Below, one piece after another: positions 1-37,997 of a stretch of 37,997 nt of DNA (positions are counted from its first letter, which is position 1; each line of letters opens with the position of its first letter). The translations under genes were made by a program, and so were the position numbers. A model generated the notes under the pieces. That model saw only the letters and a program-made list of their open reading frames with translations. It had not been told where the DNA came from and searched no databases. Origin of the DNA: Dehalococcoidia bacterium (GTDB taxonomy: Bacteria; Chloroflexota; Dehalococcoidia; Dehalococcoidales; Fen-1064); the NCBI GenBank assembly GCA_011171075.1, contig DUFD01000049.1, forward strand, positions 1-37,997. The letters run 5' to 3'.

Positions 1-1
1 T

Positions 2-226
2 GGTTCCGGCATGGGTAGGGGCATGGGAAGAGGAATGGGCCGCGGTATGGGTAGAGGTATGGGGAGAGGCATGGGTATGGGCGGTGGCATGACCGCTCCC
101 CCAGGGCCAGCATCCCGGCCACAGTCTCCAGAGCAGGAACTTGATACACTCAAAGCCCAATCCCAGGCGATGGCACAACAGCTGGCCGAGATTCAACGCC
201 GGATTGACGAACTGGAAAAGAAATAA
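2..226 (+). CDS. Met-Gly-Arg-Gly repeat protein with C-terminal coiled coil (DUF5320-like), 5' partial
   Basis: The frame is open to the left edge, so the true start is probably outside the window; the first visible ATG is at 11. The visible product begins with five MGRG units, then a Gly/Met/Pro-rich linker, then about 33 residues with heptad-like Leu/Ile/Ala spacing and alternating charges (from SPEQELDTLKAQ to the C-terminal ELEKK), which reads as a short coiled coil. This layout resembles small DUF5320-type proteins, which are often found next to NifX-like and MinD-like Fe-S ATPases in anaerobes; that family link is recognition by layout, not by a search. The stop lies 35 bases before the next ATPase gene, which suggests one operon. 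Function is unknown; a metal- or cofactor-handling role is only suggested by the neighbours. Confidence 0.72.
   Translation, partial: GSGMGRGMGRGMGRGMGRGMGRGMGMGGGMTAPPGPASRPQSPEQELDTLKAQSQAMAQQLAEIQRRIDELEKK
11..88 (+). repeat. Tandem 12-base repeat encoding MGRG
   Basis: Five consecutive 12-base units (11-22, 23-34, 35-46, 47-58, 59-70) each encode Met-Gly-Arg-Gly, followed by a shortened MG unit and an MGGG unit. The units differ mostly at synonymous third positions (and AGG/AGA/CGC for Arg), so the peptide repeat is better conserved than the DNA repeat. It is part of the coding sequence, not a CRISPR or satellite. Confidence 0.9.
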
Positions 227-261
227 GAAAAACAAGAAGAGACACCGCCCAAGAAACTAGG

Positions 262-1131
262 ATGATTATATCAGTTGCCAGCGGCAAGGGAGGGACAGGC
301 AAGACACTGATAGCCACCAGCCTTGCCCTTTCTCTGAAAGATATTGAGAAAGTGCAACTCCTCGACTGTGATGTAGAGGAGCCGAATGACCATGTGTTCC
401 TAAAACCCGAAATCACCAGCAGCAGAGCCGTATCCTTGCTGATCCCTAAAGTAGACGAAGATAAATGCACCTACTGTGGCAAGTGTGCTCAGGTGTGTGC
501 CTATAACGCCATTGCCGTGCTGGGTAACCATGTGCTGACCTTCGCCCAGCTCTGTCACGGCTGCGGTGCCTGCAGCTACCTCTGCCCGGAGAAGGCCATC
601 TCTGAAGAGAGCCGTGAGACGGGTATTGTTGAATCGGGACATATAGACGGTTTAAGCTTCATTCAGGGCAAGCTAACTGTCGGCGAGGCGATGCCAGGAC
701 CCGTTATCAGAAAGGTGAAGGAATACGCCGATAACGACGATAGCACAGTCATCATCGATGTACCGCCAGGCACCTCCTGCCCGGTAGTGGAAGCCGTTAA
801 AGGCAGTGACTTCTGCCTGCTGGTAACCGAGCCAACTCCCTTCGGACTTAACGACCTCACCCTGGCGGTGGAGACAGTGAGAGAACTCGGTATCCCCTGC
901 GGTGTTGTTCTCAATCGCGCTGGTGTCGGCGACAACAAGGTCGAGGGGTACTGTAAAAAGGAGAGCCTACCGATACTGCTGACCATTCCGCTGGATACCG
1001 ATATTGCCCGCCTCTATTCACGGGGCATCCCTCTGGTCGAGGGGCTCCCGCAGTGGAGAGATGGCTTCCTGGAACTTTTTGATAAAATAAAGGCATCGAT
1101 TGATGAAAGAAATCGTAATACTGAGCGGTAA
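262..1131 (+). CDS. MinD/ParA-like P-loop ATPase with inserted 2[4Fe-4S] ferredoxin domain (first of pair)
   Basis: A 289-residue deviant-Walker ATPase. The N-terminus carries SGKGGTGKT (residues 7-15) with the signature lysine of the MinD/Mrp/NifH class. Residues about 69-109 hold a complete bacterial ferredoxin insertion: CTYCGKCAQVC followed by CHGCGACSYLCP, enough for two [4Fe-4S] clusters. A DVPPGT switch motif and LLVTEPTPFG follow, typical of this family. Proteins of this layout are thought to couple ATP hydrolysis to Fe-S cluster or metallocofactor handling; substrate unknown. It is the first of two adjacent homologues, and the downstream copy starts inside its 3' end (29-base overlap in another frame), indicating translational coupling. 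The ATG at 262 fits the conserved MIISVASGKGG start. Confidence 0.93.
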   Translation: MIISVASGKGGTGKTLIATSLALSLKDIEKVQLLDCDVEEPNDHVFLKPEITSSRAVSLLIPKVDEDKCTYCGKCAQVCAYNAIAVLGNHVLTFAQLCHGCGACSYLCPEKAISEESRETGIVESGHIDGLSFIQGKLTVGEAMPGPVIRKVKEYADNDDSTVIIDVPPGTSCPVVEAVKGSDFCLLVTEPTPFGLNDLTLAVETVRELGIPCGVVLNRAGVGDNKVEGYCKKESLPILLTIPLDTDIARLYSRGIPLVEGLPQWRDGFLELFDKIKASIDERNRNTER

Positions 1132-1963
1132 GGGGGGTACCGGCAAGACCACTATCGTCGGTTCCTTTGCCGCCCTAGCAAAAAGGAAGGTGCTGGCCGA
1201 CTGCGACGTGGATGCCGCCGACCTTCATCTGCTGCTCAGCCCTTCGGAGAGAAAGCAGAGCGAGTTCTGGAGCGGGCAAATAGCTCACATAGATAAAGAC
1301 CTGTGTAATGAGTGCGGACTATGCCAGGAGATTTGCCGTTTTAATGCGATTAAAGACTTCAAGGTCGACCCAGTATCCTGCGAGGGCTGCGGTTTTTGTT
1401 CCCACGTATGCCCGGTCGAGGCTATAACAATGCAAGAAAACATGTCCGGTTACTGGTTTATCTCCGATACCAAATACGGGCCTCTGGTCCATGCCCGCCT
1501 GGGAATCGCTCAGGAGAATTCGGGGAAACTGGTGGCGGCAGTCCGGCAGCAGGCCAGGCAAATTGCTGGCGAGAGGAATCTGGACTACGTCATCAGCGAC
1601 GGTCCGCCGGGAATCGGATGCCCTGTCATTTCCTCGCTGTCAGGGGCCAGTCTTGCCCTGCTGGTCACGGAACCCACTCTCTCCGGAATGCACGATTTAG
1701 AGCGGGTTTTCGGTGTCTGCCAGCACTTCGGGGTACCCGCCATGGTCTGCATCAATAAATACGACCTGAACGAGGAAAACACGTGGCAGATAGAGAGTAA
1801 CTGCCTCAGCCAGGGGGTAAAGATAGCCGGGAAGATTCCTTTTGACAACGTGGTTACCGAAGCCATCGTACACGGCGTGCCGGTGGTGGAGTATAGCCGG
1901 AACGGCGTATCTCAGCAGATAGACGCTCTCTGGGGAACGGTCCTACAATCACTGAACCATTGA
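1103..1963 (+). CDS. MinD/ParA-like P-loop ATPase with inserted 2[4Fe-4S] ferredoxin domain (second of pair)
   Basis: A 286-residue paralogue of the preceding gene. The Walker motif LSGKGGTGKT is at residues 7-16; the ferredoxin insertion spans about 68-103 with CNECGLCQEIC and CEGCGFCSHVCP, so both cluster sites are intact; SDGPPGIGCP and LLVTEPTLSG follow. I start it at ATG 1103 rather than the TTG just upstream at 1100, because ATG gives the canonical MKEIVILSGKGG start. It overlaps the end of the first ATPase by 29 bases, and the FmdB-like gene follows after 9 bases. Deviant-Walker ATPases dimerise, so a heterodimer of the two adjacent products is likely, but that is inference. Confidence 0.93.
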   Translation: MKEIVILSGKGGTGKTTIVGSFAALAKRKVLADCDVDAADLHLLLSPSERKQSEFWSGQIAHIDKDLCNECGLCQEICRFNAIKDFKVDPVSCEGCGFCSHVCPVEAITMQENMSGYWFISDTKYGPLVHARLGIAQENSGKLVAAVRQQARQIAGERNLDYVISDGPPGIGCPVISSLSGASLALLVTEPTLSGMHDLERVFGVCQHFGVPAMVCINKYDLNEENTWQIESNCLSQGVKIAGKIPFDNVVTEAIVHGVPVVEYSRNGVSQQIDALWGTVLQSLNH

Positions 1964-1972
1964 GGAGGGAAG

Positions 1973-2215
1973 ATGCCAGTTTACGAATTCAGATGCAAGG
2001 AGTGCGGGGGAATGTCCGAGTTTCGGGTGTCCAGTTACTCGGCCAGCCAGTCGCTGGTCTGTTCCAGTTGCGGGAGTCACGACATGGAAAGACTGATATC
2101 GGCCCCGAACCTGTTGAGAGTCGAGGCCAAGTCACCGGGCACTACCTGCTGCGGGCGTGAGGAACGCTGTGAGGCGCCACCCTGCTCGACCGACGAAGGT
2201 TGTCGGAAACTTTGA
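1973..2215 (+). CDS. FmdB-family zinc ribbon protein with Cys-rich tail
   Basis: An 80-residue protein starting MPVYEFRCKECG, the standard start of the FmdB putative regulatory zinc ribbon. Cys8/Cys11 and Cys30/Cys33 form the two CxxC knuckles. The C-terminal 22 residues add five more cysteines (59, 60, 66, 71, 77), more than the zinc ribbon needs, so the tail may bind metal or form disulfides. The start ATG at 1973 follows GAGGAGGGAAG, a strong ribosome binding site. FmdB was first linked to formamidase regulation; for most members the role is unknown. Its place between Fe-S ATPases and a CoA-binding protein suggests it belongs to the same operon. Confidence 0.9.
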   Translation: MPVYEFRCKECGGMSEFRVSSYSASQSLVCSSCGSHDMERLISAPNLLRVEAKSPGTTCCGREERCEAPPCSTDEGCRKL

Positions 2216-2234
2216 ATCATAAGGAGGGAAACCC

Positions 2235-2612
2235 ATGCAGGACCTTATCGAAGAGTTCATGGCACAGAAGAGGTTCGCTATCGTGGGTGCCACCGCTGAC
2301 ACAAAGAAATACGGGAACGAGATATTTCGAAACCTGACGAGCCGCGGCTATGAGGTCTATCCAGTGAATCCCAGGCTGAAGGAACTCGAGGGAACGAAGT
2401 GCTACCCCAGTCTCAGCGACATACCGGTCAAGGTTGACGTCGTCGACTTCGTGGTACCGCCGCCAGTAACCATGGAGGTCCTTAAGGAGTGCAAGCAGCT
2501 CGGGCTTGACCGAATATGGCTTCAGCCGGGTTCGGAAAGCGAAGATGCTCTTGCCTTCTGTGAAAAAAACAATTTAAAGGCCGTACACAGTGTGTGCGTC
2601 ATGATGAATTGA
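2235..2612 (+). CDS. CoA-binding domain protein (YccU/COG1832 type)
   Basis: A 125-residue single-domain Rossmann protein. It has the CoA-binding family pattern: FAIVGATADTKKYGN near residues 14-28, VYPVNP at about 41-46, then DVVDFVVPPP and the C-terminal LKAVHSVCVMMN. Stand-alone proteins of this kind resemble the N-terminal domain of succinyl-CoA synthetase alpha subunit; CoA binding is inferred from the family and the enzyme role is unknown. A strong ribosome binding site (AAGGAGGGAAA) precedes ATG 2235. It is co-directional with the Fe-S genes and likely co-transcribed. Confidence 0.9.
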   Translation: MQDLIEEFMAQKRFAIVGATADTKKYGNEIFRNLTSRGYEVYPVNPRLKELEGTKCYPSLSDIPVKVDVVDFVVPPPVTMEVLKECKQLGLDRIWLQPGSESEDALAFCEKNNLKAVHSVCVMMN

Positions 2613-2698
2613 ACGCGGTGCAGTACAGAGGAAACAGGCAATTTTCAGGGTATCTCCTGAAACGGTAAACCGAAATAAATCAGCAGACGGAGGTTGTT

Positions 2699-3037
2699 AT
2701 GAGGTATGCGATACCGGTCAGCGGCGGGATAGTATCGCCGCACTTCGGTCATTGTGAACATTTTGCTCTTATAGATGTTGACGAAGACAGAAAGGAAATA
2801 GTGAAGAAAGAGCTCGTCCCCTCACCAGGCCACCAGCCGGGTCTCCTCCCGGAGTGGCTGGCAGAGCAAGGCGTCGCCTTTGTGATTGCCGGTGGAATGG
2901 GGTCGAGAGCACAGAACCTTTTTCAGCAAAACCGCATTGGTGTCGTCATCGGCACCATGGAAAACGACCCGGAGAAGGCCGTTCTGAGTCACCTCAACGG
3001 CCAACTGGCTACGGGCGACAATATTTGTGACCATTAA
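2699..3037 (+). CDS. NifX/NifB-type dinitrogenase cofactor-like domain protein
   Basis: A 112-residue protein of the Nitro_FeMo-Co family. Hallmarks are SPHFGHCEHF near residues 13-22, FVIAGGMGSRAQNLF near 60-75, and the terminal TGDNICDH. Members bind Fe-S or FeMo-type clusters or serve as small carriers; most copies outside nitrogen fixation are not tied to nitrogenase, and no nif structural genes are in this window. The ATG at 2699 follows ACGGAGGTTGTT, a good ribosome binding site. Placed between the ferredoxin-ATPase pair and Mrp/IscU, it fits a cluster-carrier role in the same pathway. Confidence 0.92.
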   Translation: MRYAIPVSGGIVSPHFGHCEHFALIDVDEDRKEIVKKELVPSPGHQPGLLPEWLAEQGVAFVIAGGMGSRAQNLFQQNRIGVVIGTMENDPEKAVLSHLNGQLATGDNICDH

Positions 3038-3060
3038 GCAATGAGATTGGAGAACAACCT

Positions 3061-4065
3061 ATGATAACCGAGGAGCAGGTCATAGAGAGCCTGGAAACAG
3101 TACTGGTGCCAGCTGTGAATCGCAGCATCGTCGGGATGAACCTCGTTCGCGGGGTCACAACTACCGACAAAGAGGTGAGTGTTACACTGGCGTCAACCGG
3201 ACTGATTCCAGGCGCACAGGACTGGATAAGTACCAAGGCGAAAGAAGCCATCAAGAAGCTGCCTGAAGTCAATGATGTTAAGGTAGAGTATAGCGATGTC
3301 AAGGCGATGGACCTGAACGAAATCGACCACATCATTGCTGTGATGAGCGGTAAGGGCGGAGTGGGCAAGTCGCTGGTATCCAGCCTGCTTGCTGTTGCCC
3401 TGCGGCGCAAAGGCTACGAGGTGGGTATTCTGGACGCCGACATCACCGGTCCGAGCATACCCAAGATGTTCGGCCTCATCGACCGGCCAAGTGGCAGCGA
3501 GACCGGGATATTGCCGGTGCTGTCGAGTTCAGGGGTTGAAATCATGTCCATCAACCTTCTCCTTCCTAACGAGGACGATGCCGTCATCTGGCGAGGCCCA
3601 CTGATTGGGAACACGATTAAGCAGTTTGGCGAGGAGGTACTCTGGGGCAAGCTCGACTATCTGATTGTGGACCTGCCTCCGGGCACCGCCGACGCACCGC
3701 TCACACTAATGCAGTCCTTTCCCGTTTCCGGTGTAGTGGTTGTTTTCACTCCCCAGGACCTGGTTGAAATGATTGTCCGCAAGGCGGTGAACATGGCCCG
3801 GAAGATGGATAAACGCGTTCTGGGTGTGGTCGAGAATATGAGCTACCTTTATGTACCCGAGATAGATAAGAAGATTGAAATCTTTGGCCGGAGCCGTGGT
3901 GAGGAAATGGCCCGTGCCACTGATGCCCCGCTTCTTGGCCAGTTGCCTATAGACCCTGAGCTAGCCAAACTCTGCGACGAGGGTGGAATTGAAAGCTACG
4001 ACGGTGAAATCGTGGCCAAGCTGGGTGACTCTCTTATCAAGGCGATGTCGGCGGAGGACAATTGA
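3061..4065 (+). CDS. mrp: Mrp/ApbC-type ATPase with N-terminal MIP18 domain, lacking the CxxC motif
   Basis: A 334-residue protein: residues 1 to about 85 form a MIP18/DUF59 domain, followed by a MinD-like ATPase with MSGKGGVGKS (95-104), DADITGPSIPKMFG, WRGPLIGNTIKQF and DLPPGTAD, all diagnostic for Mrp/NBP35/ApbC. These proteins carry an [4Fe-4S] cluster bridged between subunits by a C-terminal CxxC. Here the equivalent stretch after VVENMSY reads LYVPEIDKKIEIFG, with neither cysteine. The only later cysteine is in AKLCDEGG. The IscU-like gene follows after 15 bases. The missing motif means cluster transfer must use other ligands, or the protein has changed role. The family assignment is firm; the carrier activity is not. 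Confidence 0.93.
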   Translation: MITEEQVIESLETVLVPAVNRSIVGMNLVRGVTTTDKEVSVTLASTGLIPGAQDWISTKAKEAIKKLPEVNDVKVEYSDVKAMDLNEIDHIIAVMSGKGGVGKSLVSSLLAVALRRKGYEVGILDADITGPSIPKMFGLIDRPSGSETGILPVLSSSGVEIMSINLLLPNEDDAVIWRGPLIGNTIKQFGEEVLWGKLDYLIVDLPPGTADAPLTLMQSFPVSGVVVVFTPQDLVEMIVRKAVNMARKMDKRVLGVVENMSYLYVPEIDKKIEIFGRSRGEEMARATDAPLLGQLPIDPELAKLCDEGGIESYDGEIVAKLGDSLIKAMSAEDN

Positions 4066-4080
4066 GCAGGAGACGAAAGA

Positions 4081-4530
4081 ATGTCCACTGAATTTGAGGA
4101 GCTTCAAGAACTGGCTTCGGCAGATGCCCGTGATGTCTATTCTGAGACGGTTATCGACCATGCCATGAACCCGAGAAATGCCGGCATTATGCAGGATGCC
4201 GACGGATATGCGAGAATCACCGGGCCCTGCGGCGACACAATGGAGATATGGCTTAAGGTCAGCAATGATACTATTGTCGATGCTACCTTCATGACCGATG
4301 GCTGTGGTACCAGCCTAGCCTCCGGCAGCATGGTCACCGAGATAGCTAAAAGTAGAAACGTTGATGAAGCCCAGAGGATTAGCCAGCAGGATGTTCTGGA
4401 TGCCCTGGACGGACTTCCTCAAGACAGTGAGCACTGTGCCCTTCTGGCAGCCAATACCCTCAAAGCGGCCTTAAGAGACTACCTGACCATGAAACGAGAG
4501 CCCTGGAAAAGAGCCTATCGCAAGTACTGA
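4081..4530 (+). CDS. iscU: IscU/NifU-type iron-sulfur cluster scaffold
   Basis: A 149-residue scaffold protein. The three cluster-ligand cysteines are in place: Cys50 in GPCGD (with Asp52), Cys75 in DGCGTS, and Cys119 in EHCALLA. The early DHAMNPRNAG matches the conserved DH..NPRN of IscU/NifU. Scaffold proteins build [2Fe-2S] or [4Fe-4S] clusters with a cysteine desulfurase and pass them to carriers such as Mrp. No desulfurase (IscS/SufS) is in the window. The start ATG 4081 follows AGGAGACGAAAGA. It ends the left operon; no clear terminator hairpin follows it, and the next promoter begins at 4601. Confidence 0.93.
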   Translation: MSTEFEELQELASADARDVYSETVIDHAMNPRNAGIMQDADGYARITGPCGDTMEIWLKVSNDTIVDATFMTDGCGTSLASGSMVTEIAKSRNVDEAQRISQQDVLDALDGLPQDSEHCALLAANTLKAALRDYLTMKREPWKRAYRKY

Positions 4531-4600
4531 AGCATATATTGCCAGCCCCCGTTGTTTCTATTTCCAACATCACCAGCTCTCCTCACTACCATGGAATTCC

Positions 4601-4630
4601 TTGACAAAGTTTGAATAGCGGACTGATAAT
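4601..4630 (+). promoter_or_regulatory. Sigma-70-like promoter of first esterase
   Basis: TTGACA at 4601-4606, 18-base spacer, GATAAT at 4625-4630. It lies 86 bases (from the -35) before ATG 4687. The -35 context CTTGACAAAG is repeated in front of both other esterase genes in the window. Confidence 0.7.
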
Positions 4631-4686
4631 AAGACGCCGTTAAACAAATCAAGCATTGTCATATGCACAGAAAGGTTGGGCAATTA

Positions 4687-5136
4687 ATGGAAGTGACAAT
4701 TGTAGAGACAACCGCGGGAAGCATTGCCGGCATCACAGAGCGAGACGTTTATGCCTTCAAAGGCGTCCCTTACGGTGCACCCACCGGCGGCAAGCGTCGA
4801 TTCCTGCCACCGCTGCCGGTTGAGCCATGGGCAGGTGTACGTTACGCCGGCGCCTACGGGCCAATCTGCCCGCAGACGGGGTCGCTGGTTGATGAATCCC
4901 GGCCCTATTCTATCACCCGCACGGAAGGACATACCATATTACTCCCCCAAAGTGAAAACTGCCTGGTACTGAACGTATGGACACCGGCTGTAAATGATGG
5001 CGGCAAGCGACCGGTGATGGTGTGGCTGCATGGCCGGGGTTTTGCACAGGGAGCCGGTTCGGAAACACAATATAACGGCGCCAACCTCGCCAAACATGGC
5101 GATGTGGTCGTCGTTACGATTAACCACCGCCTGAAT
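4687..5136 (+). repeat. Near-identical tract shared by tandem esterases (copy 1)
   Basis: By eye, this 450-base stretch matches 6412-6861 with about 7 amino-acid differences in 150 codons and long runs of identical DNA (for example around 4930-4975 against 6655-6700). Downstream of codon ~150 roughly one residue in three differs. The sharp change looks like recent gene conversion or a partial recombination after an older duplication. Confidence 0.75.
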
Positions 5137-6237
5137 CTATTTGGTTACCTGTATCTAAAAGAAATCGCCGGAGAGGAATATGCTTCTTCGGGCATCAACG
5201 GAATGCTGGACGCAGTACTGGCCCTTGAGTGGGTGCGGGTAAATATTGAAACATTTGGTGGTGACCCCTCCAACGTGACCATTTTCGGTGAATCCGGCGG
5301 TGGTCGCAAGGTCAGCGTGATGATGGCCATGCCTTCGGCAAAGGGCCTCTTCCAGAAAGGTATTGTCCAGAGTAGCCCGGGGTTACGTGGCGGAAATCCC
5401 AAAGCTTCCACGGACCTGGCCGAACGTTTCCTGGCAAAGCTGAACGTCAAGAAAGACGAGATGGAAAAGCTCCAGGAGTTACCGGCGCAGCAGTTACTGA
5501 ATGCCATGGGCACGATTGCGTCGGATGCACCTACCAGTGTGATGGTTAGCAGGTCTATTATGAGTCTATCCCCGGTAGTGGACGGCCATTACCTCCCCGC
5601 CAACCCATTCGACCCCGTGGCGGCACCGACTGCAGCGGATGTAGCTCTTATGATTGGGACCAACCGGGATGAGTCTGCCACCTTTCTGGCTCGCGACCCC
5701 CGTCGCCGCCGGCTTACCGAGGAAGAGTTGAATGAACGCCTGAATAATCTACTCGGTGATAAAGCGGAGAGTATACTCAGCGTCTACAGGAAAACACGAC
5801 CCAATGACACACCCTGGGATCTGCTAATAGGTATTACGAGCGAAGACAGACGGATAGGTTGTATCAATATGGTGGAGCGCAAGCTGGCAGGTGGCCCTGC
5901 GCCGGTCTACATGTACCTGCTTACCTGGCAATCTGATTTCCTTGGCGGTCTCTTCAAAGCGGGACACGGCCTTGAGATTCCGCTTGCGTTCGACATTGCC
6001 GATGACGTGGGTATGACCGGTGACCGCCCTGATAAACAGGAGCTGGCTGCAGCCGTGAGCGGAGCATGGGCAGCCTTCGCGCGTAACGGAGACCCCAGCC
6101 ATCCGGGGATACCGAAGTGGGAGCCCTATACTATCGACAACCGTGCCACCATGCTCCTGGATGTCCCTTGTCGGCTGGAAATAGACCCGGCCCGTGAGGA
6201 ACTCGATGCCTGGAAAGGTATGGAGGTGATTCCCTAG
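4687..6237 (+). CDS. Type-B carboxylesterase (para-nitrobenzyl esterase-like), tandem copy 1
   Basis: A 516-residue alpha/beta-hydrolase of the type-B carboxylesterase family, expected to hydrolyse carboxylic esters; natural substrate unknown. Triad candidates are the Ser in GESGGG (usually GESAGG), the Glu in GTNRDE, and the His in KAGHGLEIP. The oxyanion motif is HGRGF instead of the usual HGGGF. No signal peptide is visible, so the enzyme is probably cytoplasmic. An upstream in-frame ATG at 4663 exists, but I start at 4687: the second copy aligns here ([11 protein letters not shown]), its DNA continues to match upstream, and it has CATATC where the 4663 ATG would be. The first ~150 codons are almost identical to the next gene; later codons diverge much more. 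Confidence 0.92.
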
Positions 6238-6251
6238 GCCCAAACCATCCA

Positions 6252-6299
6252 GGGTACGTGAAGCCTGGATTCATAATAATCCTGGCACTTCGCTTACCC
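6252..6299. other. Intergenic hairpin between the tandem esterases
   Basis: An imperfect inverted repeat: GAAGCCTGGATT (6260-6271), loop CATAAT, AATCCTGG (6278-6285) then CTTC (6288-6291), with a T-T mismatch and a small bulge; outer arms GGGTA and TACCC extend it. No U-tract follows, so it may be an mRNA-stabilising or processing hairpin rather than a classical terminator. Confidence 0.5.
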
Positions 6300-6334
6300 G
6301 GTATCATGAGTGCTTCCTGTCTTCAGAAATCGTC

Positions 6335-6364
6335 TTGACAAAGACGGAGCGAAAGGCAGACAAT
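6335..6364 (+). promoter_or_regulatory. Sigma-70-like promoter of second esterase
   Basis: TTGACA at 6335-6340, 18-base spacer, GACAAT at 6359-6364. The -35 lies 77 bases before ATG 6412. It has the same CTTGACAAAG context and the same spacer length as the promoters of the other two esterases. Confidence 0.65.
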
Positions 6365-6411
6365 GGGCGTGATATCTAACGCTGTCATATCACCATAGAA
6401 AGGAATGAGAG

Positions 6412-6861
6412 ATGGACGTGACAATTGTAGAGACAACCGCGGGAAACATTGCTGGCATCATGGAGCGAGACGCTTATGCCTTCAAAGGCGTCCCCTACGG
6501 TGCCCCGACCAGTGGCAAACGTCGATTCCTGCCACCGCTGCCGGTTGAGCCATGGGCAGGAGTACGTTACGCCGGCGCCTATGGGCCAATCTGTCCGCAG
6601 ACAGGGTCGCTGGTAGACGAATCCCGGCTTTACTCTATCACCCGCACGGAAGGGCATACCATATTACTCCCCCAAAGTGAAAACTGCCTGGTACTGAACG
6701 TATGGACGCCGGCTGTTAATGATGGCGGCAAGCGTCCCGTGATGGTGTGGCTGCATGGCCGGGGTTTCGCACAGGGGGCTGGTTCGGAAACCCAGTATAA
6801 CGGCGCCAACCTTGCCAAACGTGGCGACGTGGTCGTGGTCACCATCAACCACCGGCTTAAT
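6412..6861 (+). repeat. Near-identical tract shared by tandem esterases (copy 2)
   Basis: Counterpart of 4687-5136; see that entry. The HGRG variant of the oxyanion motif lies inside this tract in both copies, while the unlinked third paralogue keeps HGGG. Confidence 0.75.
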
Positions 6862-7950
6862 GTATTCGGCTACCTGCACCTGGCAGATATAGCCGGTGAA
6901 AAATTCGCCGGCTCAGGCGTAGCCGGAGCACTGGACATGGTGCTGGCGCTTGAGTGGGTCCGGGCAAATATTGAAACGTTCGGTGGGGACCCCGGCCGGG
7001 TGATGATATTTGGTGAGTCCGGTGGCGGCGCTAAGGTCAGCACGATGCTGGCACTGCCTGCAGCCAAGGGCCTTTTCAACCGTGCTGCCATTCAGAGCGG
7101 ACCCGGAATACGGGGGGTGGACGCCAATGATGCCTCGGACCTGGCCGAACGTCTGCTGGCAGCACTGAATATCAAGGTAAATGAAATCGAAAAGCTCCAG
7201 GAAGTACCGGCACAACAGCTACTGGATGCTTTGAACCAATTACCAGAACGGCCTGACACCGGTGTCATGGGTACACCCAGAGGGGCTATCATGCGGTTTT
7301 CACCGGTAGTAGAAGGCAACTACTATCCCGCCCATCCGTTCGACCCCGTGGCTGCGCCAACGGCAGCGGACGTGCCGGTCATCGTCGGCACCAACCGCGA
7401 CGAAAACGCCACCTTCCTGGCAGCTGACCCCAGGCGCCGCAGGCTTACTGAGGAAGAGCTACACCAGCGTCTGACACCTCTGCTTGGTGACAAGCTGGAT
7501 AAGGTGCTCAATACATATAAAAAGGCTCGACCAAATGACACGCCGTGGGACCTGCTAATCGGGATAGCCAGCGAGCCCATGCGGCAGCGGGCAATTCAAC
7601 TTGCGGAGCGGAAGGCAGCCGGCGGCACGGCACCAGTCTATATGTACCTCTTTAACTGGCAGTCCGATTTCCTGGGAGGTCTCTTCAAAGCGGGACATGG
7701 CCTCGAGATTCCGTTTGTGTTTGACATTACCGACGATGTGGGCATGACCGGCGACCGTGCTGATAAATACGAGTTGGCCGCACAGGTACGTGATGCCTGG
7801 GCTGCCTTTGCCCGCAGCGGAGACCCGAACCACCCCGGCATCCCGAAATGGGAACCCTTTACTGCTGACAACCGTGCCACCATGCTCTTCGATACTCCGT
7901 GTAAATTAGCGATTGACCCGGGTCGTGAAGAACTCGACGCCTGGGGATGA
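6412..7950 (+). CDS. Type-B carboxylesterase (para-nitrobenzyl esterase-like), tandem copy 2
   Basis: A 512-residue paralogue of the preceding gene. Triad candidates are Ser203 (GESGGG), Glu331 (GTNRDE) and His429 (KAGHGLEIP). Residues 115-118 read HGRG, so Arg117 stands where the family usually has a Gly of the oxyanion hole. No signal peptide is evident. The start ATG at 6412 follows GAAAGGAATGAGAG. The 5' third is nearly identical to copy 1, whereas the remainder is clearly diverged and shares features with the minus-strand third copy (AGEK.A.SGVAG, GVMG). It has its own promoter, so the two tandem genes are probably separate transcription units. Ester hydrolysis is inferred from the family; the natural substrate is unknown. 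Confidence 0.92.
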
Positions 7951-8015
7951 GTTGAAGACTTTGCTGCAGAAAGATACAAGCTAACTATAGATAATCATAA
8001 TATCTAGTTTGATAA

Positions 8016-8061
8016 CCAGAAATCATCTAGATTACTGGTGAAATAAAAGGCTAGCCTTTTA
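8016..8061. other. Two small inverted repeats downstream of esterase copy 2
   Basis: An imperfect stem-loop at 8016-8038 (CCAGAAATC, loop ATCTA, GATTACTGG, one mismatch) is followed by a perfect 16-base palindrome AAAAGGCTAGCCTTTT at 8046-8061. They lie between two convergent genes (esterase ending 7950, regulator ending 8151). Together they could act as a weak bidirectional terminator. The rest of 7951-8150 shows no gene. Confidence 0.4.
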
Positions 8062-8150
8062 CTACTCTGAAATCAACAGACAAGGCCGAGGCCACTGGTA
8101 ACTGAACTGGGCCTGCATTAGCAAGCTCAGAACAGCTGGTTTTGGTAATC

Positions 8151-8489
8151 CTAACCAGTAGTACTTGTTGCAGTACTGGCATCACCCACGTCAGGCCGTG
8201 ATTTCCGCCGCCTCCGCCTCCATCCCAGAGCTTCCAGGAAGTCACCGATGGCAATATCGTCATGGGCATCGCTACGCATTGTCAGGTCTGGATTTATCCT
8301 GTACCTCGTGCCTCGACCTACCTTCCGTTTATGGATGTATTCGGCTTCATAAAGGTCGGCGATTATCTTACGTATTGCCCTCTCGGTAATACCGATATCC
8401 ATAGAGATTTCTCGTGCCGTTATGCTCGGATGCTTTGCCAGATAGCTGAGAACAAGGGCATGATTCGTCATGAACGTCCATTCCGACAC
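8151..8489 (-). CDS. Small winged-helix transcriptional regulator
   Basis: A 112-residue protein. Residues about 8-70 read as a winged helix: HALVLSYLAKHPSITAREIS (helices 1-2), ISMDIGITERAIRKIIADLYEAEYI (recognition helix region), then a basic wing KRKVGRGTRYRINP. The C-terminal 40 residues are acidic then arginine-rich (WRRRRRKSRP) and low in complexity. The start is GTG at 8489, supported by a strong ribosome binding site on the minus strand (GGGGGAGGT, about 8 bases upstream); the next in-frame Met is six codons in. It is divergent from the zinc-finger operon, with about 300 bases between them, so it is the obvious candidate to regulate that operon and itself. The effector is unknown. Confidence 0.85.
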   Translation of the reverse strand: MSEWTFMTNHALVLSYLAKHPSITAREISMDIGITERAIRKIIADLYEAEYIHKRKVGRGTRYRINPDLTMRSDAHDDIAIGDFLEALGWRRRRRKSRPDVGDASTATSTTG

Positions 8490-8509
8490 AATCGAATACC
8501 TCCCCCTAA

Positions 8510-8541
8510 AAGTACTCTTAAAATACTACCAAACGTACTAG
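8510..8541. promoter_or_regulatory. Candidate operator: three helically phased TACT repeats
   Basis: TACT occurs at 8513-8516, 8524-8527 and 8536-8539, spaced 11 and 12 bases, that is on one face of the helix. AGTACT and CGTACTAG are locally palindromic. The cluster sits between the ribosome binding site of the divergent winged-helix gene and the -35 box at 8550, a position suited to autoregulation and control of the zinc-finger operon. This is inference from layout only. Confidence 0.35.
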
Positions 8542-8549
8542 AATTCCTC

Positions 8550-8578
8550 TTGACAGGAACAATATACCATGATATGTT
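8550..8578 (+). promoter_or_regulatory. Sigma-70-like promoter of zinc-finger operon
   Basis: TTGACA at 8550-8555, 17-base spacer, TATGTT at 8573-8578. The next plus-strand gene starts at 8786, giving a leader of about 200 bases, which is long and AT-rich and in which I see no further gene. Confidence 0.55.
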
Positions 8579-8785
8579 ATTCATGTATATACTATCAGGA
8601 AGTATTGGACATGACTACCATTTCGTGTATTAATTCTATGTTTCTTATACCATATATTGGCCGTGAATTGCAAGCTGTTGTGCCTGATAGCCCATAAATA
8701 GGCACGGCAGGACAGCGATTTAGTAATAACTGGGGTGAAAGAACCACACAAATACCTCGCATTAATACGCCGGGAGGTACAGTAA

Positions 8786-9022
8786 ATGTTCTGGAGCAAA
8801 AAGGAGAAAACCGCCTCTCCCACCTGGAAATGTAAAGCAGCCGGATGTGATTTTGTTTGCGATGACTATCTTACGTTGCAGAAACACACGTATAAAAAGC
8901 ACCCTGGATTTATAATGCACTGCGAAGTGGAAGGGTGTAACTTTACCTGTGATGACTACAGGACGCTGGAGAAACACATGTCCTGGAAACACCCGGCAGG
9001 CAAATCTACAGTAGTATCTTAA
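8786..9022 (+). CDS. Small protein with two tandem C2H2 zinc fingers
   Basis: A 78-residue protein made almost entirely of two matching fingers. Finger 1 is CKAAGC, twelve residues, then HTYKKH; finger 2 is CEVEGC, twelve residues, then HMSWKH. Both fit C-x4-C-x12-H-x4-H, and both have the CDDY.TL.KH core followed by HPG or HPA. This is the classical eukaryotic-style spacing, unlike the bacterial Ros/MucR finger (C-x2-C-x9-H-x3-H). A fourth Cys in each finger (FVC, FTC) lies inside the spacer. The start ATG at 8786 follows GGGAGGTACAGTAA, a strong ribosome binding site. It heads a three-gene run. DNA, RNA or protein binding are all possible; two fingers alone usually bind DNA weakly. Confidence 0.88.
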   Translation: MFWSKKEKTASPTWKCKAAGCDFVCDDYLTLQKHTYKKHPGFIMHCEVEGCNFTCDDYRTLEKHMSWKHPAGKSTVVS

Positions 9023-9075
9023 TAAGTTATTGAGAATTTTATTATCGCGGGTAATTGCTTGTTGAGGAGGGCGGA

Positions 9076-9456
9076 ATGGTTACACTTGATTCAGCGGTTG
9101 AGATAGGACTGAACGGATTCCTCAACAGGTATGGTGACACCCGTGCCAAACAGGAACTCCTGTTATTCTGGGGACTGCATCCCGATGCCCGGTTTAGCAG
9201 GCTTGCTGTCCTGTCTGCAATGGAGTGTTCAAGGCTCGACGTGGAAAAAGCACTGAAAAGTATGGCCAATGATAACCTCATAGATATGCGTTCGGATAGC
9301 GGGTTGATTACCTATTCGTTAACCACAAATGAGAATATCCGGCAGATGGTGGCTTTACTCAGTACACTTGATTGGGGTCAGAGGCACATGTTGTTAACTA
9401 ATACTCATCAGGTGACTGATACATGCAATCTGGTATCAGCGCAGGAGGGTCTATGA
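9076..9456 (+). CDS. Winged-helix-like small protein of the zinc-finger operon
   Basis: A 126-residue protein that I do not recognise by name. Residues about 20-85 look like a winged helix: KQELLLFWGLHPDARFSRLA (helix 1 and turn), LSAMECSRLDVEKALKSMAND (helices 2-3), then NLIDMRSDSGLITYSLT as a two-strand wing. The pattern resembles ArsR/MarR-like regulators that read 'LL.FW..HP.ARFS..A'. I start it at ATG 9076, preceded by GAGGAGGGCGGA, rather than at the upstream in-frame TTG at 9055. It follows the zinc-finger gene by 53 bases and overlaps the next gene by ATGA (9453-9456), so the downstream gene is translationally coupled. Likely a DNA-binding protein; target unknown. Confidence 0.82.
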   Translation: MVTLDSAVEIGLNGFLNRYGDTRAKQELLLFWGLHPDARFSRLAVLSAMECSRLDVEKALKSMANDNLIDMRSDSGLITYSLTTNENIRQMVALLSTLDWGQRHMLLTNTHQVTDTCNLVSAQEGL

Positions 9457-9773
9457 TTCACTTTCACAATGGACGAAATGGTCATTCTAAAAAATTACCC
9501 AGGCCAATACACGACTACATGAGGCAGAGATTTGGAGTTCTGCCGGAATATCTGGATACCCTGCGGTGCTTCGGATTTGAAGGTATGGTCAATGACAAGA
9601 AAGTCATACGTTACCGAATCTACAGTCCAACAAAAGCCCAGCAGCAAAAGATAACCATAGGCAGCCTGTCTGACCTTGATAAAAACCCCGTCATGCTGCT
9701 TTATGAAGGATATATTGATAAAGAAGGAAAGGCGTATGTAGCCGACCGACGCAAGTCTCTTCGAATTAAATAG
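9453..9773 (+). CDS. Unknown basic protein of the zinc-finger operon
   Basis: A 106-residue protein of unknown function. It starts MIHFHNGRNGHSKK, then has a conserved-looking stretch PIHDYMRQRFGVLPEYLDTL, an alternating beta-rich middle (KKVIRYRIYSPTKAQQQ) and a basic C-terminus (ADRRKSLRIK). There is no signal peptide, transmembrane segment or cysteine cluster. The start is fixed by AGGAGGG at 9443-9449 and by the ATGA overlap with the preceding stop; a longer in-frame start at 9423 would bury the gene in its neighbour without its own ribosome binding site. The tight coupling suggests its product works in fixed ratio with the winged-helix-like protein. I cannot assign a family. Confidence 0.78.
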   Translation: MIHFHNGRNGHSKKLPRPIHDYMRQRFGVLPEYLDTLRCFGFEGMVNDKKVIRYRIYSPTKAQQQKITIGSLSDLDKNPVMLLYEGYIDKEGKAYVADRRKSLRIK

Positions 9774-9857
9774 CAAGAAACACCCGCCACCGAGGACAGA
9801 GGCCCAGATTTGACACGGGGGGAGTAACGACAATCCTGCGCGACCCCTGTACCAGGA

Positions 9858-9905
9858 ACGGGAGAGTTAGCCGAGAGCCTGGCATGACTCTTCCGTAATT
9901 TTTTG
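9858..9905 (+). terminator. Rho-independent terminator (or attenuator) before the MFS gene
   Basis: ACGGGAGAGT (9858-9867) pairs with ACTCTTCCGT (9887-9896) with one mismatch; the loop holds a further GCC/GGC pairing; the run AATTTTTT follows. It ends the zinc-finger operon. The MFS start codon is only 22 bases further on, so it may alternatively be an attenuator in the MFS leader. Confidence 0.65.
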
Positions 9906-9926
9906 GGTGAGACTTAAGGAAATTCT

Positions 9927-11369
9927 ATGACCACCGAAAGCCCACGACAGAAAATACTAATAAGAAAAACATTAAAGAACAGCGTATTCGATGGTGCCTG
10001 CCATTCTGCCATGCTCGGATTGACCCAGAGCTACGTGGTGCCTTTTGCCCTGGCACTCAAAGCTACCACCGCTCAAGTAGGGTTGCTATCGAGCATACCC
10101 AGCCTGACTATGGCTCTCTCTCAGCTGGCAGTTCCGCGCTTAATTAAAAGAGCCGGCAGCCGAAAGCGTCTCATATTGCCGGTGGTTCTGATGCATGCCC
10201 TAATGTGGATACCCGTCCTGCTTGTCCCCTACCTGTTTCCAGGAGACAAGGTGTGGTGGTTGATTGGGCTTATGACACTCAGTGCTGTCTTCGGCTCACT
10301 GGCACTGCCGGCCTGGGGTAGCATGATGGCCGACCTAGTCCCTGAAGATACCAGAGGTCGGTACTTCAGCCGAAGAAGTAGAATCTGCGACTTAACGATG
10401 TTGGTCGTATCTTTCGTGGCCGGTGGTATCTTGCAGTGGACTACCGGCAGCCCGTTTCTTGGCTTTTCCATCATATTTGCCGGTGCCGTACTATCCCGCC
10501 TGACCTCTTGGTACTTCCTCTCGAGAATGCACGAGCCGTCATTAAAGGAGCCAACGAATAATCATGACAGTCTGCTGAGTACAATCAGGAAGCTGCGGTC
10601 TTCAAATCTGGGCAGGTTTATAACCTACGTGTCATTAATAAACTTTGCTACCAGTTTGGCCGGTCCCTTCTTTGCCGTCTATATGCTCCGCGATTTAAAG
10701 TTCGACTACCTCACCTACGTCGCTATCACAGCAACTGCCACCATTGCTTCTGTTACCTTCCTGACACGGTGGGGTAAACGAGCAGACCGAGCCGGCAACC
10801 TGAAGGTTATGAGAATTACCTCATGTGTGATACCGATGCTCCCTTTGCTGTGGCTGGTGAGCAAAGAGATCTACTATCTCATTCCCGTCCAGATACTGGC
10901 GGGATTTGCCTGGTCCGGCTTTACCCTTACCAGCAGCAACTTTCTGTATGATGCCTCTCCGCAGGGGAACAGGACACAGAGTATAGCCATCTTCAATGCC
11001 GTCAATGGCATGGCTATATGTCTGGGCGCCCTGATGGGTGGGTTTCTGGCACCGCGTCTCCCTCAGCTCCTCGGTAACAGCCTACTCTGCCTGTTCCTGA
11101 TATCCGGCGTCCTCCGGGGGTTTGTCGTAATATTACTGCTGCGTAAAATTTCCGAAGTACGCCGCGTTCCAAAGGTTGGTTCTCTCGAGCTACTTTTCGG
11201 TAAGCCTGTCTTACTCTGGGTCAGCCTGAAAAATAGTCTGGAGGCAGTGTTACCTCCTTTCCCGCAACCGGAGAGTATACTGACACCTTCTCTTCAACCA
11301 GTAACCATACCCTCGAGGTATCAGTTTACTAAAGCGAGTCGTAGTCCCCCAATTTTGGACGACAGTTGA
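9927..11369 (+). CDS. Major facilitator superfamily (MFS) transporter
   Basis: A 480-residue integral membrane protein with about twelve hydrophobic segments in two halves separated by a basic/charged loop (SRMHEPSLKEPTNNHDSLLS). Family features include PEDTRGRYFSRRSR after the first helices, similar to the MFS loop 2-3 region, and a matching region in the second half (TRWGKRADRAGNLK). Substrate unknown. The C-terminal ~65 residues after the last helix are hydrophilic and proline-rich, longer than usual. Start ATG 9927 follows TTAAGGAAATTCT. A terminator-like hairpin lies immediately upstream. It is flanked by the small regulator operon and a tRNA, so context does not suggest a substrate. Confidence 0.88.
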   Translation: MTTESPRQKILIRKTLKNSVFDGACHSAMLGLTQSYVVPFALALKATTAQVGLLSSIPSLTMALSQLAVPRLIKRAGSRKRLILPVVLMHALMWIPVLLVPYLFPGDKVWWLIGLMTLSAVFGSLALPAWGSMMADLVPEDTRGRYFSRRSRICDLTMLVVSFVAGGILQWTTGSPFLGFSIIFAGAVLSRLTSWYFLSRMHEPSLKEPTNNHDSLLSTIRKLRSSNLGRFITYVSLINFATSLAGPFFAVYMLRDLKFDYLTYVAITATATIASVTFLTRWGKRADRAGNLKVMRITSCVIPMLPLLWLVSKEIYYLIPVQILAGFAWSGFTLTSSNFLYDASPQGNRTQSIAIFNAVNGMAICLGALMGGFLAPRLPQLLGNSLLCLFLISGVLRGFVVILLLRKISEVRRVPKVGSLELLFGKPVLLWVSLKNSLEAVLPPFPQPESILTPSLQPVTIPSRYQFTKASRSPPILDDS

Positions 11370-11437
11370 TGCTGCCAGACGCAGACGGACACGTTAAGAG
11401 AAAATAGAAGATACCAGTTCTGCCTGTTATCATCCCC

Positions 11438-11513
<76 letters not shown>

Positions 11514-11524
11514 GTGGCAAAGAC

Positions 11525-11553
11525 ATTATAGCAATAATAGGAACCTCTCACAA
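11525..11553 (-). promoter_or_regulatory. Promoter of tRNA-Ala
   Basis: On the minus strand TTGTGA (11548-11553), 17-base spacer and TATAAT (11525-11530), placing the start of transcription a few bases before the mature tRNA 5' end at 11513. Confidence 0.65.
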
Positions 11554-11907
11554 TAAGACACACCCTGTATCATAACGCCAGCAGACCGTTACTTCCCTAG
11601 GAAAACGAGATTTCCCTTGTCAGTAGCTTTTTTGCTTCCCACATATATTATCCGTCAATAAATTATGTAGTCTTTTATCAAATCCGCAACGCGAAACCAC
11701 CTTACCCTTCGTTTATCTGCACCACAAATCCATCATATTCCCATGGAATATTGACAACAATCCACATAAAACGCAATAATTTCAACGGCGCCATAATGAA
11801 TAATATTTCACCGTATACCAGTTACCTGCGAATCATATTGAGGTGGTGCATCTTCTTAACACCCGCTGTGATTCTCCCCAATGATATATAAATTGGAGGT
11901 GGCAACC
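11554..11907. other. AT-rich intergenic region
   Basis: About 350 bases without a convincing gene between the tRNA promoter and the alcohol dehydrogenase. The only structures I support are the promoter at 11751-11780 and the ribosome binding site GGAGGTGG just before 11908. Long minus-strand reading frames that enter this region from the dehydrogenase gene are antisense artefacts. Confidence 0.6.
11751..11780 (+). promoter_or_regulatory. Promoter of the dehydrogenase-AOR operon
   Basis: TTGACA at 11751-11756, 18-base spacer, AATAAT at 11775-11780 (a CAATAA reading gives 17). The predicted leader to ATG 11908 is about 120 bases. Confidence 0.55.
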
Positions 11908-13176
11908 ATGTCGTACTGGTTTACTGATGCTGCGGTCAAGGACCGCTTACCTCTATCCGGTGCCAGTGCCATCCGGGGAATGTCATTATCGTTCAGCATA
12001 CCCAGGCTTTTCATGGGACCCAATGCACTCTCTGAGATTAGAGGCGGGGGAGCCAACGTTTTTGAGGCAGTGGGGTCGAAGTGCGCCCAGAGGCGTGCCT
12101 TCGTGGTTACTGACAAATATGCCGGAAGATATGCCAACAGAGTGTGCGCTGCTATGCAGAGGAGACGGTTTACCACGGAGGTCTGGGATGGGGCTGAACC
12201 GGAGGCACCACTGGAGAGTGTCAAAGAGTGCGCCGAATCAATGAACCAATTTGAACCGGATGCAATAGTGGCGCTTGGTGGGGGTTCAGTGATAGATAGT
12301 GCCAAAGCCGCTTGGATACTGTACGAGCGCCCGGACATTACTGATCTGGCTACTCTTTCTCCAATGAGACCTCTTGGCTTGAGAAATAAGGCAGTCTTTG
12401 TGGCAATACCGACAACGAGCGGGACAGGCTCGGACTGTACAGCGGTGGCAGTAGTCACCGATACTAAGGCGAAAAGGAAGATACCCATTGTCGGGGGTGA
12501 CCTGCTACCCGACTTCTCGATACTTGTTCCCGACCTTGTCAGTGGTATGCCACCCCACCTGACTGCGGGCACCGGTCTGGATGCGCTGGCCCATTCTATG
12601 GACTGTGTCACATCTCCCATGACCAACGATTTTACCGATGCGATGGCACTGAGGGCTATCCAGATGATTTTCAAGTACCTGCCCCGAGCCTACCACGATG
12701 GAGCCGACCATGAAGCCAGGCTGAGAATGCATATGGCAGCCAGCATGGCCGGAATAGCCTTCGGCAACGGCGGGGTTGCTCTGACCCACAGCATGGGACA
12801 TTCCCTGGGCAAGCTCTTTGCTGTTCATCATGGCATTGCCGTAGGCATCCTTATTCCCTACGCCTATCAATATTACTCTACTGTAACAGACAAGTATCTG
12901 GATATCTGTGACGCCCTGAATATCAGGGGTAACACTAGCGAAGAAAGGTTCGCTGGTCTGATTGAGAAAGTCCGAACGCTGTTCAAAGAGCTGGATATTC
13001 CCCTCGCTTTGAAAGACCTCGGGATATCCGAAAAAGACTTCGAAGAAAACCTGGGAAAACTGAGCCTTTACAGCGTTGAAGACCCTTCGGCATTCCAGAG
13101 CCCGAGGTCGGCCACGATAGAGCAGTGTGAAAAGTTGTTCCGCTACGCTTACGAAGGCAAGGATGTAGACTTCTAG
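11908..13176 (+). CDS. Iron-containing (group III) alcohol dehydrogenase
   Basis: A 422-residue NAD(P)-dependent dehydrogenase of the iron-activated family, interconverting an alcohol and an aldehyde or ketone. Diagnostic motifs are GGGSVIDSAKAA (nucleotide binding), PTTSGTGSDCT, and the metal site TGLDALAHSMD together with HSMGHSLG and FAVHHGIAVG. I start at ATG 11908 after GGAGGTGGCAACC; the in-frame ATG at 11881 lies upstream of that ribosome binding site. The AOR gene follows after 11 bases with its ribosome binding site overlapping the stop, so the two are co-transcribed. Together they can pass a substrate alcohol, through the aldehyde, to the carboxylic acid or back. Substrate not determinable. 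Confidence 0.93.
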   Translation: MSYWFTDAAVKDRLPLSGASAIRGMSLSFSIPRLFMGPNALSEIRGGGANVFEAVGSKCAQRRAFVVTDKYAGRYANRVCAAMQRRRFTTEVWDGAEPEAPLESVKECAESMNQFEPDAIVALGGGSVIDSAKAAWILYERPDITDLATLSPMRPLGLRNKAVFVAIPTTSGTGSDCTAVAVVTDTKAKRKIPIVGGDLLPDFSILVPDLVSGMPPHLTAGTGLDALAHSMDCVTSPMTNDFTDAMALRAIQMIFKYLPRAYHDGADHEARLRMHMAASMAGIAFGNGGVALTHSMGHSLGKLFAVHHGIAVGILIPYAYQYYSTVTDKYLDICDALNIRGNTSEERFAGLIEKVRTLFKELDIPLALKDLGISEKDFEENLGKLSLYSVEDPSAFQSPRSATIEQCEKLFRYAYEGKDVDF

Positions 13177-13187
13177 GAGGAAAGTTA

Positions 13188-15023
13188 ATGTTTGGATATC
13201 ATGGTAGATTCCTCGATGTCAACCTGAATACCGGGGAATGCAAGACCCTTGAACTCGATGAAGACCTCCTGAAGAACTATATTGGCGGTGCCAGCCTTGC
13301 TGCCCGGCTAATCTATGATTATGTTAAGCCAGACATGTACCCCCTCGCGCCGGACAATCCCCTGGTATTTGCCGTCGGCCCCTTCACCGGAACGACTATC
13401 CCGATGGTAAGTCGCTCAGCCGTGTGCGGTATATCCCCTCTGACGGGTATATGGGGTGAGGCTACCACCGGAGGTGTTTTCCCATTCAGGCTTAAAGCCG
13501 CCGGCTTCGATGGTATTTTCATCACCGGCAAGGCGGAGCGACCGGTATACCTGTATCTTGGCAACGGCAGCGCCGAGATTAGGGATGCCTCGCATCTATG
13601 GGGCAAAGATACCTATCAGGTCCAGAATACCCTGAAAGATGAACTAAAGGATAGAGGTCTGAGTATTTCCTGCATAGGACAGGCCGGCGAGAACCTGGTG
13701 AAGTATGCCTGTGTGGTAAACGACCGGGGCAGAGTTGCCGGGCGCTGCGGGTTAGGCACACTTATGGGCTCCAAGAACCTTAAAGCAGTTGCTGTCACCG
13801 GAGACGTTAAGTCAAACGTAGCCAATAAGCAGAAAATCGATGAGCTGACAACACAGGCTAGAGAAGCAATTTCGTCCGGCCTGATGTCCATGGTCTATCG
13901 GGAATACGGCACACTGCTCTATATGGATATGGGTATGCTCTTAGGAGATGTTCCTGCCAGATACTTCAGCAGAAACGTGTTCGCCGCAAAGAACGTTACC
14001 GGACAGGCGCTCAGGGAGGCCTATACGGTAACCGGCCACGCCTGCTACGGCTGCCCCATCGCCTGCGGCCGACTCGTGAAGAATTTCCGTAAGGACATCA
14101 AGGAGGTTGATGGACCGGAGTTTGAGACGGCTGTGGCTTTCGGTCCACTTTGTCTCAACTATGACCTGGATTCAATAGTATACGCAAACCACCTATGTAA
14201 CGCTCAGGGGATGGACACCATATCGACAGGAGTATCTATCGCCTACGCAATTCAGCTCTACGAAAAGGGTATCCTGGACGAGAAGAAGGCAGGGATGAAG
14301 CTTGAGTGGGGCAACAGCAAGACCATCGTCAAGCTGGTGGAGATGATAATCAACCGCGAGGGTATCGGCAAGCTGCTGGGCGAAGGAACACGGCGAATGG
14401 CCGAAGAACTGGGCACCGACCCCGGTGAGGCCGCCCATGTCAAAGGACTGGAGATGCCGATGCATGATGTCAGGGCCTTCACCGGTATGGCGATATCTTA
14501 CGCTACCGGCCCGAGAGGAGCCTGTCACCTGAAGGGCGATTACTATAATATTGATTTGGCCGGTTCGGTACCCGAACTGGGTATTGCGACCGGAGACAGG
14601 TTCCAGTCCGAAGGCAAGGCGGAACTGGCTGCCAAGTACCAGAACCTTAAGGACATCTATGATTCTCTGCTGCTTTGTAAATTCTCCCCAATCTCCCTGA
14701 CCCAGATTAGCGAGATACTGAGCAATATAACCGGCTGGGACTATTCGCCGCTTGACGTTCATACAGCCGGCGAGAGGTCGGTTAACATTAAAAGGGCAAT
14801 CAGCAATAGACTCGGCATAACCAGGGAAGACGACAAGTTGCCCAGTGTCTGCACTACCGAGCTAAAAGAGGGTAGCACCGTAGACCAGTCTCCAGATATG
14901 GATATTCTACTCAGAGAATACTATGACTACAGGAGGTGGGACTGGGCTACGGGCAAACCGACCAGAGAAAAGCTGATGGAACTGGGCCTGGAGGATGCGG
15001 CCAGAGACCTCTGGCCCTCCTGA
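13188..15023 (+). CDS. aor: Tungsten-containing aldehyde:ferredoxin oxidoreductase
   Basis: A 611-residue member of the AOR family, which oxidises aldehydes to acids with ferredoxin as electron acceptor (or reduces acids) using a tungsten bis-pterin and one [4Fe-4S] cluster. The N-terminus has YIGGASLAARLIYD and TGTTIPMVSRSAVCG. Cluster ligands are visible: Cys286, Cys289 and Cys293 in CYGCPIACG, and Cys497 in DSLLLCKF. Length is usual for the family. The start ATG follows AGGAGGAAAGTTA. Co-directional with the alcohol dehydrogenase directly upstream. No moaD/moeA or other pterin genes occur here, so the cofactor must be made elsewhere. Confidence 0.95.
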   Translation: MFGYHGRFLDVNLNTGECKTLELDEDLLKNYIGGASLAARLIYDYVKPDMYPLAPDNPLVFAVGPFTGTTIPMVSRSAVCGISPLTGIWGEATTGGVFPFRLKAAGFDGIFITGKAERPVYLYLGNGSAEIRDASHLWGKDTYQVQNTLKDELKDRGLSISCIGQAGENLVKYACVVNDRGRVAGRCGLGTLMGSKNLKAVAVTGDVKSNVANKQKIDELTTQAREAISSGLMSMVYREYGTLLYMDMGMLLGDVPARYFSRNVFAAKNVTGQALREAYTVTGHACYGCPIACGRLVKNFRKDIKEVDGPEFETAVAFGPLCLNYDLDSIVYANHLCNAQGMDTISTGVSIAYAIQLYEKGILDEKKAGMKLEWGNSKTIVKLVEMIINREGIGKLLGEGTRRMAEELGTDPGEAAHVKGLEMPMHDVRAFTGMAISYATGPRGACHLKGDYYNIDLAGSVPELGIATGDRFQSEGKAELAAKYQNLKDIYDSLLLCKFSPISLTQISEILSNITGWDYSPLDVHTAGERSVNIKRAISNRLGITREDDKLPSVCTTELKEGSTVDQSPDMDILLREYYDYRRWDWATGKPTREKLMELGLEDAARDLWPS

Positions 15024-15128
15024 ACCACGGCACCTGGTAGATTTCCTGCTTCATAGCACTATCTTTTTAAATGGTGATGTCCCTCTCTCCACGCGCTAAA
15101 GTTTAAACTACCAGCCATGCCGGAGTCG

Positions 15129-15157
15129 TTGACTCAAGCTCTGCCTGAGTTTATAAT
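15129..15157 (+). promoter_or_regulatory. Strong promoter of the transaldolase-like gene
   Basis: TTGACT at 15129-15134, exact 17-base spacer, consensus TATAAT at 15152-15157. The best promoter match in the window. Transcription would start near 15164, exactly where a 10-bp hairpin begins. Confidence 0.75.
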
Positions 15158-15163
15158 TTGGCA

Positions 15164-15203
15164 ACGATACCTCCCCGGTGAAGCTGATAGCCTGGGGTAT
15201 CGT
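15164..15203 (+). promoter_or_regulatory. 5' leader hairpin of the transaldolase-like gene
   Basis: ACGATACCTC (15164-15173) pairs with GGGGTATCGT (15194-15203), with one T-G wobble; the 20-base loop has some further GC pairing. At the predicted 5' end of the transcript it could stabilise the mRNA or be part of a larger regulatory leader (about 90 bases to the ATG). I do not recognise a known riboswitch class. Confidence 0.5.
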
Positions 15204-15255
15204 GGCGGATGTAGAGGAAGGCTGCACGGTGTTTTGACTACATGGAGGGACCGGC

Positions 15256-15954
15256 ATGCAGATATTCATTGATTCGGCGGACATCAACGAGATTGCGAAA
15301 TGGTCCAGGATGGGCGTGATTGACGGCGTAACGACCAACCCCAGCATAATGCTTAAGGACGGCGTCTATGACATTGAGACCGCAACCAGGGAGATAGCCG
15401 CCTTAATAGACCCCCTGCCTCTATCCATCGAGGTCACCACCAACAGTCCGGATGATATGGTAGCCCAGGCACGGCTTTTCGCCTCGTGGGCACCCAATAT
15501 CGTGGTCAAGATACCCCACGTAACGTATGAGGGGGTCCCTCTTTACGGGACAATCAGCGACCTGGAGAGGAGTGGCATCAGGACAAACGCCACGGCCGCC
15601 ATGTCGCTGGGGCAGGTAATACTGGCCGCCAAGGCGAGGGCGACCTACATCAGCCTGTTTGCGGGCAGGGTGGCCGATGAAGGTGGCAATGCCGCGGAGG
15701 TCATCAGGCTGTCGGTGGAGTGGCTGGAGAGGTGGAGACACAAGAGTCGGGTGGTGGCGGGCAGCATGAGGTCGGTGGGGGATATCCTGAGTGCGGTCAC
15801 GGCCGGCGCCCATATTGTGACCATACCGCCGCAGTTTCTCTACAAGATGGCCGACCACAAGTACAGTCGTGAGACGGTAAAGCAGTTTCTCGACGATGCC
15901 GAAACAGCCCGGAAGATGACACAGCAAACAGCGAGGGTGGACTGGGGAGCGTAA
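15256..15954 (+). CDS. Transaldolase / fructose-6-phosphate aldolase family protein
   Basis: A 232-residue TIM-barrel aldolase of the small transaldolase (TalC/FSA) group. Motifs: MQIFIDSADINEI at the start, DGVTTNPSI (residues 23-31), NIVVKIPHV with the Schiff-base Lys85, RTNATAAMS, and later YISLFAGRVADEGG. Members either transfer dihydroxyacetone in the pentose-phosphate pathway or cleave fructose 6-phosphate; the sequence alone does not decide. Start ATG 15256 follows GGAGGGACCGGC. It has its own strong promoter and structured leader. The following membrane gene begins 29 bases after its stop. Confidence 0.93.
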   Translation: MQIFIDSADINEIAKWSRMGVIDGVTTNPSIMLKDGVYDIETATREIAALIDPLPLSIEVTTNSPDDMVAQARLFASWAPNIVVKIPHVTYEGVPLYGTISDLERSGIRTNATAAMSLGQVILAAKARATYISLFAGRVADEGGNAAEVIRLSVEWLERWRHKSRVVAGSMRSVGDILSAVTAGAHIVTIPPQFLYKMADHKYSRETVKQFLDDAETARKMTQQTARVDWGA

Positions 15955-15983
15955 CACGCTTAACGGGACACTCTCTTCGTCAT

Positions 15984-16841
15984 GTGGTGAGAGTACAATC
16001 ATTGAGACTTAGAACATGGACCGACTTAATAGTCCTTAACCTGCTGGTCCTCCTCCTGGTGATTATTATCCTGTCATTTCCCACAAACGTTGTACGTATT
16101 ATCCTCGGGATTCCGTTCGTGCTCTTCTTCCCTGGCTATATTCTGGTAACCGCCCTATTTCCAAGAAAAGAATCCATCAACAACGTGCTGCGTTTGGTAT
16201 TAAGCCTTGGTCTGAGCATTGTTATTGTGCCGTTAATCGGGCTGATTCTCAACTATACCCCCTGGGGAATAGCCCTAGAATCAGTGCTTGGTTCGATTAC
16301 CGCTTTCATCCTGGTCATGTCGGTTGTTACCTGGGTGAGGAGAAAACAACTCCCCGAGGAAGACCGGTTTGGCATAGCGTTTCACCTGCGTATGCCTGGT
16401 TGGGAAGGGGGCATCTGGGATAAAGTCCTTACAGTTATGCTCGTAGTATCGGTGCTGGGAGCGATGGCAGCCGTAGCCTACACCATCGTCACACCGGGGG
16501 ACAGAGAGAAGTTCACCGAGTTCTACATATTAGGCGCCTATGGTGAAGCAGTAGACTTTCCCCAGAGTGTAAAAGCCGGGCAGGAGGTAGAGGTTACCGT
16601 GGGCATAATTAACCAGGAAGGCGAAACGACAAGTTACCGTGTCGAAATCAGTATAAATGGAATAAAGAATAACGAGCTCGATGGGCTGACGGTAGAGCCC
16701 GGCGAGACATGGCAGGGCACGATGAGCTTTATCCTTGATACGCCCGGTGATAATCAGAGAGTGGAATTTCTACTGTTCAAAAACGAAGAAGCTGAACCAC
16801 GTGCGGGGCCGCTCTACCTGGAGATAGATGTAAGTAGTTAA
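15984..16841 (+). CDS. DUF1616-type membrane protein with extracytoplasmic beta domain
   Basis: A 285-residue protein. The first ~170 residues carry about five transmembrane helices, including LNLLVLLLVIIILSFPTN, LGIPFVLFFPGYILVTALFP and KVLTVMLVVSVLGAMAAVAY; the pattern FVLFFPGY..V.ALFPRK is typical of DUF1616. Residues about 180-285 form a soluble beta-rich domain (VKAGQEVEVTVGIINQEGE, VEPGETW), like an Ig or NEW3-type fold, expected outside the membrane. The start is uncertain: GTG at 15984 or 15987, neither with a clear ribosome binding site. DUF1616 proteins are often near surface-polysaccharide genes, as here. Molecular role unknown. Confidence 0.85.
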   Translation: MVRVQSLRLRTWTDLIVLNLLVLLLVIIILSFPTNVVRIILGIPFVLFFPGYILVTALFPRKESINNVLRLVLSLGLSIVIVPLIGLILNYTPWGIALESVLGSITAFILVMSVVTWVRRKQLPEEDRFGIAFHLRMPGWEGGIWDKVLTVMLVVSVLGAMAAVAYTIVTPGDREKFTEFYILGAYGEAVDFPQSVKAGQEVEVTVGIINQEGETTSYRVEISINGIKNNELDGLTVEPGETWQGTMSFILDTPGDNQRVEFLLFKNEEAEPRAGPLYLEIDVSS

Positions 16842-16881
16842 GTCCCGCCTACCTGATTTCTGCCTGGCCTGGGGGTGTAAT

Positions 16882-18213
16882 ATCAAACAAGTAAAGCTAG
16901 TCGTTTCATACCTGACAGGATTAGTTACTGACATCATCAGCATAGTAACCTCGATAGAGAGGCTAAAGCAGCTTTTCCGCATCCCTATCTACTCCACTGC
17001 CCTTTACATGATGATAGCCACCGGCACCAATGCCGTCCTCGGTTTTGTTTTCTGGATTATAGTAGCCAGGTTTTATCCTGCCGAAGATGTGGGGCTGGCC
17101 TCAGCGGCCATCGCCGCAACAGGACTGCTGGCGCTCTTTAGCTATCTGGGTCTGGGTGCAGGACTTATCAGGTTTCTGCCCGGCTCCGGCAAAGACGCTA
17201 ACTCGATGATTAATACCGCCTTTACGGTCGGTTTATTGGCTTCACTCCTGGCTATTTCCATCTTTGTTGCCGGTCTCGGCTTCTGGTCGCCGTCCCTTGT
17301 TTTCCTCAGGCAGGACCCTCTATACTTAATCGTATTTTTCATCTTTTCTATTATCTTCACCCTGTCACAGCTGGTGGATAATACGCTGATAGCCGGTCGC
17401 CGGGCCAACTATGTACTGGCCAGAAGCCTGGTCTTCGGTATATTGAGACTGATTCTGCCCGTGATACTGGTGGTGTTTTTTGACTTTTTCGGTATCTTTT
17501 CCTCCTGGGGCATCTCGCTGGTAGTGGCGTTCTTGCTCAGCATCCTTTTGTTCCTGCCCCGAGCCCAACCCGGCTATCGACTCTCCTTTGCCCTTAACAG
17601 AAAAGTATTGAGTGACATGCTGAATTTCTCCGCCGCCAACTATGTAGCAGGCCTGCTCTGGAGTGCCCCGGTCATGGTGCTGCCTATCCTGGTGGTGAAC
17701 TTATTAGGCGCCGAACTGAATGCCTATTTCTACATTGCATGGTCAGTTAGCAGCGTGCTGGCCATGGTGCCCACGGCTGCCTCGACCTCCCTTTTCACCG
17801 AGGGTTCGCATGAGGAAGAAAACCTAAGGCCCAATATCTGGCGAAGTCTGAAGATGGTCTTTGTCATCCTTGTACCGGCCGTTATCCTCGTACTGGTTCT
17901 GGCCGATAGACTCCTCCTCCTGTTCGGCAGTGACTACTCCGAGAATGCCACCACTTTGCTGCGTATCCTGACTGCTTCCACGCTTCCTCTGGCCGTCAAC
18001 CTCATTTATCTGGGCATAATCAGGGTGGAGAAAAAGCTGAAGACTCTTATATGCTTGAGTATCTTTGCCGCAGTCGTGACGCTGGTGCTCAGCTACGTGC
18101 TCCTGCCCCGGATGGGCATTAACGGGGCAGGCATCGCCTGGCTTGCCAGCAACGGAGGCATCACGCTCTGGATTGTGGCCGGCTGGATTAAGGCGATAAC
18201 CTCTGCGGTTTAG
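16882..18213 (+). CDS. Polysaccharide flippase (Wzx/MATE-like); start codon unresolved
   Basis: A membrane protein of the oligosaccharide flippase family with 12 or more hydrophobic helices, expected to move lipid-linked glycans across the membrane. The first ATG in frame is at 17008 (401 residues), but the frame is open from 16843 and the upstream codons encode a family-like amphipathic start (RLKQLFRIPIYSTALY) leading directly into the first helix. That segment is normal for this family, so the true start is probably upstream. No ATG, GTG or TTG occurs in frame there. I place the start tentatively at ATC 16882, 5 bases after GGGGGTG; a CTG at 16912 is another option, as is a sequencing error. 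The gene follows DUF1616 and precedes methyltransferases. Confidence 0.85.
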   Translation: MKQVKLVVSYLTGLVTDIISIVTSIERLKQLFRIPIYSTALYMMIATGTNAVLGFVFWIIVARFYPAEDVGLASAAIAATGLLALFSYLGLGAGLIRFLPGSGKDANSMINTAFTVGLLASLLAISIFVAGLGFWSPSLVFLRQDPLYLIVFFIFSIIFTLSQLVDNTLIAGRRANYVLARSLVFGILRLILPVILVVFFDFFGIFSSWGISLVVAFLLSILLFLPRAQPGYRLSFALNRKVLSDMLNFSAANYVAGLLWSAPVMVLPILVVNLLGAELNAYFYIAWSVSSVLAMVPTAASTSLFTEGSHEEENLRPNIWRSLKMVFVILVPAVILVLVLADRLLLLFGSDYSENATTLLRILTASTLPLAVNLIYLGIIRVEKKLKTLICLSIFAAVVTLVLSYVLLPRMGINGAGIAWLASNGGITLWIVAGWIKAITSAV

Positions 18214-18254
18214 GATATTATATACGTAGTAAGAGAATTTAGGCAGTTAGAAAT

Positions 18255-19157
18255 ATGTCTTTTACCAAACAAAGGACTACGAAAAAACCTCATATCCTTG
18301 AACGTGCCATTAGATTATATAAAAACGAGGGCTTAGCATCCCTGATACGGAACATTGTCCTACGTGTGATTTGCAAATATATTGATTTCCTTAACTCGAA
18401 AAGCATTCGGACTACTGAGAGATATGTAGTCAGAGAGATTAATGGTAGCCAGATGTATCTAGACATGACAGACATCGGATTATCTTGCGACCTTATGATA
18501 GATGGGTTAAGGGAAGCCTATATACTGGAAACAATAAAGAAAGAATTGAGTGAAGGAGACTTCGTCATTGATATAGGGGCCAATATTGGATACTATGCTC
18601 TTTTGGAAGCTAAAATCGTTGGTGCAAGGGGAAGGGTCTACGCTATTGAGCCTGTACCAGAGAGTGCTGACCTACTGCGAAAAAATATTGAGTTGAATGG
18701 TTATTCCAATATCGAGGTTTATCAGATAGCCATAGGTGATAAAAAAGAGAGCGCCCCAATACATATTGCTAGGCAACGCAATATTTCTTCAATGAGGCAG
18801 ATAAGTAGTCATGCCGAAAGCGGAATCTTAAGTCAAGACGTAAACGTCGACGTCTTAACACTGGATGATTTCCTGAAAGACAGACCACATCCACAGATGA
18901 TAAGGATGGATGTCGAAGGCTACGAATGCCGAATAATAAATGGTATGGAGAAGACTCTAGGTGAAAATACTCCCCTGACATTATTCATTGAGCTCCACTT
19001 CAACATTCTTGAGCCAGAGGAAACTATTACCCTTCTGAAGATTCTAAGAGATGCCGACTTTGAAATTGCAGATGTAACATCGGAAACGATGATAAGAGGA
19101 TCCACAAGGCATAGGTTTTTATGGAAAATTGCGTCGTATATAGAGAGAATGCTTTAG
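18255..19157 (+). CDS. FkbM-family SAM-dependent methyltransferase
   Basis: A 300-residue protein. Residues 1-60 are basic with a hydrophobic patch, then the FkbM fold: FVIDIGANIGYYALL (motif I, about 103-117), VYAIEPVP (motif II, with Glu132), and MIRMDVEGYE later, the signature of this family. FkbM enzymes O-methylate sugars or other hydroxyl groups; in a flippase context the likely substrate is a glycan residue. The DNA is clearly AT-richer than the flanking genes, with codons such as ATA and AGA frequent, suggesting horizontal origin of the block 18.2-20.0 kb. The ribosome binding site before ATG 18255 is weak. Confidence 0.92.
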   Translation: MSFTKQRTTKKPHILERAIRLYKNEGLASLIRNIVLRVICKYIDFLNSKSIRTTERYVVREINGSQMYLDMTDIGLSCDLMIDGLREAYILETIKKELSEGDFVIDIGANIGYYALLEAKIVGARGRVYAIEPVPESADLLRKNIELNGYSNIEVYQIAIGDKKESAPIHIARQRNISSMRQISSHAESGILSQDVNVDVLTLDDFLKDRPHPQMIRMDVEGYECRIINGMEKTLGENTPLTLFIELHFNILEPEETITLLKILRDADFEIADVTSETMIRGSTRHRFLWKIASYIERML

Positions 19158-19172
19158 TAAAGAAAAATACCA

Positions 19173-19958
19173 ATGCTTAGTTATAGCTTCCTAAGACTAT
19201 TTACCAAGCCAGGTAAGCTGATATTTGGTTTGAGACACCCACAAACTGCTCTCCAAGTGTTGAAAGCTACCACTACGGATATCCCCCGGCTATGCCGCGC
19301 AGTTGGCATGGGTTCTGCAGAATTTGATGCTTACGTAAAAGAGGTCAGGTTAAACAAGGACTTCAAATCCCATGTCTTAGACAGATTAGAGCGCTTCACT
19401 AAACACCTTAAAGAACATGGATTATATCCGGGGACAATCGACGAGATACAGGGCACCATAGTGTATGCTATAACAAGATTTTCAAAGCCCGAGGTGGTTC
19501 TTGAAACGGGTGTGGCCAGTGGCATATCGTCAGCCTATATTTTGCTGGCCATGGAAAATAATAATAAGGGAAAGCTCTATTCCATAGACCTGCCGTTTGA
19601 AGAAGGCAGCGAATCCAGTCAATGGGCAACGCTGTTACCAAAAGGCGAGAAATCGGGGTGGCTGATTCCTCAGAACCTGAGGCACAGGTGGAAATTAACG
19701 CTGGGGAAGTCATCCGATACAATGCCAGACCTTTTAAAAGAATTGGAATCCGTAGATGTTTTTTTGCACGACAGTGACCATTCCTATGAAAACATGAAAT
19801 GGGAATTCAGAACTATATGGCCACATTTAAGGCGTGGGGGCGTACTCCTGTCCCATGATATCGAGCAAAATGAAGCCTTCTCAGAGTTCTGTCAAGAGGC
19901 GGAGGGAAAAAGCTTTACCTACAAGGGTGGCTTTGGAGGTATAGTCAAAGCTGAATAA
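19173..19958 (+). CDS. Class I SAM-dependent methyltransferase (Methyltransf_24 type)
   Basis: A 261-residue protein. Motif I is VVLETGVASGISSAYI (residues 108-123), a form typical of the Methyltransf_24 group; LYSIDLP follows at the acidic loop, then DVFLHDSDHSYENM (195-208), where Asp and His could ligate a metal as in related O-methyltransferases, and RRGGVLLSHDI. The ~100-residue N-terminal region is helical and of unknown role. It lies 15 bases after the FkbM gene and 15 bases before the third methyltransferase, so the three are one operon. Probably decorates a sugar or lipid-linked glycan; acceptor unknown. AT-rich like its upstream neighbour. Confidence 0.88.
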   Translation: MLSYSFLRLFTKPGKLIFGLRHPQTALQVLKATTTDIPRLCRAVGMGSAEFDAYVKEVRLNKDFKSHVLDRLERFTKHLKEHGLYPGTIDEIQGTIVYAITRFSKPEVVLETGVASGISSAYILLAMENNNKGKLYSIDLPFEEGSESSQWATLLPKGEKSGWLIPQNLRHRWKLTLGKSSDTMPDLLKELESVDVFLHDSDHSYENMKWEFRTIWPHLRRGGVLLSHDIEQNEAFSEFCQEAEGKSFTYKGGFGGIVKAE

Positions 19959-19973
19959 AAAGGAATAAGCCTG

Positions 19974-20810
19974 ATGTGGCATTGGCTAAGAAAATTTGAG
20001 GGTTTTCTGTTCATCCCACCGTTTGCCATCTATTATGCCCTCAGGGGCATACCCTTCTCTCTCAGGTGCGAAAGGTGTCATCGGTGGATATTTGATCAGA
20101 TGTATATTCGTACCGGCATCTGCGAAAAGTGCTGGTGGCAGATGCCATCGACCGATGATGCCTATATAAAAGCCCACAGCTTGATACCGCCTCGACTAAA
20201 TCCGGCCCATGAGCATTTCTACCGGAGGATAATCAAGAAGGTGGGCGATGGGAAGGTACTGGATGTCGGCTGCGGTCATGGTTTCCTGCTATCCCGACTC
20301 CGCTCTCAGCGTAGAAGTCTATACGGCATGGACGTGACAAACGGAGCCGTCAGGGTAGCCAGGGACCGGATTGAGGAGGGCAATTTTCACCTCGCTAACG
20401 CCCGGAAAATACCGTTTGAATCGGACACATTTGATTACCTTATCTGCAGCGATGTCCTGGAGCACATTGAAGGTGATGAAGCCGTGAGGGAGTGCTACCG
20501 TGTGCTCAAACCGGGAGGAGCGGCGCTGATTACCGTTCCCAACGGAAAGGGACCGTGGGGAAAATACTTCGTGGGGCATATACGCCTTTTCAGTTTTGAA
20601 TCAATTGTTGCCCTGCTCAAAGAGGCTGGCTTCGAAATTGTTTCCGGCCAGAAATTTGGTCTGCATGTTCCGTTAGTGACCGTATCCCTCGGTGTGTTGT
20701 CACAGGCTTTGGATAAAAACCTGCCGTTTTCCCCGGAGTTGAATATAGATGTCCCCGAGTTCCTGGCTACCACCTTCATGATTGTGTGCCGAAAGCCATC
20801 TGTCCAGTAG
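19974..20810 (+). CDS. Class I methyltransferase with N-terminal zinc ribbon-like motif
   Basis: A 278-residue protein. Near the N-terminus are a hydrophobic stretch (FLFIPPFAIYYAL) and two knuckles, CERC (32-35) and CEKC (50-53), like a zinc ribbon. The Methyltransf_11/UbiE-like domain follows: VLDVGCGHGFLLSRL (95-109), LYGMDVTNGAV, FDYLICSDVLEHIE and CYRVLKPGGAALITVPN, all standard SAM-binding and post-motifs. The start ATG follows AAAGGAATAAGCCTG. It ends the glycan-modification block; 158 non-coding bases then lead to the helicase. The zinc ribbon plus methyltransferase layout resembles sugar methyltransferases, but the substrate is not clear. Confidence 0.88.
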   Translation: MWHWLRKFEGFLFIPPFAIYYALRGIPFSLRCERCHRWIFDQMYIRTGICEKCWWQMPSTDDAYIKAHSLIPPRLNPAHEHFYRRIIKKVGDGKVLDVGCGHGFLLSRLRSQRRSLYGMDVTNGAVRVARDRIEEGNFHLANARKIPFESDTFDYLICSDVLEHIEGDEAVRECYRVLKPGGAALITVPNGKGPWGKYFVGHIRLFSFESIVALLKEAGFEIVSGQKFGLHVPLVTVSLGVLSQALDKNLPFSPELNIDVPEFLATTFMIVCRKPSVQ

Positions 20811-20968
20811 ACACCAAGGCTCTGAAACCACACCTTTCTCCATGTTCCATGGTAATTGAAATAGAGGTAATGAGATATGGGGCTTTTCTCCGAGAACGTT
20901 TGTAATAAGGTTTCCCATTTCCGTTTAGTCAGAGTAAAATAGGGGCAAACACCAACATGGAGTAACAG

Positions 20969-23900
20969 GTGAGTGCCCTTTCTCAATTCCACCCGCTCAT
21001 CGCCCGCTGGTTCGTGGAGCGGCTCGGCCAACCGACAGAAGTCCAGAAGCAGAGCTGGCAGAAGATAACCAGCGGGGAACATCTTCTCATCACGGCACCG
21101 ACAGGGAGCGGTAAGACGCTGGCCGCCTTCCTCTGGGCAATCAACCAGCTGGTCACCGGGCAGTTCCCCACGGGACATACCAGCGTTCTCTATGTCTCCC
21201 CTCTCAAGGCACTCAACAACGACATCCAGCGGAATTTACTCGGCCCTCTCGGTGAGCTCAGGGGGATTTTCCATGAAGCCGGAACAGATTTCCCCGACAT
21301 CGGAGTACGCACCCGCAGCGGTGATACTCCGCCGTCCGACCGCCTCCAGATGCAACGCCACCCGCCGGAGATACTGATTACCACCCCGGAGAGTCTGAAC
21401 CTGCTGCTCAGTTCGGCTGGCGGTCGGTCAATACTAAGGGGCATCTCAACCGTCATCCTCGACGAGGTCCATGCCGTGGTCGGTACAAAGCGCGGCACAT
21501 ATCTAATGACAGCCGTGGAGCGTCTGGTGCCACTATCCGGCGAGTTCCAGCGTATCGCCCTCTCGGCAACCATCCGTCCGGTAGAGACCGTTGCCGAGTT
21601 CATCGGCGGATTCCGGCTCGAAGGGACACCATCCAGCCCGAACCACATCGCCCGCCCGGTCTCCATCGTTCGCTCCGACGCGACCAAGCAGTACGATATC
21701 CATGTACGCTTCCCCGAAGAGACCTATCAACGGGTGCAGGACTCAATATGGGACCCGCTTACCGACGAGTTCCGGAAAACGATTACCCGCAACCGCTCCA
21801 CCCTGCTTTTTGCCAACAGCCGGCGGCTATGTGAGAAGCTTGCCCAGAAGATAAACAGCGGAGAGGAATCGGGACTCGCCTACGTGCATCACGGTTCTCT
21901 TTCCCGCGAGATACGCACCGAGGTCGAGCGCCGTTTGCGTGACGGGGAGCTAAAGGCGGTGGTAGCCACCAACTCACTGGAACTGGGCATCGACATCGGC
22001 GCCCTCGATGAGGTGATAATGGTGCAGTCGCCCAATTCAGTCTCGTCGGCAATCCAGCGGGTCGGCCGTGCCGGCCACCAGGTCGGGGAGATATCCAGGG
22101 GCACCATATTCCCAACGCATTCACAGGACCTGCTCGAAGCGGCCGTACTGGCCCCGGCAATCATCAATCACGATATGGAAGCCATCGAGCCAATTCTCTG
22201 CCCGCTCGACGTACTGGCACAGGTTATCGTATCGATGGTCGGAGTTGAAACGTGGGATATCGACGAGCTTTATATGCACCTGACGACGAGCTATCCCTAC
22301 CGTCACCTCAGCCGCGAGCAGTTCGACCTGGTGCTGAATATGCTGGGTGGACGCTATACCGACAGCCGGGTGCGAGAGCTAAAACCTTACGTTTCGATTG
22401 ACCGACTCGACAATACGGTGGCAGCCACCAGGGGAGCGCTCCTGGCAGTCTATACCTCCGGCGGGGTAATACCCGACCGCGGCTACTTCCGCCTCCGCCA
22501 CAGCGAAAGCAACGCCCTCATCGGCGAACTAGATGAGGAGTTCGTCTGGGAGGCATCAATCGGGCAGACGTTCACACTGGGTACACAGAGCTGGCGAATC
22601 GAACGCATCACCCACAATGACGTCTTCGTCCTGCCAGGGAGCCCAAAAGTAATGGCAACCCCCTTCTGGAGGGGTGAGGAGAACTACCGCGACTTCCACT
22701 TCTCGGAAAGACTCGGGCAGTTCCTGGAGACCTCCAACGAGAAACTGGAAGAAAGGGACTTTTCTACTTGGCTGCGGGATAACCATTGCATGGACAGGAA
22801 GGCGGCAGCACAGCTAGTCAATTTCCTGAAGAGCCAGAAGGAAAGTACCGGTTGCGACCTGCCCCACCGGCATCATATCCTGGCCGAGTTCGTCAGCTCC
22901 GGGCCGGGTGGTGTGCCTGGTAACCAGCTAATACTACATACGATGTGGGGTGGTCGGGTCAACCGCCCCTTTGCTATGGCTCTGGATGCCGCCTGGGAAG
23001 AACAGTTCGGGCACCGACTGGAGGTGTATACCAGCAACGACCATATCGTCATCCAGCTACCAGACGAAGTAAGCGGTGAGGAGGTGCTATCGCTGGTAAC
23101 GAGTGCCACCGTCGAGCAGCTACTGAGAGAGCGCCTTGAGGGCTCCGGGTTCTTCGGTGCCCGCTTCCGGGAATGTGCCGGGCGTTCTCTGCTGATTACG
23201 CACAATCGGATAAGCGAAAGGATGCCACTCTGGATGAGTCGGCTCCGTTCACAGAAGCTACTGGACGCCGTCCTGCAATACGATGACTTCCCCATCCTGC
23301 TCGAGACGTGGCGAACCTGCCTCCGGGACGAGTTTGACCTTGAGAGCCTGCGATTGGTGCTGGCCGAGCTGGAGTCCGGGGCAATTAGCTGGTCCGAGAC
23401 ACATACCAGCTACCCCAGCCCGATGGCGCAGAGTATCTCGTGGAAACAGACCAACGAGTACATGTACATGGGGGATGAACCGGCCGCAGGAGTCACCTCG
23501 AAACTGCGTGGCGACCTGCTCGAACACGTTGTCTTCACGCCGGGCCTCCGTCCCCAGATTGCGCCGGAGCTGGTCAGGCAATTCGAGTTGAAACGACAGC
23601 GGCTGGCAACGGGATACTCACCGGAAGCCCCGCGCGACCTGGTAGACTGGGTCAAGGAACGCCTTCTCATTCCAGCCTCCGAGTGGGAACAGCTATTGCA
23701 GGCAATCCACAACGACCACGACGTTGAGATTGATTTGCTGCTCGAATCCGTGTCCGAAAGGCTGGTGTGTATTCTGCCCTCCGGGGCATCCGAACCACTG
23801 ATAGTCGCCCTGGAGATGCTGCCCAGAGTGCGCTATGGTCTCTATGGCACAGAAGAAATACCGACCGAACCGATTTGCCCCTCCGCAACCGCACCACGCA

Positions 23901-25465
23901 GCAGTATCGAGACTCCCGAAGAAGAACGTGACGAGGTACTGGCATCAGTACTGGGCGAGTGGCTGCAGTTCTACGGTCCGGTGAACGTTGATTTCATCAA
24001 TAACACGCTCGGGATTGACAAGCAGCGTCTGTCACTGGTACTCGAGGACCTGATTGATTCTCAGGACATCATCACGGGTCAACTGATGAGCGGAGGCACC
24101 GAAAACGAGGTCTGTGACAGCGAGAACTTTGAGATACTGCTCAGGCAGATGCGGGCAAGCGCCGTACCGGTCTTCGAGCCGGTGGATATAGAATGGCTGC
24201 CACTATTCCTTGCCCGGTACCAGGGCCTGACACAGCCGGAGAGCAGTGTCGAGGGGTTGTTTCGGAACATCGAACAGATGCTCTGCTTACCGTTACCGGC
24301 TGAGATGTGGGAGACGGATATTTTACCGGCACGATTACACCCCTACGCCACCTCCTGGCTCGATACCATCATGCAGGAAGGTGAGCTTCGCTGGACGGGC
24401 AGTGCCAACCGCCGTGTTGCCTTCTGCTTCGAGCCCGACCTCGACCTGTTGCGAGAGAATAACGAATCTTCTGATGGCGATACCTGGCGAGAAGAGGAAA
24501 CGATTTTCGAGGAGCTTTTTCCGCACGGGCGGGGTCGTTATGACTTCGCCACGCTGATGGATATGTCGAAATACCGCTCGGACCGGCTATCGGACCGTCT
24601 CTGGAGGGAGGTATGGCAGGGCAGGGTCAGCAACGATACCTTCGCGGCACTGCGTAAGGGAATAGAAAACCGGTACCAGGTACCGAAGACAACCAACACA
24701 ACCACAAGCAGGACAAACCGCAGGAGCCGGGGCCGCCGAACGGCTACTCGTGCCGGATTCTCGCGATGGAAGGGCTCCCTACCATCGGCCGGCAACTGGT
24801 TCCAGCTCCCAGCTCCCGAAACCTCTAACGACCTCATTGAGACCGAGGAGAGGAAGAAAGACCGGGCAAGGCTGCTGCTGGACCGCTACGGGATTCTCTT
24901 TAAACAACTACTTGAGCGTGAGTCACCCGCGTTCCAGTGGCCGAATATCTTTCGGGCGTTGCGTCTCATGGAACTATCGGGAGAGGTGCTGGCCGGTTAT
25001 TTCTTTCATGGCATCCCCGGACCGCAGTTCATCTCGCACCAGGCGTTCCGTATGTTGCAGCGCAGGTTGCCAGAGGACGCCGTCTATTGGGTAAACGCCA
25101 CCGACCCCGCGTCAGTCTGCGGACTTCAGATCGAGGCAATAAGAGGGTCATTACCGAAACGCGTTTCCGGGACGCACCTGGTATACCTGGGCAACAAACC
25201 AGTGGTAATATCACAGCGAAACGGTGGCGCACTGACGTTCAATGTGCCACCCGACGACCCACATCTGCCGGAGTACCTGGGCTTCCTGCACAATCTGCTG
25301 ACGAGGCAGTTCCAGCCGGTGCGCCGCATCACTATCAAGACAATCAACGGTGAAGACGCCTCCGGGAGCGACTACCTGGATACCCTGCGGACATGCTTCG
25401 ACGTCATGGTTGACTACAGGAACGTTATCCTTTACCGTAAGGTGAGTGGCCAGGGAAGCAAGTAA
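20969..25465 (+). CDS. lhr: Lhr-like giant DEAD/DEAH-box helicase
   Basis: A 1498-residue superfamily-2 helicase close in size to E. coli Lhr (about 1538). Motif I is TAPTGSGKT (42-50), motif Ia VSPLKALNND, motif II DEVH (165-168), motif III SATIRP, and in the second RecA domain VVATNSLELGIDIG and QRVGRAGHQ (motifs V-VI). The long remainder holds the Lhr winged-helix and beta-barrel region and an Lhr C-terminal domain. Around residues 1235-1260 is a basic low-complexity linker (TNRRSRGRRTATR). Lhr proteins translocate 3' to 5' on DNA and are linked to repair; in E. coli the C-terminal domain has glycosylase activity, which I cannot verify here. GTG start 20969 is supported by GGAG seven bases upstream. 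The reductase follows after 35 bases. Confidence 0.95.
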   Translation: MSALSQFHPLIARWFVERLGQPTEVQKQSWQKITSGEHLLITAPTGSGKTLAAFLWAINQLVTGQFPTGHTSVLYVSPLKALNNDIQRNLLGPLGELRGIFHEAGTDFPDIGVRTRSGDTPPSDRLQMQRHPPEILITTPESLNLLLSSAGGRSILRGISTVILDEVHAVVGTKRGTYLMTAVERLVPLSGEFQRIALSATIRPVETVAEFIGGFRLEGTPSSPNHIARPVSIVRSDATKQYDIHVRFPEETYQRVQDSIWDPLTDEFRKTITRNRSTLLFANSRRLCEKLAQKINSGEESGLAYVHHGSLSREIRTEVERRLRDGELKAVVATNSLELGIDIGALDEVIMVQSPNSVSSAIQRVGRAGHQVGEISRGTIFPTHSQDLLEAAVLAPAIINHDMEAIEPILCPLDVLAQVIVSMVGVETWDIDELYMHLTTSYPYRHLSREQFDLVLNMLGGRYTDSRVRELKPYVSIDRLDNTVAATRGALLAVYTSGGVIPDRGYFRLRHSESNALIGELDEEFVWEASIGQTFTLGTQSWRIERITHNDVFVLPGSPKVMATPFWRGEENYRDFHFSERLGQFLETSNEKLEERDFSTWLRDNHCMDRKAAAQLVNFLKSQKESTGCDLPHRHHILAEFVSSGPGGVPGNQLILHTMWGGRVNRPFAMALDAAWEEQFGHRLEVYTSNDHIVIQLPDEVSGEEVLSLVTSATVEQLLRERLEGSGFFGARFRECAGRSLLITHNRISERMPLWMSRLRSQKLLDAVLQYDDFPILLETWRTCLRDEFDLESLRLVLAELESGAISWSETHTSYPSPMAQSISWKQTNEYMYMGDEPAAGVTSKLRGDLLEHVVFTPGLRPQIAPELVRQFELKRQRLATGYSPEAPRDLVDWVKERLLIPASEWEQLLQAIHNDHDVEIDLLLESVSERLVCILPSGASEPLIVALEMLPRVRYGLYGTEEIPTEPICPSATAPRSSIETPEEERDEVLASVLGEWLQFYGPVNVDFINNTLGIDKQRLSLVLEDLIDSQDIITGQLMSGGTENEVCDSENFEILLRQMRASAVPVFEPVDIEWLPLFLARYQGLTQPESSVEGLFRNIEQMLCLPLPAEMWETDILPARLHPYATSWLDTIMQEGELRWTGSANRRVAFCFEPDLDLLRENNESSDGDTWREEETIFEELFPHGRGRYDFATLMDMSKYRSDRLSDRLWREVWQGRVSNDTFAALRKGIENRYQVPKTTNTTTSRTNRRSRGRRTATRAGFSRWKGSLPSAGNWFQLPAPETSNDLIETEERKKDRARLLLDRYGILFKQLLERESPAFQWPNIFRALRLMELSGEVLAGYFFHGIPGPQFISHQAFRMLQRRLPEDAVYWVNATDPASVCGLQIEAIRGSLPKRVSGTHLVYLGNKPVVISQRNGGALTFNVPPDDPHLPEYLGFLHNLLTRQFQPVRRITIKTINGEDASGSDYLDTLRTCFDVMVDYRNVILYRKVSGQGSK

Positions 25466-25500
25466 ATCCCTCTGGTAACAAGAGAACGGAGGATACCGCA

Positions 25501-27435
25501 GTGAGCAGCGAATTCAAGAAGCTTTTTGAGCCGGGGCAAATAGGGAAAATGCAGGTGAAGAACCGGATTGTGATGCCGCCGATGGGTACCGGTTATCACG
25601 ATGAAGGAGGTTACGTCAGCCAGAGGTTTATCGACTACCTCGAAGCCAGGGCCAAAGGTGGGGTAGGCCTCATTATAGTCGAGGTAACGGCACCGGCAGT
25701 CGAGTGTAACGTTCGCAACTTCCAGTTGACCCTCGGCAACGAAAGCTACATACCCGGCTTCAGAGAACTGGCTGAGGTAGTCCACCGTCACGGTGCCAAG
25801 ATTGCCGTGCAGTTGCATCACTCCAGCTGGGAGTTGAGAAACGGCGAACCGGTGCAGGTAGGCCCTTCAGCGGTGATAGTGCCTGCCCGCGTTATGGGTG
25901 TTTCCGGCACCCCTCCCCATGAGCTGAGCCGCGAGGAAATTAAAGAGAGAGTGCAGTGGTTTGCGACAGCAGCGGGTCTGGCCAAGGAGACCGGTCTCGA
26001 CGGCGTGGAGGTACACGGTGCCCACCAGTACCTGGTAGCCTCGTTCCTCTCTCCTTCGACCAACAAGCGTACCGATGAATACGGCGGCAGTGCGGAGAAC
26101 CGGGCAAGATTTATGGTCGAGATTATCCGGGCCATCAGGGAGACAGTGGGACCCGACTTCCCGGTCTGGCCCCGTCTTAACGGACAGGAATTCGGCTTTG
26201 AGGATGCCCTCACTATCGAGGAGACGAAACAGACTGTCCCGATGTTTGTTGAAGCTGGGGCCGATGCTGTCCATGTTTCTGCCTATGGCGCCTATTCCTT
26301 CGCTATCCGTGCCCCGATTTGCGATATTCCGGGATTTCAAATACCCCTCGCCGAAGAGGTCAAGAAGGTCACCAGCGTCCCGGTTATCGCTGTCGGCAGG
26401 CTCGATGCCGAGCTAGGGGAGCAGATACTGAAAGAGGGCAAAGCTGATTTCGTCGCGATTGGCCGTCGTCTCATAGCTGACCCCGAGCTTCCCAATAAAG
26501 TCGCCAGTGGCAGACTGGACGAAATCATCCCCTGCATCAACTGCATGGAGTGCATTGAGCGCCCCGTCACCGAAGGTCGGGGCACCGCCTGCGCCGTAAA
26601 CGCTGTCACGGGACATGAGAGAGAGTGCCAGATTCAACCGACGGCCAGGGCCATGAAGGTCGTGGTCGTTGGTGGAGGGCCAGCCGGCATGGAAGCCGCC
26701 AGGGTAGCCGCCCTGAGGGGGCACCGGGTAATACTATTTGAGAAAAAACCCGCACTCGGCGGGCTGCTGCTCGTGGCAACCCTGCCACCTTACAAGGAGG
26801 AACTCGCGCTCCTGACAAAATACATGGCCGAACAGCTAAACAGTGCCGGTGTTGATGTCCGGTTGAATACCGAGGCTACCCCTGAAGTAATTGAGGAAGA
26901 AAACCCCGATGCCGTAGTTATCGCTGTCGGCGGAATCCCTATAATACCCGATATACCCGGCGTTGACGCCCCGAACGTGATTGTTGCCCAGGATGTTCTT
27001 GCCGGGAGAGATATCGGTCAGAACGTGGCCATCATCGGAGGTGGTATGGTCGGCTGTGAGACAGGACACTACCTGGCAAACACAGGCAAGAACGTGACCA
27101 TTATCGAGATACTTAAGCGGATGGCGAATGATGTCTCGCCGATGGTGAGACGCCGCCTCCTCGACGGGCTGAGGGCAAAGGAGGTAGCCATGATAACCAG
27201 CGCCAACTGCGAGGAAATAACGGAGAATGGCGTACTGGTTATGACCGGTGAAGGCGAAAGGCAGAGGATTCCGGCTGATTCGATTGTGCTGGCAGTTGGT
27301 TACCGGCCGAACGATGTATTATTCCGGGCAATCGAAAGCAGATTCAGCAACGTACACTACATCGGGGACGCCGCCAATCCGTCGCGAATCAGAGAGGCTA
27401 TCAACGCCGGCTATCAGGCTGGACTCTACATATAA
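25501..27435 (+). CDS. NADH:flavin oxidoreductase / 2,4-dienoyl-CoA reductase-like Fe-S flavoenzyme
   Basis: A 644-residue enzyme of the old-yellow-enzyme two-domain class. Residues 1 to about 335 form the FMN TIM barrel (NRIVMPPMGTGY, GVEVHGAHQYLVASFLSP, RTDEYGGSAENRARF). A [4Fe-4S] site follows with Cys345, 348, 351 and 364 (CINCMEC, then C after 12 residues); the family usually has three residues between the second and third Cys, here two. Residues about 385 onward are the FAD and NAD(P) domains (VVVVGGGPAGMEAARVAAL, VAIIGGGMVGCETG). It reduces activated double bonds such as enoyl-CoAs or enones; exact substrate open. GTG start 25501 follows GGAGGATACCGCA. Confidence 0.93.
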   Translation: MSSEFKKLFEPGQIGKMQVKNRIVMPPMGTGYHDEGGYVSQRFIDYLEARAKGGVGLIIVEVTAPAVECNVRNFQLTLGNESYIPGFRELAEVVHRHGAKIAVQLHHSSWELRNGEPVQVGPSAVIVPARVMGVSGTPPHELSREEIKERVQWFATAAGLAKETGLDGVEVHGAHQYLVASFLSPSTNKRTDEYGGSAENRARFMVEIIRAIRETVGPDFPVWPRLNGQEFGFEDALTIEETKQTVPMFVEAGADAVHVSAYGAYSFAIRAPICDIPGFQIPLAEEVKKVTSVPVIAVGRLDAELGEQILKEGKADFVAIGRRLIADPELPNKVASGRLDEIIPCINCMECIERPVTEGRGTACAVNAVTGHERECQIQPTARAMKVVVVGGGPAGMEAARVAALRGHRVILFEKKPALGGLLLVATLPPYKEELALLTKYMAEQLNSAGVDVRLNTEATPEVIEEENPDAVVIAVGGIPIIPDIPGVDAPNVIVAQDVLAGRDIGQNVAIIGGGMVGCETGHYLANTGKNVTIIEILKRMANDVSPMVRRRLLDGLRAKEVAMITSANCEEITENGVLVMTGEGERQRIPADSIVLAVGYRPNDVLFRAIESRFSNVHYIGDAANPSRIREAINAGYQAGLYI

Positions 27436-27475
27436 CCTGCTCGTTGGCCTTTTTTATGTTCTTGAGGACAACCAG

Positions 27476-27766
27476 TTACTCTACGTAGATACGCACCTTT
27501 TCCCTGCCACCACGCATGATGGCAATTTCCAGGACATCCGGTGCGCCCACCAGATGCTCGATATCCTGTTCTGTCAGGTCACGCAGGTCTTGGTACATAC
27601 CATGGTCGGTAAGGATTTCGGTAAGACCAATCGCTGTATCGGGGATAAGGGTATCAAGCTTCACCCCAGCACGTATCAGGGCTACGGGGATACGGACGGC
27701 CGTTCGCCTGGACTCCGACCCCGGGTTTCCATAGGATGCCCTATCGATACAGAGGTACCTTACCAT
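27476..27766 (-). CDS. Small conserved-looking hypothetical protein
   Basis: A 96-residue protein whose core reads TAVRIPVALIRAGVKLDTLIP, then GLTEILTDHGMYQDLRDLTEQDIEHLV and a beta end REKVRIYVE. I know this VRIP..LIRAG.KL..LIP pattern, ending in KVR.., from small hypothetical proteins of anaerobes that often sit beside SHOCT-like or anti-sigma-type genes, but their role is unknown. The first ~20 residues look less regular and the start ATG at 27766 has no clear ribosome binding site, so the real start could be further in. It converges on the reductase gene with 40 bases between stops. A long plus-strand frame across it is antisense. Confidence 0.62.
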   Translation of the reverse strand: MVRYLCIDRASYGNPGSESRRTAVRIPVALIRAGVKLDTLIPDTAIGLTEILTDHGMYQDLRDLTEQDIEHLVGAPDVLEIAIMRGGREKVRIYVE

Positions 27767-27898
27767 AGTATTTACAATCCTAGCGCTTTCAGGTTAGATA
27801 TCGGTTTGTGGTCCGTATTAACCGGGTAGTAATTACCAGAAGAAACCACGTCAAGCATAGTGAAATGCCTGTTACCAGGTGTGTGAGAATGAAAGGAC

Positions 27899-27936
27899 TG
27901 CAAAGGTTTTGGTGGACTAGGGCTGTAACCTTTGCA
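27899..27936. other. 10-bp inverted repeat at the 3' end of a small gene
   Basis: TGCAAAGGTT (27899-27908) and AACCTTTGCA (27927-27936) are perfect inverted repeats with an 18-base loop that contains the stop codon of the minus-strand gene ending at 27917. It may serve as a weak terminator, without a clear U-tract. Confidence 0.45.
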
Positions 27937-28153
27937 TGAGTAGAAGTGAGGGTATCAGTATCATCAGGGCCAGCGCCAGTATCGTCAGCACCAGAGTCAG
28001 GGGCTTCAGCTTCCGTTTCTCTGGCACGGTACTGTGTTCCGGCGCCGGACTGAGCTCGGTCTGCTCTTCGACGACTGTTTTTTCTTGGGGGACCTCGGTC
28101 ACAACACCGAAATCTACTTCCACTACTGATGATGATGTTACCTGTCTTTTCAT
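27917..28153 (-). CDS. Small tail-anchored membrane protein, hypothetical
   Basis: A 78-residue protein with an acidic/threonine-rich cytoplasmic part (residues 1-47, rich in Glu, Val, Pro, Ser) and a single C-terminal hydrophobic helix (LTLVLTILALALMILIPSLLL) preceded by KRKLK, giving an N-in orientation. No homologue recognised. The start ATG at 28153 is only about three bases from the predicted transcription start of the promoter at 28163-28191, so the mRNA would be almost leaderless. The gene sits between a hypothetical protein and a CPBP protease on the same strand. It could be spurious, but its promoter and membrane-helix layout favour a real gene. Confidence 0.5.
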   Translation of the reverse strand: MKRQVTSSSVVEVDFGVVTEVPQEKTVVEEQTELSPAPEHSTVPEKRKLKPLTLVLTILALALMILIPSLLLMQRLQP

Positions 28154-28162
28154 CCTAACTCA

Positions 28163-28191
28163 ACTATAATTTCCATACCGACAGCACACAA
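28163..28191 (-). promoter_or_regulatory. Promoter of the small membrane protein
   Basis: On the minus strand TTGTGT (28186-28191), 17-base spacer, TATAGT (28163-28168). Transcription would begin just before ATG 28153. Confidence 0.5.
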
Positions 28192-28284
28192 TAGCGCTTT
28201 GGTATGTTAAAAATACGTACTTTAGTCATAGTCCCTAATACATAGTGTGGAATAGAGAAAAATAGTCTGAGGAGAGTCAGGAAA

Positions 28285-28306
28285 GCCATGGGATAACAGC
28301 CATGGC
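28285..28306 (-). terminator. Hairpin after the CPBP protease gene
   Basis: On the minus strand GCCATGG, 8-base loop, CCATGGC, then TTTCC. It lies about 20 bases after the stop of the CPBP gene. The U-run is short, so it is a modest terminator candidate. Confidence 0.45.
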
Positions 28307-28324
28307 ATTGGTATCAGATATCGT

Positions 28325-29170
28325 CTATCTGATTCTACGTGTGAGAACGAGCCAGAGCGCTACGATGCCCATAACACCCAGCCCGATGATGCCACTGCCA
28401 CCCCCCAGCACAGGATTGACATCGGTCACGAGGAACGATGGGAAATAAGCAAGCATCTGGGCATTAAGAGCGGCGTGGGCCACAATGGCGGGCAGGAGGC
28501 TACCCGACGCAATTGTGAGCCAGCCAAAAATAATACCGAGAAATACACACATCACGGTTATCATGAGAATTCCCAGCACTGAATGGTCTTCATAAAGATG
28601 TCCCATTAAAATCAGAGGTGTATGCCACACTCCCCAGATGACCCCGGATATCAGGCAGGCCTTTAGTTTGCCCAGGTGGAGGAGATTCGGTAAGAGGAAA
28701 CCCCGCCAGCCAAACTCCTCACCGAAGGCGTAGGTCATATTCACAATGACCCCCGTAAAGAGTGCCGTAAAGCCAACCACTCCCAGAAGAACTGGCGCCG
28801 ATATGTCAGCCGCTACCCCCAGGGTATCGAGGAACTCTTTGACTGTGGCAGCATCACTGTCAACCCTACCCCAACCTACGGCCAGCGTCAGCCCGTATGT
28901 CACCAAGGCAATCGCCAGCATCAGCAGGTATGCCTTGAAGATATAGCTTTTCTTCCCCCACCTGATACCAGCATCACGCAGTTTTTCCTTGGTCACGAAC
29001 TGCATGATAACGGCCGCCCCGATAGCCGGAACAAACATGGCCAACACCATCAGCACCGTGAACATAATCAGGTTATCGGTGCCACCAAGCAACCAGTTGA
29101 CCAAGTCAATGAGCCAGGTCAGCGGAAAGACAATGGCCACAAAGAGAATGACCTTTTTTCGAGGTGACAT
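28325..29170 (-). CDS. CPBP family intramembrane metalloprotease (CAAX/Abi type)
   Basis: A 281-residue protein with about seven hydrophobic segments. The Abi/CPBP motifs are present: GEEFGWRGFL (EExxxR), IWGVWHTPLI (second motif with His) and a late AIVAHAALNAQ with another His. Members are glutamate-type intramembrane proteases; bacterial roles range from bacteriocin self-immunity to maturation of prenylated or signal proteins. I start at ATG 29170 (MSPRKKVILF), rather than the TTG two codons upstream at 29176; neither has a strong ribosome binding site. A stem-loop (CGGAGT / ACTCCG) is in its leader. No bacteriocin gene is visible nearby. Confidence 0.88.
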   Translation of the reverse strand: MSPRKKVILFVAIVFPLTWLIDLVNWLLGGTDNLIMFTVLMVLAMFVPAIGAAVIMQFVTKEKLRDAGIRWGKKSYIFKAYLLMLAIALVTYGLTLAVGWGRVDSDAATVKEFLDTLGVAADISAPVLLGVVGFTALFTGVIVNMTYAFGEEFGWRGFLLPNLLHLGKLKACLISGVIWGVWHTPLILMGHLYEDHSVLGILMITVMCVFLGIIFGWLTIASGSLLPAIVAHAALNAQMLAYFPSFLVTDVNPVLGGGSGIIGLGVMGIVALWLVLTRRIR

Positions 29171-29193
29171 CTGCAATCTTCAACCCTTTATGT

Positions 29194-29210
29194 CGGAGTA
29201 ACCAACTCCG
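29194..29210. promoter_or_regulatory. Small inverted repeat in the CPBP gene leader
   Basis: CGGAGT (29194-29199) and ACTCCG (29205-29210) with a 5-base spacer, about 24 bases before ATG 29170 on the minus strand. It could be an operator or leader hairpin. The remaining bases up to 29348 show nothing else I can name. Confidence 0.35.
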
Positions 29211-29348
29211 ATAAAATACCGCCACGTAGTTTACCAGAGTGAGAGCGACTTGTCATGCGCTGGCTTCACACGAATAACTACGTACCAGAAATTCCGTCTT
29301 GCTGAATAATGACAGAATCAGCGGTATCACTTTACCATATCGATTTCT

Positions 29349-29377
29349 TTGACAAACAAAGTGCAAAAAGAGATAAT
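29349..29377 (+). promoter_or_regulatory. Promoter of the CoA-transferase operon
   Basis: TTGACA at 29349-29354, 17-base spacer, GATAAT at 29372-29377. Predicted leader of roughly 75 bases to ATG 29460. Confidence 0.7.
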
Positions 29378-29459
29378 TACCCTCAGAAACACAGAGGCAT
29401 GAGGTGACCCCACCGACTCGTGGTTATGTCAAGTCTCTAGATTGGAGCATAAGACTGAT

Positions 29460-30704
29460 ATGGCAGATGAAGAAAAGACAGATGCTATGCTCAGCCCTTA
29501 CCGGGTCCTCGACCTGACCGACGAAAAAGGCCAGCTTGCTGGCAAGCTACTCGGCGACCTGGGTGCCGATGTCATAAAAATAGAAAAACCCGGAGGTGAC
29601 CCCTCCAGAAACCTGGGACCCTTCTATCACGACGAGGTCGACCCCGAAAAAAGCCTTAACTGGTTTGCCTTCAATACAAGTAAAAGGGGCGTAACCCTTG
29701 ATATCGAGAAGCCCGAGGGACAGGAGATTTTCAGGAGACTGGTCAAGAGCGCCGATTTTATCATTGAGTCGTTTCCGCCGGGTTACATGGACAGCCTCGG
29801 ACTGGGATACTCTGAACTGGAAAAGGTCGACCCCGGTATTATTGTGATTGCCATCACACCTTTCGGGCAGACAGGACCGTATCGCGATTTCAAAGCACCC
29901 GACATAGTACTCTGGGCAATGGGTGGGAGGATGTTCGCCATCGGCGATGCCGACCGCCCTCCATTACGGATGAGCCATCACTCCCAGGCATACATCCAGG
30001 CGGCTCTCGATGCTGGACTATCGGCAATGATGGCCCTTAATTATCGGCAGATGACTGGAGAAGGCCAGTTTATAGATATATCAATACAGACTGCGCTGGT
30101 ACAGTCAGGTGAAACCGGCTGGGACTTACGGAAGCGTTTTCAGCCGCGAGGGGGAATGCGCAATCCCGGCGTCCAGATTACACGCACCTGGTCCTGCAAG
30201 GACGGACTGGTCACCTGGGTGTATATGCCCGGCCAGTTCAGGGCAGCCACCAACATAGCCTTCGTTAACTGGCTGGACAGCGAGGGGATGGCCACCGATT
30301 TCCTCAAGGAGTTTGACTGGGAAGAGTTTGATTATGCCGAAGTCACCCAGGAAATAATGGACCGCCTCGAGGAACCCACCGCCAAGTTCTTCATGTCGCA
30401 CACCAAGCTGGAACTACTGGAGGGGGCCGTCCAGCATCGCATCCTGTTTTATCCCCAGTTCGATACGACGGACCTGTTAGAGAGTGTGCAACTCGACGCC
30501 AGGGAGTACTGGGTAAACCTGGCACACCCCGAGCTAGGCACCACAATTACTTACCCCGGTCCTTTCGCCAAGCTCTCAGAAACACCCATCAAAATAACAC
30601 GCCGCGCTCCTCTCATCGGGGAACATAACCACGAAATCTACGAAGATGAACTGGGCATTCCCGGCGAAGAAATCTCGAAACTGAAACAGGCAGGCATCAT
30701 CTAG
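29460..30704 (+). CDS. CaiB/BaiF family (class III) CoA-transferase-like protein, catalytic Asp absent
   Basis: A 414-residue class III CoA-transferase fold: LGADVIKIEKPGGDPSR, FAFNTSKRGVTLDI, IESFPPGYMDSLGLGY, FGQTGPY and TGEGQFIDIS, ending with RAPLIGEHN. In characterised members a conserved Asp (Asp169 of formyl-CoA transferase) accepts the CoA-activated acyl group; aligning by the flanking TGxGQ and AMMAL motifs, that position here is Tyr178 (SQAYIQAAL). So it may be a non-catalytic partner or a different activity. An upstream TTG at 29442 could also start it; I chose ATG 29460, with TGGAG 12 bases upstream. It is followed after 29 bases by a second family member that keeps the Asp. Substrate unknown. 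Confidence 0.9.
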   Translation: MADEEKTDAMLSPYRVLDLTDEKGQLAGKLLGDLGADVIKIEKPGGDPSRNLGPFYHDEVDPEKSLNWFAFNTSKRGVTLDIEKPEGQEIFRRLVKSADFIIESFPPGYMDSLGLGYSELEKVDPGIIVIAITPFGQTGPYRDFKAPDIVLWAMGGRMFAIGDADRPPLRMSHHSQAYIQAALDAGLSAMMALNYRQMTGEGQFIDISIQTALVQSGETGWDLRKRFQPRGGMRNPGVQITRTWSCKDGLVTWVYMPGQFRAATNIAFVNWLDSEGMATDFLKEFDWEEFDYAEVTQEIMDRLEEPTAKFFMSHTKLELLEGAVQHRILFYPQFDTTDLLESVQLDAREYWVNLAHPELGTTITYPGPFAKLSETPIKITRRAPLIGEHNHEIYEDELGIPGEEISKLKQAGII

Positions 30705-30733
30705 TACGGGCCAGCCAGAAAGAGGATAGAAAC

Positions 30734-32290
30734 ATGCCGCAGAAATCACTGGAGGGAATAAAAGTCCTGGACTTCACGATAGTTATCGCAGGGACATTCA
30801 TAACCCGCATGCTGGCCAATCACGGCGCCGATGTGTTGAAGATTGAGAGCCGGAGCCACCCCGAAATCTTCCGCCAATTTGGCCCCTTTAAGGATGACTA
30901 TCCCGAGCCGTTCAATCCATGGAATAATCGGGGCGGAAGTTTCGGCATATGGAACGTGGGGAAGAGGAGTATTGCCCTCAACCTGGCCGACCCCAGAGGA
31001 ATAGAGATTGCCAAGCGACTCGTCTCCTGGGCAGACATTGTCGTCGAGAACTTTGCCGGAGGGGTGCTGAAAAGGATGGGGCTGGGCTATGAAGAACTTG
31101 TCAAGATTAAACCTGACATTATTATGCTCAGCTCGTGCATGCAGGGACAGACCGGCCCACACTCTAAACACCCCGGGTTCGGCACACAGCTGGTCAATCT
31201 GGTAGGTCTAAGCACCATCACCGGCTGGCCTGACCGCGAGCCTGCAAGTGTCGGGGCTTATACGGACATCATAGCACCCCGCTTCAGTGTTATGGCAATC
31301 CTGGCAGCCGTTGATTATCGACGGCGTACCGGCAAAGGCCAATACATAGACCTCTCCCAGTACGAAGCCGGAGTCCCCCTGTTATCACCTCTTATCCTTG
31401 ACAACGTGGTCAATAAGCGGGTAGCCTCCCGCGTGGGCAATCAGTCGGAATACGCCGCTCCCCATAATGCCTATCCCTGCCGCGACCGCCATACAGATAG
31501 ATGGTGTGCTATCGGCGTCTATACAGAGGAAGAATGGCGGAGCTTCTGCAAGATTCTTGGCGACCCACCCTGGACCAAAGACGACCGTTTTAACACACTT
31601 CGGGCGAGGAGAGAAAACGAAGAAGAACTCGACCGTCGTATCGAGGAATGGACAATTAACCTGCACCCGGATGACGTGGTAAGAAGACTGCAGCTAGCTG
31701 ACGATCCCGTACCCGTGAAGAGACTGTATACCGGACGGGAGTTACAGGAGTACGAATGGGATGTCAAACACCGCTCTCCCTACACCGTACCCCACAACGT
31801 CTACCGATGCCAGTGGGAAGACCGGTGGTGCGTTATTGCCGTGTACACGGATGAGGAATGGCATAGCTTCTGTAAAGTCATCGGTAATCCACAATGGACC
31901 ACTGATAGCCGGTTCAATACCTTTGAGGGAAGGAAAGAAAACGAGGAAGAACTGGACAGGCTGATAGCTACCTGGACGGTCAACCGTACCCCGGAAGAGG
32001 TGATGAACCTGATGCAGACGGCCGGTATACCGGCTGGAATCGTCGCGACCGGCGAAGACCTGATAGAGCATGACCTGCAGCTTAAACACCGTCACGCTTA
32101 CCACGAACTCGCCCATCCCGAGATTGGCGTGTACCACGGCGTGGCGCCTTCCTATGAATTCTCCAAGTGCCAGGCAGAAGTGGAGCGTGCTCCTCTCATG
32201 GGCGAGCACAACGAGAGTGTTTTGAAGGAGCTTCTCGGCATGTCCGACGAGGAAATTAAGGAGCTGATAAGAGAACAGATCGTTGAATGA
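30734..32290 (+). CDS. CaiB/BaiF family CoA-transferase with duplicated small domain
   Basis: A 518-residue protein, about 110 residues longer than usual for class III CoA-transferases. Residues 1 to about 240 are the standard large domain (GADVLKIESRSHPE, GVLKRMGLGYEEL, QTGPHSKHPGFG), with the likely catalytic Asp178 in AYTDIIAP and TGKGQYIDLS after it. Then the small-domain segment appears twice in tandem: residues ~242-350 and ~352-456, each with PHN.Y.C...DRWC.I.VYT.EEW.SFCK.. and RF..ENEEELD. Only the second copy keeps the AGIPAG loop. RAPLMGEHN closes the protein. Probably works with the preceding Asp-less gene as a two-subunit CoA-transferase. Start ATG follows AGAGGATAGAAAC. Confidence 0.92.
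   Translation: MPQKSLEGIKVLDFTIVIAGTFITRMLANHGADVLKIESRSHPEIFRQFGPFKDDYPEPFNPWNNRGGSFGIWNVGKRSIALNLADPRGIEIAKRLVSWADIVVENFAGGVLKRMGLGYEELVKIKPDIIMLSSCMQGQTGPHSKHPGFGTQLVNLVGLSTITGWPDREPASVGAYTDIIAPRFSVMAILAAVDYRRRTGKGQYIDLSQYEAGVPLLSPLILDNVVNKRVASRVGNQSEYAAPHNAYPCRDRHTDRWCAIGVYTEEEWRSFCKILGDPPWTKDDRFNTLRARRENEEELDRRIEEWTINLHPDDVVRRLQLADDPVPVKRLYTGRELQEYEWDVKHRSPYTVPHNVYRCQWEDRWCVIAVYTDEEWHSFCKVIGNPQWTTDSRFNTFEGRKENEEELDRLIATWTVNRTPEEVMNLMQTAGIPAGIVATGEDLIEHDLQLKHRHAYHELAHPEIGVYHGVAPSYEFSKCQAEVERAPLMGEHNESVLKELLGMSDEEIKELIREQIVE
31457..31783 (+). repeat. Internal duplicated segment, copy A (CoA-transferase)
   Basis: Encodes residues ~242-350, homologous to copy B at 31787-32101. Protein-level identity is obvious (RWCAIGVYTEEEWRSFCK against RWCVIAVYTDEEWHSFCK) while the DNA is well diverged, so the duplication is old. 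Copy A has lost the AGIPAG loop. Confidence 0.85.
31787..32101 (+). repeat. Internal duplicated segment, copy B (CoA-transferase)
   Basis: Encodes residues ~352-456 and has the standard family sequence including MQTAGIPAGIVATGEDL. It joins normally to the C-terminal part of the family fold, so copy A is best read as the inserted one. Confidence 0.85.
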
Positions 32291-32335
32291 CGACCTGCCC
32301 AACCCAGCCATTATTTGCAATTACGGGGAAACAGG

Positions 32336-32719
32336 ATGCTAGAGCGGAACCAGCGCCTGGCAAGGCGAATGACCTGGACAGCACGGATTATCGGACTGGT
32401 TGCGGCCATCTTCTTTGCTATCATAGTCATCGGCTCCGCTGCCGGTGAAATCATTAATGGTGAAACGGCACCTTTCGATGTAGCCGGCGTTACCCTGGGC
32501 ATAATTGCGATAGCCGCCCTAGCTGGCTGCATCATATCATGGTGGTGGGAGCGTCTTGCCGGTGCACTGCTGGTCCTAGTAGCCGTCGGTCTGGCCATTC
32601 ACATTGGCATCCTCGCCGGACACAATCACGTATTGGCCTGGATAGTAATGGGGCTTCCGTACCTCGTCGCCGGCCTCTTGCTCATCAGCTCCTGGTGGCT
32701 TTCAAGGAAGACGGCCTGA
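32336..32719 (+). CDS. Small four-helix membrane protein
   Basis: A 127-residue protein with four hydrophobic helices (IIGLVAAIFFAIIVIGSAAG, VAGVTLGIIAIAALAGCII, LAGALLVLVAVGLAIHIGIL, WIVMGLPYLVAGLLLISSWW) and a basic N-terminus (MLERNQRLARRM). It resembles small DUF7670-like hypothetical membrane proteins common in Dehalococcoidia-type genomes; function unknown. I start at ATG 32336, with GGGGAAACAGG upstream, rather than the in-frame TTG 32315. It follows the CoA-transferases by 45 bases and may be co-transcribed; the functional link is unclear. Confidence 0.78.
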   Translation: MLERNQRLARRMTWTARIIGLVAAIFFAIIVIGSAAGEIINGETAPFDVAGVTLGIIAIAALAGCIISWWWERLAGALLVLVAVGLAIHIGILAGHNHVLAWIVMGLPYLVAGLLLISSWWLSRKTA

Positions 32720-32810
32720 CCATATCTCTTTCCCAATATGACGGGAGCCGATATCCGTTAATCCTGCGGCATTAGACAAACCCATCTAGATTAAGGTAGA
32801 GTGGTTACCG

Positions 32811-33791
32811 ATGGCGCTAAAAATAGAACAACAAAATCCGGTGCTGGCCCTGGATATTGGCGGCACGGTAATACGTCTCGCCCTTGTTTCTATGGAGGGG
32901 AAGATACTGGCCAGAAAACGCCTACCCACCATGGCCGGAGAAGGTCCTGCACCAGTGATAAACCGAATGTTCTCCGCCATGAAGGGACTCCTTCAGTCGC
33001 ATAAATTAGACCTTTCCCAGCTTCACAGTATAAGCATTGCCACTGCCGGAGTTATAGATACCGATAACGGAATTATCACCTCATCTCCGAACCTGCCCGG
33101 CTGGATTGACATCCCGCTGAGAGACACCGTCGAAACTGCGTACAAAACCAGCACCTTTTTGCTTAATGATGCCAATGCGGCCGCTCTGGGCGAACACCGC
33201 TTCGGTGCCGGGAAGGGCTCAGCCAATCTTTTTTACATCACGGTGAGCACCGGTATCGGCGGCGGTGTTATTATCGACAACAAGCTTTATTCCGGAACAA
33301 GCGGCGGAGCCGGAGAGATAGGGCATATGACCATCGACGTTAACGGACCGGCATGCAAATGCGGTAGTAACGGTTGTCTGGAAACACTGGCGTCGGGTAC
33401 AGCCGTAGCCAGAGAAGCCATCACCCGTATCAGAAACGGCGAGAAGTCCTCTCTCGCTGAGAACAGGGATAGTATAGAAAACATCACCGCTAAGGACGTC
33501 GGGCAGGCAGCCAGAGAAGGAGACCCCCTTGCCCTGGCAGTAATCTCAAGAGCAGCTTTCTATCTCGGGGTAGGCCTGGCAAACCTGGTCAATCTCCTCA
33601 ACCCCGAGATAATTATCGTTGGTGGCGGTCTGTCAAAGCTGGGCAACCTCCTGCTGGAACCAGCCAGAGAGGTGGTGCAGGAACGGGCTTTCCGACTACC
33701 GGCCCAGGCTGCCCGCATCGTTCTCTCACGACTCGGTGACGATGCCGGTATTCTCGGTGCGGCTGTCTTTGCTCACCAAGCAAAGAAATGA
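32811..33791 (+). CDS. ROK-family sugar kinase (glucokinase-like)
   Basis: A 326-residue ROK kinase. It has the phosphate-binding LALDIGGT (12-19), catalytic Asp120 in LLNDANAAALGE, STGIGGGVI, and the ROK zinc site His172 with C-x-CG-x2-GC-x-E (Cys182, Cys184, Cys189). The C-terminal IIIVGGGLS completes the ATP site. There is no N-terminal DNA-binding domain, so it is a kinase rather than a ROK repressor. Glucose is the commonest substrate but other hexoses or N-acetyl sugars are possible. Start ATG 32811 gives the canonical N-terminus; the ribosome binding site (AAGGTAGAG) is about 10 bases upstream. It converges on the NuoE-like gene. Confidence 0.94.
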   Translation: MALKIEQQNPVLALDIGGTVIRLALVSMEGKILARKRLPTMAGEGPAPVINRMFSAMKGLLQSHKLDLSQLHSISIATAGVIDTDNGIITSSPNLPGWIDIPLRDTVETAYKTSTFLLNDANAAALGEHRFGAGKGSANLFYITVSTGIGGGVIIDNKLYSGTSGGAGEIGHMTIDVNGPACKCGSNGCLETLASGTAVAREAITRIRNGEKSSLAENRDSIENITAKDVGQAAREGDPLALAVISRAAFYLGVGLANLVNLLNPEIIIVGGGLSKLGNLLLEPAREVVQERAFRLPAQAARIVLSRLGDDAGILGAAVFAHQAKK

Positions 33792-33810
33792 TGAACTAAC
33801 CAGCATAGCT

Positions 33811-33857
33811 GCATATAAAAAGTGAGTGAGGCAGATACAAACCCGCCTCACTCGCTT
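33811..33857. terminator. Bidirectional terminator between ROK kinase and NuoE-like gene
   Basis: AAGTGAGTGAGGC (33820-33832) pairs with GCCTCACTCGCTT (33845-33857): 13 bp with one wobble, 12-base loop. On the minus strand the stem is followed by TTTTTATA, a good U-tract, so it terminates the minus operon; the plus-strand tail CTTAAA is weaker. Confidence 0.85.
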
Positions 33858-33877
33858 AAACGCTCGGTCGAACCTTA

Positions 33878-34345
33878 CTAGCTAGCTTCTTCCGCGATGA
33901 ATAGCTCTTCCACTTTCTGCACCGTCATCTCACCATGGACGTTACCATTGACCTTCAGGCAGGGGGCGAGGGCACAACAGCCGATACAGGCAACGCTCTC
34001 CAGCGTGTACTCCAGGTCATCACTGGTCTCGCCCTCGGCAATACCGATTTCCTGCTCGAGCTCACTTAAAATCTGAGAAGCGCCACGAACGTGACAGGCG
34101 GTGCCGCGGCATACGGTTATATGCTGTCGCCCGACGGGTGTCAATCGAAACTGGGAGTAAAAGGACGATACCGAATAGATTTTGCCCTCCGGGATATTGA
34201 GCAACCCGGCGATTGATTTTATCGCTTCCTCAGGCAGGTAACTGTAGTTTTCCTGCACCTCAAGCAGAACGGGAATTAGCTCACTATCTTTACCCTGATA
34301 GCGAGACAGGATATCCCTGAGCAACCCCGCGTCTATTTCAACCAT
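33878..34345 (-). CDS. NuoE/HndA-like thioredoxin-fold [2Fe-2S] protein
   Basis: A 155-residue protein of the 24-kDa subunit family of NADH dehydrogenases and electron-bifurcating hydrogenases. The N-terminal helical part (LIPVLLEVQENYSYLPEEA) is typical, and the four [2Fe-2S] ligands are in place: Cys79 and Cys84 (CRGTAC), Cys120 and Cys124 (CIGCC). Normally such a gene is followed by a NuoF-type flavoprotein; here none is present. Instead it lies 56 bases downstream of the FMN-binding glutamate-synthase-like gene on the same strand and is closed by the terminator at 33811-33857. It may supply electrons to that enzyme or to an unlinked partner. Confidence 0.93.
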   Translation of the reverse strand: MVEIDAGLLRDILSRYQGKDSELIPVLLEVQENYSYLPEEAIKSIAGLLNIPEGKIYSVSSFYSQFRLTPVGRQHITVCRGTACHVRGASQILSELEQEIGIAEGETSDDLEYTLESVACIGCCALAPCLKVNGNVHGEMTVQKVEELFIAEEAS

Positions 34346-34401
34346 AAGCCTATTTTATCCCCAGCAGTAAATTCAGGCAACTGCAGTTTCGCTTAACCGT
34401 C

Positions 34402-35991
34402 TTACCCCAGTATGGCCATTGCCTCTTCACGGTAGGCATTCATCAGGTACGGTATGCCGGTAACCTTGGCACACTCCTCGGTCAGCGACATGAGGTCCTT
34501 CCTGGAGATGGCCGGTACACTGAAGTTTCTGGAACCGGCCATAAGCTGCTGGAGTCCGACCCTGATTTTCTCAGAGTAGCTGTAGATGCCGATGGCCCCC
34601 AGAGGAATGTTCTTTATCTCGTCTGAACCTACCAGATTCTTCACGTCTTCGTAGTTGACGAATATCTCCTCTACAGTCGATCCGAACTGACCCACGGTGT
34701 TCGGCAGCTTGCCGTCTTCCAGCCAGTTGCTGATGTTCCTGCCGACAAACCCGGGTATCATCAGTGCCCTGCCCATGCAGACCGCCCTGGTGAAAGGAGC
34801 ACCCATGGCCAGTGCCTTAAATACCCCGTCCTCGCTGCTGAAACCGCCCGCAAAGGCGATATCCGGGGGTCGCTCACCATTATCTGCCAGCTTCTTACAG
34901 AACTCGTACGCAGCCGCATGCAGGTAAAGGCTGGGCATACCCCATTCCTGCATCATGCGCCAGGGGCTCATACCCGTCCCGCCAGGAGCACCATCGATAG
35001 TGAGCAGGTCAATCTTAGCCTTGGAGCTCCACTTGATGGCCATTGCCAGCTCACGCAGGCCATAGGCTCCGGTCTTCAGCGTGATACGCTGGTAACCAAT
35101 ACCTCTCAAGCGCTGTACTTCCGCATAGAAGCCCTCTTCGTCGATGAAGCCCAATCGACTGTGACGCTCAAACTCCTTGATTGCCCCGTCCTGAAAAGCC
35201 ACCTGATTTATCGGGTCTGAGGGGTCGGGGGTGACGATGTAACCACGCCTCTGAAGTTCCAGGGCGCGTTCCAAGCTGCCTACTTTAATCTCGCCACCGA
35301 TGCACTTGGCACCCTGTCCCCACTTTAACTCGATGGTATCCAACCCGTGTTTCCGGTTAACATACTCTGCCACACCGAGCCTCGTGTCCTCGACGTTCAT
35401 CTGCACGAGTATCTCACCGTATCCCTGGTGGTAACGACGATATATCTCTATCCGGCGGTCCATGTCCGGCGCACTGGTAACCTTACCATCGGGGCCACGC
35501 TCAAGTGCAGGGTCGATTCCGCAGACATTCTCGCCGCAGACCAGCGTAACACCGCTTATGGCCGCCCCAACCGCGAAGTGCTCCCAGTTCTTGCGGGCTA
35601 TCTCGGTCGAACCAAGGGCACCGGTGAAAATCGGTACCCGCATCTTTACTTTCTTGTCCCAGCCGTATTCGGTCTCGGTATTTACCGAGGGGAACGTGGC
35701 CGTATCCGGGTTTGCCTCCACGCCTTCAGGAAGTCCTTTGGCACCCAGAGCATATCCCTGGATATTGAGATGCGAGTAGTCAATCGGGTAGTCTTTATCA
35801 CCGCCCGCTGTTATGTCACCGAAAGGCCCCGGATAGATAAGCTCCCGACCGCGAAAGGAGGCCTTGAACACCTCGCAGTTACCGGTACAGGTATCGATAC
35901 AGCGAGAACAAAGGCCACTCATCGGGACTACGCTCCGGGAACGGTTCGCCGTCCGGGTCGCATCATTAGAGTTTGGTCGTGATAGGTTCAT
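34402..35991 (-). CDS. FMN-binding glutamate synthase-like protein
   Basis: A 529-residue protein of the glutamate synthase large-subunit FMN domain family. The N-terminus has a four-Cys cluster (Cys28, 31, 35, 39 in CSRCIDTCTGNC) likely to bind an Fe-S cluster or zinc. The barrel carries LVCGENVCGI, ELKWGQGAKCIGGEI, TIDGAPGGTGMSPWRMMQEWG and FAGGFSSEDGVFKALAMGA, matching the FMN/2-oxoglutarate domain. There is no glutaminase domain, so it cannot use glutamine by itself; related stand-alone proteins in anaerobes have uncertain reactions. Start ATG 35991 follows GGGAGGCGTAATAAGAC. The NuoE-like gene is downstream in the same operon. Confidence 0.9.
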   Translation of the reverse strand: MNLSRPNSNDATRTANRSRSVVPMSGLCSRCIDTCTGNCEVFKASFRGRELIYPGPFGDITAGGDKDYPIDYSHLNIQGYALGAKGLPEGVEANPDTATFPSVNTETEYGWDKKVKMRVPIFTGALGSTEIARKNWEHFAVGAAISGVTLVCGENVCGIDPALERGPDGKVTSAPDMDRRIEIYRRYHQGYGEILVQMNVEDTRLGVAEYVNRKHGLDTIELKWGQGAKCIGGEIKVGSLERALELQRRGYIVTPDPSDPINQVAFQDGAIKEFERHSRLGFIDEEGFYAEVQRLRGIGYQRITLKTGAYGLRELAMAIKWSSKAKIDLLTIDGAPGGTGMSPWRMMQEWGMPSLYLHAAAYEFCKKLADNGERPPDIAFAGGFSSEDGVFKALAMGAPFTRAVCMGRALMIPGFVGRNISNWLEDGKLPNTVGQFGSTVEEIFVNYEDVKNLVGSDEIKNIPLGAIGIYSYSEKIRVGLQQLMAGSRNFSVPAISRKDLMSLTEECAKVTGIPYLMNAYREEAMAILG

Positions 35992-36029
35992 GTCTTATTA
36001 CGCCTCCCGTTTTTCTTGATGACCTATTA

Positions 36030-36058
36030 ATCTTATCAGAGATTAGCGGCCACAACAA
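36030..36058 (-). promoter_or_regulatory. Candidate promoter of the glutamate-synthase-like operon
   Basis: On the minus strand TTGTTG (36053-36058), 17-base spacer, TAAGAT (36030-36035). This gives a leader of about 30 bases. Moderate match only. Confidence 0.4.
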
Positions 36059-36160
36059 GGCACTATTTTGCCGCTTCTGAGTCTGAACTCTGGTTATTGG
36101 CCCCTTTTCAATACACAACAGCAACGAGTCAACACCCGGGTTCCCGGCCGGATATCTGGT

Positions 36161-37723
36161 CTAAGGGAGATTCACCTCGAAATCCCCCCAGGCATCAAGC
36201 TCTTCGCGGTAAGGGTCTACCACTACCCGGCATGGAACATCGAAAAGCATAGTGGTTCGGTTGTTGGCAGAATATGGTTCCCATTTCGGTATATCCGGGT
36301 GATTTGGGTTGCCGCTACGAGCGAAGGCGAGCCATGCTTCGCTCATCGATGTGACCAGCTCGTATCTATCAGGACGTTCACCGGTAAGGGCCGCATCATC
36401 TACATTGTTAAAAATGAACGGGATATCGAGACCATGACACGCTTTGAAGAGGTACCCGAGGAAGTCAGATTCCCAGGTAAGCAGGTACATATAGACCGGG
36501 GCATTGCTGCCTGCCGCCTGACGCTCAGCGAGTCGGATAGATGCCAACCTGAATCCTTCACTCGTAATCCCGATTAGGAGGTCCCAGGGGGTGGCATCAG
36601 GCCGTGTCTTCTTGTAAACGCTGAGTATCTTATCTAGCTTGGCTCCGAGCGGGGCCGCCAGCCGCTCGCGTAACTCAGACTCTTCAAGTCGACGGCGCCG
36701 GGGGTCAGCCGCCAAGAAGAGCGCCGACTCATCCCGGTTACAACCAATCATCAGTGGGACACCCGCCGCCGCCGGTGCAGCCACGGGGTCGAATGGATGT
36801 GCAGGAAGATAGTTACCGTCCACTACGGGAGCAAACCGCATGAGGGCGCCACCGGCTACAGGTACACCTATCATGCCATCGGCGGTCTGTTCCTGCAACA
36901 GGGTGTTAACAGCACGCAGTAGCTCCTCGGCCGGCATTTCCTGAAGTTTTTCAATCTCATTTGCCTTGATGTTCATTTTGGCCAGTAGCTGTTCGGTCAT
37001 CTCTGTGGCTTCCTGAGGCTCTACCCCACGCAGCCCCGGACCACTCTGAATAACAGCACGGTGAAACAGGCCCTTTGCTGAAGGCATGGCCAGCATTTTA
37101 CCGACCTTGCTACCGCCACCGGACTCACCGAAAATCATCACATTGCCCGCATCACCACCAAACACTCCGATATTGTCCCGGACCCACTCCAGGGCCAGCA
37201 CTATGTCCAGCATTCCGGCTACACCCGAGGCGGCATACTTCTCACCGGCAACATCGGACAGATGGAGGTAACCGAAGACATTCAGCCGGTGGTTGATTGT
37301 AACTACGACCACATCACCACGTTTGGCGAGTGCGGCACCATTGTACATTGCCGACGAACCTGAACCCGTACCAAAGCCACCACCATGAAGCCAAACCATA
37401 ACCGGACGCTTGTCACCGTCCCCCATGGCCGGTGTCCATATGTTCAGTACCAGGCAGTCTTCACTTTGAGGCAATACTCTGACCTGCCCGAAGACAGGCC
37501 TAGCTGCCCTACCTTCGTCCGCTATCTGTCCTACCTGCGGACAGCTTGGCCCGTAGTCAGTGGTGTCACGTACACCCGCCCACGGCTCCGGTGGTAACGG
37601 AGCCAGAAAACGACGACTGCCACCAGTCGGTCCGCCGTACGGGATACCCTTGAAGGTAATAATTTCTTGCTCCATTGTGCCCCGGATTTTCCCTGCGGTT
37701 GTTTCGGCAATTATCTCGCCCAT
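36161..37723 (-). CDS. Type-B carboxylesterase (para-nitrobenzyl esterase-like), third paralogue
   Basis: A 520-residue paralogue of the tandem esterases at 4687 and 6412, here on the opposite strand about 30 kb away. The triad candidates are conserved: Ser in GESGGG, Glu in GCNRDE and His in KACHGLDIP. Unlike the tandem pair it has the normal oxyanion motif HGGGF. It is evenly diverged from both, without a conversion-like tract. Start ATG 37723 follows AGAGAGGAATAAGAC. Its promoter has the same CTTGACAAAG box and 18-base spacer as the other two. The gene is probably transcribed alone; the next minus-strand gene has its own candidate promoter. Confidence 0.93.
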
Positions 37724-37770
37724 GTCTTATTCCTCTCTATTAGCATGTGATTCTGTTTGATACCGTTGCT

Positions 37771-37800
37771 ATTGTGTGGCTTATACTCGACCTTTGTCAA
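37771..37800 (-). promoter_or_regulatory. Promoter of third esterase
   Basis: On the minus strand TTGACA (37795-37800), 18-base spacer, CACAAT (37771-37776). The distance from -35 to ATG is 77 bases, as in the second esterase. Confidence 0.6.
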
Positions 37801-37900
37801 GAAGTAATGCACGCTCTGGCAGTAGAGGGCTGTTGCTCGCCGTGTTGTTCCATCAACGAATATCAGTCACGCATAGACCCAGCAGATTCTTGACTAAAGC

Positions 37901-37929
37901 TTGAATCCGGAGCAGCAGACGGCTAGAAT
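37901..37929 (+). promoter_or_regulatory. Promoter of the right-edge gene
   Basis: TTGAAT at 37901-37906, exact 17-base spacer, TAGAAT at 37924-37929, then a 40-base leader with GAGGAG to the ATG at 37978. Confidence 0.5.
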
Positions 37930-37977
37930 GCAGACACCTATTAAGGACAAGTCCAAGATAGAGGAGACAACCCTGAA

Positions 37978-37997
37978 ATGAGTACAGCGCCAGAACA
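37978..37997 (+). CDS. Start of an unidentified gene, cut by the right edge
   Basis: ATG at 37978, preceded by GAGGAG (37961-37966) and a plausible promoter, opens a frame reading MSTAPE before the window ends. Too short to name. It is divergent from the third esterase. Confidence 0.5.

Follow-up and report, generated by a model that had tools for sequence, protein, structure and literature searches.

A bacterial family of small one- and two-finger C2H2 proteins in Dehalococcoidales and its position beside a conserved operon

The finger gene and its surroundings

The window, by which we mean the whole 37,997-nt stretch analyzed here, derives from a bacterial genome of 2.1 Mb and carries a gene for a 78-residue protein (MFWSKKEKTASPTWKCKAAGCDFVCDDYLTLQKHTYKKHPGFIMHCEVEGCNFTCDDYRTLEKHMSWKHPAGKSTVVS) containing two C2H2 zinc-finger motifs (Table 1). 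Among all reading frames of at least 40 codons in the window, these fingers are the only two matches to C-x2-4-C-x12-H-x3-5-H, and when the protein's own residues were shuffled in 200,000 trials, two exact motifs were obtained once and two loose motifs 82 times. The N-terminus, MFWKKK or MGLFKKK, is common to the family, with an FxKK motif throughout; in the window protein it forms a basic tail (MFWxKK) with a Lys/Arg run. A Shine-Dalgarno-like purine run (GGAGG-like) lies upstream of the start in 10 of 10 chromosomal homologues. Pairwise comparison of the four two-finger genes yielded dN/dS ratios of 0.06-0.24 where these were computable, with dS near or beyond saturation. The finger gene is real and under purifying selection. 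The shortness of the ORF and the sub-threshold scores of the Pfam C2H2 models might suggest a chance motif or a non-coding ORF, but this reading, to which we give virtually no credence, is already refuted by the pattern of conservation: purifying selection, conserved ligands, and a Shine-Dalgarno site and syntenic position that are maintained in independent genomes.

Table 1. Features of the finger locus (positions are those of the window)
Feature	Position	Strand	Remarks
Divergent winged-helix protein, 112 aa (HTH_24/MarR-like), candidate local regulator	8151..8489	-	
Sigma-70-type promoter TTGACA-17-TATGTT	8550..8578	+	208 nt upstream of finger ATG
Conserved block TTATACCATATATTGG...AATTGCAAGCTG, candidate operator or opposing promoter	8644..8677		Alignments of window, G013 and G119
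Shine-Dalgarno site GGGAGG of finger gene	8772..8777	+	8 nt before ATG
Two-finger C2H2 protein, 78 aa	8786..9022	+	Translation; homologues in other genomes
Finger 1, C-x4-C-x12-H-x4-H, CKAAGCDFVCDDYLTLQKHTYKKH	8831..8902	+	Without the W of the ancestral H-x-x-W-K-H-P end
Finger 2, C-x4-C-x12-H-x4-H, CEVEGCNFTCDDYRTLEKHMSWKH	8921..8992	+	W-K-H-P end of family kept
133-aa ORF after finger gene, overlaps next ORF	9055..9456	+	No Pfam match
Conserved ~107-aa protein ("DUF108")	9453..9773	+	No Pfam/NCBIfam match
MFS transporter of same operon type	9927..11369	+	72% identical in G119, 66% in finger-less G001

The intergenic region between the winged-helix gene and the finger gene spans 8490-8785. 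By eye, a promoter resembling TTGACA-17-TATAAT could be recognized in each of the 13 intergenic regions compared, whether or not a finger gene was present, and the block at 8644-8677 (TTATACCATATAT...AATTGCAAGCTG) is present in the finger-less loci of G001 and G012:C6 as well. Promoter and block are 75-88% identical among the window, G013 and G119, at a distance at which synonymous sites are saturated. An Rfam search of the leader found no element. Inverted-repeat arms occur in some loci (for example TTCAGGAA...TTCCTGAA in G124 and a similar pair in G128), and an inverted-repeat search of the intergenic regions found no shared operator in the window.

The winged-helix family is present in 70 of the 156 genomes of the order, and its gene adjoins nine of the ten chromosomal finger genes, divergently in eight and on the same strand in G012; no winged-helix gene lies on the 12-kb contig of G152. 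In many genomes of the order, the winged-helix gene faces an operon that encodes the 133-aa ORF (in some), the 108-aa protein, the MFS transporter, a lysine-2,3-aminomutase-type radical SAM protein, two D-Ala-D-Ala-ligase-like ATP-grasp proteins, a GNAT protein, MarC and a histone-deacetylase-fold protein. The finger gene stands first on the operon side in the window, G119, G121, G124, G127 and G129. The winged-helix gene and the first part of the operon also occur without it (G001, G003, G012:C6, G141, G144 and G147), so the finger gene is an optional first gene. Counterparts of the 133-aa ORF are found in such finger-less operons (57% in G001, 48% in G003). In the window, the operon is reduced to the finger gene, the 133-aa ORF, the 108-aa protein and the MFS transporter, with aminomutase genes on contigs C33 and C26, and G119, from another family, has the same finger-DUF-MFS block. 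The DUF108 gene adjoins the finger gene in G119, G124, G127 and G129 but not in G121, G128 or the phage contig described below. In G128 and G152, the finger gene is not at the operon head, and in G012:C11 no operon gene was found beside the two-finger gene.

Several further observations concern these neighbors. G012 has two winged-helix copies, one (C11) with the two-finger gene and the other (C6) with the operon start and no finger gene. The ~108-aa protein has homologues in 31 of the 156 genomes, linked to the winged-helix gene and the operon, and carries the signature YMRRRF...LRCFE.EG.V...YEGYID..GKAY.ADRR. The aminomutase/ATP-grasp/GNAT/MarC/deacetylase cluster lies at 5494-14996 of L125 (G001) and is conserved in L019, L020, L021, L024, L128, L129, L131 and L135; it probably makes a compound derived from a beta-amino acid, perhaps a solute related to N-acetyl-beta-lysine.

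Fingers, predicted fold and family

Both halves of the window protein match C-x4-C-x12-H-x4-H exactly, as the original prediction had claimed, with the codons of the first Cys at 8831 and 8921 and the ligand residues at C16/C21/H34/H39 in finger 1 and C46/C51/H64/H69 in finger 2. The proposed internal duplication of one finger is borne out as well, given that 15 of 26 residues are identical between the two fingers. The CDDY.TL.KH core ascribed to both halves is more restricted: it holds for the window protein and its nearest relative but not for the rest of the family. Loss of the Cys/His pairs in homologues, which would have spoken against the finger assignment, was looked for; instead, both Cys and both His are kept in 15 of 15 family fingers, all of them C-x4-C-x12-H-x4-H and thus within the classical spacing C-x2-4-C-x12-H-x3-5-H. 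The Cys of "FTC", the first of the core, is replaced by Gly in G124 and by Thr in G129, and is therefore a dispensable residue rather than a ligand.

Besides the ligands, the most conserved stretch is H-x-x-W-K-H-P, which is common to finger 2 and the single fingers (with Ala for Lys in G127), while the Trp is absent from finger 1 in all four two-finger proteins. Retention of the W-K-H-P end places finger 2 closest to the one-finger members. Mean identities are 65% among first fingers, 65% among second fingers, 53% between second and single fingers, and 45% between first and single fingers. A finger-only tree grouped the first fingers together with weak support (83/89) and had no starred branches, its 26 columns being too few to prove a single duplication. 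From these comparisons, the two-finger form looks like the product of one tandem duplication of a one-finger protein, with finger 1 as the diverged copy: finger 1 lost the Trp that finger 2 kept, and the occurrence of four two-fingered beside seven one-fingered members likewise suggests one such event.

Lys or Arg occupies helix position +6 in 15 of 15 fingers, and positions -1, +2 and +3 are variable or unusual, with acidic residues or Ser/His at -1 and hydrophobic residues at +2. The inter-finger linker, PGFIMH, has six residues and is not of the TGEKP type. Among the features of tandem C2H2 transcription factors (the residues at -1, 2, 3 and 6 and a TGEKP-type linker), only that at +6 is typical.

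AlphaFold2, supplied with a ten-sequence alignment, predicted strand-strand-helix (beta-beta-alpha) twice in the window protein, with disordered ends and a mean pLDDT of ~82-90 per ten-residue block across residues 11-70, and the model of a one-finger relative contains the unit once. The fold expected of two fingers is thus present, as far as a model can indicate. Based on motif and predicted fold, the protein most likely binds two zinc ions. Matches to existing models and structures fell short of significance. Many C2H2-type Pfam models match the window protein, each below its cut-off (zf-C2H2, PF00096, scores 16.0 bits, below its gathering threshold of 25.2), and NCBIfam gave no match. In Foldseek searches of the PDB, the top matches were eukaryotic C2H2 proteins, many in DNA complexes (ZIM-1, BCL11A, KLF4, CTCF), none at E <= 0.001; those against a viral library were C2H2 proteins of giant viruses and Microbacterium phages, none of them significant.

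The family was found in 10 of 156 Dehalococcoidales genomes, patchily distributed over three families and eight genera. Two fingers are present in four members (those of G000, the genome of the window, G013, G012 and G119) and one in the other seven (G121, G124, G127, G128, G129, G152 and a phage contig, IMGVR_UViG_3300020171_000202, the sole viral copy in 2.9 million contigs). A profile scan of 84,980 species returned Chloroflexota loci only, and five of the order's matches were refound in a named collection as Chloroflexi, Dehalococcoidia and Dehalococcoidales MAGs. Draws of ~400 genomes each from the class and the phylum contained no member outside Dehalococcoidales, and named phage and plasmid records contained no significant relative. 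Profiles were needed for detection; single-sequence scans of genome contigs and viral contigs gave no match. Four weak profile matches were not counted: those in G147, G050 and G146 are out-of-frame overlaps of longer genes (G050, itself of the order, had also come up in the class draw), and that in G024 is another C-x4-C-x12-H-x4-H protein, which lacks the family N-terminus. Besides the finger gene, the phage contig (L043:1344-12282) has genes for QueC and QueD of the 7-deazaguanine pathway, for Sak4-like and Cas4-like proteins, and for two homing-endonuclease-like proteins in which a CxxC motif lies at the N-terminus.

Relation to known zinc fingers and origin

Zinc fingers in bacteria are commonly identified with Ros/MucR, which shares with the present family a C2H2 finger in a bacterial protein and is tied to transcription control. 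However, the spacer between Cys and His is nine residues long in Ros, whose domain is also larger, beta-beta-beta-alpha-alpha (PMC9779718), whereas every finger of the present family has a 12-residue spacer, and the predicted fold is beta-beta-alpha; the difference in spacing from Ros/MucR stated in the original prediction holds. Furthermore, none of the ten members searched matched the ROS_MUCR model of Pfam up to E = 0.1. Spacer length and the lack of a match to this model together exclude Ros/MucR.

Judged by likeness, the nearest working analogue is AFV1p06, a one-finger protein of 59 aa from an archaeal virus that binds zinc and DNA (PMC3541406). Both are very small prokaryotic proteins built around a classical beta-beta-alpha finger with flanking tails, and both occur in viruses. 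AFV1p06 differs in being archaeal, in having its second His replaced by Glu and in carrying an extra beta-strand extension (PMC3541406), whereas the present proteins are bacterial, retain all four ligands and include a two-finger form, and the AlphaFold2 model of the window protein has no extra beta-strand. Neither phage tblastn nor PHROGs revealed relatives in archaeal viruses, short fingers being weak queries. According to a 2013 analysis, only 0.003% of bacterial genes carry classical C2H2 motifs, and bacteria lack the AFV1p06-type finger (PMC3541406).

The order contains other C2H2 fingers with a 12-residue spacer (L045, L046, L048, L050, L055, L056, L058, L060 and L062), which differ from the family in having C-x2-C instead of C-x4-C and in lying, in many cases, inside larger exported, redox or phage-like proteins; the family profile did not recover them. 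The proposal of a seldom-described family of prokaryotic fingers other than Ros/MucR is supported, as homologues were found only in Dehalococcoidales and one phage contig, but needs qualifying in that fingers of classical spacing exist elsewhere in the same order. Literature searches on C2H2 fingers in Chloroflexi or Dehalococcoidia yielded nothing relevant by title and abstract, and none of the Pfam and NCBIfam models searched is specific to the family. The family adds a new bacterial form to the classical C2H2 fingers.

Fingers of the zf-C2H2 type are commoner than expected in Dehalococcoidales. In L055:1339-2046 (G109), L056:1336-2043 (G031) and L050:1255-2073 (G028), a classical finger lies in a molybdenum-hydroxylase-type small subunit, between a Tat-type signal and the [2Fe-2S] domains, and is therefore probably the zinc finger of an exported redox enzyme. 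A finger is fused to aldehyde ferredoxin oxidoreductase in L062 (G108) and to a 4Fe-4S protein in L060 (G104), and two tandem fingers lie behind a membrane anchor in L046 (G030). A single C-x2-C-x12-H-x4-H finger lies close to one end of further proteins, small or phage-like, in L045, L058, L048 and L051.

Eukaryotic C2H2 proteins (zf-C2H2; BCL11A, CTCF, KLF4, ZAP1) share the spacing and the beta-beta-alpha fold with the present family and provide the top, non-significant Foldseek matches, but show no significant sequence relation to it, and the present fingers have the six-residue non-TGEKP linker and Cys, Thr or Gly where most fingers have Phe. Horizontal acquisition had been raised as a possible origin. 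In spacing and in their C-x-F/Y-x-C/T/S style, the fingers do look like those of eukaryotic proteins, BCL11A and ZNF462 among them, but a recent gain from a eukaryote is highly unlikely: the best PDB sequence match is weak (E = 0.014), the family radiates with one-finger relatives across three families and eight genera of one order, and its genes have bacterial Shine-Dalgarno sites and a family-wide FxKK N-terminal motif. That the relatives, mostly one-fingered, make up a small bacterial family heading a conserved gene cluster likewise argues against recent borrowing. An ancient origin shared with eukaryotic fingers, or an ancient transfer from eukaryotes, may lie behind the resemblance. Movement within Dehalococcoidales and via phages is likely, given the one-finger phage member and the window-type block in G119.

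Possible roles of the finger protein

The explanation that we tentatively prefer, though we put its chance of being right at a little below even, is that the finger protein is a small zinc-binding, accessory nucleic-acid-binding regulator of the operon it heads, acting in concert with the winged-helix protein. Under this hypothesis, a protein of two classical beta-beta-alpha C2H2 fingers and a basic N-terminal tail would bind zinc, would be expressed from the first position of the operon, from a promoter region common to it and the divergent winged-helix regulator, and would bind nucleic acid, regulating the local operon either jointly with the winged-helix protein or in opposition to it; a second finger would enlarge the surface available for contact. 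The invariance of the ligands, the predicted fold (with the non-significant Foldseek matches to eukaryotic C2H2 proteins), the basic tail, Lys or Arg at +6, the gene position next to the winged-helix gene across a conserved, promoter-bearing intergenic region, and the precedent of AFV1p06 all point to such a regulator. The residues at -1, +2 and +3 argue against Zif268-like sequence-specific reading of DNA. Also weighing against a regulator, the H-x-x-W-K-H-P stretch could be a protein-binding patch, the linker is not TGEKP-like, other C2H2 fingers of the order occur in exported or redox proteins whose target is not nucleic acid, the arrangements in G128, G152 and G012 break the operon-head pattern, and the phage copy has neither a winged-helix nor an operon partner in its 14-kb contig.

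The atypical contact positions, the non-TGEKP linker and the same-spacing fingers in redox proteins make a protein-protein role the leading rival, although we are doubtful of it. The protein would then be a zinc-stabilized adaptor, with the winged-helix protein, the 108-aa protein or an operon enzyme as its partner. Consistent with this, the W-K-H-P patch is invariant in one-finger members and finger 2, apart from the one Ala for Lys, while the DNA-contact positions drift; classical fingers of the order sit in Tat-signal [2Fe-2S] subunits, a 4Fe-4S protein and an aldehyde ferredoxin oxidoreductase; and specific DNA binding is seldom achieved by one finger (PMC3541406). However, the basic N-terminal tail and the Lys or Arg at +6 of every helix suit nucleic acid, and the putative partners are not universal neighbors, as the 108-aa gene is not adjacent in G121, G128 or the phage. 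A further alternative, quite improbable in our estimation, is an RNA-binding or phage-derived effector, in which a mobile one-finger phage gene was domesticated at the operon head and its product targets RNA, the transcription machinery or the host nucleoid. The phage finger gene lies between the genes for QueC and the Cas4-like exonuclease, near those for QueD and the Sak4-like annealing protein, and an optional gene in an otherwise conserved operon, present in 10 of 156 genomes, would fit such a history. Yet the viral copy is a single one among 2.9 million contigs, the replication protein of the phage contig found no match in the order when used as a query and so provides no prophage link, and in most genomes the finger gene has a conserved position next to the winged-helix gene, as would not be expected if it moved freely.

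A bolder form of the regulator hypothesis, which we regard as unlikely, is that a bacterial lineage independently made a tandem classical C2H2 factor by duplicating one finger and that this factor, with its local winged-helix partner, controls one operon. If true, a bacterium would be using fingers by a logic of eukaryotic style, alongside a one-finger counterpart carried by a phage. The family itself is a maintained bacterial one with eukaryotic spacing, in which the transition from one to two fingers is visible in living relatives, and it is accompanied by a defined genomic partner and a promoter. In a small system of this kind, it becomes testable both whether bacteria control genes by means of classical fingers and how a tandem finger begins.
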